Below, piece by piece: positions 1 through 64,000 of a stretch of DNA of 64,000 nucleotides (positions are counted from its first letter, which is position 1; every line of letters begins with the position of its first letter). The DNA comes from Pseudomonas alcaligenes (GTDB lineage Bacteria; Pseudomonadota; Gammaproteobacteria; Pseudomonadales; Pseudomonadaceae), in assembly GCF_041729615.1 (NCBI RefSeq), contig NZ_CP154874.1, positions 4,013,501 through 4,077,500 of the forward strand. The letters are read 5' to 3'. The notes under the pieces were generated by a model that was not told the origin of the DNA, made no database searches, and saw only the letters and a program-made list of their open reading frames with translations. The translations under genes and the position numbers were made by a program.

Positions 1-354
1 GCCCAGGGAGATGATGTAGTTGCCTTCGTTGTGCATGGTCTTGGGCACAAAGAAGTTCGGTACCTTGGCAGCCTTGTCGGCGCTCTTCAGCAGGTAGATG
101 TCGTCGCGCTTGACTTCGGTGTTCAGCGGGGCGCCCAGTTCCTTCCAGTTGGGGAACAGTTCGTTCAGGGCGCGCGGCTCGAAGACCGCACCGGAGAGGA
201 TGTGAGCGCCGACTTCGGAACCCTTCTCGACCACGCAGACGCTGATTTCTTTGCCGGCTTCAGCGGCCTTCTGCTTCAGTCGGCAGGCGGCGGACAGGCC
301 GGAGGGGCCGGCGCCGACGATGACGACGTCGAATTCCATAAATTCGCGTTCCAC
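1..354 (-). CDS. Electron transfer flavoprotein-ubiquinone oxidoreductase, N-terminal part
   Basis: Start of the inner-membrane flavoprotein that takes electrons from ETF and passes them to ubiquinone, linking acyl-CoA and amino-acid dehydrogenation to respiration. About 118 residues are visible and the gene runs off the left edge. The N-terminus carries a dinucleotide-binding GAGPSG motif (residues 14-19) typical of the FAD fold. I chose the GTG at 352-354 because an AGGAGA Shine-Dalgarno lies at 361-366 with 6-nt spacing; the in-frame ATG at 337-339 is too far from it. The gene is divergent from etfBA, which encodes its electron donor. Seen: motif and ribosome-binding site. Known: family role. 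Identity is firm, although the iron-sulphur C-terminus lies outside the window. Confidence 0.92.
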   Translation of the reverse strand, partial: MEREFMEFDVVIVGAGPSGLSAACRLKQKAAEAGKEISVCVVEKGSEVGAHILSGAVFEPRALNELFPNWKELGAPLNTEVKRDDIYLLKSADKAAKVPNFFVPKTMHNEGNYIISLG

Positions 355-678
355 AGAGAATCTCCTACTCAAGGCTTCTTCGGTGTTGTTGATCTGGCTT
401 GGCTAGGCTTTCTCTGGCCTGCGCGCTGGGCATTATATATACAGGCCCTTCGGCGTCCAATACAAACGTTTGTTTGAATTTTCTCAAAGCCTGATAGCGC
501 AAGGGCTGGCGCCAGATAAAAGGGCGGTTTTTCGTGTTGACCGAAAAAGGCGTTCCGGTCAAGATACGGTCGGTTTTGCGTTCGCCGTATGGGCTGACCG
601 TCGGTTCCGGCCGACTAGCATCACCGGCCAGGCTCGCCTTGGCGACATTCTTATTCACCGGAGAGTAACGAGGAATCC
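355..678. promoter_or_regulatory. Divergent ETF-QO / etfBA control region
   Basis: This 324-nt stretch holds no gene. On the minus strand a TTGGAC box (455-460) and a perfect TATAAT (432-437) are 17 nt apart and point at the ETF-QO gene. On the plus strand a weaker TTGACC (537-542) with CAAGAT (560-565), also 17 nt apart, points at etfB. A PsrA-like site at 463-476 abuts the minus-strand -35 box. The boxes are read by eye; no transcription start is known here. Confidence 0.55.
463..476. promoter_or_regulatory. Candidate PsrA operator
   Basis: CAAAC-N4-GTTTG fits the published PsrA consensus (G/C)AAAC-N2-4-GTTTG/C. PsrA is a TetR-family repressor relieved by long-chain fatty acids in Pseudomonas, and the etfAB and ETF-QO genes are reported members of its regulon. 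The site touches the -35 box of the minus-strand promoter, which suits repression. The motif is seen; binding is inferred. Confidence 0.6.
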
Positions 679-1428
679 ATGAAGGTTCTTGTAGCTGTCA
701 AACGAGTGGTCGACTACAACGTCAAGGTTCGCGTCAAAGCGGACAACTCCGGCGTCGACCTCGCCAACGTCAAGATGTCGATGAACCCCTTCTGCGAAAT
801 CGCCGTCGAAGAGGCCGTTCGCCTGAAAGAGAAGGGCGTCGCTAGTGAGATCGTCGTCGTCACCATCGGCCCGAACGCCGCTCAGGAACAACTGCGCACC
901 GCCCTGGCCCTGGGTGCTGACCGTTCCATCCTGGTCGAGACCAACGAAGAGCTGAACTCCCTGGCCGTGGCCAAGCTGCTGAAAGCCGTGGTCGACAAGG
1001 AGCAGCCGCAACTGGTCATTATGGGCAAGCAAGCCATCGACAGCGACAACAACCAGACCGGCCAGATGCTGGGCGCCCTGACCGGCTTCGCCCAGGGTAC
1101 CTTCGCCTCCAAGGTTGAAGTGGCTGGCGACAAGGTCAACGTGACCCGCGAAATCGACGGCGGCCTGCAGACCGTCGCCCTGGCCCTGCCGGCGATCGTC
1201 ACCACCGACCTGCGCCTGAACGAGCCGCGCTACGCGTCGCTGCCGAACATCATGAAAGCCAAGAAGAAGCCGCTGGACGTGGTGACTCCGGACGCCCTGG
1301 GCGTTTCCACCACCTCCACCGTAAAGACCCTGAAAGTCGAAGCTCCGGCTGCCCGCAGCGCCGGCATCAAGGTCAAGTCCGTGGCTGAACTGGTCGAGAA
1401 ACTGAAGAACGAGGCGAAGGTAATCTAA
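679..1428 (+). CDS. etfB: Electron transfer flavoprotein subunit beta
   Basis: Beta subunit (249 aa) of the soluble heterodimeric ETF, which accepts electrons from acyl-CoA dehydrogenases and hands them to ETF-QO. The length is normal for the family and the N-terminus ([20 protein letters not shown]) is characteristic. A GAGGAA ribosome-binding site precedes the ATG. The stop codon abuts the etfA start codon (TAA-ATG), so the two subunits are translated in tandem. The divergent ETF-QO gene and the AtuD acyl-CoA dehydrogenase elsewhere in this window are natural partners. Expression probably responds to fatty acids through the PsrA-like site upstream. Confidence 0.97.
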
Positions 1429-2358
1429 ATGACTATCTTGGTTGTTGCTGAACACACTAACGCCGCTCTGGCCGCTGCCACCCTGAACACCGTGGCCGCC
1501 GCTCAGAAAATCGGTGGTGACATTCACGTTCTGGTCGCTGGCGCCAACGCCGGTGCCGCTGCCGAAGCCGCTGCCAAAATCGCTGGCGTGAGCAAGGTAC
1601 TGGTCGCCGACAACGCTGCCTTCGCCAACCAGCTGCCGGAAAACGTCGCTCCGCTGGTCGCCGAACTGGGCAAGGGCTACAGCCACATCCTTGCTGCCGC
1701 CACCAGCAACGGCAAGAACATCCTGCCGCGCGTCGCCGCTGCCCTGGATGTCGACCAGATCTCCGAGATCATCGCCGTTGAAAGCGCCGACACCTTCAAG
1801 CGCCCGATCTATGCCGGTAACGCCATCGCTACCGTGCAGTCCTCGGCTGCCGTGAAAGTGATCACAGTGCGTGGCACCGGCTTCGACGCCGCTGCTGCCG
1901 AAGGCGGTTCCGCTGCCATCGAAGCCGTGGCTGCTGGCGGCGACGCCGGCAAGTCGTCCTTCGTCGGCGAAGAGCTGGCCAAGTCCGACCGTCCGGAACT
2001 GACCGCTGCCAAGATCGTCGTATCCGGCGGCCGTGGCATGGGCAACGGTGACAACTTCAAGCACCTGTACGCCCTGGCCGACAAGCTGGGCGCTGCCGTT
2101 GGCGCCTCGCGTGCCGCCGTCGACGCCGGCTTCGTGCCGAACGACATGCAGGTCGGCCAGACCGGCAAGATCGTCGCGCCGCAGCTGTACATCGCGGTCG
2201 GCATCTCCGGTGCCATCCAGCACCTGGCCGGTATGAAGGACTCCAAGGTCATCGTCGCCATCAACAAGGACGAAGAAGCCCCGATCTTCCAGGTGGCTGA
2301 CTACGGCCTGGTGGCTGACCTGTTCGAAGCCGTACCGGAGCTCGAGAAACTGGTCTGA
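1429..2358 (+). CDS. etfA: Electron transfer flavoprotein subunit alpha
   Basis: Alpha subunit (309 aa) of ETF, carrying the C-terminal FAD-binding domain. The segment [14 protein letters not shown] and the later [12 protein letters not shown] stretch are the conserved FAD-contact regions of this family. It follows etfB with no gap and is closed by a strong intrinsic terminator about 20 nt after its stop, so etfBA is a two-gene operon. The length is normal and nothing looks broken. Confidence 0.97.
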
Positions 2359-2377
2359 TCCGGTTTCCCGACCCAAC

Positions 2378-2407
2378 AAAAAAACCCGCTCGATGAGCGG
2401 GTTTTTT
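2378..2407. terminator. Bidirectional intrinsic terminator after etfA
   Basis: Seven-base-pair stem CCCGCTC/GAGCGGG (2385-2391 / 2395-2401) with a 3-nt loop, A-tract before and T-tract after. It serves etfBA on the plus strand and the convergent hydrolase gene on the minus strand. Confidence 0.9.
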
Positions 2408-2422
2408 GCTTTCCGGGGGCAG

Positions 2423-3346
2423 CTATTTCAGGCTTTCGAGGAACGCCTGGTAGTGCCGGGCCGTCTCCTCGGGGCGCTCGATCATCGGTGCATGGCCGCA
2501 GTCTGGCATGATCACCACGCTCGGTTGCTTCAGCAGCGGCTTCATCACCTCGATGCTGGAAACATCCAGCACGCGGTCCTGCTCGCCCCACAGCAGCAGC
2601 GTCGGTACCTGAATCTTCGGTAGCTCAGGTTCCAGGGGTACATAGCGCTCGCGCAACTGGGCGAAGATCTTGTCGTAGTGCACCTGGTTGGCCATGGACT
2701 GCTCGGCGAAGTGGCGCTTGAGCGACTCCGGCAGGGGCGGCGGGTTGACGAAGACGAAACGCATCAGCGCATCGAAGTCCTCGGCCTGGCGTACCACCAG
2801 CGGATTGGGCTGGCCGCGCTCGATCATTTCGAACATCTCGCTCTTGCATGGCGAGGTGACGCCGGCGTTGTCCAGCAAGGCGACGCTCAGGATCTGTTCG
2901 GGATGGCGGGCGGCATAGAGCGCGGCGATGTGGCCGCCCATCGAGTTGCCGATCAGGTGCAGGCGGGTGAGGCCCAGTGTCTTGGCAAAGGCATGCAGGC
3001 GCTCGGTCTGGCTGGCGACGTCGTAGTTGATGTCCGGTTTGCTGCTTTCGCCGAACCCCGGCAGGTCCGGCGCGATCACTCGGTAGTCCTTGAAGTGGCG
3101 GGCGAAGCGTAACCAGTTGTCACGGTTGGCGCCGAAGCCATGCAGCATCAGCAGGGGTTCGCCCTCTGCCGGGCCGCCTTCATAGTAATGTATGGTCAGA
3201 CCCTCGACCTGCACCGTGCGGGGTTCGAGACCCGCCAGTTGCCGCTCGACGAATTGCACGCTGGCCAGCAGTGCGCCGGGGGAGAGGTAGAGCACTCCCG
3301 CAGTAGCGGCCAGCAGCAGGATGAGGCCGAGCAAGAACTTTTTCAT
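2423..3346 (-). CDS. Membrane-anchored alpha/beta hydrolase (PlaF-like lipase/phospholipase)
   Basis: A 307-aa alpha/beta-hydrolase with an N-terminal hydrophobic helix (about residues 4-22) that should anchor it to the inner membrane facing the periplasm. Visible elements are the oxyanion segment LLMLHGFGAN, the nucleophile elbow GNSMGG with Ser135, an acid Asp in WGEQD (Asp257) and His285 in DCGH, so the triad is intact. Size, anchor and location beside etfA recall P. aeruginosa PA2949 (PlaF), a phospholipase A that remodels membrane glycerophospholipids. That equivalence rests on memory and is an inference. The ribosome-binding site AAGGAATCGCC supports the start. It is transcribed convergently with etfBA and shares their terminator. 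Confidence 0.8.
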   Translation of the reverse strand: MKKFLLGLILLLAATAGVLYLSPGALLASVQFVERQLAGLEPRTVQVEGLTIHYYEGGPAEGEPLLMLHGFGANRDNWLRFARHFKDYRVIAPDLPGFGESSKPDINYDVASQTERLHAFAKTLGLTRLHLIGNSMGGHIAALYAARHPEQILSVALLDNAGVTSPCKSEMFEMIERGQPNPLVVRQAEDFDALMRFVFVNPPPLPESLKRHFAEQSMANQVHYDKIFAQLRERYVPLEPELPKIQVPTLLLWGEQDRVLDVSSIEVMKPLLKQPSVVIMPDCGHAPMIERPEETARHYQAFLESLK

Positions 3347-3437
3347 GGCGATTCCTTATCGCTAATTATTATTAGGTGTGCGGGTTACGCTAGCATGAAG
3401 CGGTTCGGCTCCGTGAGCGAGTTGCGAACCTGTCGCC

Positions 3438-4304
3438 ATGATCATTCGAGCGGTGCATGAGATGCGAGAAACGCTGCTGTTGAAGGCCCTGCCACTGCTG
3501 GCCCTGCTGCTGTTGCCCGGCTTGTCCGCCGCCGTCGGCAAGTGCGAGCGCCTGGTGGCCACCGGCAATCCGGAATACCCACCTTACCTGTGGCGAGATC
3601 CGCAGAGCCCGCAGCACCTGATCGGTGCCAACGCCGACCTGCTGAACCTGATCGGCGAGCAGCTCGGCGTGAAAATCGAGATCCTGCACACCGGGCCCTG
3701 GTCGCGCGCCCAGGACGAGGTACGCACCGGCCGGGTCGACCTGCTGGCCGGCGCCTTCCTTACCCTGCCACGCCTGGAGCACATGGACTACGTACACCCG
3801 GCCTTCTTCGTCACGCCCAGCGTGGTCTGGGTGCGCAAGGAACAGGGCTTCCCCTACAGCGGCTGGGAGGATCTGCGCGGACGCACCGGCGGCACTCTGG
3901 TGAATAACAGCTTCGGCCAGCAGTTTGACGCCTTCGCCAAGGCCAATCTGAACCTGGAGGAGGTGCCTAGCCTGATCCAGGCCTTCCAGAAGCTGTTGCT
4001 CGGACGCACCGACTACGTGCTGTACGAACGCTACCCGGGCGTGGCGCTGGCCAATACCCAGGGCATGCTGGACAGCCTGGAGACCCTGGAGCCGCCGATC
4101 TCAAGTGAAGGGCTGTACCTGACCCTGTCGCATAGCTCGGCCTGCAACGATCCCTGGCTGCGCGGACAGCTGGCGAAAAAGATGACAGAATTGGTCGCCG
4201 CCGGCCTGCCGGAAACTCTTCTGCAGCGCAACCTGGAGCGCTGGAAGGCCCAGCAGCTGCAAGCCGCCGACGTTCCCCCGCAAGAGCAGGAAGTGCCTCA
4301 GTGA
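3438..4304 (+). CDS. Periplasmic solute-binding-like protein (SBP_bac_3 fold)
   Basis: A 288-aa secreted protein with a signal peptide (hydrophobic stretch ending LLLPGLSAAVG) followed by a type-II periplasmic binding fold typical of amino-acid binding proteins. The in-frame ATG at 3462 (MRETLLLKALPLL) gives a more usual signal peptide than the upstream ATG, so the true start is uncertain. No permease or ATPase lies nearby. Its GTG-overlapped neighbours are a DUF4398 lipoprotein and an OmpA-type lipoprotein, which suggests an envelope or sensing role more than import. The ligand cannot be told. Confidence 0.7.
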   Translation: MIIRAVHEMRETLLLKALPLLALLLLPGLSAAVGKCERLVATGNPEYPPYLWRDPQSPQHLIGANADLLNLIGEQLGVKIEILHTGPWSRAQDEVRTGRVDLLAGAFLTLPRLEHMDYVHPAFFVTPSVVWVRKEQGFPYSGWEDLRGRTGGTLVNNSFGQQFDAFAKANLNLEEVPSLIQAFQKLLLGRTDYVLYERYPGVALANTQGMLDSLETLEPPISSEGLYLTLSHSSACNDPWLRGQLAKKMTELVAAGLPETLLQRNLERWKAQQLQAADVPPQEQEVPQ

Positions 4305-4651
4305 ACCGACCCCTTATTCTCGCCCTGGCGCTGCTGGCCCTGGCCGGCTGTGCCAACGACCCGGCTCCGCACGAGCAGATGCGCTTGACTACCCAGGCCG
4401 TGCAGCAGGCCCGCGCCGTCGGTGCCGACCAGCAGATCGAGGAAATGCAGCTGGCCGAGAAGAAACTGGCGCGTGCCGAGAAGAACATGGGCGAGGCCGA
4501 CTACAAGCGCGCCCGCATGTTCGCCGAGCAGGCCGAACTGGATGCCCGCCTGGCCGAGGCCAAGGTACTCAACCTGAAGAGCCAGAAGCAGCTGGACGAA
4601 CTGAATGCGCGGATCACCCGCCTGCGCAAGCAACTGGGGGAGATGCCGTGA
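4301..4651 (+). CDS. DUF4398 lipoprotein
   Basis: A 116-aa lipoprotein. The signal peptide ends in lipobox LAGC with Cys17. The mature part is almost wholly charged heptad-like helix (residues about 28-112), as in DUF4398 proteins. It starts with GTG overlapping the previous stop by 4 nt and its own stop overlaps the next start (TGATG), so the three genes are translationally coupled. DUF4398 domains commonly sit beside or are fused to OmpA peptidoglycan-binding domains, as here. The molecular function is unknown; a periplasmic spacer or coiled-coil role is a guess. Confidence 0.82.
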   Translation: MNRPLILALALLALAGCANDPAPHEQMRLTTQAVQQARAVGADQQIEEMQLAEKKLARAEKNMGEADYKRARMFAEQAELDARLAEAKVLNLKSQKQLDELNARITRLRKQLGEMP

Positions 4652-5457
4652 TGGTCAAGGTCACTCTGGGCGGCGCCATGCTGCTGTCCCTCGCCCTGCT
4701 GGGTGGATGCGCCAGCCAGCAGGGGCGCCAGGCTGTAGCGGATGCCGAAGCGAGCTTCCTGTCGGTCAAGGAAGATACCGACGTGCTGCGCAGCGCGCCC
4801 AAGGACGTGATCCGCGCCGGTGAGACGCTGGCCCGTGCCGAGCGCCTGTCCAGCTATTGGGGCAGCGGCCAGGATGTCGAGCATTTCGCCTTCCTCAGTC
4901 AGCGCTACAGCCAGATTGCTCGGCAGCATGCCGAGTTGAACCTCAACCAGGAGCGTCTGGCCAAGCTCGAGCTCGAGCGCGAGCGCCTGCAGCTGGCGCT
5001 GCGCGAAGCCAAGCTGCTCAGTGCCCAGCAGCAGGGCCAGTGGCTGGAGGAGCAGGTGGTCAGCCTGGCCGCCAGCGAAACCGACCGTGGCCTGGTGATG
5101 ACCCTCGGTGACGTGCTGTTCGATGCCGGCCGTACCGAGCTCAAGGCTTCGGCCAACCGCACCATCCTCAAGCTGGTGCAGTTCCTGCAGATTAACCCGC
5201 GGCGCACGGTGCGCATCGAGGGCTATACCGACAATCGTGGCGATGCCCGGGAAAATCTCGAGCTCTCTCGCGCACGCGCGCAGGCGGTGGCCGATCTGCT
5301 GACCGACCTCGGCATCGAAGGGCGGCGCCTGGAGGTGGTGGGGTACGGTGAGGCTCATCCATTGGCCGAGAACGCCTCGGCCAAAGGGCGTGCGCAAAAT
5401 CGCCGGGTGGAGATCCTGATCTCCGATGAGGCCGGCAAGCTCGGCGCCCAGCGCTGA
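4651..5457 (+). CDS. OmpA-family peptidoglycan-binding lipoprotein
   Basis: A 268-aa outer-membrane lipoprotein with lipobox LGGC (Cys20), a long helical middle region (about 30-150) resembling DUF4398, and a C-terminal OmpA_C domain. In that domain the phrases DVLFDAGRTELK, IEGYTDNRGD and LSRARAQAVADLL are the usual peptidoglycan-binding signature. It should tether the outer membrane to the cell wall. The start is ATG 4651, with an in-frame GTG at 4648 possible. It is the last gene of a three-gene operon ended by a strong terminator at 5477-5507. Confidence 0.88.
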   Translation: MVKVTLGGAMLLSLALLGGCASQQGRQAVADAEASFLSVKEDTDVLRSAPKDVIRAGETLARAERLSSYWGSGQDVEHFAFLSQRYSQIARQHAELNLNQERLAKLELERERLQLALREAKLLSAQQQGQWLEEQVVSLAASETDRGLVMTLGDVLFDAGRTELKASANRTILKLVQFLQINPRRTVRIEGYTDNRGDARENLELSRARAQAVADLLTDLGIEGRRLEVVGYGEAHPLAENASAKGRAQNRRVEILISDEAGKLGAQR

Positions 5458-5476
5458 CACAGCCGTCGCTGCAGCG

Positions 5477-5507
5477 AAAACCCCGGAGCCCAGGCCCGGG
5501 GTTTTTT
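5477..5507 (+). terminator. Intrinsic terminator
   Basis: GC-rich hairpin CCCCGG-A-GCC / GGC-CCGGGG with a single bulged A, followed by six T. It closes the binding-protein / DUF4398 / OmpA operon. Confidence 0.85.
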
Positions 5508-5565
5508 GTTGGGTCACAGTCTGATGTGAGTGGTGCAAATTTCACTCTGAGCTGGAACAGATGAA

Positions 5566-5631
5566 ACTGTACCGCTAGCATATTTCCTGACTGTATCGCC
5601 AAGACTGAACTGTATTTCGCTACTGTTATGG
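5566..5631 (+). promoter_or_regulatory. Direct repeats upstream of MocR-type regulator
   Basis: Four direct copies of an ACTGT-centred word lie just before the regulator gene: ACTGTACCGC (5566), ACTGTATCGC (5590), ACTGTATTTCGC (5609) and ACTGTTATGG (5622). Spacings are 24, 19 and 13 nt. MocR/GabR/PdxR proteins bind direct repeats of this kind at their own promoters, so these are candidate autoregulatory sites. The repeats are seen; the role is inferred. Confidence 0.5.
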
Positions 5632-5655
5632 TTCAGTCGCGAATGGAGTTTCCTC

Positions 5656-7086
5656 ATGACCAGTTTGTTGCTTTACCAGCGTATCGCCCAGCAGCTGGCC
5701 GAGGATATCCGTCGTGGCGTCTACCAACCGGGCGAGCGCGTGCCTTCGGTGCGCAAGATGAGTTCGCAGCTCAGCGTCAGCCACGCCACCGTGCTGCAGG
5801 CCTACGCCAATCTCGAGGACATGGGCCTGATCCGTGCCCGCCCGCAGTCCGGCTTCTATGTGCACCAGACCGCCGGCCTGACCGCGCCGACCCCGGACAT
5901 CGCGCGGGTCGAGCGGCCGTCCATGGTCACCCGCAGCAGCATCATCAGCCAGGTGCTCACCGAGTCGCGCCAGGAAGGGGTGTTCCCCCTCGGCGCCGCC
6001 GTTCCGCACGTGGACTACCTGCCGGTGCGCTCGCTGCACCAGCAACTGGCCAAGGTCACCCGCTTCCAGAGCCCGCGCGCCTTCAGCTACATGTTCAGCC
6101 CCGGCTACGAGCCGCTGCGGCGCCAGGTGGCGATCCGCATGCGCGACGCCGGCGTGGTGGTCGACCCTTCCGAGGTGGTGATCACCCACGGCTGCGTGGA
6201 CGCCATCCACATGGCCCTGCGGGTCGTGACCCAGCCAGGTGACCTGATCGCCGCCGAGTCGCCGACCTACTACGGCCTGCTGCAACTGGCCGAAGTGCTG
6301 GGTCTGAAAGTCATCGAGATCCCCAGCGACCCGACCACCGGGCTCAGCCTTGAGGCCCTGCAGCTGGCCGCCAACCAGTGGCCGATCAAGGCCCTGGTGC
6401 TGACCGCGCGGCTGTCCAACCCGCTCGGTGGCAGCATCCCCGAGGAGCGCCAGAAGCAGCTGCTGCGCCTGACTGCCGACCACGGCATCCGGGTGATCGA
6501 GGACGACATCTACGGCGAGCTGCTGTTCGAGCCGGGCCGCAGCAAGGCGCTCAAGGCTTTCGATCGCGACGACCAGGTGGTGTATTGCTCGAGCTTCTCC
6601 AAAACCCTGTCGCCGGGCGTGCGCATCGGCTGGATCATCGCCGGGCGCTATCAGGAGGAGGTGGAGCGGCTGCAGACCTTCAGCACCCATTCGGCCTGCA
6701 GCGTGACCCAGATGGGCGTGGCTGCCTACCTGGAGAACGGCGGCTACGACCGCCACCTGCGGCACATCCGCCAGGAGTACCGCAAGAACATGACCGCCTA
6801 CCAGCTGGCGGTGCAGCAGCACTTCCCGGAAGGCACGCAGATGACCCGGCCCAATGGTGGCTTCATCCTCTGGGTCAGCCTGCCGGGCAAGGTCAGCGCC
6901 CAGGAGCTGCATGTGCGTGCGCTGCAGCAGGGCATCAGCATCGCCCCGGGGCTGATCTTCAGTAACACCGAGCAGTTCAACCACTGCTTGCGGCTGACCT
7001 GCGGCGTGCCGTGGAATCGTGAGTCCGAGCGGGCGATCATGACTCTCGGTGCCCTGGCCAAGCAGCTCTGCCAGGAAAACGCTTAA
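5656..7086 (+). CDS. MocR-family transcriptional regulator (GntR HTH plus aminotransferase-like domain)
   Basis: A 476-aa regulator with an N-terminal GntR winged helix (residues about 5-75, with PSVRKMSSQLSVSHATVLQAY as recognition region) and a C-terminal class I aminotransferase fold (about 110-470). The PLP-lysine is visible as Lys316 in SSFSKTLSPG, and Asp283/Tyr286 in DDIYGEL are the usual cofactor contacts, so it can probably bind PLP. Such proteins sense amino-acid-like effectors through PLP. The target is unknown; repeats in its own promoter suggest autoregulation. Downstream genes face the same way but are separated by 64 nt. Confidence 0.9.
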   Translation: MTSLLLYQRIAQQLAEDIRRGVYQPGERVPSVRKMSSQLSVSHATVLQAYANLEDMGLIRARPQSGFYVHQTAGLTAPTPDIARVERPSMVTRSSIISQVLTESRQEGVFPLGAAVPHVDYLPVRSLHQQLAKVTRFQSPRAFSYMFSPGYEPLRRQVAIRMRDAGVVVDPSEVVITHGCVDAIHMALRVVTQPGDLIAAESPTYYGLLQLAEVLGLKVIEIPSDPTTGLSLEALQLAANQWPIKALVLTARLSNPLGGSIPEERQKQLLRLTADHGIRVIEDDIYGELLFEPGRSKALKAFDRDDQVVYCSSFSKTLSPGVRIGWIIAGRYQEEVERLQTFSTHSACSVTQMGVAAYLENGGYDRHLRHIRQEYRKNMTAYQLAVQQHFPEGTQMTRPNGGFILWVSLPGKVSAQELHVRALQQGISIAPGLIFSNTEQFNHCLRLTCGVPWNRESERAIMTLGALAKQLCQENA

Positions 7087-7150
7087 CCCGAAACGGCTGG
7101 CGGCTCCGTCTACCCGGGCGAATGGACTTTTCGCCCGAGGAGACCCCGCC

Positions 7151-8881
7151 ATGTCCAGCATCGCCCCCCAACCCCTGCTCGCCGGCTTCGGCGCCACCTT
7201 GGCGCTGGCCCTGGCCGCCTGCAGCGCCTCCCACGATGACTCGGCCAGCCGTGCTGCGCCGCCACAGCTGGCCGAGCCCGAGGCCAAGCAGGAAGTGCTG
7301 CGCGAGGAGGTGGATGCCAACGCCTCCTATGCTCAGCCCTCGGTCGCGGCGGGATCGATGGAAGCCCGCAAGGCTGTGCCACAGCTTATGCCGATGATCG
7401 CCCCGGCGGCGCCGCTGGCCGACAGCGCTGCCTTCGGCTACCAGGACGTCTACCGCGAGCAGTACCAGAAGATCGAGAGCAGCCCGGTGCAGGCCGTGGC
7501 CCAGCAGCCGGTATCGACTTTCAGCATCGACGTCGATACTGGCGCCTACGCCAACGTGCGGCGCTTCCTCAACGATGGCAGCCTGCCGCCCAAGGATGCA
7601 GTGCGCCTGGAGGAGCTGGTCAACTACTTCCCCTACGCCTATCCCAAGCCCGAGGGCGACGTGCCGTTCAGCGTCGCCACCGAGCTGGCGACCACGCCGT
7701 GGAACCCCGAGACCCGCTTGCTGCGCGTGGCGATCAAGGCTGCCGATCTGAGTGCCGCCGAGCTGCCGCCGGCCAACCTGGTGTTCCTGGTCGACGTGTC
7801 CGGCTCCATGGACCGTCGCGAGGGCCTGCCGATGGTGCAGAGCACGCTCAAGCTGCTGGTCGATCAGCTGCGCCCGCAGGACCGCGTGGCCCTGGTCACC
7901 TATGCCGGCAATGCCAGCGTGGTGCTGGAATCCACCGCCGGTAGCGACAAGGCCAAGATCCGCGCGGCCATCGACCAGCTCAGTGCGGGCGGCTCCACCG
8001 CCGGCGAGTCGGGTATCCAGCTGGCCTACCAGGAAGCGCAGAAGAGCATGCTCAAGGGCGGCATCAACCGCATCCTGCTGGCCACCGACGGCGACTTCAA
8101 CGTCGGCATCAGCGACTTCGAGACGCTCAAGCAGCTGGCCGCCGACAAGCGCAAGACCGGTGTCTCGCTGACCACCCTTGGCTTCGGCACCGACAACTAC
8201 AACGAGCAGCTGATGGAGCAGCTGGCCGATGCCGGTGACGGCAACTACGCCTACATCGACAACCTGCGCGAGGCGCGCAAGGTGCTGGTCGACCAGCTCA
8301 GTTCGACCCTGGCCGTGGTGGCCAAGGACGTGAAGATCCAGGTCGAGTTCAACCCGGCCGAGGTCAGCGAATACCGCCTGCTGGGCTACGAGAACCGCGC
8401 GCTGAAGCGCGAGGACTTCAGCAACGACAAGGTCGACGCCGGCGAGATTGGCGCCGGGCATACCGTCACGGCCCTGTACGAAGTGGTGCCGGTGGGCGCC
8501 AAGGGCTGGCTGGAGCCGCTGCGCTATACCCAGGCCAATGAAAAGCCGGGCAAAGCCGGCGAGATCGCCTGGCTGCGCCTGCGCTACAAGGCGCCGGAGG
8601 GTGGCGCCAGCCAGCTGGTCGAGCGCCCGATCAGCAAGGGCCAGGCGACGCCGATCAACCAGGCCAGCGAAGACCTGCGCTTCGCCGCCGCGGTGGCCGC
8701 CTTCGCCCAGCAGCTCGGGGATGCCAAGTACACCGGCGACTTTTCCCTGGCCGACAGCGCCAGGCTGGCACGCGGCGCCAAGGGCGAGGACCCGTTCGGC
8801 CTGCGCGGCGAGTTCGTGCAGCTGGTCGAACTGGCGCAGAGCCTGCAAACTCCGCAAAACGTTCAAGTCAGGGCCGACTAA
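7151..8881 (+). CDS. vWA-domain lipoprotein (YfbK-like)
   Basis: A 576-aa lipoprotein with lipobox LAAC (Cys24). It then has a von Willebrand N-terminal domain (about 95-190, with TFSIDVDTGAYANVRRFL), a vWA domain starting near 208 with the MIDAS motif DVSGS (Asp215, Ser217, Ser219), and a C-terminal DUF3520-type region. The arrangement matches E. coli YfbK, whose function is not established. The start at 7151 is chosen over the longer frame because GAGGA precedes it and it restores the lipoprotein signal. The ECF sigma gene follows within 15 nt, suggesting that this surface protein and the sigma factor work together. Confidence 0.87.
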   Translation: MSSIAPQPLLAGFGATLALALAACSASHDDSASRAAPPQLAEPEAKQEVLREEVDANASYAQPSVAAGSMEARKAVPQLMPMIAPAAPLADSAAFGYQDVYREQYQKIESSPVQAVAQQPVSTFSIDVDTGAYANVRRFLNDGSLPPKDAVRLEELVNYFPYAYPKPEGDVPFSVATELATTPWNPETRLLRVAIKAADLSAAELPPANLVFLVDVSGSMDRREGLPMVQSTLKLLVDQLRPQDRVALVTYAGNASVVLESTAGSDKAKIRAAIDQLSAGGSTAGESGIQLAYQEAQKSMLKGGINRILLATDGDFNVGISDFETLKQLAADKRKTGVSLTTLGFGTDNYNEQLMEQLADAGDGNYAYIDNLREARKVLVDQLSSTLAVVAKDVKIQVEFNPAEVSEYRLLGYENRALKREDFSNDKVDAGEIGAGHTVTALYEVVPVGAKGWLEPLRYTQANEKPGKAGEIAWLRLRYKAPEGGASQLVERPISKGQATPINQASEDLRFAAAVAAFAQQLGDAKYTGDFSLADSARLARGAKGEDPFGLRGEFVQLVELAQSLQTPQNVQVRAD

Positions 8882-8893
8882 TTGAACCAACCC

Positions 8894-9466
8894 ATGAGAG
8901 ACGATGACGCCGCGCTGCTGCGGCGTTATCGCAACGGCGAGGCGGCCGCGTTCACCCAGCTTTACGAGCGTCACCGCCTTGGCCTGTTCCGTTTCCTCCT
9001 TGGCCTGTGCGGCGACCATGCGCTGGCAGAGGAGGTGTTCCAGGACACCTGGATGAGCCTGATCCGCAGCGCCAGCGAGCAGCGCGAAGCGGTGCTGTTC
9101 AAGACCTGGCTGTACCAGATCGCACGCAATCGCCTGATCGACCACTGGCGCAAGAGTGGTCGCCACCAGGGAAAGCTCGCTGAGTACGATGAGGCGCAGC
9201 ACGCCAGCGCAGACCCGGGCCCTGGTCCCGAGCAGCAGCTGCTGCTCAGCCGCGACCAGGAGCGCCTGCAGGCGGCACTGGCCGACCTGCCCGAGGAGCA
9301 GCGCGAGGTGTTCCTGCTGCGCGCCCATGGCGACCTGGAGCTGGCTGAGATCGCCGAACTGACCCGAACCCCGGCGGAAACTGTGAAGAGCCGCCTGCGT
9401 TATGCGTTGAACAAGTTGCGTCGGCTGCTGGCCGATCCGGCTTCGGCCGAGGAGGTATCCGCATGA
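8894..9466 (+). CDS. ECF-type RNA polymerase sigma factor
   Basis: A 190-aa sigma-70 family protein of ECF architecture. Region 2 contains EEVFQDTWMSL and FKTWLYQIARNRLIDHWRK; region 4 contains LPEEQREVFLLRAHGDLELAEIA followed by the helix-turn-helix TPAETVKSRLRYALNKLRR. An in-frame TTG at 8882, directly after the upstream stop, is an alternative start. The last codons overlap the next gene (ATGA), so the sigma and the membrane protein after it are translationally coupled, the usual layout for a sigma and its antagonist. Confidence 0.9.
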   Translation: MRDDDAALLRRYRNGEAAAFTQLYERHRLGLFRFLLGLCGDHALAEEVFQDTWMSLIRSASEQREAVLFKTWLYQIARNRLIDHWRKSGRHQGKLAEYDEAQHASADPGPGPEQQLLLSRDQERLQAALADLPEEQREVFLLRAHGDLELAEIAELTRTPAETVKSRLRYALNKLRRLLADPASAEEVSA

Positions 9467-10347
9467 GCCAACAACCCCACGATCTGCAGCAGGAGCGCGA
9501 GCTGCTGGAGCATTTCCGCCAGCACAGCCAGGGCGAGCCTTCCGCCGCCGTGGATGCGCTGATCCTCGATGCCGCGCGCCAGGCCGTGAGCCCGCCGGCG
9601 CCCCGGCCGAATCCTGTCCAGCGCCTGCATGCCTGGCTGTTCGGCGCCGGCAGCCGCACCCACTGGTCGGTGGCCGTGGCCGGTCTGGCCGTCGTTGGTA
9701 TCGGCCTCAACCTGGCGCTGCATACCCGCGATCAGTTGCCGCAAACCTACGATGCGCCGGCTCCAGCCTCTGCCCCGGCACTGCAGGAAATGGCGCCGGT
9801 CATGGAAGCGCGCAAGCAGAGCGCCGAACCCGAGTACAAGAAGGCCGAACAGGCGCAGCGCTCAAGTACCGGCTCGGGCGCTTCCTTCGCCGTCTCGCCG
9901 GCGGCCAACGCCGCGCCAAGGCCAATGGCGCCGCCCACGCCGCAGGCCGCAGCGCCGGCTGGAGCGCTGGCTGATTCTGCAGGGTCGGTCGAGGCCGATG
10001 TGGCCCGTGATCAGGCTCAGCCGACTGCCATGCTCAAGCAGAAGGCCCAGGCCGCAGCCAGAAGCAATGAGGCTCCAGAAAAGCTCCAGGCAGGGGCATC
10101 GCCCAAGGTGCTGCAAGAGACGCTTAATGAGGATCAGTTGGCCGAAACCCTGGGGCATTCCGCCGTGCCTGAGGCGCCGCCACTGGAGCTGCGTTTGCGC
10201 ACTCTGCTGCAGCTGCGCCGCGAGGGTAAACAGGCCGAGGCGGACAGGCTGCTGGCCGCGCTGAAACAGGAGTTCCCGCAGCGTGACCTGGAGTCGGAGC
10301 TCAAGCGCCTGCAACGCGAGGCAGAAAAGCCGGCCAGTTCCCGCTAG
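9463..10347 (+). CDS. Putative membrane-bound anti-sigma-like protein
   Basis: A 294-aa protein with a cytoplasmic N-terminus (1-65), one membrane helix (about 68-86) and a long Ala/Pro/Gln-rich periplasmic part. It overlaps the ECF sigma gene by 4 nt. Position and topology fit an anti-sigma factor, but the zinc-binding HxxxCxxC motif of the ZAS class is absent, so the assignment rests on context. Its C-terminal segment (about 240-290, LRTLLQLRREGKQAEADRLL) looks like a short helical repeat. Confidence 0.62.
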   Translation: MSQQPHDLQQERELLEHFRQHSQGEPSAAVDALILDAARQAVSPPAPRPNPVQRLHAWLFGAGSRTHWSVAVAGLAVVGIGLNLALHTRDQLPQTYDAPAPASAPALQEMAPVMEARKQSAEPEYKKAEQAQRSSTGSGASFAVSPAANAAPRPMAPPTPQAAAPAGALADSAGSVEADVARDQAQPTAMLKQKAQAAARSNEAPEKLQAGASPKVLQETLNEDQLAETLGHSAVPEAPPLELRLRTLLQLRREGKQAEADRLLAALKQEFPQRDLESELKRLQREAEKPASSR

Positions 10348-10399
10348 GCATGCTGCTGGGCGGTAGAATGCCGCCCTCAACCGCGCAGGGAGCCGCGCC

Positions 10400-12862
10400 A
10401 TGGCCAATATGGAAACCCCGGAAGAGACTGCAGAGTCGCTGGGCAAGCTCGTGATCAAGCTGCTCTGGGAGCTGGCCAAGCTGGTGCTGCCCATTGTCGC
10501 CGTGGCCATTCTCGCGCCCTGGGCGGCGCTGGCGCTGGTGGCAACCTTCGCGCTGCTCACCGGGCTGTGCGCCCGGCTGGGCTGGCGCCGCGTGGCTGCG
10601 GTCCTGAGCTGGCTGCTGACCGCTGCGGTGATCGGTCTGAGCTTCTCTCTGTTCGCCTGGCTGTCGGCCTGGTGGGCACTGCCGCTTTGCGCGCTGCTGC
10701 TGTTGTTCGGCCTGGCGCTGGTGGCCAGCTACGAGAAGCGTCTCGGCCTGGCCAAGGCCAAGCCACAAATAGCCGAAATCGCCACGTCGAGCGGCTCCAG
10801 CGCCTGGGGTGGAGGTGATCTGCAGACGCCGGAAGGCGAGACCATCCGCACCTTCGCCTGGGGCGAGATCGCCATGGGCGGGCCGACCTACGGCAGCTAC
10901 CTGTTCCCCGATGGCGTACTGCTGGAGGGCCTCGGTGCCTCGGTACGCTTTTCCGCCAGTGGCCGCTACTTCGCCGCGCCGCTGCCAAGCCGCGAACGCT
11001 GGGGCCTGTTGATTCTCGACCGCCAGCAGCGGCGCGTGTACCGCAATGCCGAGATCGGCGAATTCTGGGAGATCGACGAGTTCAGCGACGAGGCCATCGG
11101 CGGTCGGCACAGCCCGCTGGTGGGCAACCAGGGTTATCGCATGCCGCTGGCCGAGCTGCTGGCGCAGAGCGAGGGTGTCGACCTGGTGGCGATGCGTGAC
11201 CTGTGGCTGGAGCCGGGCTGGTCGGTGGAGCTGGGCGGGCGCGATTTCCCTGCGCCGGCCGCGGCGCATCGCCTGCGTGGCGTGCCGTACCTGCCGGAAA
11301 CCCTGCGCGAGCTGGAGGACCCGCTGCAGCCGCTGCGCTACCCGGCACTGCGTCTGGAGATCGATGGCGAACCCAGCGACCTCCTGCTGGCGGCTGACGA
11401 GCTGCCGCTGTGGCGCGACGACGGCCAGGCCCTGGTCTGCCGTATCGGCCGCGCCTGGCCGAAGACACTCTGGCTCTGGCAGGCCGGGCAGGGCTGGCGC
11501 GAGTTGCCCGAGCCCTGGATGGCCGCCGAGGCGGAACCGGGGCTGCTCTGGGACGAGCCCTGCGCGCTGAGCCAGACGGAGCTGCATCTGCAGGGGCGCC
11601 TGGCGACGGCGCAGCTCGACCATCTGGGCTTCGGTTACCAGCTGCAGCATTACTACGGTGAAGTAGAAATCGTCATTGGTCATGACCCAGAAGGACGCCT
11701 GCTGCTCGGTGACCAGCAGGGCGCCGGGTTGACCCGCGTCCTGCCGCTGGAGGCCAAGGGCGTGCGTGGCGAGGGCGCTGTGCTCGGCGAGGCGATGACG
11801 GGCGGCGAGTCGCCGCGCTTCGAGTGGCGGCGCGACAGCCGCGATGGTCGCCTGGGCGCCTATGCCTGTCGAATCGGCGACTGGCAGCTGGAGGGCGAGT
11901 GGCTGCTCGATCATAGGGTGTCCGACTGTGGTCGCTACCTGGCCTTGATCGCGTTTGCCGAGGCGCCGGCGGTGCCGCACAGGCTCTGCGTCGCGGACCT
12001 GCAGCGGCGTGTCCTGCTGGAGTTCGCGCAGCGTCCGCTGGTTGCTGGACTGCTGGACTTCCGTGCGGGCGTGCTGAGTCTGGCCTGCATCGTCGGTCGG
12101 CTGGGGCGCGACGAGCGGGATACGGCCCTGCATCGTTACCACCAGGCAGCACCGGCGGCCGAGCAGGCGGCAGGCTTCGTCGAGCGAGACGAGCACTCGC
12201 GGCTGTATCAGCGCCGCCACGCGCTGCGCGTCGCTGCGGGCGGTCTGCAGGCGCTGCCGGGCTGGCGCCTGGTGGAGCGTCCGCAGGTGGCCAATGCCGA
12301 CGGTGACTTCATCCTGCCGGCGCCCGGTGGGCGGGATGCCGCCTGGCTGTTCGGGGCGCAGAGCGAGTATCGCGACGGCTACCCGCGTGAGCGCCACCCG
12401 CGCGGCGATGGCTGTCTGCTCACCGCCTCTGGGATGGGCCTGGCCGATGTCGGCCCCGCGCTGATCTGGTCGGCCGATGGCCGCTATCTGGCGCTGACCC
12501 GCCATGTGCCTCGTATGCAGGCTAGCGAGCGGGCCGACACCGACCTCTGGTACCTGCTGCTGCTCGATATGCAGGCACGCACCTTGCGCCAGGGCGAGCA
12601 ACACCTCGGCTGCATGCCGCATTTCCAGCGTTTCGACGCCCATGGCCTCGAGTGGCGGGTCCTGCCCACCGACTGGGAACATGAAGATTCCGCCTCCGAA
12701 TGGCAGGCTTGCCGACAGCCGCTGGAGGCGCTGCTGGCGCTGTCCGCAGTCGCGCTGCAGCCCTGTGGCGAGCTCTGGCTGCCGGCCGCGGAACTGGCGC
12801 GTGCCGAACAGTGGCAAGGTCTGGATCGCCGGCATCTGCAGGCCTGGTGCAACATGAGGTAA
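10400..12862 (+). CDS. Large membrane-anchored protein of unknown function with propeller-like repeats
   Basis: I do not recognise this 820-aa protein. Residues about 18-110 are strongly hydrophobic, with three or four membrane helices. The rest is a soluble Trp- and Arg-rich region with recurring blocks of the type GRYLAL followed some 15-25 residues later by LLLLDxQxRxL: GRYFAAPLP/LLILDRQQRRV, GRYLALIAF/LCVADLQRRVL and GRYLALTRH/LLLLDMQARTL. That pattern resembles beta-propeller blades. GGGAG precedes the ATG. It stands alone between the sigma operon and a lipoprotein gene. Codon usage matches the neighbours. The call as a real gene is firm and the fold is inference. Confidence 0.75.
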   Translation: MANMETPEETAESLGKLVIKLLWELAKLVLPIVAVAILAPWAALALVATFALLTGLCARLGWRRVAAVLSWLLTAAVIGLSFSLFAWLSAWWALPLCALLLLFGLALVASYEKRLGLAKAKPQIAEIATSSGSSAWGGGDLQTPEGETIRTFAWGEIAMGGPTYGSYLFPDGVLLEGLGASVRFSASGRYFAAPLPSRERWGLLILDRQQRRVYRNAEIGEFWEIDEFSDEAIGGRHSPLVGNQGYRMPLAELLAQSEGVDLVAMRDLWLEPGWSVELGGRDFPAPAAAHRLRGVPYLPETLRELEDPLQPLRYPALRLEIDGEPSDLLLAADELPLWRDDGQALVCRIGRAWPKTLWLWQAGQGWRELPEPWMAAEAEPGLLWDEPCALSQTELHLQGRLATAQLDHLGFGYQLQHYYGEVEIVIGHDPEGRLLLGDQQGAGLTRVLPLEAKGVRGEGAVLGEAMTGGESPRFEWRRDSRDGRLGAYACRIGDWQLEGEWLLDHRVSDCGRYLALIAFAEAPAVPHRLCVADLQRRVLLEFAQRPLVAGLLDFRAGVLSLACIVGRLGRDERDTALHRYHQAAPAAEQAAGFVERDEHSRLYQRRHALRVAAGGLQALPGWRLVERPQVANADGDFILPAPGGRDAAWLFGAQSEYRDGYPRERHPRGDGCLLTASGMGLADVGPALIWSADGRYLALTRHVPRMQASERADTDLWYLLLLDMQARTLRQGEQHLGCMPHFQRFDAHGLEWRVLPTDWEHEDSASEWQACRQPLEALLALSAVALQPCGELWLPAAELARAEQWQGLDRRHLQAWCNMR

Positions 12863-12931
12863 AGCCTGCGGCTTGCCAGATCGCGGGTCTGGGGCGAGCA
12901 TGAAGGCATTCTTCAGGCAAACCTGCTGATC

Positions 12932-13432
12932 ATGAAACTTATTCGTCCGATAGCCCTGGGCCTGGTCGTCACCTTGCTGGCGGCCTGTGACCAGGCGCCG
13001 GCGCCTCCCGAGCCGACCCCGGCGCCAGAACCTACCGCTCCTGCCGTGGAGCAACCCAAGGTGCCCGCTCAGCCAGTCGAGGTGGAGCGCACCGTCGAGG
13101 CCAAGCCGGAGCAACCGCCCGCACCACCGGACAAGGCGCCAGAGGCGGCTCGCGTACTGCCCAAGGCCGCACAGGAGCCCGCACCCAAGGTCGAGCCCTT
13201 GCCAGCCGACAAGCTTGATCTGCGCCTGCCGGATGAACTGGTACAGCGCCTGGAGCTGGGGGCTCCGCTGGAACAGTCCGAGCGCGAGCCGCTGTTGCCG
13301 CCGTTGTTCGTGGAGAAACCGGCCGAGCCCGGTCCCTATCAGCTCAACGGCCGACTGATCACCAATGACCGGGTGGATGACTACTGGGATTCGGTGGAAG
13401 GGGCGGAGCTGCAGATCGAGTTCCGCAACTAG
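12932..13432 (+). CDS. Proline-rich lipoprotein, hypothetical
   Basis: A 166-aa lipoprotein with signal peptide and lipobox LAAC (Cys19). It is followed by about 80 residues of Pro/Ala/Glu-rich low-complexity sequence that probably spans the periplasm, and a compact C-terminal part (about 95-166) containing DDYWDSVEGAELQIEF. No enzymatic motif is visible. It lies 69 nt after the large membrane protein and is followed by a 14-bp perfect hairpin. Confidence 0.72.
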   Translation: MKLIRPIALGLVVTLLAACDQAPAPPEPTPAPEPTAPAVEQPKVPAQPVEVERTVEAKPEQPPAPPDKAPEAARVLPKAAQEPAPKVEPLPADKLDLRLPDELVQRLELGAPLEQSEREPLLPPLFVEKPAEPGPYQLNGRLITNDRVDDYWDSVEGAELQIEFRN

Positions 13433-13473
13433 TGCGTCGTGGCGCCAGCTCTTGCGTCGCCGAGAGCGGCGCC

Positions 13474-13510
13474 GGCAGGCACCAGCCCGGAGTGGTGGCT
13501 GGTGCCTGCC
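13474..13510. terminator. Perfect 14-bp hairpin between convergent genes
   Basis: GGCAGGCACCAGCC (13474-13487) pairs exactly with 13497-13510 around a 9-nt loop. There is no T-tract on either side, so it is not a textbook intrinsic terminator, but its position between the convergent lipoprotein gene and atuG suggests transcript ends or stability control. Confidence 0.5.
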
Positions 13511-13520
13511 GAGTCGAGCC

Positions 13521-14339
13521 TCAGTCGACGAACAGGTCGGTCATCAGCTTGCCGGCCGGGTCGTAGCGGTACTGCTCGAAGTCCGTCTGGCCCTGTTCGC
13601 GCAGGATCTCCTCGTCGATCAGCAGACGGCCGCTGATGCTGCGTTCGCTGCTGCTGAGGATGGCGCAGGCGGCATCGGCCATGATCGCAGGCCAGCGCGC
13701 GGCCTTCATCACGGCGGGGCCGCCGGCCTCGAATTCGATGGCGGCGGTGGCGATCACCGTCTTCGGCCACAGCGCGTTGACGCTGATGCCGTACTTCCTG
13801 AATTCCTCGTGCATCCCCAGGGTCAGCATGCTCATGCCGTACTTGGTGGTGGTGTAGGGGCCGTAGCTGGCGAACCACTTGGGATCGAGGTTGAGCGGCG
13901 GCGACAGGCTGAGGATATGGCCCTGGGTCTTCTTCAGGTAGGGCAGCGCCGCCTGGCTGCAGACCATCACGGCGCGAGTGTTGATCTGGAACATCAGGTC
14001 GTAGCGTTTGGGCTCCAGGTGCTCGACGCCCTTGAGGCGGATGGCGCCGGCGTTGTTGATCAGCGCATCGATGCCGCCGAAGTGCTCGGCAGCCTGGGCC
14101 GTGGCCGCTTTCACGGCTTCTTCGTCACGCACGTCCAGCTGCAGGGGCAGGGCCTTGCCGCCGGCGGCGACGATTTCCTCGGCCACCGAGTAGATGGTGC
14201 CCGGCAGTTTCGCGTGGGCCTCGGCGCTCTTGGCCGCGACCACGATATTGGCGCCGTCGGCGGCGGCCTTGAGGGCGATTTCGCGGCCGATGCCGCGGCT
14301 GGCACCGGTGATGAACAGGGTCTTGCCGGAAAGGGACAT
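13521..14339 (-). CDS. atuG: Short-chain dehydrogenase AtuG
   Basis: A 272-aa NAD(P)-dependent SDR with cofactor motif TGASRGIG, NNAG, and the active-site YTTTK. It resembles the HSDL2 type of SDR. As the last gene of the atu operon it corresponds to AtuG of P. aeruginosa, a dehydrogenase of the citronellol/geraniol pathway whose exact step is not settled. A REPIN-like element and another repeat fill the 144-nt gap to atuF. In P. aeruginosa atuH (an acyl-CoA synthetase) would follow; here a lipoprotein gene on the other strand does. Confidence 0.82.
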   Translation of the reverse strand: MSLSGKTLFITGASRGIGREIALKAAADGANIVVAAKSAEAHAKLPGTIYSVAEEIVAAGGKALPLQLDVRDEEAVKAATAQAAEHFGGIDALINNAGAIRLKGVEHLEPKRYDLMFQINTRAVMVCSQAALPYLKKTQGHILSLSPPLNLDPKWFASYGPYTTTKYGMSMLTLGMHEEFRKYGISVNALWPKTVIATAAIEFEAGGPAVMKAARWPAIMADAACAILSSSERSISGRLLIDEEILREQGQTDFEQYRYDPAGKLMTDLFVD

Positions 14340-14378
14340 GCTCGGTCTCTTGTGGTCGGTTGGGTGGGGCTCGTTGGT

Positions 14379-14411
14379 CCCTCACCCCAGCCCTCTCCCG
14401 GAGGGAGAGGG
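14379..14411. repeat. Dispersed inverted repeat (CCCTCACCCC type)
   Basis: CCCTCTCCCGGAGGGAGAGGG forms a near-perfect hairpin preceded by CCCTCACCCCAG. A degenerate cousin lies at about 16551-16578. Repeats of this wording are common between proteobacterial genes. Confidence 0.55.
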
Positions 14412-14425
14412 GGCGGTTTTTATTT

Positions 14426-14477
14426 GGCCCGGATGCAATCCGGGTTGGATTGGCTCCCGGATTTCATCCGGGCTACG
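14426..14477. repeat. REPIN-like paired repeat, copy 1
   Basis: Two inverted copies of the unit CCCGGATNNNATCCGGG (14428-14444 and 14456-14472), the second ending GGGCTAC. The same pair occurs at 16489-16539 and 41854-41912. It sits between atuG and atuF, 7 nt after the atuF stop codon. Confidence 0.8.
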
Positions 14478-14483
14478 GCCGCA

Positions 14484-16469
<1,986 letters not shown>

Positions 16470-16488
16470 CGTCGTGCTCCTGCTAGTC

Positions 16489-16539
16489 GTAGCCCGGATG
16501 CAATCCGGGGTGTCGGTTCCCGGATTGCATCCGGGCTAC
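16489..16539. repeat. REPIN-like paired repeat, copy 2
   Basis: GTAGCCCGGATGCAATCCGG (16489 onward) and its inverted partner ending at 16539 are separated by a short GTGTCGGTT spacer. It lies inside the atu operon between atuE and atuF, 19 nt upstream of the atuF start codon. Confidence 0.85.
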
Positions 16540-16579
16540 TTCGATTTGTTCCCTCGCCCATGAATGGGAGAGGGGAGAG

Positions 16580-17377
16580 TCACTCCACCCACTTCGGCTT
16601 GCGCTTCTGCACGAAGGCCATGGTGCCCTCCATGCCTTCGCTGCTCAGCACCGCTTCGGCGAACTGGCCGGCTGCGTGGTCGAGCAGGCTGCCGAGGTGC
16701 TCGGTCTCGGTGGCCAGCAGCAACGCCTTGGTCGCGGCGTTGGCGCCGGGGGCGCACTGGCGAATCTGCTGCAGGCTCTCGGCGAGGCGGTCGACCAGGG
16801 CCTGGTCGTCGGTTTCGCTGAAGTGCACCAGGCCCAGGCGCAGGGCCTCGGCGCCGTCGAAGCGGGCGGCGGTCAGGGCCAGGCGGCGGGCCTGGGTCAG
16901 GCCGATGCGCCGCACCACGAAGGGCGCGATCTGCGCCGGCAGAATCCCCAAACTGGTTTCCGGCAAGCCGAACTTGGCCTGGGCGTGGGCGATGGCGATA
17001 TCCGAGACGCAGGCCAGGCCGAAACCACCACCGAGTACCGCGCCCTCCAGCACGGCGACCAGCACCTGCGGCGCGCACTGGGCTTCCTCCAGCAGGCTGC
17101 CGAAAGCCCGGTTCAGCTCGCGGTAGGCGTCGCCTCCCTTCGCTCGGGCAGAGGCCATGTCCTTGATGTCGCCACCGGAGCAGAAATGGCCGCCGGCGCC
17201 GCGCAGCACCAGGGCACGCACGCTCTGGTCATGGCGCACGGCACGCAACACAGCGCGCAGTTCCTCGACCATGGCCAGGCTCATGGCGTTGCGGCTGTCC
17301 GGGCGGTTGAGGGTGACGTGCAGCACGCCACCTTCAAGGTTGAGCAGCAGGGTGTCGCAGTTCGGCAGCTCGGCCAT
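16580..17377 (-). CDS. atuE: Isohexenylglutaconyl-CoA hydratase AtuE
   Basis: A 265-aa crotonase-superfamily enzyme. It shows the oxyanion-hole segment GHFCSGGDIKDMA and VLGGGFGLACVSDIAIA, and GLPETSLGILP. In the pathway it hydrates isohexenylglutaconyl-CoA, the product of AtuCF, to 3-hydroxy-3-isohexenylglutaryl-CoA. The length is normal. It starts 10 nt after the atuD stop codon, in the middle of the operon. Confidence 0.9.
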   Translation of the reverse strand: MAELPNCDTLLLNLEGGVLHVTLNRPDSRNAMSLAMVEELRAVLRAVRHDQSVRALVLRGAGGHFCSGGDIKDMASARAKGGDAYRELNRAFGSLLEEAQCAPQVLVAVLEGAVLGGGFGLACVSDIAIAHAQAKFGLPETSLGILPAQIAPFVVRRIGLTQARRLALTAARFDGAEALRLGLVHFSETDDQALVDRLAESLQQIRQCAPGANAATKALLLATETEHLGSLLDHAAGQFAEAVLSSEGMEGTMAFVQKRKPKWVE

Positions 17378-17387
17378 GACGTGCTCC

Positions 17388-18545
17388 TTACTTCTTTTTG
17401 CCAGGCAGAATGCCCATCAGCTTGCAGATGATGCCCAGCATGATTTCGTCGGCACCACCGCCGATGCTGACCAGGCGCACATCGCGGTAGGCGCGGGAAA
17501 CCGGGTTGTCCCACATGAAGCCCATGCCGCCCCAGTACTGCAGGCAGGCGTCGGAGACTTCGCGGCCGAGGCGACCGGCCTTGAGCTTGGCCATGGAGGC
17601 CAGCTTGGTGACGTCGCGGCCTTTCACGTACTGCTCGGTGGCCTGGTACACCAGGGCGCGCAGGCATTCGATCTCGGTCTGCAGTTCGGCCAGGCGGAAG
17701 TGGATCACCTGGTTGTCGATCAGCGGGTTGCCGAAGGTGTGGCGCTGCTTGCAGTACTCGATGGTGCTGTCCACGCAGTGCTCCAGGCCCTTGATCATGT
17801 TGGCCGCGCCAAACAGGCGCTCTTCCTGGAACTGCAGCATCTGCATCATGAAGCCTGCGCCTTCGTGGCCGATGCGGTAGCGCTGCGGTACGCGCACGTT
17901 GTCGAAGAACACCTGAGCGGTTTCCGAGCTGCGCATGCCGAGCTTGTCCAGATGCGGGCTGACGGTGATGCCCGGGGTCTTCATCGGCACCACGATCAGC
18001 GACTTGTTCACGTGCGGCTTGTCGTCGCTGGTGTTGGCCAGGAGGCAGATGAAGTCGGCCGACGGGGAGTTGGTGATCCACATCTTGCTGCCGTTGATCA
18101 CGTAGTCGTCGCCGTCCTTGCGGGCGGTGGTCTTCAGGCCGGCCACGTCGGAACCAGCACCCACTTCGGAGACGCCGATGCAGCCGACCATGTCGCCGGC
18201 AATCGCCGGAGCGAGGAACTGCTCGCGCAGTTCATCGGAGCCGAAGCGGGCCAGGGCCGGGGTGCACATGTCGGTCTGCACGCCGATGGACATCGGGATG
18301 CCGCCGCAGCGGATGGTGCCGAACTCTTCGGCGGCGACGATGGAGTAGCTGTAGTCCAGGCCCATGCCGCCGAACTTTTCCGGCTTGGAGATGCCCAGCA
18401 GGCCCAGATCACCGGCCTTCTTGAAGATCTCGTGGATCGGGAAGCGACCGTCCTTTTCCCATTCGTCGACGTGCGGGTTGATTTCCTTCTCGACGAAATT
18501 CCTGACCGTGCGGCGCAGTTCTTCGTGTTCCTGGGTAAAGATCAT
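17388..18545 (-). CDS. atuD: Citronellyl-CoA dehydrogenase AtuD
   Basis: A 385-aa FAD-dependent acyl-CoA dehydrogenase with family signatures such as GCIGVSEVGAGSDVAGLKT and QYWGGMGFM near the C-terminus. It should oxidise citronellyl-CoA to geranyl-CoA and pass electrons to ETF, encoded at the left end of this window. The start at 18545 (MIFTQEHEELRRTV) is preferred over the longer frame because GGAG precedes it. The product is cytosolic. Confidence 0.92.
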   Translation of the reverse strand: MIFTQEHEELRRTVRNFVEKEINPHVDEWEKDGRFPIHEIFKKAGDLGLLGISKPEKFGGMGLDYSYSIVAAEEFGTIRCGGIPMSIGVQTDMCTPALARFGSDELREQFLAPAIAGDMVGCIGVSEVGAGSDVAGLKTTARKDGDDYVINGSKMWITNSPSADFICLLANTSDDKPHVNKSLIVVPMKTPGITVSPHLDKLGMRSSETAQVFFDNVRVPQRYRIGHEGAGFMMQMLQFQEERLFGAANMIKGLEHCVDSTIEYCKQRHTFGNPLIDNQVIHFRLAELQTEIECLRALVYQATEQYVKGRDVTKLASMAKLKAGRLGREVSDACLQYWGGMGFMWDNPVSRAYRDVRLVSIGGGADEIMLGIICKLMGILPGKKK

Positions 18546-18565
18546 GATGCAGGCTCCTAATGGGG

Positions 18566-20182
18566 TTACAGGCGGGCGACGCCAAAGGTGGACGATTTGA
18601 GCGGCCGTACCGCGGCCTCCGCGCAGATGTCGAGCAGAAAGCCCAGCAGCTTGCGGGTATCGCGCGGGTCGATCAGGCCGTCGTCCCACAGGCTGGCAGT
18701 GCCGTAGAGCGCGGTGGATTGGCTGTCGAGTTTCTGCGCAGTCATCTGCTCGAGCATGTCGAGCATTTTCGGATCGGCTTCCTTGCCTTCCTTGAGGTGC
18801 TTCTCCTCGGTAACGATGCGCAGCACCTTGCCGGCCTGCGCGCCGCCCATCACGGCGGTCTTGCTGTTGGGCCAGGCGAAGATAAAGCGCGGATCCAGCC
18901 CTCTACCGCACATGGCGTAGTTGCCTGCGCCGTAGGAGCCGCCGACGACTATGGTCAGCTTGGGCACGGTGGCGTTGGCCACGGCCTGGATCATCTTCGA
19001 GCCGTGCTTGATCACGCCGTTCTGCTCGGACTCCGTCCCCACCATGAAGCCGGTGGTGTTGTGGAAGAACAGGATCGGCGTATTGCTCTGCTCGCACAGC
19101 TGGATGAACTGGGCAGCCTTGGCCGCGCCACGCGGGGTGATCGGGCCGTTGTTGCCGATGATGCCGCAGCTGTGGCCTTCGATGGCCAGGTGACCGCAGA
19201 CGGTCTGGCTGTCGAACTCGTTCTTGAAGTCGAGGAACTCCGAGCCGTCGGCGATGCGCGCGATGATCTCGCGCACGTCATAGGGCTTCTTGGCATCGGC
19301 CGGGACTATGCCCAGCAGCTCCTCGGCCGGGTACAGCGGCTCGCGCCAGGTACGTTTCTCACGAGCCGGCAGTTGTTGGTTCCACGGCAGCATGCCGACG
19401 ATCTCGCGGGCCAGGCGCACGCCATCGGCGTCGTTCTCGGCCAGGTATTCGGCGGTGCCGGCGACCTGGGCATGCATCTCGGCGCCGCCCAGCTGTTCGT
19501 CGGTGGCCACTTCACCGGTGGCGGCCTTGAGCAGGGGCGGGCCGGCGAGGAACATCTTGGCCTTGCCGCGCACCACCACCACGTAGTCGGACAGGCCCGG
19601 CTGGTAGGCGCCGCCGGCGGTGCTGGAACCGTGCACCACGGTGATCTGCGGCAGGCCCATGGCCGACATGCGCGCCTGGTTGGCGAAGCCGCGCGCGCCT
19701 TCGACGAAGATGTCGGCGGCGTAGTTGAGGTTGGCGCCGCCGCTTTCGGCCAGGGTCACCACCGGTAGTTTGTTCTCGAAGGCGATCTGCTGCAGGCGCA
19801 GGGATTTCTTCAGCCCGGTGGGGGAGATGGTGCCGCCCTTGATCGCGCTGTTGTTGGCGATCACCAGGCTGCGCACACCGGCGATGTAGCCGATACCGGC
19901 GATGATGCCGCCGCCGGCCATGCTGCCGTCCTTGTCGTCGTGCAGCTTGTAGCCGGCCAGCGAGGACAGCTCGAGGAAGGGCGCGCCCGGGTCGAGCAGC
20001 AGGTTCAGGCGCTCGCGCGGCAGCAGCTGGCCGCGGCGCTCGAACTTGGCCTTGGCCTCATTGGCCTTGTCCAGCACCTTCTGCTCCACGTCGCGGAAGC
20101 TGGCGATGGCGGCCAGCATGGCCTCGCGGTTCTGCGCGAAGCCTTCGCCGTGAACGTCGATTTCCGACTGGATGACAGGCAT
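18566..20182 (-). CDS. atuC: Geranyl-CoA carboxylase carboxyltransferase (beta) subunit AtuC
   Basis: A 538-aa biotin-dependent carboxyltransferase with the acyl-CoA and carboxybiotin binding glycine-rich blocks (GGGIIAGIGYIAG near the N-terminus, GGSYGAGNYAM and VMGGAQAGKV near the C-terminus). It partners AtuF. The start MPVIQSEIDVHGEGF is preceded by AGGAGTAACCCC; the longer upstream frame has no support. It begins 4 nt after the atuB stop codon. Confidence 0.92.
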   Translation of the reverse strand: MPVIQSEIDVHGEGFAQNREAMLAAIASFRDVEQKVLDKANEAKAKFERRGQLLPRERLNLLLDPGAPFLELSSLAGYKLHDDKDGSMAGGGIIAGIGYIAGVRSLVIANNSAIKGGTISPTGLKKSLRLQQIAFENKLPVVTLAESGGANLNYAADIFVEGARGFANQARMSAMGLPQITVVHGSSTAGGAYQPGLSDYVVVVRGKAKMFLAGPPLLKAATGEVATDEQLGGAEMHAQVAGTAEYLAENDADGVRLAREIVGMLPWNQQLPAREKRTWREPLYPAEELLGIVPADAKKPYDVREIIARIADGSEFLDFKNEFDSQTVCGHLAIEGHSCGIIGNNGPITPRGAAKAAQFIQLCEQSNTPILFFHNTTGFMVGTESEQNGVIKHGSKMIQAVANATVPKLTIVVGGSYGAGNYAMCGRGLDPRFIFAWPNSKTAVMGGAQAGKVLRIVTEEKHLKEGKEADPKMLDMLEQMTAQKLDSQSTALYGTASLWDDGLIDPRDTRKLLGFLLDICAEAAVRPLKSSTFGVARL

Positions 20183-20186
20183 GGGG

Positions 20187-21056
20187 TTACTCCTGATCCT
20201 TGAATACTTCGGGCAGATAGGCCCGGTGGAAGCCGTTGTAGGACTCGCTGGATTTCGCCTTGCCCAGGGTCCAGGCACGGGTACCCTGGCTGGCGGCGCC
20301 ATCGATGCGGATGGTGTTGCCACTGATGAAGTTGGCGCCCGGGGTGAGCAGGAAGACGATGGCCGAAGCCACCTCCGACTCGGTGCCGATGCGCTGCAGC
20401 GGCACGTGATCCTTGAGGTTGCGGATCATGTTCTTCATGGACTCCGGGTAGGTATCCATGCCGCTGGAGGCAATCCAGCCCGGCGCCACGGCATTGACCC
20501 GCACGCCCGAATGGCCCCATTCGTAGGCGGCGGTTTTGGTGAAGTTCTCCATGCCGGCGCGTGCGGCTCCGGAGTGGCCCATGCCGGGCATGCCGCCCCA
20601 CATGTCGGCGAGCATGTTGACGATGCTGCCGCCGGTCTTGCTCATGCTCTGCAAGTAGACTTCCTTGGCCACCAGGAAGCCGCCGACCAGGTTGGTGCGC
20701 ACCACCGTCTCGAAGCCTTTCTGGTTGATGCCGATCAGCGGTGCCGGGAACTGGCCGCCGGCGTTGTTGACCAGGTGATGGATGTGGCCCTGCTCGGCGA
20801 TGACCGCCTTGACCATGGCCTTGACCGCTTCCTCGTCACGGATGTCGCACACCTGGAAGCTGGCCTTGCCGCCGTCCTCGAGGATTTCGCCGCAGGTCTT
20901 TTCCAGCTTTTCCAGCTTGCGCCCGACCAGCACCACCCGGGCGCCCAGGTGAGCCAGTTCGTGGGCCACGCAGCGGCCGATGCCGCTGCCGCCGCCGGTG
21001 ACCAGGATGGTCTGGCCGCTGAACAGGCCGGGCTTGAATACGGAGTCGTAACTCAT
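20187..21056 (-). CDS. atuB: Short-chain dehydrogenase/reductase AtuB
   Basis: A 289-aa SDR with VTGGGSGIG and NNAGG cofactor motifs. The usual YxxxK catalytic pair is replaced by HSGAARAGMENFTK, as in trans-2-enoyl-CoA reductase and dienoyl-CoA reductase relatives, so it more likely acts on an acyl-CoA double bond than on a hydroxyl. The atu literature lists it as a dehydrogenase of the terpene pathway without a settled substrate. It is tightly packed between atuA (14-nt gap) and atuC (4-nt gap). Confidence 0.87.
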   Translation of the reverse strand: MSYDSVFKPGLFSGQTILVTGGGSGIGRCVAHELAHLGARVVLVGRKLEKLEKTCGEILEDGGKASFQVCDIRDEEAVKAMVKAVIAEQGHIHHLVNNAGGQFPAPLIGINQKGFETVVRTNLVGGFLVAKEVYLQSMSKTGGSIVNMLADMWGGMPGMGHSGAARAGMENFTKTAAYEWGHSGVRVNAVAPGWIASSGMDTYPESMKNMIRNLKDHVPLQRIGTESEVASAIVFLLTPGANFISGNTIRIDGAASQGTRAWTLGKAKSSESYNGFHRAYLPEVFKDQE

Positions 21057-21070
21057 CGTGTGTGTTGTCC

Positions 21071-22858
21071 TTACAGGCTGTCAGCCAGTGCACGCGGCAC
21101 CGGAACCGGGAATTCCAGCAGCTGCTGGGCGAAGGCCTTGCCCTGCGGGTCGATGCGCAGGCTGGCGACACCGCCACCGCCCAGGGCGTTCTCCAGCAGG
21201 AAGTTCAGGCTGTGGCTGCCCGGCAGGTGCCAGCGGCTGACCTTGCCGGTCTGGCCGTCGAGAACATGCGCCATCCATTGCGCCACGGCGCCTTCGGAGA
21301 GCGCAGCCGCGATCCACGCCAGATACTCGGGTTTTCTGGCCATCACGCCGATGTTGCTGTGGTTGCCCTTGTCGCCGGAGCGGGCGACGGCCAGCTTGAT
21401 CAGCGGCACGGTCGCATCGGCGTTGCCGGCCGGGGTGGGCAGGGCGGCTGCGTCGGCGACCTGGCCGGCGTCGAACACGGCGACTTCCGGCAGGGCGACT
21501 GGCTGGCGCTCACCGTCGATCTCCACTTCCAGCGCACAGGCGCTCTTGTCGACCAGGAAGCTGAACAGGCGGATCACCGGGTAGACGGTGGGGCGCCCGC
21601 CGACGATGCCGGTCAGGCCCGGCGCCATGCCGGTGGCCGCCTGGGCGATCTCGCGGGAGAACAGGATCAGTGCTTCCTTCTTGGCGTGACGCACGCCGAG
21701 CTTGACCACCACTTCGCGGGTGTCCTTCCTCTGGGCGTGAGGTCCATAAGTGGCCTCGGTGCCCAGCAGCTCGATGCACACTTCCTTGTACGGACCCCAG
21801 CCGCGCTCGGCGAACATCTCTTCGGTCTTGTTGATGATGGCCTGGCTGACGCGCTCGGCCTTGGCCACGGCATCGATGCCGGCCAGCAGGCAGCTGGCGG
21901 TGCAGCGGAAGCCGTCCGGGTGGGTGGCGCTGACCTTGTACTGGGCGGTCGGCGCAAGGCCGCGGGCGCCTTTCAGCTCGACGCGGTTGGCGCCGACCTG
22001 GGTCAGTTGCACCTGGGTGAAGTCGCAGACCACATCGGGCAGGTAGTAGGCACGCGGGTCGCCGATCTCGTAGAGCATCTGCTCGCCTACCGAGAGGGTG
22101 GAGATCAGCCCGCCGGTGCCTTCGGGTTTGGCAACCACGAAGCTGCCGTCGGCCTGCACCTCGACGATGGGGAAGCCAATATGTTCGTAGTCCGGCACGT
22201 CGCGCCAGTCGGTGAAGTTGCCGCCGGTGCACTGCGCGCCGCATTCGATGATGTGACCCGCCAGAGCGGCCTGGGCCAGCTTGTCGTAGTCGCTCCAGGC
22301 CCAGTCGAATTCATGTACCAGCGCGGCGCTGACCACCGCGCTGTCGACCACGCGGCCAGTGATGACGATATCGGCGCCGGCCTCCAGCGCGGCGACTATG
22401 CCCGGCGCGCCGAGGTAGGCATTGACCGACACGCACATCGGCGGCAGCGGGGCGCCGGTGAACATTTCGCTGGTGCCGGCCTTGGCCAGCTCGCCCAGCT
22501 TGGGCTGCAGGTTGTCGCCATGCAGCACGGCGATCTTCAGGTTGACCCCGGCCTTCTCGCAGGCCGCAGCCAGGGCCTTGGCGCAGGAGGTGGGGTTGAC
22601 GCCGCCGGCGTTGCTGATCACGCGGATCTTCTTTTGCGCGATCTCGCCCAGCAGCGGGGCCAGCACCTCGACGAAGTCGGTGGCATAGCCCTCGTCCGGC
22701 TTCTTCATGCGCGCGCCGGCCATGATCGACATGGTCACTTCGGCGAGGTAGTCGAACACCAGGTAGTCCAGTTCGGCGCCGCGAACCAGCTGGGCGGCGG
22801 CAGTGGAGGTATCGCCCCAGAAGGCGGAAGCGCAGCCGATGCGTACGGTTTGGGTCAT
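21071..22858 (-). CDS. atuA: Acyclic terpene utilisation protein AtuA
   Basis: A 595-aa DUF1446-family protein, the first gene of the atu operon. The N-terminus [14 protein letters not shown] and the segment [16 protein letters not shown] are conserved in this family. It is proposed to act on 3-hydroxy-3-isohexenylglutaryl-CoA or a neighbouring intermediate, but its reaction is not firmly known. The ATG at 22858 is chosen; an in-frame GTG at 22876 is possible. Its promoter lies among the two AtuR-type operators upstream. Confidence 0.9.
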
Positions 22859-22903
22859 TGGAGTTGTCCGCAACACATGAATAGGGTGAAGCGAACACTA
22901 CCA

Positions 22904-22916
22904 AGCAAGCGCTTGG
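22904..22916. promoter_or_regulatory. AtuR-type operator 1
   Basis: The 13-mer AGCAAGCGCTTGG with central palindrome AAGCGCTT lies in the atuA-atuR intergenic region. An exact inverted second copy lies 29 nt further on. AtuR of P. aeruginosa is reported to bind two identical 13-bp sequences in this same intergenic region. Confidence 0.8.
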
Positions 22917-22945
22917 TTGAAAAGTCTTTGTGGCGACTTTCTACC

Positions 22946-22958
22946 CCAAGCGCTTGCT
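22946..22958. promoter_or_regulatory. AtuR-type operator 2
   Basis: Exact reverse complement of operator 1 (CCAAGCGCTTGCT on the plus strand), placed nearer to atuR. Two sites in opposite orientation would let AtuR repress both its own gene and the atuA promoter. Confidence 0.8.
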
Positions 22959-23016
22959 CGGCTGCCCGGCAGCCCCCTAACATCCACGGCGCAACGAGTA
23001 TTCATGTGGGGTAGTG

Positions 23017-23646
23017 ATGAGCCTGGACGAACAGAAAGCCCGGAAGGTGATGCAGGCGCTGGTGGCGCGTGGCGAGCTGACCGATCCGGAAAGCCCGCGT
23101 GGCAAGCTGCTGCAGACCGCCGCCCACCTGTTCCGCAGCAAGGGCTACGAGCGCACCACGGTCCGCGACCTGGCCAGCGCCGTGGGTATCCAGTCCGGCA
23201 GCATCTTCCACCACTTCAAGAGCAAGGACGAAATCCTCAAGGCGGTGATGGAGGAAACCATCCTCTACAACACCGCGCTGATGCGTGCCGCCCTGGCCGA
23301 GGCGCAGGGCCCGCGTGAGCGGGTGCTGGCGCTGATTCGCTGCGAGCTGCAGTCGATCATGGGGGGCACCGGCGAGGCCATGGGAGTGCTGGTCTACGAA
23401 TGGCGCTCGCTGTCCGAGGAAAGTCAGGCCTACATCCTCAGCCTGCGTGACAGCTATGAGCTGATCTGGCTCGAGGTACTGGGCGAGGCGAAGACGGCCG
23501 GGCTCTGCCAGTCCGACCCCTTCGTCCTGCGGCGCTTCCTCACCGGCGCGTTGAGCTGGACCACCACCTGGTTCCGCCCGGGCGGCAAGATGAGCCTCGA
23601 CGAGCTGGCCGAGCAGGCTCTGGCCCTGGTGATCAAGGAAGGCTGA
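23017..23646 (+). CDS. atuR: TetR-family repressor AtuR
   Basis: A 209-aa TetR regulator. The N-terminal HTH (about 28-70) reads TTVRDLASAVGIQSGSIFHHFKSK, and the C-terminal half is the helical ligand domain. Transcribed divergently from atuA, with two 13-bp operators between, it should repress the atu operon until a terpene acyl-CoA or related inducer is present. A GTG directly before the chosen ATG (23014) is an alternative start. Some 100 nt downstream begins an unrelated periplasmic protein gene. Confidence 0.92.
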   Translation: MSLDEQKARKVMQALVARGELTDPESPRGKLLQTAAHLFRSKGYERTTVRDLASAVGIQSGSIFHHFKSKDEILKAVMEETILYNTALMRAALAEAQGPRERVLALIRCELQSIMGGTGEAMGVLVYEWRSLSEESQAYILSLRDSYELIWLEVLGEAKTAGLCQSDPFVLRRFLTGALSWTTTWFRPGGKMSLDELAEQALALVIKEG

Positions 23647-23749
23647 CGCCGATAGGCTAAGCTGCAAGCACTGCCGGCTCAGATCGGCCTCGGCGACAGG
23701 GATGTGCCAGGTGCGGCTTGTTCTTCGTTCCGAGGTGAAAACGTTGCGC

Positions 23750-24544
23750 ATGTTCCGTTGGCTGTTACCCCTCGCCCTGGCACTGTGCGCGCCTGCCGTG
23801 CAAGCTGAGCAGTTGGTGCGGGTCGGTGCCTACCACTTCCCGCCCTATGTGACCAAGCCCGAGAGCCAGAGTCCTGGCGGGTTGCTACCAGAGATGCTGG
23901 TTGCGCTCAACGAGGCCCAGGACGACTACCACTTCAGCCTGGTGCCGACCTCGGTGACCCGGCGCTATCGAGACTTCACCCAGGCGCGCTACGATCTGAT
24001 CTTCTTCGAGTCGCCCGACTGGGGCTGGCAGGACATAGCCCTGGACAAGCTGGACCTGCAGATCGCCGATGCCGAGGTCTACGTCACGCGGGCCGCTCCC
24101 GATCGCGATCAGCGCTATTTCGATAGCCTGCGGGGCAAGCGCATGGCCCTGTACAGCGGCTATCACTATGGCTTTGCCGGCTTCAACGCCAACCAGGATT
24201 TCCTCATCCGCAATTTCAACGCGGTGCTGACCTATTCCCATGACAGCAACTTGCTGATGTTGCTGCACGATCGCGTCGATATCAGTGTGGTGACGCGCTC
24301 CTACCTGCGCCTGTACCAGCGGCAGAACCCCGAGGAGGGGCGACAGCTGCTGGTGTCCGAGCGTACCGATCAGGTTTACCGCCACCATGCCCTGCTGCGC
24401 CCCGAGGGCCCCATCGATGGTCTGAGCCTTGGCGAGCTACTCTCCGGGCTGCGTGCCAGTGGCAAATTGCCTGAACTGTTGGTGCGCTACCAGCTGCCGA
24501 CGGCACAGGCTGATGTCGAACTGGCCGACCCTATGCCGCATTGA
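23750..24544 (+). CDS. Orphan periplasmic solute-binding-like protein A
   Basis: A secreted 264-aa type-II periplasmic binding protein. The signal peptide is MFRWLLPLALALCAPAVQA and the mature part begins EQLVRVGAYHFPPYV. Starts further upstream exist in frame but would disrupt the signal peptide. It is a clear paralogue of the next gene: shared phrases include GKRMAL-GYHYGFAGF and FNAVLTYSH. No permease, ATPase or output domain is nearby, so the ligand and role (scavenging or sensing) are unknown. Confidence 0.78.
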   Translation: MFRWLLPLALALCAPAVQAEQLVRVGAYHFPPYVTKPESQSPGGLLPEMLVALNEAQDDYHFSLVPTSVTRRYRDFTQARYDLIFFESPDWGWQDIALDKLDLQIADAEVYVTRAAPDRDQRYFDSLRGKRMALYSGYHYGFAGFNANQDFLIRNFNAVLTYSHDSNLLMLLHDRVDISVVTRSYLRLYQRQNPEEGRQLLVSERTDQVYRHHALLRPEGPIDGLSLGELLSGLRASGKLPELLVRYQLPTAQADVELADPMPH

Positions 24545-24619
24545 CGCAGATTCTGTTGCATTTACCTGAGCCGGAGGCTGGGCTAGTCTCTGCGCAACGG
24601 GAAGAGATGCGAGGTCAGC

Positions 24620-25441
24620 ATGGATTGGTGTCGACAGGGATTGCTGCGCGCTGCGGTGCTGGCGTTGACGACACTGTTCTGTCAGGCGGCCAGCGCTGCG
24701 GACGAGGTACTGATCGCTGCGGTGCATTTCCCGCCCTACGTGATCAAGCCTGAGGAAAACCTCAATAGCGGTCTGCTTGGCGAGCTGGTGATGGCCCTCA
24801 ACCAGGTGCAGGGGCAGCATCGTTTTGCCCTGCGTGCCACCTCCCTGCCTCGGCGTTTCGACGATTTTCGTCAGGGGCGCTTCCATATCGCCATCTTCGA
24901 GAATCCGGACTGGAACTGGCAGGGCATCGCCGGAATTCGAGTCGACATGGGTCTGGAAGATGCCGAGGTGCTGATCGCCCGTGCCGAGCAGGGGCGCGAT
25001 CAGCATTACTTCGACAAGCTGATGGGCAAGCGCATGGCCTTGTTCAATGGCTACCACTATGGCTTCGCCGGTTTCAATAACGATCCAAAATGGCTGGAGC
25101 AGCACTTCAACGCAGTACTCACCTACTCCCACGAGAGCAACCTCAAGCTGGTGCTGCGCGGGCGCGCCGATATCGCCCCCATCACCCGTTCCTGGCTCGG
25201 TGCGCGCCTGCGCGAGCAACCCCAGCTCAAGGCACAGCTGTTGATCTCGGAGTGGGAGGACCAGCGCTACCGGCATTACGCCATTCTTCATCCGCAGGCG
25301 CCGATCAGTGCCGAAGACTTCCGCCAGGCCCTGCAGCTGCTGCGCGAGAATGGCGAGCTGGAGCGCATCTTCGCGCCCTACGGCATCGAGGTCAGGCCAT
25401 ACGTAGCGGGTAGCTCAGCAGCAACAGATGTAGCAAATTGA
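24620..25441 (+). CDS. Orphan periplasmic solute-binding-like protein B
   Basis: A 273-aa secreted paralogue of the preceding gene with a signal peptide ending ASAADEV. The motifs HFPPYVIKPEENLNSGLL and FNGYHYGFAGFNN match its neighbour. GAGG precedes the ATG. The two genes are 75 nt apart in the same direction, so they look like a tandem duplication that has since diverged. The 3' end runs 50 nt into the antiparallel CPBP protease gene. Confidence 0.8.
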   Translation: MDWCRQGLLRAAVLALTTLFCQAASAADEVLIAAVHFPPYVIKPEENLNSGLLGELVMALNQVQGQHRFALRATSLPRRFDDFRQGRFHIAIFENPDWNWQGIAGIRVDMGLEDAEVLIARAEQGRDQHYFDKLMGKRMALFNGYHYGFAGFNNDPKWLEQHFNAVLTYSHESNLKLVLRGRADIAPITRSWLGARLREQPQLKAQLLISEWEDQRYRHYAILHPQAPISAEDFRQALQLLRENGELERIFAPYGIEVRPYVAGSSAATDVAN

Positions 25442-26153
25442 CCGCGCCGTGCAGCACCAGCGCCGGCCACAGGCGCCCGCTGCAGTGCAGGGCCAGTCCG
25501 TAGCCCAGCCCGGCCAGCCCCGCTACCAGGGCGAATAGGGGACTGAAGGGGATGTGGGCAGCGCCGAACAACAGGGCGCTGATGCCAATTCCGGCAGCGG
25601 CGCCCAGACGTGCTACCAGAGCCCCCTGCAGCCAGCCGCGGAACAACAGTTCCTCGGCCAGTACCGCCACTCCCAGATTGACCATCAGCCACAGCCACAG
25701 CTCCTGAGGCCATTTCGGCTGCCAGCCAACCATTCCCAGCCCCAGAGCGGTCAGCGGCACCAGCAGCAGGGTTGCGAGAGCGACCAGGGCTGTCCGCCGC
25801 AGAGAGCCGCGCGGGTCGGGCTCACGCCCCAGCCACCAGGCCAGCAGGCTCAGGCCCAGCAGCAGCTTGTCCCACGCCAGGCGCAGGGCGTAGGGCGGGG
25901 CGTCGGCGCTGAGCTGGCGCGCTGGCCACAGTGGTGTGGCCTGAAAGCCGGGAAGCAGGTGCGCGGCCAGGGCGATGCCGCCGACCAGGCCGCCACTCCA
26001 CCACAGCCAGCCCGGCAGGCGGCCTTCCGCCAGGAGGATCCAGCTGGCGAACAGGGCGATCCATAGCAGCCCCAGGGGCTGGATGAAGCCCAGGGCCAGG
26101 CCCAGGCCGAGGGGCAGCGCGGGCAACAGCAGGCGCAGGTGCAGCGGTGGCAT
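25392..26153 (-). CDS. CPBP-family intramembrane metalloprotease
   Basis: A 253-aa polytopic membrane protein with the CPBP (Abi) signatures in order: EELLFRG (Glu167, Glu168, Arg172), FGAAH (His200) and HGAVN (His235, Asn239). The catalytic set is complete, so an active type-II CAAX-prenyl-protease-like enzyme is likely. The bacterial substrate is unknown. Its end overlaps the plus-strand binding-protein gene by 50 nt, tail to tail. Confidence 0.86.
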   Translation of the reverse strand: MPPLHLRLLLPALPLGLGLALGFIQPLGLLWIALFASWILLAEGRLPGWLWWSGGLVGGIALAAHLLPGFQATPLWPARQLSADAPPYALRLAWDKLLLGLSLLAWWLGREPDPRGSLRRTALVALATLLLVPLTALGLGMVGWQPKWPQELWLWLMVNLGVAVLAEELLFRGWLQGALVARLGAAAGIGISALLFGAAHIPFSPLFALVAGLAGLGYGLALHCSGRLWPALVLHGAVNLLHLLLLSYPLRMA

Positions 26154-26174
26154 GCGACGTCCTTGTGCGGGGTG

Positions 26175-26342
26175 TCAGCGCTCTTCGGCGTCCTTGGCAT
26201 CCTGCTCGGCATTGCGCTGGCGGATGCGCTTGAGCTGCTCCTCGGTCAGCGGCAGGCGGCGTGCGCTGTCACGCAGCAGCAACAGGCTGCCGAGGATGGA
26301 GCCGAGGGCGAGGACGATGATCAGCCAGGCGTACCAGGGCAT
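26175..26342 (-). CDS. DUF2897 small membrane protein
   Basis: A 55-aa protein with one membrane helix (about 4-24, WYAWLIIVLALGSILGSLLL) and a charged cytoplasmic tail rich in Gln, Arg and Glu, as in DUF2897. AAGGAGAACGCC directly precedes the ATG, which fixes the start inside a longer open frame. It lies 21 nt upstream of the CPBP gene on the same strand, and the two may be co-transcribed. The function is unknown. Confidence 0.8.
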   Translation of the reverse strand: MPWYAWLIIVLALGSILGSLLLLRDSARRLPLTEEQLKRIRQRNAEQDAKDAEER

Positions 26343-26691
26343 GGCGTTCTCCTTCGAGGCAATGGCCCACCTTAGCCGCCGGACGTCGCTCAGGCAATCG
26401 AGGCGAGCGGGCATGGCCGCTGTCAGATACCGGCAACCTGTGGCTGTTTGAATGCCAGCCATTCGCACTTCCGGGAGTAGTTGCAGGGGCGTCTTGCCTG
26501 CCCTGGCGGGCGAACTACAGCTGAAGGCCATGCGCATTCTGCTGGCTGGCACCCCGGGCTGCAGGCGGTGATGGTGGTGCATCTTCCGTTACCTTTCCAA
26601 GTCGATCCGCCGCGCGAAGCCGGCGAGCGCGAGCGGGGCGACAGGCTGTCGGCTGGTCTCGGACGGCTGCGCGCAGGGCTCGATTCCTTAG
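26343..26691. other. Intergenic region without a convincing gene
   Basis: A 349-nt stretch between DUF2897 and a small plus-strand ORF. The only structure I see is an imperfect hairpin bounded by GTAGTT (26477-26482) and AACTAC (26513-26518). It presumably holds promoters for both flanking genes, but no clear -35/-10 pair is visible. Confidence 0.4.
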
Positions 26692-26889
26692 ATGATGGAT
26701 ATCGGCATGAGCGAGGTCGCGGATCGCGGCTGGATCGTCAGGGTGGGGCAGTGCAGCGTGCCCTTTTCCACTCGGGAAGCGGCCGACCAGTTGGTCGAGC
26801 AGCTCAGGACGCGACTGGCGGCGCCGCATGGGTTGCCCGGGGCGCAGGGTCATCAAACTGTCATGCAGGAGACGCAAGATCGTCCCTGA
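26692..26889 (+). CDS. Small hypothetical protein
   Basis: A 65-aa frame encoding a compact soluble protein (ADRGWIVRVGQCSVPF, then a helix EAADQLVEQLRTRL). The codon pattern fits the host, and a strong plus-strand terminator follows 69 nt later with no other plus-strand gene to serve, which supports a real transcript. The ribosome-binding site is poor, and starts at 26692, 26695 or 26707 are all possible. No function can be assigned. Confidence 0.5.
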   Translation: MMDIGMSEVADRGWIVRVGQCSVPFSTREAADQLVEQLRTRLAAPHGLPGAQGHQTVMQETQDRP

Positions 26890-26957
26890 CAGACTGCTGC
26901 AACCGCCCAGGCAGACATGCCTGGCGCTAGCTCAGGTGACGTGCTACTCGAACTTGC

Positions 26958-26982
26958 CGCCGCGGAAACGCGGCGTTTTTTT
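26958..26982 (+). terminator. Intrinsic terminator
   Basis: Seven-bp stem CGCCGCG/CGCGGCG with a GAAA loop and seven T. It ends the plus-strand transcript through the small ORF. Confidence 0.85.
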
Positions 26983-26988
26983 GCCCGC

Positions 26989-27651
26989 TCAGCGCTGTCC
27001 GGCGATCTTGGCGATCACCTTGAGCTCGCCCGGCAGCACGTTCTGCACCGACGGGCGCGCCTTGATGCGCTGGTAGTGGCTGGCCAGTGCCGGCCAGCGT
27101 GCGGCATCCAGTGCCTCGCCGCCGTGCTCCATGTTGAGCAGCTGGGTGAAGATGGCCAGGTCGGCCTGGCTGAACTGCTCGCCGAGGAAGAATTCGCCCT
27201 GGCCCAGCGTCCGCTCCAGGTAGTCGAAATGTTGCGGCAGCTTTTCATGCAGCACACCCTGCACCGCCTGTTCGTCGCAGGCCTGGCCGAGCATGGGCTT
27301 GAGCAGGCGATTGCGGAACACGCCGAAGGTGCATAGCGGGGCCAGCTCGTAGTCGCCGTATTTCTCCAGCCAGCGCACCTTGGCGGCTTCGGCCGGGTCC
27401 CTGCCGAACAGCGGCAGGTGCTGCGGATAACGTTCCTCGATGTACTGGCAGATCACGCTGGAGTCGGCCAGGGTCAGCTCGCCGTCGCGAAAGGCCGGGA
27501 TACGTCCCAGCGGATTGAGTTCCCGATACCAGTCCGGCTGGCCATAGGGCGTGACGATCTCCAGCTGGTAATCCAGCCCCTTCTCCAGCAGGCACAGGCG
27601 CAGCTTGCGCACGAATGGCGACAAGGGTGCGCCGTAGACGATCAGGCTCAT
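26989..27651 (-). CDS. Glutathione S-transferase family protein
   Basis: A 220-aa cytosolic GST. The N-terminal thioredoxin-like domain (1-78) contains SPFVRKLRLCLLEKGL, the cis-proline segment GRIPAF and the glutathione-contact motif DSSVICQYIEE. The C-terminal helical domain (about 90-215) contains the capping segment SQADLAIFT. The substrate is unknown. It is followed on the opposite strand by a terminator and preceded by a membrane-anchored protein gene 21 nt away on the same strand. Confidence 0.9.
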   Translation of the reverse strand: MSLIVYGAPLSPFVRKLRLCLLEKGLDYQLEIVTPYGQPDWYRELNPLGRIPAFRDGELTLADSSVICQYIEERYPQHLPLFGRDPAEAAKVRWLEKYGDYELAPLCTFGVFRNRLLKPMLGQACDEQAVQGVLHEKLPQHFDYLERTLGQGEFFLGEQFSQADLAIFTQLLNMEHGGEALDAARWPALASHYQRIKARPSVQNVLPGELKVIAKIAGQR

Positions 27652-27672
27652 TGGATGTTCCCGGGGGAGAGG

Positions 27673-28500
27673 TCAGTCGTAGATGTTCTTTTTCTTCCAG
27701 TCGTCTTCCTCGATGGACTTGAGTCCCTCGGTCAGCTCGCTGGATTCATCGGGGTTGGGCTGTGCCTTCTCCAGTACCACGGCGTTGGCGCGTGCCAGCT
27801 GCTGCTCCAGCTGTTGCAGCTGGGCCTGGTAGCGGGCGGGGTCGGGCTGCTTGCGCAGGTACTGCACGCCACGCTCGAAGGCCAGGCGGGCCTGGCCGGG
27901 ATGGTTTTGCTGCAGGGACTGCTGGCCGAGGTTGCTGAAGAACTCGAAGTGCAGTTGCACCAGCATGTGGCGGATCTCGCCCAGCCAGCGCTTGGCCTCG
28001 TTGGCCGACAGCAGCTTGTCCTGGGTGGCGCGATTGATCTGGCCGTGCAGGTTCTCGAGGAGGAAGCGGATGTCCTTGGCCTTGGCCTCGGTCATGATCT
28101 GTTGCGGCGGGTTGCGCACCGGAATGGCGTCGTTCTTGGCCACCAGCTCGCGCAGCTCGGCGATGCGGTTGCGCAGGTTGGCGTTCTGCTTGTCCAGCGG
28201 TTGCAGGCGCTCGCCGTAATAGAGTTCGAAGCGACTGAGCAGATGCTTGAGGGCGGGGCTCATCAGCTGCCCCGGCATGTTCTCGGAAACATCGCGGCTG
28301 CGGCGTACCCGGTCGTTGAGGTCGGCCCTGAGGCGAGCCTTCTCCAGCTTGCTGTTCTCCACCATGTGATTGATGTAGCCAATGGCGAACAGCACCACTA
28401 TGCCGGCGACTATCAAGGCGGTGATGACGAGTGGGGACACCCTGGAACCTCCCGTACGCTTCTTTTTCCCCGAGTGTAGTGCCTTGGCCGCGCTGCTCAT
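27673..28500 (-). CDS. Membrane-anchored coiled-coil protein, hypothetical
   Basis: A 275-aa protein with a basic N-terminus, one membrane helix (about 24-43, PLVITALIVAGIVVLFAIGY) and a mostly helical, charged remainder with likely coiled coil at about 50-125 and 215-240. No enzymatic motif is seen. It lies immediately upstream of the GST gene and divergent from the tRNA cluster. It looks conserved and intact but I cannot assign a function. Confidence 0.72.
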   Translation of the reverse strand: MSSAAKALHSGKKKRTGGSRVSPLVITALIVAGIVVLFAIGYINHMVENSKLEKARLRADLNDRVRRSRDVSENMPGQLMSPALKHLLSRFELYYGERLQPLDKQNANLRNRIAELRELVAKNDAIPVRNPPQQIMTEAKAKDIRFLLENLHGQINRATQDKLLSANEAKRWLGEIRHMLVQLHFEFFSNLGQQSLQQNHPGQARLAFERGVQYLRKQPDPARYQAQLQQLEQQLARANAVVLEKAQPNPDESSELTEGLKSIEEDDWKKKNIYD

Positions 28501-28558
28501 AGCGCTGTATCAATTTATGATCCGAAGTCTTTGATTTAGAAAAAGTTTTGATTGAGGG

Positions 28559-28587
28559 TTGACGCTCTCCGAAAGGCTCCATAGAAT
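28559..28587 (+). promoter_or_regulatory. Promoter of the tRNA-Glu/tRNA-Gly cluster
   Basis: TTGACG (28559-28564), a 17-nt spacer and TAGAAT (28582-28587) make a strong sigma-70 promoter. It is followed by a GC-rich discriminator GCGCGCC, as is usual for stringently controlled stable-RNA operons. Confidence 0.85.
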
Positions 28588-28660
28588 GCGCGCCACTTTC
28601 AGCGTGTTGGCGAAAGCCGAGCTGCGGAAAGTCGGGAAGCTGTTATAAGCTCCTGGCCAC

Positions 28661-28736
28661 GTCCCCTTCGTCTAGTGGCCTAGGACACCGCCCTTTCACG
28701 GCGGTAACAGGGGTTCGAGTCCCCTAGGGGACGCCA
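28661..28736 (+). tRNA. tRNA-Glu (TTC), copy 1
   Basis: 76 nt with a 7-bp acceptor stem GTCCCCT/AGGGGAC, anticodon TTC in the loop CTTTCAC, the T-arm GGTTCGAGTCC and an encoded CCA end. Confidence 0.97.
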
Positions 28737-28737
28737 T

Positions 28738-28813
<76 letters not shown>

Positions 28814-28824
28814 GTTTCACGAGG

Positions 28825-28847
28825 CGCCGCTCCTGTAGCGGCGTTTT
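28825..28847 (+). terminator. Terminator-like hairpin between tRNA pairs
   Basis: CGCCGCT/AGCGGCG stem with a 5-nt loop and four T. It is likely weak, so some read-through into the second pair is expected. Confidence 0.65.
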
Positions 28848-28917
28848 GATTAGAGTTAGACGGTGGGTGGTAACACCGACCGGCAACACCGGGAAGCTGT
28901 TGTAAGCTCCGGGCCAC

Positions 28918-28993
28918 GTCCCCTTCGTCTAGTGGCCTAGGACACCGCCCTTTCACGGCGGTAACAGGGGTTCGAGTCCCCTAGGGGACGCCA
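28918..28993 (+). tRNA. tRNA-Glu (TTC), copy 2
   Basis: Identical to copy 1 and exactly 257 nt downstream of it. The 5' flank (GGGAAGCTGTTGTAAGCTCC) also repeats the flank of copy 1 with few changes, so the whole unit was duplicated. Confidence 0.97.
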
Positions 28994-28994
28994 T

Positions 28995-29070
<76 letters not shown>

Positions 29071-29080
29071 GTTTCACGAA

Positions 29081-29108
29081 ACGCCGCTCAATCGAGCGGC
29101 GTTTTCGT
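29081..29108 (+). terminator. Terminator of the tRNA cluster
   Basis: Stem ACGCCGCTC/GAGCGGCGT with a 4-nt loop, then TTTCGTTT. Confidence 0.85.
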
Positions 29109-29126
29109 TTGTGCTTCAAGGCCATG

Positions 29127-29153
29127 AAAAAGCCCCGCTGATGCGGGGCTTTT
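29127..29153. terminator. Bidirectional terminator
   Basis: GCCCCGC/GCGGGGC stem with A- and T-tracts on either side. On the minus strand it ends the hypothetical gene whose stop lies at 29159. Confidence 0.85.
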
Positions 29154-29158
29154 CGTTG

Positions 29159-29569
29159 TCAGTGCTTGGCGCTCTCGGCGGGCAGGGCGAGCAGCTGCTT
29201 TTCCTGGTTCCAGTCGAACGGCTCGCCGTTCTCCTCGGCCTCGAAGCGCCGCTCGTCCAGGCGCTGGAACAGCGCGATCTCCTCGTCCGGCATGAAGTGC
29301 AGGCAGTCGCCGCCGAAGAACCACAGCAGGTCGCGCGGCACCAGGTGGGCGATCTGCGGGTAGCGGTGGAATACCTGGCTGATCAGGTCCTGGCCCAGGT
29401 ACAGGCTGCCTTCCGTATCGTTCGGCAGCTGCGCGAGCAGTTCATCGAAGCGTTCGAGGAACAGGGCGTGGGCATCGTCCTCCACCTGCTCGGCTTCACC
29501 CAGGGCGACCAGGATGCCACGCAGGTGGGCGAGCAGGGCGAGGTGGTGGTCGAGGTAGGTCGAGGCCAT
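29159..29569 (-). CDS. Conserved hypothetical protein
   Basis: A 136-aa acidic, probably soluble, helical protein (MASTYLDHHLALLAHLRGIL at the start; WFFGGDCLHFMPDEEI in the middle). The start at 29569 is preferred to the longer frame, whose upstream part looks like low-quality translated promoter. Its terminator at 29127-29153 and typical host codon use support a real gene. I do not recognise a domain with known function. Confidence 0.7.
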   Translation of the reverse strand: MASTYLDHHLALLAHLRGILVALGEAEQVEDDAHALFLERFDELLAQLPNDTEGSLYLGQDLISQVFHRYPQIAHLVPRDLLWFFGGDCLHFMPDEEIALFQRLDERRFEAEENGEPFDWNQEKQLLALPAESAKH

Positions 29570-29780
29570 GGCAAGGGTCCTGAGTCGGGAAAACGGGCGC
29601 GGAGTATAGAGCGAGCGCTGCGCCCTGTCCCGCCGTCCATGCGTGCTGTCGATAGTCATCATCGGCCGTCGTGGCTTTCATCCCGCGCCGATTGCGGGCA
29701 GGCTAGCCTGTAACCAAAGGTTGCAAATGCCGCCTCATGACCTTATCTAAGCCATCCCCTTGCCGAGTAAGCGCACTTAC

Positions 29781-30713
29781 ATGACCTCCGCACTGTCCAT
29801 CCGGCAGCTGACCAAGACCTACGCCAATGGCTTCCAGGCCCTCAAGGGCATCGACCTGGAGGTGGAAGAGGGCGACTTCTTCGCCCTGCTGGGCCCCAAC
29901 GGCGCCGGCAAGTCCACCACCATCGGCATCCTCTCCACCCTGGTGAACAAGAGCGGCGGCACGGTCGAGGTGTTCGGCCATGACCTTGACCGCGATCCTT
30001 CCGGGCTCAAGCGCTGCCTGGGCGTGGTGCCGCAGGAGTTCAACTTCAACCAGTTCGAGAAGTGTTTCGACATCCTCACCACCCAGGCCGGCTACTACGG
30101 CATTCCGCTCAAGCTGGCCAGGGAGCGCGCCGAGCAGTACCTGACCCAGCTCGGCCTGTGGGACAAGCGCAACAACGCCTCGCGCGAGCTGTCCGGCGGC
30201 ATGAAGCGCCGCCTGATGATCGCCCGCGCGCTGATCCACCAGCCGCGCCTGCTGATCCTCGACGAGCCCACCGCCGGCGTCGACATCGAGCTGCGCCGCT
30301 CGATGTGGAGCTTCCTCACCGAGCTGAACCAGCAGGGCATCACCATCATCCTCACCACCCACTACCTGGAGGAGGCCGAGCAGCTCTGCCGCAACATCGG
30401 CATCATCGACCACGGCCGCATCGTCGAGCGCTCCAGCATGAAGGACCTGCTGAAGACGCTGCACGTGGAAACCTTCCTGCTCGACCTCAAGGAGGCGACC
30501 CTGGTCATGCCGCAGCTCACCGGCTACCCGGCGCAGCTGGTCGACGACCACACCCTGGAAGTGCAGGTGGAGAAGAGTCAGGGTATCAACGACCTGTTCC
30601 GCCAGCTGGCGGCGCAGAAGGTCGAGGTGCTGAGCCTGCGCAACAAGAGCAACCGCCTGGAGGAGCTGTTCGTCTCCCTGGTCGAGAAGAACCTGGAAAA
30701 GGTGGCCAAATGA
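29781..30713 (+). CDS. ABC transporter ATP-binding protein (YadG-like)
   Basis: A 310-aa ATPase of the ABC-2 exporter type. It has Walker A GPNGAGKST, signature LSGGMKRR, Walker B LLILDEPTAGVD and the H-loop TTHYLEEAE. The C-terminal 80 residues are the extension common in DrrA/YadG proteins. ATG 29781 is chosen over a TTG at 29760. It overlaps the permease start by 4 nt (ATGA), so the two form one exporter. The substrate is unknown. Confidence 0.93.
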   Translation: MTSALSIRQLTKTYANGFQALKGIDLEVEEGDFFALLGPNGAGKSTTIGILSTLVNKSGGTVEVFGHDLDRDPSGLKRCLGVVPQEFNFNQFEKCFDILTTQAGYYGIPLKLARERAEQYLTQLGLWDKRNNASRELSGGMKRRLMIARALIHQPRLLILDEPTAGVDIELRRSMWSFLTELNQQGITIILTTHYLEEAEQLCRNIGIIDHGRIVERSSMKDLLKTLHVETFLLDLKEATLVMPQLTGYPAQLVDDHTLEVQVEKSQGINDLFRQLAAQKVEVLSLRNKSNRLEELFVSLVEKNLEKVAK

Positions 30714-31489
30714 GCCCGGAACTCGCCTCCAACTGGGTCGCCCTGCAGACCATAGTGCGCCGCGAAGTGCGGCGCTTCATGCGCATCTGGGCGCAGACCC
30801 TGCTGCCGCCGGCCATCACCATGGCCCTGTACTTCGTGATCTTCGGCCGCCTGATCGGCAGCCAGGTCGGCGGGGTGGGGCAGTACTCCTACATGGAGTT
30901 CATCGTGCCCGGCCTGATCATGATGTCGGTGATCACCAACTCCTACAGCAACGTGGTGTCGAGCTTCTTCTCCAGCAAGTTCCAGCGCAACGTCGAGGAG
31001 CTGCTGGTATCGCCGGTATCGCCGCACACCATCCTCATCGGCTACACCATCGGCGGCGCCCTGCGCGGCCTGGCGGTAGCCTTCATCGTCACCCTGCTGT
31101 CGCTGTTCTTCACCCAGCTGCAGGTACACCACCTGGGCGTGACCGTGCTGGTGATCCTGCTCACCGCCATCACCTTCTCCCTGGGTGGCTTCATCAACGC
31201 GGTGTATGCGCGCAACTTCGACGATATCTCGATCATCCCGACTTTCGTGCTGACGCCGCTGACCTACCTGGGCGGGGTGTTCTACTCGATCAGCCTGCTG
31301 CCCGAGTTCTGGCAGACGGTGTCGCTGGCCAACCCCATCCTGCACATGGTCAACGCCTTCCGCTACGGCATCCTTGGTGTGTCCGACATCAACATCGGCA
31401 TCGCCATCGGCATGATGCTGCTGGCCAGCACGGTGCTCTACGTCGTCTGCATTCGCCTGCTGAAGAGCGGCCGCGGTATGCGCCAGTAA
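30710..31489 (+). CDS. ABC-2 type permease (YadH-like)
   Basis: A 259-aa integral membrane protein with about six helices and the ABC-2 membrane signature region (NPILHMVNAFRYGILG near the C-terminus). It is translationally coupled to the ATPase. Together they resemble the E. coli YadGH pair. No periplasmic or outer-membrane partner is encoded next to it. Confidence 0.92.
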   Translation: MSPELASNWVALQTIVRREVRRFMRIWAQTLLPPAITMALYFVIFGRLIGSQVGGVGQYSYMEFIVPGLIMMSVITNSYSNVVSSFFSSKFQRNVEELLVSPVSPHTILIGYTIGGALRGLAVAFIVTLLSLFFTQLQVHHLGVTVLVILLTAITFSLGGFINAVYARNFDDISIIPTFVLTPLTYLGGVFYSISLLPEFWQTVSLANPILHMVNAFRYGILGVSDINIGIAIGMMLLASTVLYVVCIRLLKSGRGMRQ

Positions 31490-31541
31490 GCATCGCGTAA
31501 CATTTTCGGCGGTCGGCAAGCCCGGTCGGCATCGTTAGACT

Positions 31542-31566
31542 CGACCTCTTGGACAACAAGAGGTCG
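31542..31566 (+). promoter_or_regulatory. Perfect inverted repeat over the RND operon ribosome-binding site
   Basis: CGACCTCTTG (31542-31551) and CAAGAGGTCG (31557-31566) form a perfect 10-bp inverted repeat with loop GACAA. The right arm contains the AAGAGG Shine-Dalgarno of the adaptor gene (ATG 31571). It could be an RNA hairpin hiding the ribosome-binding site, or a dimeric repressor operator. Confidence 0.6.
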
Positions 31567-31570
31567 CTCG

Positions 31571-32599
31571 ATGACTACCCGCCGCCGTCACGCCCTGTTC
31601 ATCGCTTCCCTGCTCGCCATCGCCGCGCCTGCGGCCCTGGCTGAGCGACCTCCACTGGTGGAAGTGGTGCAGCCCGAGCGGGCGCTGGTGCGTGACGAGC
31701 TGGTGACTTTCGGCTCGCTGCGTTCGGACGAGTCGACCATGATCCGCCCGGAAGTCGACGGCCGCGTCGCCAGCCTGCAGTTCCGCGAGGGCCAGGCGGT
31801 CAAGGCCGGCGATCTGCTGGTCAGCCTGGATGACGCCATCGCCCGCGCCGAGCTGGCCCAGGCCCGCGCCAACCTGGACCTGGCCGAGAAGAGCTTCGAG
31901 CGCACGCAGATGCTGTTCAAGCGCGGCGCCAGCAATGCGCAGACCCTTGACGAGGCGCAGTCGCAGCTGCAGGCGGCGCGCGCCAGCCTGGCCCTGGCCC
32001 AGGCGCGCCTGGACAAGACGCAGATCCGCGCGCCCTATGACGGCGTGCTCGGCCTGCGCCTGGTCAGCGCCGGCGACTACCTCAGCGCCGGCGACAATAT
32101 CGTCAACCTGGAAGTGCTCGACCCGCTCAAGGTCGACTTCCGCATCCCGCAGAAGGCGGTCAGCCAGGTGCGCCTGGGCCAGGCCATCGAGCTGAGCCTG
32201 GACGCCTATCCCGGCGAGCGCTTCCGTGGCGAGATCATCGCCCTCAACCCGCGTCTGGACGAAGTCGGCCGCAGCCAGGCGCTGCGCGCGCAGGTGGCCA
32301 ATGCCGACCAGCGCCTCAAGCCCGGGCAGTTCGTCAAGGTCTCGGTGATCCTCGCCGAGCGCCCGCAGGCCCTGCTGATTCCGGAAGAGGCGGTGATGCC
32401 GCTGGGCCAGCTGCTGTTCGTCAACCTGGTGGTGGACGGCAAGGTCGAGCGCCGGCAGATCCGCCTGGGCCAGCGCCAGCGCGGCAAGGCCGAGGTGGTC
32501 GAGGGCCTGGACGGCAGCGAGACGCTGATCAGCGCCGGCTGGCAGAAGGTCGCGCCGGGCCGCGAGGTGCGCAGCACGCCGCGGGGTGAGGTGCAATGA
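31571..32599 (+). CDS. RND efflux periplasmic adaptor (membrane fusion protein)
   Basis: A 342-aa adaptor with a cleavable signal peptide ending PAALAE, a lipoyl half-motif (PEVDGRVASLQFREGQAVKAGDLLVSLDD), an alpha-helical hairpin (about 90-150), the second lipoyl half with RAPYDGVLGLRLVSAGDYLS, and beta-barrel and membrane-proximal domains. There is no lipobox. It overlaps the pump gene by 4 nt. No outer-membrane channel gene is adjacent, so the pump must borrow one such as an OprM-type protein. Confidence 0.92.
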   Translation: MTTRRRHALFIASLLAIAAPAALAERPPLVEVVQPERALVRDELVTFGSLRSDESTMIRPEVDGRVASLQFREGQAVKAGDLLVSLDDAIARAELAQARANLDLAEKSFERTQMLFKRGASNAQTLDEAQSQLQAARASLALAQARLDKTQIRAPYDGVLGLRLVSAGDYLSAGDNIVNLEVLDPLKVDFRIPQKAVSQVRLGQAIELSLDAYPGERFRGEIIALNPRLDEVGRSQALRAQVANADQRLKPGQFVKVSVILAERPQALLIPEEAVMPLGQLLFVNLVVDGKVERRQIRLGQRQRGKAEVVEGLDGSETLISAGWQKVAPGREVRSTPRGEVQ

Positions 32600-35500
32600 G
32601 CCTGTCCGATGTCTGCATCCGCCGGCCGGTGTTCGCCACCGTGCTGTCGCTGATCATCGTGCTGCTCGGCCTGCTGGCCTACCAGCGCCTGGCGGTGCGC
32701 GAATACCCCAACATCGACGTGCCGATCGTCACGGTCAACGTCATGTACCCCGGCGCCAGCCCGGAGATCATGGAATCGCAGGTCGCCCAGCCGGTCGAGG
32801 ACGTGCTCTCGGGCATCGAGGGCCTGGACTTCGTCAGCTCCATCAGCCGCTCGGAGAACACCCAGATCACCGCGCAGTTCCGCCTCGGCACCGACTCCGA
32901 CGAGGCGGCCAACGACGTGCGCGACCGCCTGGGTCGGGTGCGCAGCCTGCTGCCGGACGAGATCGACGAGCCCATGGTGCAGAAGGTCGAGGCCGACGCC
33001 CAGCCGGTGATCTGGCTGGCCTTCTACAGCGAGCGCTTCTCCGCCATGGAGATCACCGACGTGATCGAGCGGGTGGTGCAGGATCGCCTGCAGACCATTC
33101 CCGGCGTGTCCGAAGTGCTGATTCGCGGGGCGCGCACCTATGCCATGCGCATCTGGCTCGATCCGGAGAAGCTGGCCGCGCATGACCTCACGGTGCAGGA
33201 CGTGGAGGACGCCCTGCGCCGGCAGAACGTGGAGATTCCCGCCGGGCGCATCGAGTCGGTGCAGCGCGAGTTTTCCGTGCTGGCCGAGACCGACCTGCAG
33301 ACCCCCGAGGAATTCAACCAGCTGATCCTCGACGACTCGCGCGGCTACCTGCTGCGCCTGGCCGACGTCGGCCACGCCGAGATCGGCGCCGCCGACGAGC
33401 GCACCCTGGCGCGCTTCAACGGCCGCTCGGCGGTGGCCGTGGGGATGATCAAGCAGGCCACGGCTAACCCGCTGGACATCTCCGATGGCCTGGAGCAGGC
33501 GCTGCCGAGCATCCGCAAGCTGCTGCCCGAGGGCATGCAGATGCAGGTGTCGAACGACAACTCGCAGTTCATCCGCGAGTCGATCGATAACGTCTACACC
33601 ACCATCTGGGAAGCGGTGCTGCTGGTCATCCTGATCATCTTCCTGTTCCTCCGCTCGCTGCGAGCCACCCTGATCCCGCTGGTGACCATCCCGGTGTCGC
33701 TGATCGGCGCCTGCGCGCTGATGGCGCTGATGGGCTTCTCCATCAACACCCTGACCCTGCTGGCCATGGTGCTGGCCATCGGCCTGGTGGTGGACGACGC
33801 CATCGTCGTGCTGGAGAACATCCACCGGCACATCGAGCAGGGCATGCGCCCACTGCAGGCGGCCTTTGTCGGCAGCCGCGAGATCGCCTTCCCGGTGATC
33901 GCCATGACCCTAACCCTGGCCGCGGTGTACGCGCCGATCGGCTTCATGCAGGGCACGACGGGAAAGCTCTTTACCGAATTCGCCTGGACCCTGGCCGGCG
34001 CCGTGCTGGTGTCCGGCTTCGTCGCCCTGACCCTGTCGCCGATGATGTGCGCCTACCTGCTCAAGGCGCACTCGCCGCAGCAGCACCACAGCCGCCTGTA
34101 CAACCTCATTGAGCACGGCCTGGAGCGGCTGAACCAGGGCTATGGGCACCTGCTGCAGCGGGTACTGCGCGCCTGGTGGCTGGTGCTGGTGGTGCTGGCG
34201 GCGATGCTCGCCCTGTGCGCCTGGCTGTTCCTCGGCCTGCGCAGCGAACTGGCGCCGACCGAGGACACCGGCACCATCGTCGGCTCGATCAACGGGCCGG
34301 ACGGCGCCACCCTCGGCTACACCAGCCGCTACGCCAAGCAGCTGGAGGAGGCCTATGCCGCCATCCCCGAGACCAACCGCTACATGGTCATCGTCGGCTT
34401 CCCCACGGTGGCCCAGGGCCTGTCGTTCATGAAGCTGGAGGACTGGGACGAGCGTGAGCGCAGCCAGTTCGAGATCCGCGACGAGCTGCTGCCCAAGCTG
34501 CAGGACATCCCTGGTGTGCGCGCCTTCCCGATCAACCGGCCGCCGCTGGGGCAGAGCGCGCGCAACCAGCCGGTCAACTTCGTGATCCGCTCCTCGCTGG
34601 AATACGCCGAGCTGCAGCCCTACGTCGAACAGCTGCTGGCCGAGGTGCGCGACTACCCGGGGCTGGAGAGCCTGGACAGCGACCTCAAGCTCAACACACC
34701 GCAGCTCAAGGTCACGGTCAACCGTGAGCAGGCGGTAGCCGTGGGTACCGACGTGGCCACCATCGGCCGCAGCCTGGAGAGCCTGTTCGGCAGCCGCCAG
34801 GTGACCCGCTTCAAGCAGAACGGCGAGCAGTACGACGTGCTGGTGCAGCTGCAGGACGTCGACCGCAGCAACCCCGACGACCTCAACCGCGTCTACGTGC
34901 GCGGCCGCGACGGCAGCATGGTGCAGCTGTCCAACCTGATCGAGGTGCGCGAGACGGTGGCGCCGCGCGAGCTCAACCACTTCAACCAGCTGCGCGCGGT
35001 GACGGTCACCGCCAACGTCGGCTCCGGCTACACCCTGGGTCAGGCGCTGGATCACCTGGAGGAACGGGCGCGGGCGATCTTCCCTCCCGACACCCAGTTC
35101 GACTACACCGGCACCTCGCGCGACTTCAAGGAGTCAGAGAGCGGGGTGGCGCTGATCTTCGTGCTGGCCCTGGTGTTCATCTTCCTGGTGCTGGCGGCGC
35201 AGTTCGAGAGCTTCCTCGACCCGCTGATCATCCTGTTCAGCGTGCCGCTGTCGATGGCCGGCGCGCTGCTGGCGCTGACCCTGTTCGGCGGCACCCTGAA
35301 CATCTACTCGCAAGTCGGCCTGGTGACCCTGATCGGGCTGATCACCAAGCACGGCATTCTCATCGTCGAGTTCGCCAACTACCTGCTGCGCGAGGGCCGC
35401 GAGCTGGGCGAAGCGGTGCTGGAGGCGGCGCTGCAGCGCCTGCGGCCGATCCTGATGACCACCGGCGCCATGGTTCTCGGCGCGGTGCCGCTGGCCATCG

Positions 35501-35664
35501 CCAGCGGCGCCGGCGCCGAGAGCCGCCAGCAGATCGGCATGGTCATCGTCGGTGGCCTGCTGGTGGGCACCTTCTTCACCCTGTTCGTGGTGCCGACCCT
35601 GTACATGCTGCTGCGCCGCTGGCGGCCGATCGCCGTGCACCAGGACGAACCGCAGACTGCCTGA
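32596..35664 (+). CDS. RND-family multidrug efflux permease (HAE1 type)
   Basis: A 1022-aa inner-membrane proton-driven pump. It begins VCIRRPVFATVLSLIIVLLG, has TM4 with the proton-relay acidic pair in GLVVDDAIVVLENIHRHIE, and ends in the duplicated second half with TLIGLITKHGILIVEFANYL. Length and layout (12 TM helices, two large periplasmic loops) are normal. The substrate cannot be told by reading; it is nearer to the AcrB-like hydrophobe group than to heavy-metal pumps. Confidence 0.94.
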   Translation: MSLSDVCIRRPVFATVLSLIIVLLGLLAYQRLAVREYPNIDVPIVTVNVMYPGASPEIMESQVAQPVEDVLSGIEGLDFVSSISRSENTQITAQFRLGTDSDEAANDVRDRLGRVRSLLPDEIDEPMVQKVEADAQPVIWLAFYSERFSAMEITDVIERVVQDRLQTIPGVSEVLIRGARTYAMRIWLDPEKLAAHDLTVQDVEDALRRQNVEIPAGRIESVQREFSVLAETDLQTPEEFNQLILDDSRGYLLRLADVGHAEIGAADERTLARFNGRSAVAVGMIKQATANPLDISDGLEQALPSIRKLLPEGMQMQVSNDNSQFIRESIDNVYTTIWEAVLLVILIIFLFLRSLRATLIPLVTIPVSLIGACALMALMGFSINTLTLLAMVLAIGLVVDDAIVVLENIHRHIEQGMRPLQAAFVGSREIAFPVIAMTLTLAAVYAPIGFMQGTTGKLFTEFAWTLAGAVLVSGFVALTLSPMMCAYLLKAHSPQQHHSRLYNLIEHGLERLNQGYGHLLQRVLRAWWLVLVVLAAMLALCAWLFLGLRSELAPTEDTGTIVGSINGPDGATLGYTSRYAKQLEEAYAAIPETNRYMVIVGFPTVAQGLSFMKLEDWDERERSQFEIRDELLPKLQDIPGVRAFPINRPPLGQSARNQPVNFVIRSSLEYAELQPYVEQLLAEVRDYPGLESLDSDLKLNTPQLKVTVNREQAVAVGTDVATIGRSLESLFGSRQVTRFKQNGEQYDVLVQLQDVDRSNPDDLNRVYVRGRDGSMVQLSNLIEVRETVAPRELNHFNQLRAVTVTANVGSGYTLGQALDHLEERARAIFPPDTQFDYTGTSRDFKESESGVALIFVLALVFIFLVLAAQFESFLDPLIILFSVPLSMAGALLALTLFGGTLNIYSQVGLVTLIGLITKHGILIVEFANYLLREGRELGEAVLEAALQRLRPILMTTGAMVLGAVPLAIASGAGAESRQQIGMVIVGGLLVGTFFTLFVVPTLYMLLRRWRPIAVHQDEPQTA

Positions 35665-35749
35665 TTCGCGCCGCTGGTCAGTGCCGGTTGGCGTGACGGG
35701 GCCTGGCGACTATGCCTTATCCAGGCATCGTTCGCAGGGAGGCCCCGTC

Positions 35750-36664
35750 ATGAAGCCGCTTCTGTTGGTTCTGTTCATCGCTCTGTCGCTCTCCGGTTGC
35801 ACTCTTAATCGCGCGGGGCTGGCCGCCATGCCCGGTGGCGAATTCACCGCCACGCCGGCCCTGGCCTGCCCGGGCGATACCGTGACCATCGCCTGGGACA
35901 CCCAGCGTCCGCGCCAGTCGAGCTTCTGTCGCTTCCCCAACGGTAACCTGCCCGAGTTGCAGAGCTGCAGCTCCAGCCTGGACTGCACGGTCGGCGGCAG
36001 CATCTGCCTGGACGGCTACTGCAACCTGTGTTCGGCCATCGCCGACGAGCAGGAGCGCCGCAGCGAATGCGCAGCACCGAGCAATCGCGGTTGCCAGCCC
36101 GACTTCAATGCCCGTATCCGTATCACCCCGGAGCCGACTCCGCCGCTGGCGGCGGCCGAAGACATTGTCGAGCATCGCGGCGAGCGGACCTTCGTGGTGC
36201 AGGAAACCACCGATATCGCCTTTCTCAGCGAAGTGGCGGATCCCGAGGGCAATCGCGCCGGGCACCCGGACTGGCTGGGGCGCATCGACCTGAACGCGCG
36301 GGTCGAGGTGGTCGATCCCGAGCTGGTACGCACGGCGGCCAATGCCTACGAGTGCCGGGGGCGTGCCAGCTGGCCGGGCACCCGCCTGGAGACGCTGTTC
36401 CCCGGCGCCTCGCCGCGCTTGCGGGTGCTGACGGTGCGCAACCCCAATCCTTTTGTCGTGGTCGGCAGTATCGATGGCACGCCCCTGCGCCTGGCCCCGA
36501 GAGAGGTGCGCGAGCTCGGCCTGCTGCCGCAAGGCGAGCTGCAGGCCCAGCCGGATGCGGACTTTCTGCGCACCTTGCCGCCCGTGCAGTGCAGCGCCAT
36601 TTTCAGCAGTGGCAGTTACCCCAGCGCACCGCTGGAGCTGACCCTGGGTTGCACACCGCCCTAG
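35750..36664 (+). CDS. Cysteine-rich lipoprotein of unknown function
   Basis: A 304-aa lipoprotein (signal peptide and lipobox LSGC, Cys17) with a Cys-rich N-terminal third: ten cysteines within about residues 42-120, including CSSSLDCTVGGSICLDGYCNLC. This suggests disulphide knots in the periplasm or at the cell surface. The remainder (about 130-304) looks like beta-rich sequence. AGGGAGG precedes the ATG. It lies 86 nt after the RND pump but has no evident tie to it. I do not recognise the family. Confidence 0.68.
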   Translation: MKPLLLVLFIALSLSGCTLNRAGLAAMPGGEFTATPALACPGDTVTIAWDTQRPRQSSFCRFPNGNLPELQSCSSSLDCTVGGSICLDGYCNLCSAIADEQERRSECAAPSNRGCQPDFNARIRITPEPTPPLAAAEDIVEHRGERTFVVQETTDIAFLSEVADPEGNRAGHPDWLGRIDLNARVEVVDPELVRTAANAYECRGRASWPGTRLETLFPGASPRLRVLTVRNPNPFVVVGSIDGTPLRLAPREVRELGLLPQGELQAQPDADFLRTLPPVQCSAIFSSGSYPSAPLELTLGCTPP

Positions 36665-36678
36665 TCTGCGGCGCTGGC

Positions 36679-38010
36679 TCAGCCCTGTGCCGTCACCGGC
36701 AGTTCCAGGATGAAGCGTGTCCAGCCATTCGCCGACTCGCAGCGAATAGCGCCACCATGGGCCTGGACGATAGAGCGGGCGATGGCCAGGCCCAGCCCGG
36801 CATGCTCGGCGCCGCCTTCGCGGCGCGCCGGGTCGGCGCGGTAGAAGCGGTCGAACAGGCGCTCGCGCTGTGCGGCGGGAATTTCCGGGCCCTGGTTGGC
36901 CACCTCGATGCGCACCCCGGCGCCCTGTTGTGCGGCGCTCAGGCGCAGCTCGCCGCCACGCGGGGTGAAGCGCAGGGCGTTGTCGATCAGGTTGCTCAGG
37001 GCGCGGTGCAGCAGGCCACGGTCGGCGCTGAGCCCGGCCTGGCCATCGACCTGCAGCCGCACCCCGGCCTCCTCGGCCAGGGGCGCGAAGTACTCGGCCA
37101 GCGCCGCCAGTTCGCGTTCCAGGGCGAGCGTCTCGCGGCGGGTCTGCAGCAGGCCGTTGTCGGCCTTGGCCAGCAGCAGCATGTCGCCGACCATCTGCGC
37201 CAGGTGCTGCAGCTCCTCCAGGTTGGAGTGCAGGGCTTCCTGGTAGTCCTCCAGGGCGCGCGGCTGGCTGAGGATGACCTGGGTCTGGGTGAGCAGGTTG
37301 GACAGCGGCGTGCGCAACTCGTGGGCGATGTCGGCGGAGAAGGCCGAGAGGCGGGCGAAGGCGTCTTCCAGGCGCGCCAGCATGGCGTTGAAGGATTCGG
37401 CCAGCTCGCCCAGCTCGGCCGGCAGGGCTTCCGCCGGCAGGCGCGCGGTCAGCGAGCTGGCGGAGACCTGCTGGGTCACCCGGGTCATCTGGCGCAGCGG
37501 ACGCAGGCCGCGGCGCGCGACCCAGGCGCCGAGCAGGGCGGTGGCCAGGGCCGAGAGGCCGACGCACAGCCAGATCAGCCGCTGCATCTGCTCGAGGAAA
37601 TGCTGGTGGTGGGTGATGTCCAGCAGCAGGGTCAGGCGCAGGTCGCCCTGCTTCGCGTTCATCACCCGGTAGGCCGTGTCCTGGTGATTCCAGTGCTGGG
37701 TGTGCGGCAGGCTGTCCGGCAGCGAGCGGCTGCTGAACCAGACCTGGCCGTCCGGCCCCTCGATGCGCAGCGCCAGTTCCGGGTGGCGCTGCAGCTCCTG
37801 CTCCAGTGCCGGGCGCCGCGCGGCCAGCGCCATGGTGCTGGTCACGCCCTGCAGCAGCTCGGTGAACACCGCCAGTTTGCCCTGCAGTTGCTGCTGGTCC
37901 AGCTCGATGAAGTGCATCTCGCTGGCGCGGCTGAACAGGACGCCGGCCAGCAGCGCCACGGCGGCGGTGCAGGCGGCGAACAGCAGGGCCAGGCGATTGG
38001 CCAGGGACAT
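36679..38010 (-). CDS. copS: Copper-type two-component sensor histidine kinase CopS/CusS
   Basis: A 443-aa kinase: TM1 (about 5-25), a periplasmic sensor of about 130 residues, TM2 (about 160-180), HAMP, HisKA with phospho-acceptor in FSADIAHELRTPLSN, N-box SNLIDNALRF, and G-box AGLGLAIARSIVQAHGG. The ATG overlaps the regulator stop (TGATG), so kinase and regulator are coupled. Being divergent from a cupredoxin-copA-copB operon points to periplasmic copper as the signal. Confidence 0.88.
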   Translation of the reverse strand: MSLANRLALLFAACTAAVALLAGVLFSRASEMHFIELDQQQLQGKLAVFTELLQGVTSTMALAARRPALEQELQRHPELALRIEGPDGQVWFSSRSLPDSLPHTQHWNHQDTAYRVMNAKQGDLRLTLLLDITHHQHFLEQMQRLIWLCVGLSALATALLGAWVARRGLRPLRQMTRVTQQVSASSLTARLPAEALPAELGELAESFNAMLARLEDAFARLSAFSADIAHELRTPLSNLLTQTQVILSQPRALEDYQEALHSNLEELQHLAQMVGDMLLLAKADNGLLQTRRETLALERELAALAEYFAPLAEEAGVRLQVDGQAGLSADRGLLHRALSNLIDNALRFTPRGGELRLSAAQQGAGVRIEVANQGPEIPAAQRERLFDRFYRADPARREGGAEHAGLGLAIARSIVQAHGGAIRCESANGWTRFILELPVTAQG

Positions 38011-38687
38011 CAGGCGCGCGCCTCGAGGACATAGCCCATGCCGCGCACGGTGTGGATCAGCGGCTGGGTGAAGCCGTCGTCGACCTTGGCGCGCAGGCGG
38101 CGGATGGCCACCTCGATGACGTTGGTGTCGCTGTCGAAATTCATGTCCCACACCTGCGAGGCGATCAGCGACTTGGGCAGCACCTCGCCCTGGCGACGCA
38201 GCAGCAGTTCCAGCAGGGCGAACTCCTTGGCGGTCAGCTCGATGCGCTGGCCGCCACGCTCGGCGCGGCGGCGCAGCAGGTCCAGGGACAGGTCGGCCAG
38301 TTGCAGTTGGTGCTCCTGCGGGATGCCATGGCCGCGGCGCAGCAGGGTGCGCACCCGCGCCAGCAGCTCGGTGAAGGCGAAGGGCTTGACCAGGTAGTCG
38401 TCGGCGCCGGCCTCCAGGCCGCGTACGCGGTCTTCCACCGCATCGCGGGCGGTGAGAAACAGCACCGGCACGTCCAGCCCGGCCGCGCGCACGCTGCGCA
38501 GGATCTGCCAGCCGTCGCGACCGGGCAGCATCACGTCGAGGATCAGCAGGTCATGCTCGCCGGACAGTGCCAGCTGCTCGCCGCTCATGCCATCGCCGGC
38601 CAGCTCCACGGCGAAGCCTGCCTCGGCCAGGCCCTGGCGCAGGTAATGGCCGGTCTTGGGTTCGTCTTCGACGATCAGCAGTTTCAT
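38010..38687 (-). CDS. copR: Copper-type response regulator CopR/CusR
   Basis: A 225-aa OmpR-type regulator. The receiver has Asp51 as phosphoryl site ([10 protein letters not shown]) and Lys in VKPFAF; the C-terminal winged helix contains [20 protein letters not shown] and [21 protein letters not shown]. The start [13 protein letters not shown] is typical. A perfect CopR box lies in the divergent promoter region 76 nt upstream. Confidence 0.9.
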
Positions 38688-38762
38688 CTGGGACTCACAG
38701 TCTGGGCTCGACAGGGACGTTGCCGGCTTTATACGCGAGGCGCCGGCCTGAATGAACCAAGC

Positions 38763-38777
38763 TGACAAAGTTGTAAT
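38763..38777. promoter_or_regulatory. CopR/CusR binding box
   Basis: TGACAAAGTTGTAAT matches the published box TGACA-N4-TGT-N-AT exactly. Its centre is about 53 nt before the start inferred from a TAGAGT -10 element (38811-38816), the usual spacing for activation of the cop operon. Confidence 0.82.
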
Positions 38778-38847
38778 CTTTGCGTCAGCTTCGCGCCAGT
38801 TGTCCCGGCCTAGAGTGGCAACTCTTCCAATGATGGAGCACCACCCC

Positions 38848-39378
38848 ATGTCCGCACGTTTTCTCCTGCCGCTGCTCTGTGCCCTCAGCCTGCCGGCGCT
38901 GGCAGACAAAGGCCATCACGCTTTCGGCAAGCCGGCCAAGGCGGCCGATGCCGATCGCACCGTCGAGATCACCTTGGGCGACATGTACTACGAACCGGCC
39001 TCGGTGCAGGTCAAGGCCGGCGAGACCGTGCGCTTCGTGCTGAAGAACGAGGGCGCGCTGCTGCACGAGTTCAGCCTGGGCGACGCCGCCATGCATGCCG
39101 AGCACCAGAAGCACATGCTGGCGATGCAGCAGATGGGCATGCTGACGCCGACCTCCATGCAGCACGACATGAGCAAGATGGATCACAGCCAGCATGACAT
39201 GAGCGGCATGCAGCACGGCAAGATGACCCACGACGACCCCAACACGGTGATGCTCGAGCCCGGGCAGAGCGCCGAGCTGACCTGGACATTCGCCCAGGCT
39301 ACCGGCCTGGAGTTCGCCTGCAACATCCCCGGGCACTACCAGGCGGGCATGGTCGGCAGTGTCGAGGTGCAGCCGTGA
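38848..39378 (+). CDS. Periplasmic cupredoxin, copper resistance
   Basis: A 176-aa secreted plastocyanin-like copper protein. The signal peptide ends PALADK. Type-1 copper ligands are visible as His in [10 protein letters not shown] and the Cys-His-Met set in [13 protein letters not shown]. Between them sits an insertion rich in Met and His ([19 protein letters not shown]), likely an extra copper-binding loop. It overlaps copA by 4 nt. It resembles P. aeruginosa PA2807, also beside copRS, from memory. The ATG with GGAG 9 nt upstream is chosen within a longer frame. Confidence 0.88.
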
Positions 39379-41090
39379 AACGCCTGCTCCTTGCCACCGG
39401 CCTGCTGGGCCTGAGCCTGGCCGCCCAGGCCGGCCGTTACGAACTGGTGATCGACGAGGGCCAGGTGCGCTTTTCCGACGGCGCGCGTCCGGCGCTGACC
39501 GTCAACGGCCAGAGCCCGGCCCCGGAGCTGCGCTTCCAGGAAGGCGAGGAAGTCGAAATCGCCGTCACCAACAAGCTCGACCGCATGACCGCGCTGCACT
39601 GGCACGGCATCATCCTGCCCTACACCCAGGACGGCGTGCCGGGCATCAGCTTCCCCGGCATCCAGCCCGGCGAGACCTTCACCTACCGCTTCACCCTCAA
39701 CCAGTCCGGCACCTACTGGTACCACGCCCATGCCGACTTCCAGGAGCAGGAGGGTATCTACGGCCCGCTGATCGTCGAGCCGAAGAAGCGCGAGCCGTAT
39801 CGTTACGACCGCGAGTACACCGTGCTGCTGTTCGACTGGCAGGACGAGAAGCCGGAGCGCACCCTGGCCAACCTGAAGAAGCAGGCCGACTACTACAACG
39901 ACCAGCAGCCGACCCTCGGCGATCTGTTCCGTGACGCCAAACGCGATGGTTGGGGCGCGGCGCTCAAGGACCGCTGGGACTGGGGCAACATGCGCATGGC
40001 CAAGACCGACATCGCCGATGTCAGCGGCTTCCGCTTCCTGGTCAACGGCCGCGACAGCGAGCAGAACTGGACTGCGCTGTTCAAGCCTGGCGAGCGTGTG
40101 CGCCTGCGCATCATCAACGGCTCGGGCATGAGCTACTTCGACCTGCGCATCCCCGGCCTGGCCATGACCGTGGTGCAGGCCGACGGCAACGACGTGCAGC
40201 CGGTGGTGGTGGATCAGCTGCGCATTGCCGTGGCCGAGACCTACGACGTGATCGTCCAGCCGCGTGAGGACAAGGCCTACACCCTGTTCGCCGAGTCCAT
40301 GGACCGGCGTGGCTATGCCCGCGCCACCCTGGCGCCGCGTCCCGGAATGCAGGGCGAAGTGCCGGCGCTGCGCGAGCCGCGCCTGCTGACCATGGCCGAC
40401 ATGGGCATGGCCCATGCCGGGATGGACCACGGTGGCATGGATCACTCGGGCATGGCGGGTATGGATCATTCCCAGATGGCTGGGATGGACCATTCGCAGA
40501 TGGCCGGCATGGACCATGGCACGATGAACCACGCGGCCATGGCCCAGGCGAACAATCCGGACTACGCCGCCGGCAGCGGTATCGCCCCCGAGCCGGTGGA
40601 GGGTGGACGGGTGCTGGTCTACGGCGACCTCAAGGCCATGCGCCCGGCCGCCGGCTACCGAGCGCCGGACCGTACCATCGAACTGCAGCTGACCGGCAAC
40701 ATGGAACGCTACTTCTGGTCGTTCAACGGCGTGAAGTACTCCGAGGCCGAGCCGATCCGCCTCAAGTTCGGCGAGCGGGTGCGCTTCCGCTTCGTCAACC
40801 AGACCATGATGAACCACCCCATGCACCTGCACGGAATGTGGATGCAGCTGGACAAGGGCAACGGCCAATTCAACCCGCTCAAGCACGTGGTCAACGTGGC
40901 GCCGGGGCAGACCCTGGAAGTGGACGTGCCGGTCGACGCCATGGGCGAGTGGGCCTTCCACTGCCACCTGATCTACCACATGGGCAGCGGCATGTTCCGC
41001 AAGATCGTGGTGGAGGCGGCCGATGGCAGTACCCAGCCGTTCTACAGCGAGCAACCGGCGGCCAAGGAGAGCGAACATGCGCACCATTAA
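39375..41090 (+). CDS. copA: Multicopper oxidase CopA/PcoA
   Basis: A 571-aa periplasmic multicopper oxidase with the three cupredoxin domains and all four ligand blocks: HWHG (75-78), HAHAD (117-121), HPMHLHG and HCHLIYHMGSGM. A Met/His-rich stretch at about 340-389 has repeated MDHSxMAG units. It probably oxidises Cu(I) and sequesters copper. The export signal [19 protein letters not shown] has no twin arginine, unlike usual CopA/PcoA proteins, so Sec export is predicted. It is translationally coupled to the cupredoxin gene, and copB follows with an overlap. Confidence 0.92.
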   Translation: MKRLLLATGLLGLSLAAQAGRYELVIDEGQVRFSDGARPALTVNGQSPAPELRFQEGEEVEIAVTNKLDRMTALHWHGIILPYTQDGVPGISFPGIQPGETFTYRFTLNQSGTYWYHAHADFQEQEGIYGPLIVEPKKREPYRYDREYTVLLFDWQDEKPERTLANLKKQADYYNDQQPTLGDLFRDAKRDGWGAALKDRWDWGNMRMAKTDIADVSGFRFLVNGRDSEQNWTALFKPGERVRLRIINGSGMSYFDLRIPGLAMTVVQADGNDVQPVVVDQLRIAVAETYDVIVQPREDKAYTLFAESMDRRGYARATLAPRPGMQGEVPALREPRLLTMADMGMAHAGMDHGGMDHSGMAGMDHSQMAGMDHSQMAGMDHGTMNHAAMAQANNPDYAAGSGIAPEPVEGGRVLVYGDLKAMRPAAGYRAPDRTIELQLTGNMERYFWSFNGVKYSEAEPIRLKFGERVRFRFVNQTMMNHPMHLHGMWMQLDKGNGQFNPLKHVVNVAPGQTLEVDVPVDAMGEWAFHCHLIYHMGSGMFRKIVVEAADGSTQPFYSEQPAAKESEHAHH

Positions 41091-41781
41091 TCTGTTGCCG
41101 GCCCTGCTGCTGGCCACCCCGGCGCTGGCCATGGAACAACATATGGACGCCATGCCGGTGGCCAAATTGGCCGTCGATCATCTGGAGCAGCGCTTCGACG
41201 GTGACGAGCAGGCCCTGGCCTGGGAGCTGGAGGCGACCTATGGCAACGACCTGCACAAGGCGGTGCTGAAGAGCAGTGGTGAGCGCGCCGACGGCGGGCC
41301 TACCGAGTCCAGCGAGACCCAGCTGTTGTACCGGCGCATGGCCAGCGAGTTCTTCGACTGGCAGGCTGGCCTGCGCCACGACGACCAGCCGGGGCCTTCG
41401 CGCGCCTATGCAGTGTTCGGCCTCAAGGGCCTGGCGCCGCAGTGGATCGAGCTGGACGCCAACCTGTTCGTCAGCGAGCGCGGCGACCCCTCGCTGCGCG
41501 TCGAGGCCGAGTACGAGCTGCTGCTGACCCAGCGCTGGGTGCTGGAGCCCAAGCTGGAGTACGACCTGGCGCTGGCCGACGACCGCGACCTGGGCGTCGG
41601 CGCCGGTGGCAGTACCCTGGAGGCGGGCCTGCGCCTGAACTACCGGGTCAGCCCGCAGTTCTCGCCCTATGTCGGCTATGTCTGGGAGAAGAGCTACGGC
41701 CGCACGGGTGACTGGCTGCGCGAGGAGGGCGAGCATGACGAGGAGGGGGCCTGGGTGGTGGGGTTGAAGTTCTGGCTCTGA
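41077..41781 (+). CDS. copB: Outer-membrane copper resistance protein CopB/PcoB
   Basis: A 234-aa outer-membrane protein. The signal peptide ends TPALAME. The mature part is mostly amphipathic beta strands and ends in aromatic WVVGLKFWL, as in beta-barrel proteins. The usual Met-rich N-terminal region of CopB is reduced to a few residues (MEQHMDAM). It starts inside the copA 3' end (14-nt overlap) with AAGGAG in front. It is last in the copper operon, and two REPIN-like repeats follow. Confidence 0.9.
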   Translation: MRTINLLPALLLATPALAMEQHMDAMPVAKLAVDHLEQRFDGDEQALAWELEATYGNDLHKAVLKSSGERADGGPTESSETQLLYRRMASEFFDWQAGLRHDDQPGPSRAYAVFGLKGLAPQWIELDANLFVSERGDPSLRVEAEYELLLTQRWVLEPKLEYDLALADDRDLGVGAGGSTLEAGLRLNYRVSPQFSPYVGYVWEKSYGRTGDWLREEGEHDEEGAWVVGLKFWL

Positions 41782-41792
41782 GCCCCGGGGCC

Positions 41793-41844
41793 GTAGGGCG
41801 GGTGAAACCCGCGAGCCGCAATGCGCGGGTTTCTCCCGCCCTAC
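41793..41844. repeat. REPIN-like paired repeat, second type
   Basis: GTAGGGCGGGTGAAACCCGC (from 41793) and an inverted partner ending CCCGCCCTAC at 41844. It lies between copB and queF, directly before copy 3 of the other type. It may act as a transcript end for the copper operon. Confidence 0.78.
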
Positions 41845-41853
41845 GCATAGCCT

Positions 41854-41912
41854 GTAGCCCGGATGCAATCCGGGAAGCAGGCTACTCCGCCCCCGGATTG
41901 CATCCGGGTTAC
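41854..41912. repeat. REPIN-like paired repeat, copy 3
   Basis: The same unit pair as at 14426 and 16489: GTAGCCCGGATGCAATCCGG (41854 onward) and an inverted partner ending at 41912. The spacer differs from the other copies. Confidence 0.85.
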
Positions 41913-41978
41913 GGGTGACGAGAGGGCGGTGGGCATGGGGTACAATGCCCGCCGTTTTTCGTTTTCCAGGCCATCGCC

Positions 41979-42806
41979 ATGCAGCATCCCGCCGAACACT
42001 CGCCGCTGGGCAAATCCAGCGAGTACGTTTCCCAGTACGCCCCCGAACTGCTGTTTCCCATCTCCCGCACCACCAAGTGGGCCGAACTGGGGCTGGAGGC
42101 CGGCAAGCTGCCGTACCAGGGCGTGGACTACTGGAACTGCTACGAGCTGTCCTGGCTGACGCCCTCCGGCAAGCCGGTGGTGGCCATCGGCGAGTTCGCC
42201 ATCCCGGCCGACTCGCCGAACATCATCGAGTCCAAGTCGTTCAAGCTCTACCTCAACTCGCTGAACCAGGGCGCATACGTCAGCGCGGCGGATGTCGAGG
42301 CGGTGCTGGCCCGCGACCTGTCCGCCTGCGCCGGTGCGCCGGTGCGCGTGCGTGTACGCAGCCTCGACGAGGTGGCTGCCGAGGGCGTGGCCGCACTGCC
42401 GGGGCGCTGCATCGATGCTCTGGAAATCGCCGTCAGCGACTACGCCCATCCGCGGCCGGAGCTGCTGCGCTGCGCTGACGAGGTGGCGGAGGAGGTGCTC
42501 TACAGCCACCTGCTGAAGTCCAACTGCCCGGTCACCGGCCAGCCGGACTGGGGCACCCTGGTGGTCGACTACCGCGGCCCGCGCCTGGATGCGGCGAGCC
42601 TGCTGGCCTATGTGGTGAGCTTCCGCCAGCACCAGGACTTCCATGAGCAGTGCGTGGAGCGGGTATTCCTCGACCTGCAGCGCCTGCTGCAGCCCGAGCG
42701 GCTGACGGTGTATGCACGCTATGTGCGCCGTGGCGGGCTGGACATCAACCCCTACCGCAGCACCGAGGCGATCGCGCCGGACAACCGCCGCCTGGTGCGC
42801 CAGTAA
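41979..42806 (+). CDS. queF: NADPH-dependent 7-cyano-7-deazaguanine reductase QueF
   Basis: A 275-aa enzyme of the long (YqcD-type) QueF class, reducing preQ0 to preQ1 for queuosine in tRNA. Signatures are [11 protein letters not shown] with the substrate-binding Glu, and [12 protein letters not shown] with the thioimide-forming Cys. A TACAAT -10-like element lies at 41941-41946. No preQ1 riboswitch is visible in front. A bidirectional terminator follows. Confidence 0.95.
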
Positions 42807-42808
42807 CG

Positions 42809-42836
42809 AAAAAGCCCGCGGATGCGGGCTTTTTGT
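42809..42836. terminator. Bidirectional terminator after queF
   Basis: AGCCCGC/GCGGGCT stem with a GGAT loop and A- and T-tracts. It serves queF and the convergent DUF4404 gene. Confidence 0.88.
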
Positions 42837-42848
42837 TGGGCGCTCGGG

Positions 42849-43112
42849 CTAGATGCCCATATTGGCCAGGCTCTGCAGGATATTGCGCAGGGTGCCGGTG
42901 AGGGTCGGGTGCTGGCTCTCGAAACGCTCCACCGCCAGGTTGACGCCGTCGACCAGGGTGGCATCCGGGTCGCTGGCCAGCTCCTTGGCCAGCTTCAGGT
43001 CGATCTGCTGCATCAGTTCGAGCAGGGCGGCGCGGTCTTCGGTATCCAGCGGCGTGTCGCTGGCGAGTTCCTCGCGCAGTTGCTGGAGGTGTTGCTGCAG
43101 GCGTGCGGGCAT
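42849..43112 (-). CDS. DUF4404 family protein
   Basis: An 87-aa helical acidic protein (LQQHLQQLREELASDTPLD, then VNLAVERFESQHPTLTGTLR). AAGGAG precedes the ATG at 43112, which fixes the start inside a longer frame. The function is unknown. It shares a terminator with queF. Confidence 0.82.
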   Translation of the reverse strand: MPARLQQHLQQLREELASDTPLDTEDRAALLELMQQIDLKLAKELASDPDATLVDGVNLAVERFESQHPTLTGTLRNILQSLANMGI

Positions 43113-43244
43113 GGTCGTCTCCTTCTCCGGATGATGCACGGTGGACCCCTGGTCTCGCCCGGGGTTCGCCGCCACATAGCTGAAGGTTAATCCACGCGGC
43201 ACGCTCCTGCCTGATCCAGAGCAGGTCGCGGCGAGATTTGGATT

Positions 43245-43907
43245 TCAGGGTTTTTCGCCTTTCTGGCGGCGCACGGCCAGGTCCTGCAGGCAGGCCGGCA
43301 GCTCACCGGGATGATCGATCACCGAGTGGGCGCCGAGGCGATAGAGGTCGAGGGTGGTCTGCGCTCGCAGCTTATCGCGCTCACCGGCAGCCAGCGCCTG
43401 CCAGTCGCCCAGGGCCAGGCCGCAGGGGGCACCGCAGCTGGCCAGGCCGATACACCATAGCCCGGCGTTGAGGCCAGCCTGCAGCAGGCGCGGTTCGCTA
43501 GCGATCAGCACGCAGCCGTCCAGGCTGTCCACTTGCAGCTCGGCCAGTGCCTGCCAGATCGCGTCCGGGGCCGGCCAGGGGCGGGCGCAGTTCGGGCGGC
43601 TGGCGCGGATGCTCGGCGGCAGCACTTCGGCCAGCAGGCGACAGGCCGTTTCCGGCAGTTCATCCAGCCAGGCATGCGGCAGTTGCTGGCGGCTCAGATC
43701 GTGGAGCAGCTCCGGCACGCCCGGCAGCGCCTCCGCGCATTCGGCCGCGCTGGCCAGCAGCGCGGGCAGCAACTCGGGGGCGTGCGGGTCGTCGGGCAGT
43801 CGCTCCAGGCCACTGTGCTGCAGGGCCACCGGCAAGGTGCGGGCACCGTGGTCGACCAGGCAGCCGGTCAGGCCGAACAGCAGGGCATTGAACATTGGCG
43901 CAGGCAT
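43245..43907 (-). CDS. HAD-like protein without the nucleophilic aspartate
   Basis: A 220-aa protein with overall resemblance to phosphonatase-like HAD hydrolases. Motif I, normally DxDGT, reads FGLTGCLVD, so the Asp nucleophile is gone. Later elements are recognisable (LIASEPRLLQAGLNAGLWCIGL as a motif III/IV region; SVIDHPGEL). It may be a non-canonical HAD, as I recall for P. aeruginosa PA2803 in the same place. It is followed upstream by a thioesterase gene on the same strand (64-nt gap). It is probably not a standard phosphatase. Confidence 0.72.
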   Translation of the reverse strand: MPAPMFNALLFGLTGCLVDHGARTLPVALQHSGLERLPDDPHAPELLPALLASAAECAEALPGVPELLHDLSRQQLPHAWLDELPETACRLLAEVLPPSIRASRPNCARPWPAPDAIWQALAELQVDSLDGCVLIASEPRLLQAGLNAGLWCIGLASCGAPCGLALGDWQALAAGERDKLRAQTTLDLYRLGAHSVIDHPGELPACLQDLAVRRQKGEKP

Positions 43908-43971
43908 GGCTGACTCGCTTCCCCAAGGGTGTGGGGCAGGGTAACCAGGCCGTATGACGAACCCGTGACGG

Positions 43972-44379
43972 CTAGGCGCCCATGACCTGGCGCACGCTCT
44001 GCGGCACCGCAACCGAGGCGTTGCTGGCGTGGTCGACCCACACCAGCTTGCAGTGCCCCTCGCCATAGCAACTGTGCGGGTCCTCCAGGGTGGTCAGGCG
44101 GTGTTCGACCACCAGGCTGCTGCGGCCCACGGCGCCGGCGTACAGCTCGATGACCACGGTGGCCGGGTGCACCACCGGCTTCAGGTAGGTGTGCAGGGTC
44201 TGCAGCACCACCGGGCCCTGCGGCGCGTGGTCGATATCGATGCCGACGCGGGCGAACCAGTCCACCCGGGCTTCCTGGACATATTCCAGGTAGACGGTGT
44301 TGTTGACGTGGCCGTAGTTGTCCATGTCGCCCCAGCGAACCGGGATATGGGCGGTATGGAGGAGGCGTTTATCCGACAT
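43972..44379 (-). CDS. Acyl-CoA thioesterase, hot-dog fold (4HBT)
   Basis: A 135-aa single hot-dog domain with the characteristic RWGDMDNYGHVNNTVYLEY segment, whose Asp is the catalytic or base residue in the 4-hydroxybenzoyl-CoA thioesterase group. The length is typical of YbgC/FadM-type enzymes. The substrate is unknown, probably acyl-CoA. It is divergent from mlaA with about 116 nt between starts. Confidence 0.88.
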   Translation of the reverse strand: MSDKRLLHTAHIPVRWGDMDNYGHVNNTVYLEYVQEARVDWFARVGIDIDHAPQGPVVLQTLHTYLKPVVHPATVVIELYAGAVGRSSLVVEHRLTTLEDPHSCYGEGHCKLVWVDHASNASVAVPQSVRQVMGA

Positions 44380-44495
44380 GCTGGAGTCCGCTATGCTGCT
44401 GCCATATGGGGGCGGCGGTGGTTATACTGCGCGGCCTTACAGATTCCCGGGCGGCCGCGGGCCGCCACACTACTGATGCCAAGGAGAGACTGCAA

Positions 44496-45185
44496 ATGCC
44501 CATGATCGGTGCGAGCTGGATCACCCGCCTGTGCGCGATCGGTGCGCTGGTGCTGCTGCCGCTGGCGGCCTCGGCCGAAGAGGACCCCTGGGAGTCCTTC
44601 AACCGTCCCGTCTTCCGCTTCAACGACACCCTCGATACCTATGCCCTGAAGCCCGTGGCCAAGGGTTACCAGGCGGTGACGCCGCAGTTCCTCGAGGATG
44701 GCGTGCACAACGTGTTCCGTAACATCGGCGATGTCGGCAACCTGGCCAACGATCTGCTGCAGGGCAAGCTGCACGATGCCGGCGTCGACACCGGCCGACT
44801 GATCTTCAATACCACTTTCGGCCTGCTGGGCTTCTTCGATGTGGCCAGCGAGATGGGCCTGCAGCGCAACGACGAGGACTTCGGCCAGACCCTCGGGGCC
44901 TGGGGAGTCGGCAGCGGTCCCTACCTGGTGATCCCGTTCCTCGGTCCGAGCAGCCTGCGCGATGCTCCGGCCAAGATTCCGGACAGCTATCTGACGCCCT
45001 ATCCCTACATCGACCATGTGCCGACGCGCAATGTCACCCGCGCGGTCAACGTGGTCGACACCCGCGCCAGCCTGCTGTCGGCGGAGAAGATGGTCAGCGG
45101 CGACAAGTACATCTTCATCCGCAACGCCTACCTGCAGAACCGCGAGTTCCGCGTGAAGGACGGCGAGGTGGTGGACGACTTCTGA
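44496..45185 (+). CDS. mlaA: Phospholipid-asymmetry protein MlaA (VacJ)
   Basis: A 229-aa MlaA homologue with the usual core: DPWESFNRPVFRFND, GLLGFFDVASEMGL, EDFGQTLGAWGVGSGPYLVIPFLGPS. MlaA removes phospholipids from the outer leaflet of the outer membrane. The signal peptide ends LPLAASAEED and contains no lipobox cysteine, so this one looks like a signal-peptidase-I substrate, unlike E. coli MlaA. AAGGAGA precedes ATG 44496, supporting this start over the longer frame. Confidence 0.93.
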   Translation: MPMIGASWITRLCAIGALVLLPLAASAEEDPWESFNRPVFRFNDTLDTYALKPVAKGYQAVTPQFLEDGVHNVFRNIGDVGNLANDLLQGKLHDAGVDTGRLIFNTTFGLLGFFDVASEMGLQRNDEDFGQTLGAWGVGSGPYLVIPFLGPSSLRDAPAKIPDSYLTPYPYIDHVPTRNVTRAVNVVDTRASLLSAEKMVSGDKYIFIRNAYLQNREFRVKDGEVVDDF

Positions 45186-45204
45186 TTGGTCCGGACAAGA
45201 AAGC

Positions 45205-45236
45205 AGAAAGGCGGCCTGGGCCGCCTTTCTCGTTTT
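45205..45236. terminator. Terminator after mlaA
   Basis: Twelve-bp palindromic stem AGAAAGGCGGCC/GGCCGCCTTTCT followed by CGTTTTC; also usable by the convergent PilZ gene. Confidence 0.82.
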
Positions 45237-45535
45237 CAGCTCATCGACAGGATGGCCAGGCCTATGGAGGTTCGGCCATCGTCCAGTGGCGTCACCCGCA
45301 CCACTTCCGCCTGGGCATCGAGCCCCTTGAGTTCGCTGTGGTCGGAGGGGATGTGCACTTTCACCCGGTCACCCATGGCGACCTGACAGTCGGCCTCCAC
45401 CTGCATGCCGGTGCTGGACAGGTCGAGGCACTGGGCCTGGAATTCCTTGCCGGCGTGGTGAAGGATGACCGGTGCTTCCAGTCGCATGCGGATGAAGTCA
45501 CGTTTCTCGCTGTAGGCACGATCGTTCTGGCTCAT
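45236..45535 (-). CDS. PilZ domain protein (c-di-GMP receptor)
   Basis: A 99-aa stand-alone PilZ domain. The c-di-GMP binding motif appears as an RxxxR-like RDFIRMR and the DLSSTGMQV (D/NxSxxG) loop. It should respond to c-di-GMP. A minus-strand promoter TTACAC-N17-TATAAG lies at 45575-45603. It is divergent from a response regulator/phosphatase and STAS operon, which suggests a shared signalling theme. Confidence 0.9.
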   Translation of the reverse strand: MSQNDRAYSEKRDFIRMRLEAPVILHHAGKEFQAQCLDLSSTGMQVEADCQVAMGDRVKVHIPSDHSELKGLDAQAEVVRVTPLDDGRTSIGLAILSMS

Positions 45536-45574
45536 GGACCCTGTCCTCTTGTTTTTCGGGTGCTCCCCGACGGT

Positions 45575-45603
45575 CTTATAACCCCCGCCGATTTGAGGTG
45601 TAA
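45575..45603 (-). promoter_or_regulatory. Promoter of the PilZ gene
   Basis: TTACAC (45598-45603 on the minus strand) and TATAAG (45575-45580) are separated by 17 nt, close to the sigma-70 consensus. Confidence 0.6.
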
Positions 45604-45749
45604 AGGCGCCGGGCGACAATCGGCAGCGGCTTGAATCGCCTGGCGGATGGGAGTACCGTCTGCGCCGTGAATCGTCCGAGCGCAGGTGTTGCTGTCCCCG
45701 CCGGTCGGCAAATCCAATCTCTCTCCGGCGTCGTTTGCCTGGATGGCCC

Positions 45750-46934
45750 ATGCACAAACCCAGCGCCAAGCTGCTGATAATCGATGATGACGAGGTGGTG
45801 CGAGCGAGCCTCGCCGCCTATCTAGAGGACAGTGGTTTCCAGGTCCTGCAGGCCGGAAACGGGCTGCAGGGACTGGAAGTGTTCGAACGCGAACAACCCG
45901 ACCTGATCATCTGCGATCTGCGCATGCCACAGATCGACGGCCTCGAGCTGATCCGCCGGATCAGTGCGCTCAACAGCGAGATCCCGGTCATAGTCGTTTC
46001 CGGGGCCGGGGTGATGAGCGATGCGGTCGAGGCCCTGCGCCTGGGCGCCGCCGACTACCTGATCAAGCCCCTGGAAGATCTGGCCGTGCTGGAGCACTCG
46101 GTGCGCCGCGCGCTGGATCGCTTCCAGCTGCGCCTGGAGAACCAGCGCTACCGCGAGAAGCTGGAGACCGCCAATCGCGAGTTGCAGGCCAGCCTGCACC
46201 TGCTGCAGGAGGACCAGAACGCCGGGCGCCAGGTGCAGATGAACATGCTGCCGGTCACGCCCTGGCAGGCCGATGACCTGCAGTTCGCCCACCAGATCAT
46301 CCCCTCGCTGTACCTGTCGGGCGATTTCGTCGACTACTTCCGCGTGGACGAGCACCGCGTGGCCTTCTACCTGGCCGATGTCTCCGGCCATGGCGCCTCG
46401 TCGGCCTTCGTCACCGTGCTGCTCAAGTTCATGACCACGCGCCTGCTCTACGAGTGGAAGCGCAACGGCGTGTTGCCGGAGTTCAAGCCCTCCGATGTGC
46501 TCGGCCATATCAATCGTGGTTTGATCAACTGCAAGCTGGGCAAGCACGTGACCATGCTCGGCGGGGTGATCGACCAGCAGAACGGCACCCTGACCTACAG
46601 CATCGGCGGCCATCTGCCGCTTCCGGTGCTGTTCAGCGAGGGCGAGGCCCGCTATCTGGACGGGCGCGGCCTGCCGGTGGGGCTATTCGATGAAGCCAGC
46701 TACAAGGATCAGGTCATGCAGCTGCCGCAGTCCTTCAGCCTGAGCCTGATGTCCGACGGCATCCTGGACCTTTTGCCCGGCGACACGCTCAAAGAGAAGG
46801 AGGCCGCGCTGCCACGACTGGTCAGCCAGGCCGGAGGCACGCTGGATGGTCTGCGCCAGGTGTTCGGGCTGGCCAATCTGCGCGATATGCCGGATGATAT
46901 TGCCTTGCTGGTGTTGAGCAGGAACCTTGCATGA
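45750..46934 (+). CDS. Response regulator with PP2C-type (SpoIIE) phosphatase output
   Basis: A 394-aa protein: receiver domain 1-120 with Asp56 as phosphoryl site and DDD at 12-14; a short coiled coil about 130-165; and a PPM/SpoIIE phosphatase domain about 185-394 with LYLSGDFVDYFRV, ADVSGHGASSAFV and LSDGILDL-like SLMSDGILDLLPG. It should dephosphorylate a STAS antagonist, encoded by the overlapping next gene, in a partner switch. ATG 45750 is chosen; an upstream TTG is possible. Confidence 0.9.
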   Translation: MHKPSAKLLIIDDDEVVRASLAAYLEDSGFQVLQAGNGLQGLEVFEREQPDLIICDLRMPQIDGLELIRRISALNSEIPVIVVSGAGVMSDAVEALRLGAADYLIKPLEDLAVLEHSVRRALDRFQLRLENQRYREKLETANRELQASLHLLQEDQNAGRQVQMNMLPVTPWQADDLQFAHQIIPSLYLSGDFVDYFRVDEHRVAFYLADVSGHGASSAFVTVLLKFMTTRLLYEWKRNGVLPEFKPSDVLGHINRGLINCKLGKHVTMLGGVIDQQNGTLTYSIGGHLPLPVLFSEGEARYLDGRGLPVGLFDEASYKDQVMQLPQSFSLSLMSDGILDLLPGDTLKEKEAALPRLVSQAGGTLDGLRQVFGLANLRDMPDDIALLVLSRNLA

Positions 46935-47425
46935 ATCCTGGGAATAGCCCCGGTAGGATCCAGTTCGCCGAGCAGGACGGTACCTTCGTCCTGAAGTTCG
47001 TCGGTGAAATCCGCCTGACCTTGTGTTCGGCGCTGGATGCAACGATCGAAAAAATCTTCTCGGCGCTGAATTTTTCGGCGATCGTCATTGATCTGACAGA
47101 AACCCGCAGCATCGACAGCACCACTCTCGGTCTGCTGGCCAAGCTCTCCATCCTCTCGCGGCAGAAGATCGGCCTGTTGCCCACCGTGGTCACCACCCAC
47201 GAGGACATCACCCGCCTGCTGCAATCGATGGGCTTCGATCAGGTGTTCAACATCGTCGACCGGCCGATTCCCTGTCCAGAGTGCCTGAGCGACCTGCCGT
47301 CGCAGGATCAGTCGGAAGAGGTGGTTAAGGCCAAGGTGCTGGAAGCCCATCGCATCCTCATGGGGCTCAACGAGTCCAACCGCGAAGCCTTCCATGACCT
47401 GGTGAGCGCCCTGGAACGCAGCTGA
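46931..47425 (+). CDS. STAS-domain anti-sigma factor antagonist
   Basis: A 164-aa protein with an N-terminal STAS domain (about 8-105). TRSIDSTTLGLLAKL contains the Ser of the DSTxLG motif that is phosphorylated and dephosphorylated in partner-switching systems. A C-terminal extension (about 110-164) has a Cys pair CPEC and helical sequence. It overlaps the phosphatase gene by 4 nt. No kinase or anti-sigma gene is adjacent, so the third partner is elsewhere. Confidence 0.9.
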   Translation: MNPGNSPGRIQFAEQDGTFVLKFVGEIRLTLCSALDATIEKIFSALNFSAIVIDLTETRSIDSTTLGLLAKLSILSRQKIGLLPTVVTTHEDITRLLQSMGFDQVFNIVDRPIPCPECLSDLPSQDQSEEVVKAKVLEAHRILMGLNESNREAFHDLVSALERS

Positions 47426-47442
47426 CCGTGTAAACGGGCATG

Positions 47443-47481
47443 AAAAAGGGCGATATCCCCGCGGATATCGCCCTTTTCGTT
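47443..47481. terminator. Bidirectional terminator
   Basis: Fifteen-bp stem AAAAGGGCGATATCC / GGATATCGCCCTTTT with a 4-nt loop; it separates the STAS operon from the convergent tal gene. Confidence 0.9.
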
Positions 47482-47491
47482 TGCGCCTGGG

Positions 47492-48415
47492 TTAGTGGCG
47501 GGCGGCCAGCAGGGCCTCCAGCTTCTCCTGGTCGCGGGCGAACAGGCGGATGCCCTCGGCCAGCTTCTCGGTGGCCATGGCGTCCTCGTTCAGCGACCAG
47601 CGGAAGGCACTTTCATCCAGCGCCTGGCGTGGCTCACCGGCGCCCGCGCTCAGCAGGCGCGGCAACTGGCCCTGGTCGTCGGCCAGCTGTTGCAGCAGCT
47701 CGGGGCTGATGGTCAGGCGGTCGCAGCCCGCTAGCTGCTCGATCTGGCCCAGGTTGCGGAAGCTCGCGCCCATCACCACGGTGTCGTAGCCGTTGGCCTT
47801 GTAGTACTGGTAGATGCGCGACACGGATTTCACGCCCGGGTCCTCGGCGCCGACGAAGTCGCGGCCCTCGGCCTTCTTGTACCAGTCGTAGATGCGCCCG
47901 ACGAAGGGCGAGATGAGGAATACGCCGGCGTCCGCGCAGGCCACGGCCTGGGCGAAGGAGAACAGCAGGGTCAGGTTGGTCTGGATGCCGGCCTTCTCCA
48001 GCTGCTCGGCGGCGCGGATGCCTTCCCAGGTCGAGGCGATCTTGATCAGCACCCGCTCGCGGCCGATGCCGGCCTGCTCGTACAGGCCGATGAGGCGCTC
48101 GGCGCGGCGCAGGGTAGCCTGGGTATCGAAGGACAGGCGGGCGTCCACCTCGGTGGAGATGCGCCCCGGGATCACCTTGAGGATTTCCTGGCCGACGGCG
48201 ACGCCGAAGCGGTCGCAGGCCAGGCCCAGATCGCCGGCGCAGCCCTGCACGGCCTTGCCCAGCAGCTCGGCATAGCGGGGCAGGGCTGCGGCCTTGAGCA
48301 GCAGTGAGGGGTTGGTGGTGGCGTCCACCGGCTTGAGCCGGCTGATGGCGTCGAGGTCGCCGGTGTCGGCGACTACGGTGGTGTACTGCTTGAGTTGGTC
48401 CAGCTTGGAGGTCAT
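47492..48415 (-). CDS. tal: Transaldolase
   Basis: A 307-aa type B transaldolase of the pentose phosphate pathway, exchanging a dihydroxyacetone unit between sugar phosphates. Signatures are [14 protein letters not shown] and the Schiff-base lysine in [10 protein letters not shown], then [11 protein letters not shown] and [10 protein letters not shown]. Length and motifs are complete. It is monocistronic, with a shared terminator downstream. Confidence 0.96.
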
Positions 48416-48550
48416 GACGAGGCCCTGTCGTTACATGCCTCCGACCTTACCCGAGCCGTGCGGAGCGCTTCAATGTCTGGCGCGGGCTTTTCCGCTGCTG
48501 GCGTCGGGCTGGGGGAGAGAAGCGCTGCCGCGCGCGCTGGAATGATCGTC

Positions 48551-49543
48551 TCAGTGGCCGGCGAGCAGTTCGATGGCCTGGTTGAGCAGGGCCAGCGGGT
48601 CCTGGGTCTTGTGCACGTCCACCGAGAGCAGTTGGCGGAAGCGCCGCGCACCTGGAAAGCCTTGGGCCAGGCCCAGCACATGGCGGGTGACGTGGTGCAT
48701 GGCGCCGCCCTCGGCGAGGTGCCGTTCGATGTAGGGGCGCATGCGCGTTAGCGCCTCGGCGCGGCTGATCACCGGGCGGTCCAGGCCGAACAGCTGCTGG
48801 TCGACCTGCGCCAGCAGGTAGGGATTATGGTAGGCCTCGCGGCCCAGCATCACGCCGTCGAAGGTCTGCAGGTGCTGCTGGCACTCTTCCAGGGTCTTGA
48901 TGCCGCCGTTGAGGATGATTTCCAGATCGGGAAAGTCGCGCTTGAGCTGCGCAGCGACGTCGTAGCACAGCGGCGGGATTTCGCGGTTCTCCTTGGGCGA
49001 CAGGCCTTCGAGAATGGCGATGCGCGCATGCACGGTGAAGCTGGTGCAGCCGGCCTCGCGCACCGTGCCGACGAAGTCGCACAGCTCGGCGTAACTGTCG
49101 CGGCCGTTGATGCCGATGCGGTGCTTGACCGTGACCGGGATGTCCACCGCGTCGCGCATGGCCCTGACGCAGTCGGCCACCAGCTGCGGATGCCCCATCA
49201 GGCAGGCGCCGATCATGTTGTTCTGCACCCGGTCGCTGGGACAGCCGACGTTGAGATTGACCTCGTCATAACCATGCTCTTCGGCCATCCGTGCGCAGGC
49301 CGCCAGATCAGCAGGATTGCTGCCGCCCAGCTGCAGGGCCAGTGGGTGCTCGCAGTCGTGATAGCGCAGGAAGCGCTGGGCATCGCCATGCAGCAGTGCG
49401 CCGGTGGTGACCATCTCGGTGTAGAGCAGGGCGCGGCTGGACAGCTGGCGCAGAAAGAAGCGGCAGTGGCGGTCGGTCCAATCCATCATCGGCGCCACGG
49501 AGAAGCGGCGGGAAGGCTCTGGTCGCTGTATGGAGTTCGGCAT
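48551..49543 (-). CDS. dusA: tRNA-dihydrouridine synthase A
   Basis: A 330-aa FMN enzyme reducing uridine 20/20a in the D-loop of tRNAs. Features are SVAPMMDWTDRHCRFF at the N-terminus, the catalytic Cys in NLNVGCPSDRVQ, VKHRIGI, and NGGIKTLEE. The 135-nt gap to tal shows nothing notable. Confidence 0.96.
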   Translation of the reverse strand: MPNSIQRPEPSRRFSVAPMMDWTDRHCRFFLRQLSSRALLYTEMVTTGALLHGDAQRFLRYHDCEHPLALQLGGSNPADLAACARMAEEHGYDEVNLNVGCPSDRVQNNMIGACLMGHPQLVADCVRAMRDAVDIPVTVKHRIGINGRDSYAELCDFVGTVREAGCTSFTVHARIAILEGLSPKENREIPPLCYDVAAQLKRDFPDLEIILNGGIKTLEECQQHLQTFDGVMLGREAYHNPYLLAQVDQQLFGLDRPVISRAEALTRMRPYIERHLAEGGAMHHVTRHVLGLAQGFPGARRFRQLLSVDVHKTQDPLALLNQAIELLAGH

Positions 49544-49653
49544 GATCGGTGTGCGCTGCGGAAAAAACGGCGGGCATTCTAGCGTACTTGGCGACAGGCC
49601 GATGGCTCGGCTGCTAAGCTGCTGGCAGGTTTCATGCGTAGGGAGATGACAAC

Positions 49654-49959
49654 ATGCAAAGCAGATACTGGCTGGCGGCGCTGGCCCTGGGATGCAGCCT
49701 GCAGGTGGGCGCGACGAGCTTCGTGGTGACCACCGACGGCATGGTCAATACGGTGGATGCCACCACCGATGTCACCTCGTCCACCTTCGGTGACGACAAG
49801 GTGGTGCGCGAGGCCAAGGACGACGCGGCGAGCTTCGTCGCCAGTCGCGGTGATATCCGTGGTGCGCATCTGGAGGCGGCCTTCCAGCACATCCGTGGCA
49901 AGCTGCCGGAGCTGCAGCTGGATGACATGCAGCTGGCGCAGGCCATCCTGGCCTTGTGA
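49654..49959 (+). CDS. DUF2388 secreted small protein
   Basis: A 101-aa exported protein with signal peptide (WLAALALGCSLQVGA) and the DUF2388 body (TSFVVTTDGMV, STFGDDKVVREAKDDAASFV). The family is nearly confined to Pseudomonas and of unknown function. GGGAG lies 7 nt before the ATG and a terminator follows closely. Confidence 0.88.
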   Translation: MQSRYWLAALALGCSLQVGATSFVVTTDGMVNTVDATTDVTSSTFGDDKVVREAKDDAASFVASRGDIRGAHLEAAFQHIRGKLPELQLDDMQLAQAILAL

Positions 49960-49975
49960 TTGGCGCGGTGAAATG

Positions 49976-50007
49976 AAAAACGGCGCCCTTGGGCGCCGTT
50001 TTCGTTT
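49976..50007. terminator. Bidirectional terminator
   Basis: AACGGCGCCC/GGGCGCCGTT stem with a TT apex, A- and T-tracts; it lies between DUF2388 and the convergent oxidoreductase gene. Confidence 0.88.
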
Positions 50008-50017
50008 GCGGTCGGTG

Positions 50018-51301
50018 TTACAGGCCCAGCTTGTCGCGCAGGCTGTAGTACCAGGCGCCAATGGCGGTGAAGGGCACGCGGAACAGACGACCACCCGGGA
50101 AGGGGTAGTGCGGCAGGCTGCCGAAGGCGTCGAAACGCTCGGCCTGGCCACGCAGGGCTTCGGCGAGGATCTTGCCGGCCAGGTGGGTGTAGGTCACGCC
50201 GTGGCCGCTGCAGCCCTGCGAGTAGTAGATGTTGTCGCCGATGCGACCGACCTGCGGCAGGCGCGACAGGGTCAGCAGGAAGTTGCCGGTCCAGGCGTAG
50301 TCGATCTTCACGCCCTTCAGCTGCGGGAAGGTCTTGAGCATCATCGGGCGGATCATCGCCTCGATGTTGGCCGGGTCCTTGGCGCCGTAGACCACGCCGC
50401 CGCCGTAGATCAGGCGACGGTCGCCGGTCAGGCGGAAGTAGTCGAGCAGGTAGTTGCAGTCTTCCACGCAGTAGTCCTGCGGCAGCAGGCTCTTGGCCAT
50501 TTCCTCGCTCAGCGGCTCGGTGGCGATCACCTGACTGCCGCAGGGCATGGTCTTGGCGGCCAGTTCCGGCACCAGGTTGCCCAGGTAGGCGTTGCCGGCG
50601 ACCACGATGAACTTGGCCTTCACGCGGCCTTCGGGAGTATGCACCACCGGGTTGGCGCCGCGCTCGATGCGCACTGCCGGGCTCTGTTCGTAGATGACGC
50701 CGCCCAGGCTTTCCACGGCGGCGGCCTCACCGAGCGCCAGGTTCAGTGGGTGGATGTGGCCACCGCTCATGTCGAGCATGCCGCCGATGTAGTTCTCGGT
50801 CTTGACCACTTCGCGGATGCGCTGGGCGTCCATGATCTCCAGCTGGGTATGGCCGAAGCGCTCCCACAGCTTCTTCTGTGCTTCCAGGTGCTTCATCTGC
50901 TTGGGCGTGAAGGCGGCAAACACGCCACCGTCCTTCAGGTCGCACTTGATGTCGTACTTGGCGATGCGCTCGCGGATGATGCGGCCGCCTTCGAAGGCCA
51001 TCTGGCCCATCAGTTGGGCCTGCTTGGGGCCGACGGTGCGTTCGATCACGTCGATGTCGCGGCTGTAGCTGTTGACGATCTGGCCGCCGTTGCGGCCGGA
51101 GGCGCCGAAGCCGACCTTGGCCGCCTCGACGATGCTGACCTTGAAGCCGTTCTCCAGCAGGAACAGGGCGGTCGACAGGCCGGTGTAGCCAGCGCCGATG
51201 ATGCAGACATCGGTCTCGGTCTCGCCCTGCAGCGCCGGGCGCTGCGGAACCGGATTGGCCGAAGCGGCGTAGTAGGACTGGGGGTAGGAGGTGTGCGCCA
51301 T
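50018..51301 (-). CDS. FAD-dependent gamma-glutamylputrescine oxidase (PauB/PuuB type)
   Basis: A 427-aa DAO-family flavoprotein: N-terminal ADP-binding CIIGAGYTGLSTALFLLE, then VGFGASGRNGGQIVNSYS, and the C-terminal GCSGHGVTYTHLAGKILAEA. It should oxidise gamma-glutamylated putrescine or a related polyamine in polyamine catabolism. Pseudomonas genomes carry several pauB paralogues, so the exact substrate is open. It stands alone, with no other pau genes beside it. Confidence 0.87.
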   Translation of the reverse strand: MAHTSYPQSYYAASANPVPQRPALQGETETDVCIIGAGYTGLSTALFLLENGFKVSIVEAAKVGFGASGRNGGQIVNSYSRDIDVIERTVGPKQAQLMGQMAFEGGRIIRERIAKYDIKCDLKDGGVFAAFTPKQMKHLEAQKKLWERFGHTQLEIMDAQRIREVVKTENYIGGMLDMSGGHIHPLNLALGEAAAVESLGGVIYEQSPAVRIERGANPVVHTPEGRVKAKFIVVAGNAYLGNLVPELAAKTMPCGSQVIATEPLSEEMAKSLLPQDYCVEDCNYLLDYFRLTGDRRLIYGGGVVYGAKDPANIEAMIRPMMLKTFPQLKGVKIDYAWTGNFLLTLSRLPQVGRIGDNIYYSQGCSGHGVTYTHLAGKILAEALRGQAERFDAFGSLPHYPFPGGRLFRVPFTAIGAWYYSLRDKLGL

Positions 51302-51445
51302 ATTTGAACCTATGTTCTTTATTTTTTACGGAATTAGCGGATGCTACCCGAGTCAAAATGCGCCGGCTAGCCTCTGTGCAAAATTTTCAACGTGGCGCTG
51401 TGCGGCAAAAAATCCACTTTTTCAGAGGCTTAGCGAAAAAAGGTG

Positions 51446-51473
51446 TTGACACTCCGGCGAATCTCCCTAAAAT
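51446..51473 (+). promoter_or_regulatory. Promoter of tRNA-Val
   Basis: TTGACA (51446-51451), a 16-nt spacer and TAAAAT (51468-51473), with a GC-rich discriminator; the tRNA begins 14 nt further on. Confidence 0.85.
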
Positions 51474-51486
51474 GCGCCTCCATTGC

Positions 51487-51563
51487 AGGCACATAGCTCA
51501 GTTGGTTAGAGCACCACCTTGACATGGTGGGGGTCGTTGGTTCGAGTCCAATTGTGCCTACCA
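51487..51563 (+). tRNA. tRNA-Val (GAC)
   Basis: 77 nt, acceptor stem AGGCACA/TGTGCCT, anticodon GAC in TTGACAT, T-arm GGTTCGAGTCC and encoded CCA. Confidence 0.97.
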
Positions 51564-51569
51564 AATCCG

Positions 51570-51598
51570 AAAGGGGTCGTTGATACGACCCCTTTTTT
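51570..51598 (+). terminator. Terminator of tRNA-Val
   Basis: AAAGGGGTCGT/ACGACCCCTTT stem with a 4-nt loop and six T. Confidence 0.9.
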
Positions 51599-51790
51599 AT
51601 TGGCTGCTTGCCAGAGAATAGGCTTTCTGGAAGCATCCGCGATTCTGTTTACCTCCAGTGACTCTGGTTCGGTTCTGGTTGGCCCGCAAGGCTCCTGCCA
51701 TCGTCAGGCAGGTATACCGCCGGATCGCTTCCTGGCTCATCCCAACCCATGTGACCTTTGGTAGGGGTCACCACTAGGAGAGGAGGCGCC

Positions 51791-53713
51791 ATGCCCACCA
51801 TTACTCTTCCCGACGGCAGTCAGCGTTCGTTCGATCATCCGGTATCCGTGCTCGAGGTGGCTCAGTCCATCGGTGCTGGTCTGGCCAAGGCCACTCTGGC
51901 TGGCAAGGTCAATGGCAAGCAGGTGGATGCCTGCGACCTGATCGAGACCGATGCGACCCTGCAGATCATCACGCCGAAGGACGAGGAAGGGCTGGAGATC
52001 ATTCGCCACTCCTGTGCGCATCTGGTGGGTCATGCGGTCAAGCAGCTCTATCCGAACGCCAAGATGGTCATCGGTCCGGTGATCGAAGAAGGCTTCTATT
52101 ACGACATTGCCATCGATCGCCCTTTTACGCCGGAAGACATGGCGGCCATCGAGAAGCGCATGGCCGAGCTGATCGACAAGGACTACGACGTCATCAAGAA
52201 GATGACGCCGCGTGCCGAGGTCATCGAGCTGTTCAAGGCGCGTGGCGAGGAATACAAGCTGCGCCTGATCGACGACATGCCGGACGAGCAGGCCATGGGG
52301 TTGTACTTCCATGAAGAGTACGTGGATATGTGTCGTGGCCCGCACGTGCCCAATACCCGCTTCCTCAAGTCCTTCAAGCTGACCAAGATCTCCGGCGCCT
52401 ACTGGCGCGGCGACTCGAAGAACGAGCAGCTGCAGCGCATCTACGGCACCGCCTGGGCGGACAAGAAGCAGCTGGCGGCCTATATCCAGCGTATCGAGGA
52501 GGCCGAGAAGCGCGACCATCGCCGCATCGGCAAGCAGCTGGACCTGTTCCACCTGCAGGAAGAGGCGCCGGGCATGGTGTTCTGGCATCCGAACGGCTGG
52601 ACCGTCTATCAGGTGCTGGAGCAGTACATGCGCCAGGTGCAGCGCGAGCACGGCTATGTCGAGGTGCGCACGCCGCAGGTGGTCGATCGCATCCTCTGGG
52701 AGCGCTCGGGGCACTGGTCGAACTATGCCGAGAACATGTTCACCACCAACTCGGAAAACCGCGACTACGCGGTGAAGCCGATGAACTGCCCGTGTCATGT
52801 GCAGATCTTCAATCAGGGCCTGAAGTCCTACCGCGACCTGCCGCTGCGACTGGCCGAGTTCGGTGCCTGTCACCGCAACGAGCCGTCCGGAGCGCTGCAC
52901 GGCATCATGCGTGTGCGCGGCTTCACCCAGGATGATGCGCACATCTTCTGCACCGAGGATCAGGTGAAGAAGGAGGCGGCCGATTTCATCAAGCTGACCC
53001 TGCAGGTCTACGCAGACTTCGGCTTCTCCGACATCACCATGAAGCTGTCCACTCGTCCGGCCAAGCGCGTGGGTTCCGACGAGCTGTGGGATCGCGCCGA
53101 AACCGCCCTGGCCGATGCGCTGAACGAATCCGGCCTGGCCTGGGAATACCAGCCGGGCGAGGGGGCTTTCTATGGTCCGAAGATCGAGTTCACACTCAAG
53201 GACTGCCTTGGTCGCAACTGGCAGTGCGGTACCCTGCAGTACGATCCGAACCTGCCGGAGCGCCTGGATGCCAGCTATATCGCCGAAGATAACGGGCGCA
53301 AGCGTCCGGTGATGCTGCATCGCGCCATCCTGGGTTCCTTCGAGCGTTTCATCGGCATGCTCATCGAGCATTACGCCGGGCAGTTCCCGGCCTGGCTAGC
53401 GCCGGCCCAGGCGGTGGTGATGAATATCACCGACAAGCAGGCCGATTTTGCCCTGGAAGTCGAGAAAACCCTCAACCAAAGCGGATTTCGTGCCAAGTCC
53501 GACTTGAGAAACGAAAAAATCGGCTTTAAAATCCGCGAGCATACTTTGCTCAAGGTTCCCTATCTCCTGGTTATTGGCGACAGGGAAGTTGAGACACGAT
53601 CCGTTGCTGTGCGTACCCGCGAAGGTGTCGACCTGGGCTCCATGCCTCTGGAACAATTCGCCGATCAGCTCAAGCAAGCGGTTTCCCGGCGTGGTCGCCA
53701 AGATTCGGAGTAA
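51791..53713 (+). CDS. thrS: Threonyl-tRNA synthetase
   Basis: A 640-aa class II synthetase: TGS domain 1-62, editing domain with [14 protein letters not shown], catalytic core with [10 protein letters not shown] and [14 protein letters not shown], and C-terminal anticodon-binding domain. AGGAGG directly precedes ATG 51791; the longer frame upstream is not needed. It heads the translation operon and its stop codon lies 2 nt before the infC start. The 227-nt region after tRNA-Val probably carries the promoter and leader; I see no clear operator mimic. Confidence 0.97.
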
Positions 53714-53715
53714 TC

Positions 53716-54264
53716 ATTATTAAGCGTGAAATGAGACAGGATAAGCGGGCCGCCCCCAAGGCGCCTATCAACGAGAACATTACCGCTCGTGAGGTCCGCC
53801 TGATTGGTGCGGATGGCGAGCAGATCGGTATTGTTTCGATCGATGAAGCACTGCGCGTGGCCGAAGAGGCCAAGCTGGATCTGGTAGAGATCTCGGCTGA
53901 CGCAGTTCCGCCGGTTTGCCGCATCATGGACTACGGCAAGCACCTGTTCGAGAAGAAGAAGCAGGCTGCTGCTGCGAAGAAGAACCAGCACCAGCAACAG
54001 ATCAAAGAAATCAAGTTTCGTCCAGGGACGGAAGAAGGGGATTACCAGGTAAAACTACGCAACCTGGTACGTTTCCTTAATGAAGGGGACAAGGCCAAGG
54101 TATCCTTGCGATTCCGTGGTCGTGAGATGGCCCACCAGGAGCTGGGGATGGAACTGCTGAAGCGGGTCGAAAACGACCTCGCCGAAATCGGTACCGTCGA
54201 ACAGCATCCTAAGCTGGAAGGACGCCAGCTGATGATGGTCATCGCTCCCAAGAAGCGTAAATAA
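53716..54264 (+). CDS. infC: Translation initiation factor IF-3, ATT start
   Basis: A 182-aa IF-3 with the standard N-domain ([22 protein letters not shown]), linker ([13 protein letters not shown]) and C-domain ([21 protein letters not shown]). The start is read as ATT at 53716 because GGAG at 53707-53710 sits 5 nt before it. The first in-frame ATG (53731) has only AAGCGTGAA in front. A non-AUG start on infC is known in enterobacteria and lets IF-3 limit its own synthesis. The ribosome-binding site lies inside the end of thrS. Confidence 0.92.
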
Positions 54265-54324
54265 CCTCCCGGGCACTGGCAGGCCTGATGGTTATCAGTT
54301 GTTAATGAATGCGGAGTACAAAAC

Positions 54325-54519
54325 ATGCCAAAGATGAAAACCAAAAGCGGCGCGGCCAAGCGTTTCCTGAAAACCGCGGCCGGCTACAAGCACAAGCACG
54401 CTTTCAAGAGCCACATCCTGACCAAAATGTCCACCAAGCGTAAGCGTCAACTGCGCGGTAGCGAGCTGATGCATCCGTCGGACAAGGCAAAAGTCGAGCG
54501 CATGCTGCGCGTTCGTTAA
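54325..54519 (+). CDS. rpmI: 50S ribosomal protein L35
   Basis: A 64-aa basic protein with the L35 signature ([18 protein letters not shown], and LSEL-equivalent [18 protein letters not shown]). It lies 60 nt after infC and 29 nt before rplT. In other bacteria L20 represses this unit by binding the mRNA; the region here was not checked for that fold. Confidence 0.97.
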
Positions 54520-54548
54520 TCGGTCAAGATACTTAGAGGTAAATACTC

Positions 54549-54905
54549 ATGGCTCGTGTTAAGCGTGGCGTTATCGCTCGTGCTCGTCACAAAAAAATCC
54601 TGAAACTCGCCAAAGGCTACTACGGCGCGCGTTCGCGCGTGTTCCGCGTTGCCAAGCAGGCTGTGATCAAGGCAGGCCAGTACGCCTACCGTGACCGCCG
54701 TCAGCGCAAGCGTCAGTTCCGCGCTCTGTGGATCGCTCGTATCAACGCCGGTGCTCGTCAGAACGGTCTGTCCTACAGCCGTCTGATCGCTGGTCTGAAG
54801 AAAGCGACCATCGAGATCGATCGTAAGGTTCTGGCCGATCTGGCAGTGAACGAAAAAGCGGCGTTTGCTGCGATTGTCGAGAAAGCTAAGGCCGTTCTGG
54901 CTTAA
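54549..54905 (+). CDS. rplT: 50S ribosomal protein L20
   Basis: A 118-aa L20 with [20 protein letters not shown] at the N-terminus and [11 protein letters not shown]-like [23 protein letters not shown] precedes the ATG. Two hairpins follow before pheS. Confidence 0.97.
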
Positions 54906-54919
54906 GTCCCCCGACAATC

Positions 54920-56017
<1,098 letters not shown>

Positions 56018-56060
56018 CCGCATGACCCGTATCGAATTCGCTTAATGGAGAACAGACAGC

Positions 56061-58439
56061 ATGAAATTCAGTGAACAGTGGCTGCGCAGCTGGGTAAATC
56101 CGGCCGTTTCGCGCGACGAACTGGTGGCCCGCCTGTCCATGGTCGGCCTGGAAGTGGACGCCGTGATCCCGGTCGCCGGCCAGTTCAGCGGCGTGGTGGT
56201 GGGCGAGATCCTCAGTGCCGAACAGCACCCGGACGCCGACAAGCTGCGCGTGTGCCAGGTCAGCAACGGCAGTGCCACCTTCCAAGTGGTCTGCGGTGCG
56301 CCCAACGCCCGTGCCGGCATCAAGATCCCCTTCGCCATGATCGGCGCTGAGCTGCCGGGCGACTTCAAGATCAAGCAGGCCAAGCTGCGCGGCGTGGAGT
56401 CCCAGGGCATGCTCTGCTCGGCCTCTGAGCTGCAGATCAGCGACGACAACAGCGGCCTGATGGAGCTGGCGGCAGACGCTCCGGTGGGCCAGGACATCCG
56501 CGCCTATCTGGGCCTGGACGATGCCAGCATCGAGATCGGCCTGACCCCCAACCGCGGCGACTGCCTGTCGCTGGCCGGCCTGGCGCGCGAAGTCGGTGCC
56601 ATCTACGGCGCGCCGGTCACGGCGGTGTCCATCGCGCCGGTCGCCGCCGCCCATGACGAAGTGCGTCCGGTCGAAGTGCTGGCGCCCAAGGCCTGCCCGC
56701 GCTACCTGGGCCGGGTCATCCGCAACGTCGACCTGTCCAAGCCGACTCCGCTGTGGATGGTCGAGCGCCTGCGCCGTTCCGATATCCGCAGTATCGACGC
56801 CGCCGTCGACATCACCAACTACGTGATGCTCGAGCTCGGCCAGCCGATGCACGCCTTCGACCTCGCCGAGATCAACGGCGGCATCCGCGTACGCATGGCG
56901 GAAGAGGGCGAGAAGCTGGTCCTGCTGGACGGCCAGGAAGTCAGCCTGCGCGCCGACACCCTGGTGATCGCCGACCACAACCGCGCCCTGGCCATCGCCG
57001 GCGTGATGGGGGGCGAGCACAGCGGTGTCAGCGGCAAGACCCGCGACCTGTTCCTCGAGAGCGCCTTCTTCGACACCATCTCGGTGGCCGGCAAGGCTCG
57101 CTCCTATGGCCTGCATACCGACTCCTCGCACCGCTTCGAGCGTGGTGTGGACTCGCAGCTGGCGCGCAACGCCATGGAGCGCGCCACCGAGCTGCTGTTG
57201 GAGATAGTCGGCGGCGAAGCCGGCCCGATCATCGAAGTGGCCAGCGCCGCCGACCTGCCGAACGTCGCACCGATCACCCTGCGTGCCGAGCGCATCAGCC
57301 AGATGCTGAGCATGGACATGGACGGTGCCGAGGTCGAGCGCCTGCTCACCGCGCTGGGCCTGGGCGTGACCGCTCAGGGCGCTGGCCAGTGGCTGGTCAG
57401 CGTGCCGAGCCACCGCTTCGATATCAGCCTGGAAGTGGACCTGATCGAAGAGCTGGGCCGCCTGTACGGCTACAACCGCCTGCCGGTGCGTTACCCGCAG
57501 GCTCGTCTGGCGCCGCAGGCCAAGGCTGAAGCCCGTGCCGAGCTGCCGGCCCTGCGCCGCCTGCTGGTTGCTCGCGGCTATCAGGAAGCCATCACCTACA
57601 GCTTCATCGATCCCAAGCTGTTCGAGCTGTTCAGCCCGGGCGTGGCGCCGCTGCAGCTGGCCAACCCGATCTCCGCCGACATGGCCGCCATGCGTTCCTC
57701 GCTGTGGCCAGGCCTGGTCAAGGCGCTGGAGCACAACCTCAATCGCCAGCAGTCGCGCGTGCGCCTGTTCGAGAGCGGCCTGCGTTTCGTCGGCCAGCTC
57801 GAAGGTCTGCAGCAGGAAGCCATGCTGGCGGGTGTGATCAGCGGCAGCCGCCTGCCGGAAGGCTGGGCCAACGGCCGAGAGAGCGTGGACTTCTACGACC
57901 TCAAGGCCGACGTCGAGGCGCTGCTGGGCTATGCCGGTGCCGCCGATGCCTTCAGCTTTGTACCTGGCGAGCACCCGGCTCTGCATCCGGGCCAGACCGC
58001 GCGTATCGAGCGGGAAGGGCGCCTGGTCGGCTTCATGGGGGCGCTGCACCCGGAGCTGGCCAAGACCCTAGGCCTGGATCAGCCGGTGTTCCTCTTCGAG
58101 CTGGTACTGGCCGAAGTCGCCACCGGGCGCATGCCGGCGTTCAGCGAGTTGTCGCGCTTCCCCGAGGTGCGCCGTGACCTGGCGCTGCTGGTGGATCGCG
58201 AGCAGCCGGCCGAAGCCGTGCTCGCCACCATTCGCGAGGCCGCAGGCGAATGGCTGACTGACCTCAAGCTATTTGACGTCTATCACGGTAAAGGTATTGA
58301 TCCACATAGAAAAAGCCTGGCAGTCGGCTTGACCTGGCAACATCCATCGCGCACTCTTAACGACGATGAGGTGAGTACAACTACGCAAAACATCATCACC
58401 TCGCTGGAAGAAAGGTTCAACGCCACGTTAAGGAAGTAG
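56061..58439 (+). CDS. pheT: Phenylalanyl-tRNA synthetase beta subunit
   Basis: A 792-aa beta subunit with the EMAP-like tRNA-binding domain at the N-terminus (about 40-150), B3/B4 editing domain, B5 domain and C-terminal ferredoxin-fold anticodon-binding domain (ending TLNDDEVSTTTQNIITSLE). Length is normal. ihfA starts 3 nt later, so pheT and ihfA are co-transcribed. Confidence 0.97.
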   Translation: MKFSEQWLRSWVNPAVSRDELVARLSMVGLEVDAVIPVAGQFSGVVVGEILSAEQHPDADKLRVCQVSNGSATFQVVCGAPNARAGIKIPFAMIGAELPGDFKIKQAKLRGVESQGMLCSASELQISDDNSGLMELAADAPVGQDIRAYLGLDDASIEIGLTPNRGDCLSLAGLAREVGAIYGAPVTAVSIAPVAAAHDEVRPVEVLAPKACPRYLGRVIRNVDLSKPTPLWMVERLRRSDIRSIDAAVDITNYVMLELGQPMHAFDLAEINGGIRVRMAEEGEKLVLLDGQEVSLRADTLVIADHNRALAIAGVMGGEHSGVSGKTRDLFLESAFFDTISVAGKARSYGLHTDSSHRFERGVDSQLARNAMERATELLLEIVGGEAGPIIEVASAADLPNVAPITLRAERISQMLSMDMDGAEVERLLTALGLGVTAQGAGQWLVSVPSHRFDISLEVDLIEELGRLYGYNRLPVRYPQARLAPQAKAEARAELPALRRLLVARGYQEAITYSFIDPKLFELFSPGVAPLQLANPISADMAAMRSSLWPGLVKALEHNLNRQQSRVRLFESGLRFVGQLEGLQQEAMLAGVISGSRLPEGWANGRESVDFYDLKADVEALLGYAGAADAFSFVPGEHPALHPGQTARIEREGRLVGFMGALHPELAKTLGLDQPVFLFELVLAEVATGRMPAFSELSRFPEVRRDLALLVDREQPAEAVLATIREAAGEWLTDLKLFDVYHGKGIDPHRKSLAVGLTWQHPSRTLNDDEVSTTTQNIITSLEERFNATLRK

Positions 58440-58442
58440 CGT

Positions 58443-58745
58443 ATGGGGGCTCTGACGAAAGCTGAAATGGCGGAACGTCTGTATGAAGAGCTTGGCCTGA
58501 ATAAGCGGGAAGCCAAGGAGTTGGTGGAGCTGTTTTTTGAGGAAATCCGCCACGCGCTGGAAGACAACGAGCAGGTCAAATTGTCCGGTTTCGGCAATTT
58601 TGACCTGCGCGATAAGCGTCAGCGCCCAGGTCGTAATCCCAAGACAGGCGAAGAAATCCCGATCACGGCTCGCCGTGTCGTCACCTTTCGTCCGGGCCAG
58701 AAATTGAAGGCCAGAGTAGAGGCATATGCTGGAACCAAGTCATAA
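58443..58745 (+). CDS. ihfA: Integration host factor alpha subunit
   Basis: A 100-aa HU/IHF-family DNA-bending protein ([20 protein letters not shown]; beta-arm [16 protein letters not shown]). It follows pheT as in other gamma-proteobacteria. The next gene starts inside its 3' end. Confidence 0.97.
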
Positions 58746-59082
58746 CGACGAGCTGCCGCCTATCCCTGGCAAACGCTACTTCACCATTGGCGAAGTCAGC
58801 GACCTCTGCGCCGTCAAGCCGCATGTTTTGCGTTACTGGGAGCAGGAGTTTCCCCAGCTCAATCCGGTGAAACGGCGGGGCAACCGCCGCTACTATCAGC
58901 GCCAGGACGTGCTGATGATCCGCCAGATCCGAGCCCTTCTGTACGACCAGGGTTTCACCATCGGCGGGGCGCGCCAGCGTCTCTCCGGCGACGAGGCCAA
59001 GGACGACACCACCCAGTACAAGCAGCTGATTCGGCAGATGATTGCCGAGCTTGAGGATGTTCTACTGGTACTGCGCAAATAA
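58726..59082 (+). CDS. MerR-family transcriptional regulator
   Basis: A 118-aa protein with an N-terminal MerR HTH ([27 protein letters not shown]) and wing, then a helical tail (about 80-118) for dimerisation. It has no effector-binding domain or metal-binding cysteines. It overlaps ihfA by 20 nt with GAGG before the ATG, the same arrangement I recall next to ihfA in other pseudomonads. Targets are unknown. Confidence 0.92.
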
Positions 59083-59103
59083 GCCTGTAGCAGTAAAAAA
59101 AAC

Positions 59104-59132
59104 TTCCACAATTCAGCAGCTTAATGTAAAGT
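59104..59132 (+). promoter_or_regulatory. Possible promoter of tRNA-Pro
   Basis: TTCCAC-N17-TAAAGT lies 32 nt before the tRNA. A small hairpin GCTTCCGGTAACACGGAAGC follows in the leader. A moderate match only. Confidence 0.5.
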
Positions 59133-59164
59133 CCACCCCGCTTCCGGTAACACGGAAGCATCGT

Positions 59165-59241
59165 CGGGGCGTAGCGCAGCCCGGTAGCGCACTTGCATGG
59201 GGTGCAAGGGGTCGAGTGTTCGAATCACTCCGTCCCGACCA
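59165..59241 (+). tRNA. tRNA-Pro (GGG)
   Basis: 77 nt: acceptor CGGGGCG/CGTCCCG, D-arm, anticodon stem CTTGC/GCAAG with loop ATGGGGT (anticodon GGG), T-arm with TTCGAAT and encoded CCA. It borders an accessory defence segment. A 21-nt inverted copy of its anticodon arm lies at 59298-59318. Confidence 0.97.
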
Positions 59242-59253
59242 AATAACCCTAAC

Positions 59254-59285
59254 AAAAAGGCCAGTCAGCAATGACTGGCCTTTTT
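59254..59285. terminator. Terminator of tRNA-Pro
   Basis: AAAAAGGCCAGTCA/TGACTGGCCTTTTT, a perfect 14-bp stem with GCAA loop and T-tract. The A-tract makes it usable from the other side too. Confidence 0.92.
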
Positions 59286-59293
59286 GTTTGTGT

Positions 59294-59318
59294 CGCACTT
59301 GCACCCCATGCAAGTGCG
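59294..59318 (-). repeat. Inverted copy of the tRNA-Pro anticodon arm (hairpin)
   Basis: Bases 59298-59318 are the exact reverse complement of tRNA-Pro bases 59188-59208 (21 of 21). The element also forms its own 10-bp stem CGCACTTGCA/TGCAAGTGCG around the loop CCCCA; on the minus strand it reads as an anticodon stem-loop with loop TGGGG and a longer stem. It lies 8 nt past the mrr stop codon, at the edge of the accessory genes. It may be an integration-site remnant or a mimic. Confidence 0.85.
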
Positions 59319-59325
59319 TTTTGAA

Positions 59326-60249
59326 TCAAAGCTCTTCGTCGAAGTAGTCACTATCGAGGCGTGGCAGTTTGAGCAGGCGCGAGGTCACGCCGACTTCGTG
59401 GTCCATCATCAGATTGACCAGGCGTTGGCCGTCGACCAACACCATGCCCTCTACCGAGCGGGAGAAGTCGACGGCCTGGGCGGAGAAGCCGGAGGTAGTG
59501 ATGAACACGCCGCGCTTGGCCTTCTGGCCGGCGAGGGCGCCGTAGAAGGCTTGCAGCTCCGGGCGGCCGACGGTGTTCTGCCAGCGCTTGGCTTGCACAT
59601 AGACCTTCTCCAGGCCCAGCGCGTCCAGTGAAATGACTCCATCGATACCGCCGTCGCCGCTGCCGCCGACCTGTTGCAGGTCTTCGCGGTTGGCGCCGTA
59701 ACCGAGGCGGTGCAGCACATCCAGCACTATGACCTCGAAGCGCGCCGGGCTGACCTGCAGCAGGCTGTCGAGCAGGTCGCCGGCGACGCTGGCGCGCAGT
59801 TCCTTCAGAGCTTGCTCCAGGCGCTCTTCGGGACTGGCGGTAGCGGCGCTGGTGGCGAGCGGAGCGTCTGGTTCCGCGTCCAAAGCTACCGCGTCGCTGG
59901 CTGTTTTCAATTTCACATCCATGAAGTCTATGGCCAGATGCTCGACCTGATCGGGTGAGAGCGGGGCGGGATGCGCTTGGGCAAATGCCAGGCCTGCTTC
60001 GGTGAGCTTCCAGATGCCGCGCTTGGCGCTGCTGGAGAGCCCTGAGCGCTTGAGGCGGTCGTGGGCCCAACCGGCGCGGTTCTTGTAAGTGGCCTGGCCG
60101 CTGGCAATGGTTTCCTGGCGCTGGGTGTGGCTCAGCTGCAGTGCATGGGCAGCGGCCTCATGTGCCTCGCGGGCTGGAGCGCCGTCCGGGCGGCTGGCGA
60201 GAAAACGCAGGATGGGTTCGATGAACTGGTCGTAGGTGGGTAGGGACAT
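59326..60249 (-). CDS. Mrr-family restriction endonuclease
   Basis: A 307-aa protein with an N-terminal Mrr winged-helix domain (about 1-92, PTYDQFIEPILRFLASR) and a C-terminal Mrr catalytic domain (about 168-290). The PD-(D/E)xK core is visible as GGSGDGGIDG (Asp203) and VQAKRW (Gln219, Lys221), so it should be an active nuclease. E. coli Mrr cleaves methylated DNA; here the enzyme lies downstream of a type I modification system, so its specificity must tolerate that methylation. It is last in the minus-strand defence cluster. Confidence 0.9.
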   Translation of the reverse strand: MSLPTYDQFIEPILRFLASRPDGAPAREAHEAAAHALQLSHTQRQETIASGQATYKNRAGWAHDRLKRSGLSSSAKRGIWKLTEAGLAFAQAHPAPLSPDQVEHLAIDFMDVKLKTASDAVALDAEPDAPLATSAATASPEERLEQALKELRASVAGDLLDSLLQVSPARFEVIVLDVLHRLGYGANREDLQQVGGSGDGGIDGVISLDALGLEKVYVQAKRWQNTVGRPELQAFYGALAGQKAKRGVFITTSGFSAQAVDFSRSVEGMVLVDGQRLVNLMMDHEVGVTSRLLKLPRLDSDYFDEEL

Positions 60250-60276
60250 CCGTGCTACCTGCTGTAAGTGTGGAAA

Positions 60277-61050
60277 TCAGGCCAAGGGTTGCATGGTGCG
60301 GCATTTAGGGAAGGCGCTGCAGCCCCAGAAGCGTTGGCCGGCCTTGGGGCCGCTCTTGACGGTGCGTACCAGCAGGGCGCTACCGCACCTAGGGCATTGG
60401 CGCTCGGCGTTTGGGTCGCTGCGTTGCTTGAGGCGCTGCACATGCTCGCGTTGGGTGGCCAGGGTCGGGGCGAGGCGGCCGCTTTGCAGGGCTGCCTGCA
60501 TGGCTTCGATCTGCTCCTCGCTGAATACCGGTTGGTCGAATGACTTGATGTAGCGGATAAAGCCGCCGCCCTGGGTGACGTTGGCCGGCATCGGCGTTTT
60601 CAGGGTGGCGCCGCCGACGAAGGCGATCACCGAATGCAGATGCTCCGGCGCCACGCCCAAGGCCGACTCCAGTGCCTTGAGGTGCTTGTAGTTCTGCCGC
60701 AGCGGGTTCTGGAACTTGAAGCGCTGCTTGTAGATCTGCTGCGTCCACTGTGCCTGCTGCTCGCTGCCGAAGATCCAGCCGCGCATGTTCTTGGTCTCCA
60801 GCACGAAGATGCCGAAGGGCGAGAGGAACACATGGTCGATCTGTGTGGTGCCGTCCGGCGTGGGCAGCGTCACGTCATGCAGGCGCCGGTAGACCTGGCG
60901 ATCCAGCCGATAGTGGGCCAGCACCCGCACCAGCCGCTCGCCGAACCAGCCCTTGAACCAGGGTGTTTTCAGCAGGCTGATCAGCAGCATGGCCGGGATC
61001 AGCCATTTCAGAGTGTCGAGCAGCGGCTGGAGGATAGCGAGATAGTTCAT
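60277..61050 (-). CDS. NERD-domain nuclease-like protein with C-terminal zinc ribbon
   Basis: A 257-aa protein: N-terminal membrane helix (about 12-28), NERD domain (about 35-150) with IDHV (Asp72) and VLETK (Glu85, Lys87) matching a PD-(D/E)xK nuclease core, and a C-terminal topoisomerase-type zinc ribbon (CPRCGSALL ... WGCSAFPKCR). ATG 61050 is chosen within a longer frame. It is 27 nt upstream of mrr and likely co-transcribed. NERD proteins are often plasmid- or defence-associated; the role here is inferred. Confidence 0.85.
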   Translation of the reverse strand: MNYLAILQPLLDTLKWLIPAMLLISLLKTPWFKGWFGERLVRVLAHYRLDRQVYRRLHDVTLPTPDGTTQIDHVFLSPFGIFVLETKNMRGWIFGSEQQAQWTQQIYKQRFKFQNPLRQNYKHLKALESALGVAPEHLHSVIAFVGGATLKTPMPANVTQGGGFIRYIKSFDQPVFSEEQIEAMQAALQSGRLAPTLATQREHVQRLKQRSDPNAERQCPRCGSALLVRTVKSGPKAGQRFWGCSAFPKCRTMQPLA

Positions 61051-61137
61051 GGCAGTCCTTTGCTGAGTCGGTGATGGGTATCGCTGCGCTCCACCTACGC
61101 AGCCCCCCATCCAGTGGCTATCAGGGTTTAGGGCTGA

Positions 61138-61875
61138 TTATCGTGCCGTGGCTACTTCGTTGAACTTAACCACCTGTTCATAGTTGCCGAAGCCGTTGAG
61201 CACAAGCTTGACGGAGGGAATGGTGCTCAGGTCGTTGCGGGTCTGCTGGAAGATCAGGGTGACTTTGGTGGTGAGGTTGCGCACCAGCTCGATGGAGCCG
61301 TACTTCAGCTCCGTATTACCCACCAGGGTCTTTTCCAGGCGCAGGTTGTTGCCGTCCTGCTCGAATACCGCACTCACACTCCGCACGTTGATCTCGCGGT
61401 CCTTGTTGGTACTGGTGAACTCGAACACGCATGAAGGGGTTTGTGCGACGAAGTTGCAGCCGTTCAGGTTGATTCGTACGTTATCGACCATCTCCATGCG
61501 CTTGCCGAGCAAGGTGGGGCTTTCATTCTCGATGATGCGGTCTTGTTCCTGGGCGAACTCGAAGGAGGGCTTGGCGTACTCCATGCCGATTACGAAGAAC
61601 CCTGTGCAGAGGCCGACGGCCAATACCAGGTTGACGAGGCGACGCAGTACGGTAGGCAGGCGCCAGGTCATGATGGAAACCATCAGGGCTGACATGAAGA
61701 TAAAGGTGGCGAAGATCGTCAGGACCGTCTTCCAATTCACCACGCCCAGGCCGAACACCGTTGGGTCGGGGAATACATAGGTGATGACGGCCCAGCACAG
61801 GCCGATCAGGGTGGACAGGGCACCTGTCAGCCAGGCCAGGAGTTTTGCGGGGGTATTTTGGATAGTGGCTTCCAT
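61138..61875 (-). CDS. Three-helix membrane protein of unknown function
   Basis: A 245-aa protein I do not recognise. It has three membrane helices (about 12-35, 48-71, 80-100) and a soluble beta-rich C-terminal domain (102-245) with two cysteines (Cys140, Cys149) that could pair if the domain is periplasmic. It lies between the hsd genes and the NERD and mrr genes on the same strand, 87 nt upstream of the NERD gene. Position suggests a membrane component of the defence segment; nothing in the sequence proves that. Confidence 0.65.
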   Translation of the reverse strand: MEATIQNTPAKLLAWLTGALSTLIGLCWAVITYVFPDPTVFGLGVVNWKTVLTIFATFIFMSALMVSIMTWRLPTVLRRLVNLVLAVGLCTGFFVIGMEYAKPSFEFAQEQDRIIENESPTLLGKRMEMVDNVRINLNGCNFVAQTPSCVFEFTSTNKDREINVRSVSAVFEQDGNNLRLEKTLVGNTELKYGSIELVRNLTTKVTLIFQQTRNDLSTIPSVKLVLNGFGNYEQVVKFNEVATAR

Positions 61876-61964
61876 CGTTACTTCTTCTTGCTTCCAGTGG
61901 TTGGCGTTGTGTTTTCGTTATGGGTGGTGCTCTTTAAGCCCGGCGCGGAGCAGCCTGGGGCTGC

Positions 61965-61987
61965 ATTCCCACGCGGAGCGTGGGAAT
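61965..61987. repeat. Dispersed palindromic repeat
   Basis: ATTCCCACGC and GCGTGGGAAT form a perfect 10-bp inverted repeat around GGA. This wording is a familiar dispersed extragenic repeat in Pseudomonas. Confidence 0.7.
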
Positions 61988-62222
61988 TATCAATGTTTCG
62001 TGCGCGCTCAAGGCCTTTGGGGCGGTGGGTACTGACTTGCAGGCAGCGCAGAACGCCCCTTTCGTCCGGCCAAGCGGAGTCGTTGTGGAGGGGGGGCGAG
62101 CCGCATGGATGCGGCGAGAGGCTTAAAGGGGCATGGATGCCCCTCGTAAGCCGGCCCCTGGAGCAACGATGTAGCGAGGGAATCCCGCCGCAGGCGGACC
62201 GGATGACGGGGCTAGACCTTTT

Positions 62223-62253
62223 GGTTCCTTTTGGGGCAATGCCAAAAGGAACC
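62223..62253. repeat. Inverted repeat, 12-bp stem
   Basis: GGTTCCTTTTGG (62223-62234) pairs exactly with CCAAAAGGAACC (62242-62253) around GGCAATG. It is possibly part of a longer dispersed repeat. Confidence 0.65.
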
Positions 62254-62302
62254 CGCCCAGCAGGGCGGAACCTGGGCTGAGGCATGCTGCTGGCTGGCAG
62301 GT

Positions 62303-62545
62303 TCACGCGGAGGTCTTTCTGCCGCGCTTGGCTTTCGGCGCTGCGGCGCGTTGGGCCTGGATGCGTTCGAGCAGCAGGCTGGCGGGTTCGTCGTTCGGGT
62401 CTTGGGGCATCCGTTCGCCTCGACAAAATCGCCGGGAGCGATTTTGGACAGCCGTAGGCTGGGCCGAAGGCCGAGCCCCAGGGAAGGGGCGAGCAAAGGC
62501 CTTGGCTGCACGGTGCTGAGTCAGGCGGTCGACACGCAGCAGCAT
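62303..62545 (-). pseudogene. Duplicated C-terminal tail of HsdS with a 72-bp in-frame insertion
   Basis: An 80-aa frame starting with ATG that overlaps the hsdS stop (TGATG). It repeats the end of HsdS: RVDRLTQ...AKAFA, then 24 extra residues, then RGERMPQDPNDEPASLLLE and the same basic tail. The extra 72 bp contain a 9-bp inverted repeat CAAAATCGC/GCGATTTTG (62424-62446), so it looks like a small inserted repeat that kept the frame. Whether it is translated is unknown. It has no target-recognition domain, so it is best read as a decayed duplicate. Confidence 0.75.
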
Positions 62546-63927
62546 CAGGCACTTTTCCTGCCGCGTTTGGCTTTCGGCGCGGCGGCGCGTTGGGCCTGAA
62601 TGCGTTCGAGCAGCAGGCTGGCGGGCTCGTCGTTCGGGTCTTGGGGTACCAGTTCGCCACGGAAGGCCTTGGCCAGGATGCTTTGGGTCAGGCGGTCGAT
62701 GCGGGCCTGGGCCGTGGCGACCTTGGCTTCCAGTTGATCGGCGAAGGCGAAGAGTTGTTCGACGCGGCGGACGATTTCTGCCTGCTCTTGCAGAGAAGGT
62801 ACGAGTAGGTCTAGCTCTCTAAAATTACCAAGGCTGACTTTTTGCTGAGCTACGCCGGCAGAAATCTCTTGGATCTTTTGCCTGAATAGTTCTGATTTCA
62901 TCTGAAAATAGGCAAATTTCCGAGAAATTATTGATTCATTGATCCTTAGCTTTATGCAGTCTGCTGTAATGACAGCGTCTGGCGCACTTTCTGGGTAAAT
63001 AGCAACGTCGCCGGGTGGGTCTCCCATTTTCGTTATTAGAATGTCTCCGGCGGAGATTTGATGTGCACTCAGCTCTGCGAACTTCTCCGGTGTGATGAAT
63101 TTTGTTTTTTCATCACCAAAGCGCTCGGCACGTATTTCTCGAACAAAGACGAGTGGCTTTCCCTCATCTCGGTAGTCTGAAACTTTCAGGTTGCTACCAA
63201 AGGGGCCTATTGCTAGCGAGTATCTTTCTTCTTTAGTGGCTTGATCTATACGAATCATGCCCCAGCCATTATCAGCCGATGCATTGGCGGTCCGCCACTC
63301 CTCCGTCAACCGCCCGGAAACGGCGGCGGCGAGGACGGATTGGCGGAAGCGTTTGAGCAGGGCGGGGATGGCGTCGATGCGGGCTTTGATAGTGTCGACC
63401 TGGGCCAGTAGCTCATCGAGTTTTTGGGCGATGCGGGTTTGTTCGGCGAGCGGCGCAACCGGGATATCAATTACCTCAAAGTGTGCCGGCTTCAGGTTGT
63501 TAATGTTGACCCCGGCGGATAGCTCAGACACGCGCGTCCTGTACTCGGCACCTTGGGTGAAGAAATGCAAATATCGCGCGTCGATTTCTGTGCTTGGGCG
63601 CAGGACACCACAGAAGGCCCCAAAGGCTCCCGTCCAGTCAGAGTCAGATCTTGCCGCCTTGCCTACAACACTCTTGCTGCCACTGGACATGGCGACAACA
63701 ATGTCCCCTGACCTAACTATTTGCTGCGGGGTTACGCAATCCTCAGGCACATACACCAGATCAGAAGTATTTAATTTTCCTGCCTGGATATTGTTGGCTC
63801 TTAATATCGGCACATAGCCGGGAAGTGGCGTATCGCTGCTCTGTGTTTTGTTGTAAGTCACGCCGCGAATTAGCGCGGCCGTATCGGTTATAGGCCTGCG
63901 AGCCCACCCAGCCGGCAGCTCACTCAT
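62545..63927 (-). CDS. hsdS: Type I restriction-modification specificity subunit HsdS
   Basis: A 460-aa specificity subunit with two target-recognition domains (about 5-155 and 215-385), each followed by a conserved helical spacer: PLAEQTRIAQKLDELLAQVDTIKARID (about 158-190) and PSLQEQAEIVRRVEQLFAFADQLEAKV (about 385-415). The second TRD is visibly poorer in G+C than the neighbours, as is usual for exchanged recognition domains. It overlaps hsdM by 8 nt. The tail is repeated immediately downstream. Confidence 0.93.
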   Translation of the reverse strand: MSELPAGWARRPITDTAALIRGVTYNKTQSSDTPLPGYVPILRANNIQAGKLNTSDLVYVPEDCVTPQQIVRSGDIVVAMSSGSKSVVGKAARSDSDWTGAFGAFCGVLRPSTEIDARYLHFFTQGAEYRTRVSELSAGVNINNLKPAHFEVIDIPVAPLAEQTRIAQKLDELLAQVDTIKARIDAIPALLKRFRQSVLAAAVSGRLTEEWRTANASADNGWGMIRIDQATKEERYSLAIGPFGSNLKVSDYRDEGKPLVFVREIRAERFGDEKTKFITPEKFAELSAHQISAGDILITKMGDPPGDVAIYPESAPDAVITADCIKLRINESIISRKFAYFQMKSELFRQKIQEISAGVAQQKVSLGNFRELDLLVPSLQEQAEIVRRVEQLFAFADQLEAKVATAQARIDRLTQSILAKAFRGELVPQDPNDEPASLLLERIQAQRAAAPKAKRGRKSA

Positions 63928-64000
63928 CCCCAGCCTCCTGAACCACCGAAAGCCCCATCACCTCCGCCAGCATCCTTTTCTGCTGCTCCGCCTCATCCCC
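63920..64000 (-). CDS. hsdM: Type I modification methylase HsdM, C-terminal end
   Basis: The last 26 codons of a frame that runs off the right edge, reading DEAEQQKRMLAEVMGLSVVQ and then EAGDE-stop. This is the usual extreme C-terminus of HsdM. The stop (63920-63922) lies 5 nt inside hsdS, so the two are translationally coupled. The hsdR gene is not in the window and may lie beyond hsdM. Confidence 0.82.
   Translation of the reverse strand, partial: GDEAEQQKRMLAEVMGLSVVQEAGDE

Follow-up and report, generated by a model that had tools for sequence, protein, structure and literature searches.

What is an exact, inverted copy of part of a tRNA gene doing between that gene and a segment of defence genes, and how did it get there? 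The copy lies in a 64,000-nucleotide stretch of Pseudomonas alcaligenes DNA, referred to here as the window, from a genome represented by a single contig of 4,091,487 bases (~4.09 Mb). Coordinates of the features concerned are given in Table 1; the tRNA-Pro gene was absent from the five Rfam matches at gathering thresholds in the window. Outwards from the copy, the minus-strand genes are, in order, mrr, the NERD gene, an unassigned gene, hsdS, hsdM, the Fic-domain gene and hsdR.

Table 1. Features at the tRNA-Pro end of the defence segment (window positions unless marked L036, a separate record).
Feature	Position	Strand	Remarks
tRNA-Pro, anticodon GGG	59165..59241	+	called by ARAGORN
Source of the 21-nt copy	59188..59208	+	end of D arm plus anticodon arm
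tRNA-Pro arm proper	59192-59208		loop ATGGGGT at 59197-59203
Intrinsic terminator, tRNA-Pro / minus-strand genes	59251..59288	both	17-bp stem
X, inverted and apparently palindromised copy of the tRNA-Pro arm	59294..59318	-	
mrr-like restriction endonuclease gene	59326..60249	-	Mrr_N, Mrr_cat; first of the defence segment
NERD nuclease-related gene	60277..61110	-	with topoisomerase zinc ribbon
hsdS	62545..63927	-	
hsdM, Fic-domain gene, hsdR	L036:4820-11089		at or beyond the window edge

The hairpin that contains the copy, which we refer to as X, sits between the two-way terminator of tRNA-Pro and the mrr stop codon, starting seven bases past that stop. Positions 59298-59318 of X are the exact 21-nt reverse complement of 59188-59208 in the tRNA gene, and the plus strand of X consists of the left arm of the tRNA (CGCACTTGC), the loop inverted from ATGGGGT to ACCCCAT, and a mirrored left arm. 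The stem is a perfect 10 bp with a 5-nt loop or, read in the tRNA style, 9 bp with a 7-nt loop. The 46 nt around X fold with -17.3 kcal/mol on the minus strand and -16.9 on the plus strand, which none of 200 shuffles equalled on either strand. The plus strand of X also scores as a terminator-like site; the terminator proper has its T run on the minus strand and an inner, shorter terminator-like stem on the plus strand.

Allowing up to three mismatches, the 21-mer was found at just two sites in the window, against none in 100 dinucleotide shuffles. The first-pass annotation of this DNA had reported an exact inverted match within a 25-nt hairpin and had held it not to be chance, and on all of this it was right: given the shuffles and the retention of X in three genomes (see below), chance similarity to the tRNA arm can practically be dismissed. 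Genome-wide, the 25-mer matches X and the tRNA alone at up to three mismatches. In exact form the 25-mer occurs in no viral_contigs record, and the 23-mer core in no genome_contigs record, a set from which records near the window were perhaps excluded; the two relatives described below carry changed forms. X resembles the REP/REPIN sequences of Pseudomonas (PMC3116915, available in part) in being a short intergenic palindrome, but it is derived from a tRNA and present once besides the tRNA, not in many copies, and it was rejected as a REP element on that count. A snap-back centred on the terminator was also rejected, as the midpoint of the arms (59253) does not coincide with the terminator centre (about 59269.5).

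Elsewhere in the window, the 3' end of hsdS carries a 107-bp direct repeat of 91.6% identity (62316-62422 and 62555-62661; L036:3216-3322 and 3455-3561), probably a duplicated hsdS tail, and a tRNA-Glu/tRNA-Gly pair occurs twice in tandem at 28661-29070. A 92-base tRNA-Ala(agc) called by ARAGORN at 47618-47709 is not listed by Rfam and is probably a false call.

That tRNA-Pro(GGG) is an integration hotspot is already known, as islands at this gene have been published for P. aeruginosa, with 49-bp repeats and P4-type integrases in 41 of 226 genomes (PMC8373256, available in part). In this genus tRNA-Pro islands cross over in the anticodon arm, as the partial copies below indicate, in agreement with the earlier view of this arm as a crossover site. 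By eye, from a table, we counted a second, partial tRNA-Pro copy in 15 of 35 other genomes of the genus, with a match that begins within the anticodon arm or a little ahead of it; these copies lie up to about 71 kb off on the same contig or are found on different contigs. Among 22 far partial copies, 13 fit a strict pattern: they have the loop ATGGGGT and the tRNA 3' half in common and differ, bar a few adjacent bases, in the sequence before the loop; the remaining nine failed this pattern and were set aside. The 13 far repeats come from different islands (L131 in G013, L133 in G012, L134 in G001, L273-L279, L282, L283 and L285). In G013, a Pfam-confirmed phage integrase adjoins the far repeat.

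Is X then the attachment site through which the defence genes came? A scan for tyrosine-integrase motifs, which catches two Pfam-confirmed integrases in tRNA-Pro islands (L131 of G013 and L410 of G012), found none in the 78 kb around X (window plus L036). X thus has neither of the two marks of an attR for which we looked, a far-end copy of the tRNA 3' half in direct orientation and an integrase gene; with no integrase motif and no second copy, the view of X as an att site still active for this defence segment is not supported. The first-pass annotation had proposed to look at the far end for just such a direct copy with an integrase, and neither turned up; of the integration origin that it considered, the non-random copy at a crossover arm stands, and a second genomic copy and an integrase motif are missing. 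The far end of the island was sought by comparing neighbours and was not located, because the sequence there is not the same among relatives. After hsdR comes an MFS gene (L036:11252 onward). In G012 this gene and tRNA-Pro are some 2.2 Mb apart, which means that the order of genes is different at or close to the defence segment; in G013 it sits on another contig. The stretch of G028 that follows its island has nothing but short matches in the window genome.

Over 1.87 kb at the X locus, the window shares 97.6% DNA identity with P. alcaligenes MB-090714. This genome (locus L138) and Pseudomonas sp. F(2018) (L139) supply the two mrr loci, among 80 from named genomes, that lie beside tRNA-Pro, and both have X between mrr and the terminator, with one loop change in L138 and a wobble change plus an extra outer pair in L139. 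Accessory genes begin at X in all three genomes that carry it, as the first-pass annotation had said of the window. In L138, a tRNA copy at the terminator comprises the 3' half from near the loop, with X and mrr beyond it. Such a half copy is what an island leaves when it comes in through the tRNA; as the island entered the tRNA itself and X and mrr lie beyond, X is not its attachment site, and the earlier suggestion of attachment through X is not upheld. G013 has a degraded mrr (74% identity) beyond its tRNA-Pro repeat, without X. We compared 83 distinct loci with an intact tRNA-Pro and 900 bp or more of downstream sequence. An inverted arm lies within 1 kb at two of them, the window and L139; L138 was not counted, since its tRNA copy at this place is incomplete. 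No case came up of X at a site without accessory genes, which had been named as an argument against an integration origin; X is, however, a rare element, present at the said two of 83 loci. The idea that X is part of a mobile mrr cassette was rejected after the 3' flanks of all 80 mrr loci had been scanned: the two loci that adjoin tRNA-Pro are the only ones with X.

We also asked how widespread such palindromes are. A search of 398 genomes of the genus for the palindrome GCGCAC-nnGC-ATGGGG(T/A)-GCnn-GTGCGC outside tRNA genes, with at most two mismatches, was aimed at the CTAGC type of tRNA-Pro, the other common type besides the CTTGC type of the window. Palindromes were found in 10 of the 398 genomes, and none with the reversed control. 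All ten hosts have an intact CTAGC-type tRNA-Pro, and the inner arms of their palindromes read CTAGC/GCTAG in five cases, with one change in three and two changes in two (G029, G071); the window has a CTTGC tRNA with a CTTGC palindrome. The palindromes thus form a dispersed family that resembles the tRNA type of its host. Their sites read as intergenic: between HAD-like and Fic genes in G017, G321 and G175; 3' of a xanthine-dehydrogenase-like (XDH) gene in G253, G203, G029, G097 and G373; in G107, past an RHS-like gene and the small gene after it; and in G071, 3' of a gene for an M24 peptidase. From the look of the translations, we take these and neighbouring genes to be xanthine-dehydrogenase-like, aldo/keto reductase, LysR, cupin, porin, HAD-like and RHS-like.

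Arms of tRNA-like form are also found away from the tRNA. Non-palindromic ectopic arms of ~21-35 nt occur in G043 (L016/L038), G009 (L041), G319 (L043) and G115 (L045), the last with a similarity that seems to run along the tRNA 3' half, and at the XDH locus in G033, G098 and, in altered form, G074. Decayed tRNA-like arms lie at the HAD locus of G121 (L293:2569) and G040 (L298), on the far side of a PIN-toxin/antitoxin pair and ~100 bp upstream of it; in other genomes this locus has the palindrome and a Fic gene. The 21-mer is present in 135 of the 398 genomes, and this list of non-palindromic copies is a lower bound, as the contexts of selected 21-mer loci were read. At the 3' end of the XDH gene, the tRNA-like (G033, G098, G074) and palindromic (G097, G373) forms align beside a similar repeat and so stand in corresponding places; in G253, G203 and G029 the palindrome is 8 nt past the stop. 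On a gene tree of this locus each form label needs two changes, no better than in shuffles, and the tree puts neither form first. In all, the XDH locus (L348-L364, L240) has tRNA-Pro-like arms, plain or palindromic, in eight genomes. The gene content next to the XDH gene varies, with an aldo/keto reductase, LysR plus cupin, or a porin.

Further searches delimit the family. A looser search for the CTTGC type (at most two mismatches) gave 13 of 398 genomes against nine for the control, so the lineage of the window is the sole clear case for this type; besides the window we kept G017, G321, G175, G097 and G373, and set aside G201 (terminator-like), G019, G300, G011, G029 and G036 (a recurring coding-like motif) and G080. 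The G080 site (L226) is an exact 17-nt tRNA-Pro arm within an apparent coding gene. With 19 fixed letters and at most one mismatch, 31 of 343 genomes matched, against seven for the control; ten of these are the window and known palindromes (eight exact, plus G253 and G203), and, judging by context, we took the other 21 for chance matches or coding-like motifs that recur. Across 2.05 Mb, the arms of 41 other isoacceptors gave two exact ectopic matches, both like unrecognised tRNA genes; this is no fair comparison, as the loci had been chosen for tRNA-Pro. Where ectopic arm and tRNA-Pro share one contig (12 genomes, six of which represent one locus), the arm is inverted in ten (G000, G043, G071, G253, G203, G029, G321, G175, G017 and G074) and direct in two (G097 and G098); deletion may remove direct copies. 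The palindromic core was found in no viral contig, also with some inner letters left free, and a phage-carried attP was rejected because no viral_contigs record has the palindrome. In the 53 viral contigs with the 21-mer it is nearly always part of a tRNA-Pro gene; L047 has the arm without the tRNA 3' half, and L051 is cut off. The titles and abstracts returned by a literature search hold no description of a family of tRNA-arm palindromes, which is no proof of novelty; this family is the new part of the present findings, the island site having been published before.

We give about an even chance to the explanation that X is a relic of DNA copying errors at an integration hotspot, namely an ectopic tRNA-Pro arm palindromised by template switching. 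The process would start from a short ectopic copy of the anticodon-arm region of tRNA-Pro(GGG), which is an imperfect inverted repeat with a 5-bp stem and flanks. A polymerase that switched template between the arms would copy one arm onto the other and leave a perfect palindrome, and the same switching could invert the spacer, turning the loop ATGGGGT into ACCCCAT. Each of these steps has a precedent in the available parts of the literature: in E. coli, imperfect inverted repeats are perfected by template switching (PMC7202029); the process homogenises arms and inverts spacers, and in one case a repeat with 5-bp arms and a 5-bp spacer ended up as a perfect repeat of 16 bp whose spacer had been inverted (PMC8604942); and reverse-complement copies and hairpins are created in this way (PMC8794818). 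Template switching alone leaves the arrival of a tRNA fragment at an unlinked site unexplained. We infer that the ectopic fragments probably come from the traffic of integrative elements at tRNA-Pro, elements that leave tRNA gene fragments behind (PMC9897764, available in part). The locus would have been rearranged repeatedly by tRNA-Pro integrases, mrr and other defence genes would have come there, and X would have been inherited since. X probably does nothing specific today, except that it may add a hairpin between two convergent transcripts.

The comparison of forms is consistent with template switching. A perfect inverted repeat stands against an imperfect relative both for X and the tRNA arm and at the XDH locus, where the corresponding places of the two forms are as expected for conversion in place. 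The stem lengthens from 5 bp in the tRNA to 9-16 bp in the intact palindromes, and in some of them palindromy extends into flank that is not tRNA (CC/GG in G321, TC/GA in G253 and G029), as in-place copying of one arm from its partner predicts; G071 and G107 have no such flank pairing, and the two outer pairs form in nine and eight of the 13 rows of an alignment of the palindromes. In this alignment, 88.5% of cells are paired, against 82.9% in shuffles (none of 500 as high), with 18 of 156 cells unpaired, and covariation is 0.141 against 0.084 (two of 500 shuffles); pairs changed on both sides are not above shuffles (153 of 500). Pairing above the shuffles is predicted by template switching and by selection for a hairpin alike. 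Changes cluster at stem columns 13, 14, 26 and 27 and at the last loop base, where L138 and G373 have T altered to A, and CGCAC, GCATGGGG, GC and GTGCG are nearly invariant. This conservation hints at a sequence-specific constraint more than at plain decay and would fit a protein-binding or integrase core site; however, the hint needs to be taken cautiously, as the search pattern itself favoured CGCAC, GCATGGGG, GC and GTGCG, and the family, having been found by pattern, looks more uniform than it may be.

The main rival, possible though on our assessment somewhat unlikely, is that X and the similar palindromes act as integrase core sites, either secondary or decoy attachment sites or the ends of small cassettes moved by tRNA-Pro integrases. 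Their two ~10-bp arms around a 7-bp overlap, ATGGGGT, match the layout of tyrosine-integrase core sites, as far as the source describes it (PMC8371274), with the letters of the window being those of tRNA-Pro, and the 13 far tRNA copies diverge just before this loop. Ectopic arms adjoin accessory genes (mrr-hsd, Fic, the PIN/MazE-antitoxin pair, the small gene after the RHS-like gene, the M24 peptidase), gene content varies beside the XDH copy, and changes avoid the core letters. Yet no element inserted in a palindrome was seen among the loci read, the integrase scan found nothing within about 10 kb of ten palindromes in other genomes, viral contigs lack the core, the 8-kb stretch beside the G029 copy has no second full core, the overlap itself is altered in L138 and G373, and X has no 3' half that would restore a tRNA. 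A bolder form of the same idea, in which palindromic recombination sites at the ends of accessory genes (mrr-hsd, Fic, toxin-antitoxin pairs and others) let tRNA-Pro integrases park or move single genes in trans, somewhat as attC sites serve integron cassettes, strikes us as highly improbable.

Selection on an RNA, less likely than the core site and in our view distinctly unlikely, would make X a hairpin past the mrr stop, or a terminator-like one on the plus strand, that protects or ends transcripts or mimics the tRNA arm, as the first-pass annotation had also suggested. The hairpin is very stable, its plus strand is terminator-like, and the palindrome lies 2-8 nt past a stop with the loop AUGGGGU/A in sense in the window, L138, L139, G253, G203, G029 and G071. 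Against this, a stronger terminator adjoins X, the mrr strand has no T run, X has no Rfam match at gathering thresholds, changes that break pairs are common, as the unpaired cells show, and in G321 and G017 the copy runs antisense to Fic, whose stop codon is the nearest. Mimicry of the tRNA arm is not favoured, given the broken pairs and the lack of an Rfam match. It is very unlikely, lastly, that X is a scar of an inversion or of island excision at tRNA-Pro with no part played by template switching, which would correspond to the remnant proposed in the first-pass annotation. Such a scar would suit a locus as rearranged as this one, given the distant MFS gene in G012 and the poorly matched stretch of G028, and the ten inverted arms among 12 genomes, with the one-locus reservation made above; but X, an intact tRNA, the terminator and mrr are all common to the window and Pseudomonas sp. 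F(2018), and an inversion alone makes no mirror arm.

X has features of several known systems. It shares with the partial tRNA duplications of islands (PMC8373256 and PMC9897764, in the parts available) the tRNA gene, the genus and a fragment beside accessory genes, and differs from them in that it is inverted, comprises the 5' side and arm instead of the 3' half, is a perfect palindrome, and lies 110 bp from the tRNA with no element between. Like the products of quasi-palindrome correction in the sources cited above, it combines a longer perfect repeat, an inverted spacer and a reverse-complement copy; here, however, the case is made by comparison, with no pair caught that is one event apart, and the copies of other genomes are unlinked to the tRNA.

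Should the template-switch reading be true, tRNA-arm palindromes would provide natural before-and-after pairs for the study of a mutation mechanism, and would call for caution before short tRNA-like hairpins are named regulatory RNAs or att sites. If, instead, the integrase reading is true, the palindromes would show where tRNA-Pro islands are able to land or drop cargo while leaving the tRNA untouched.
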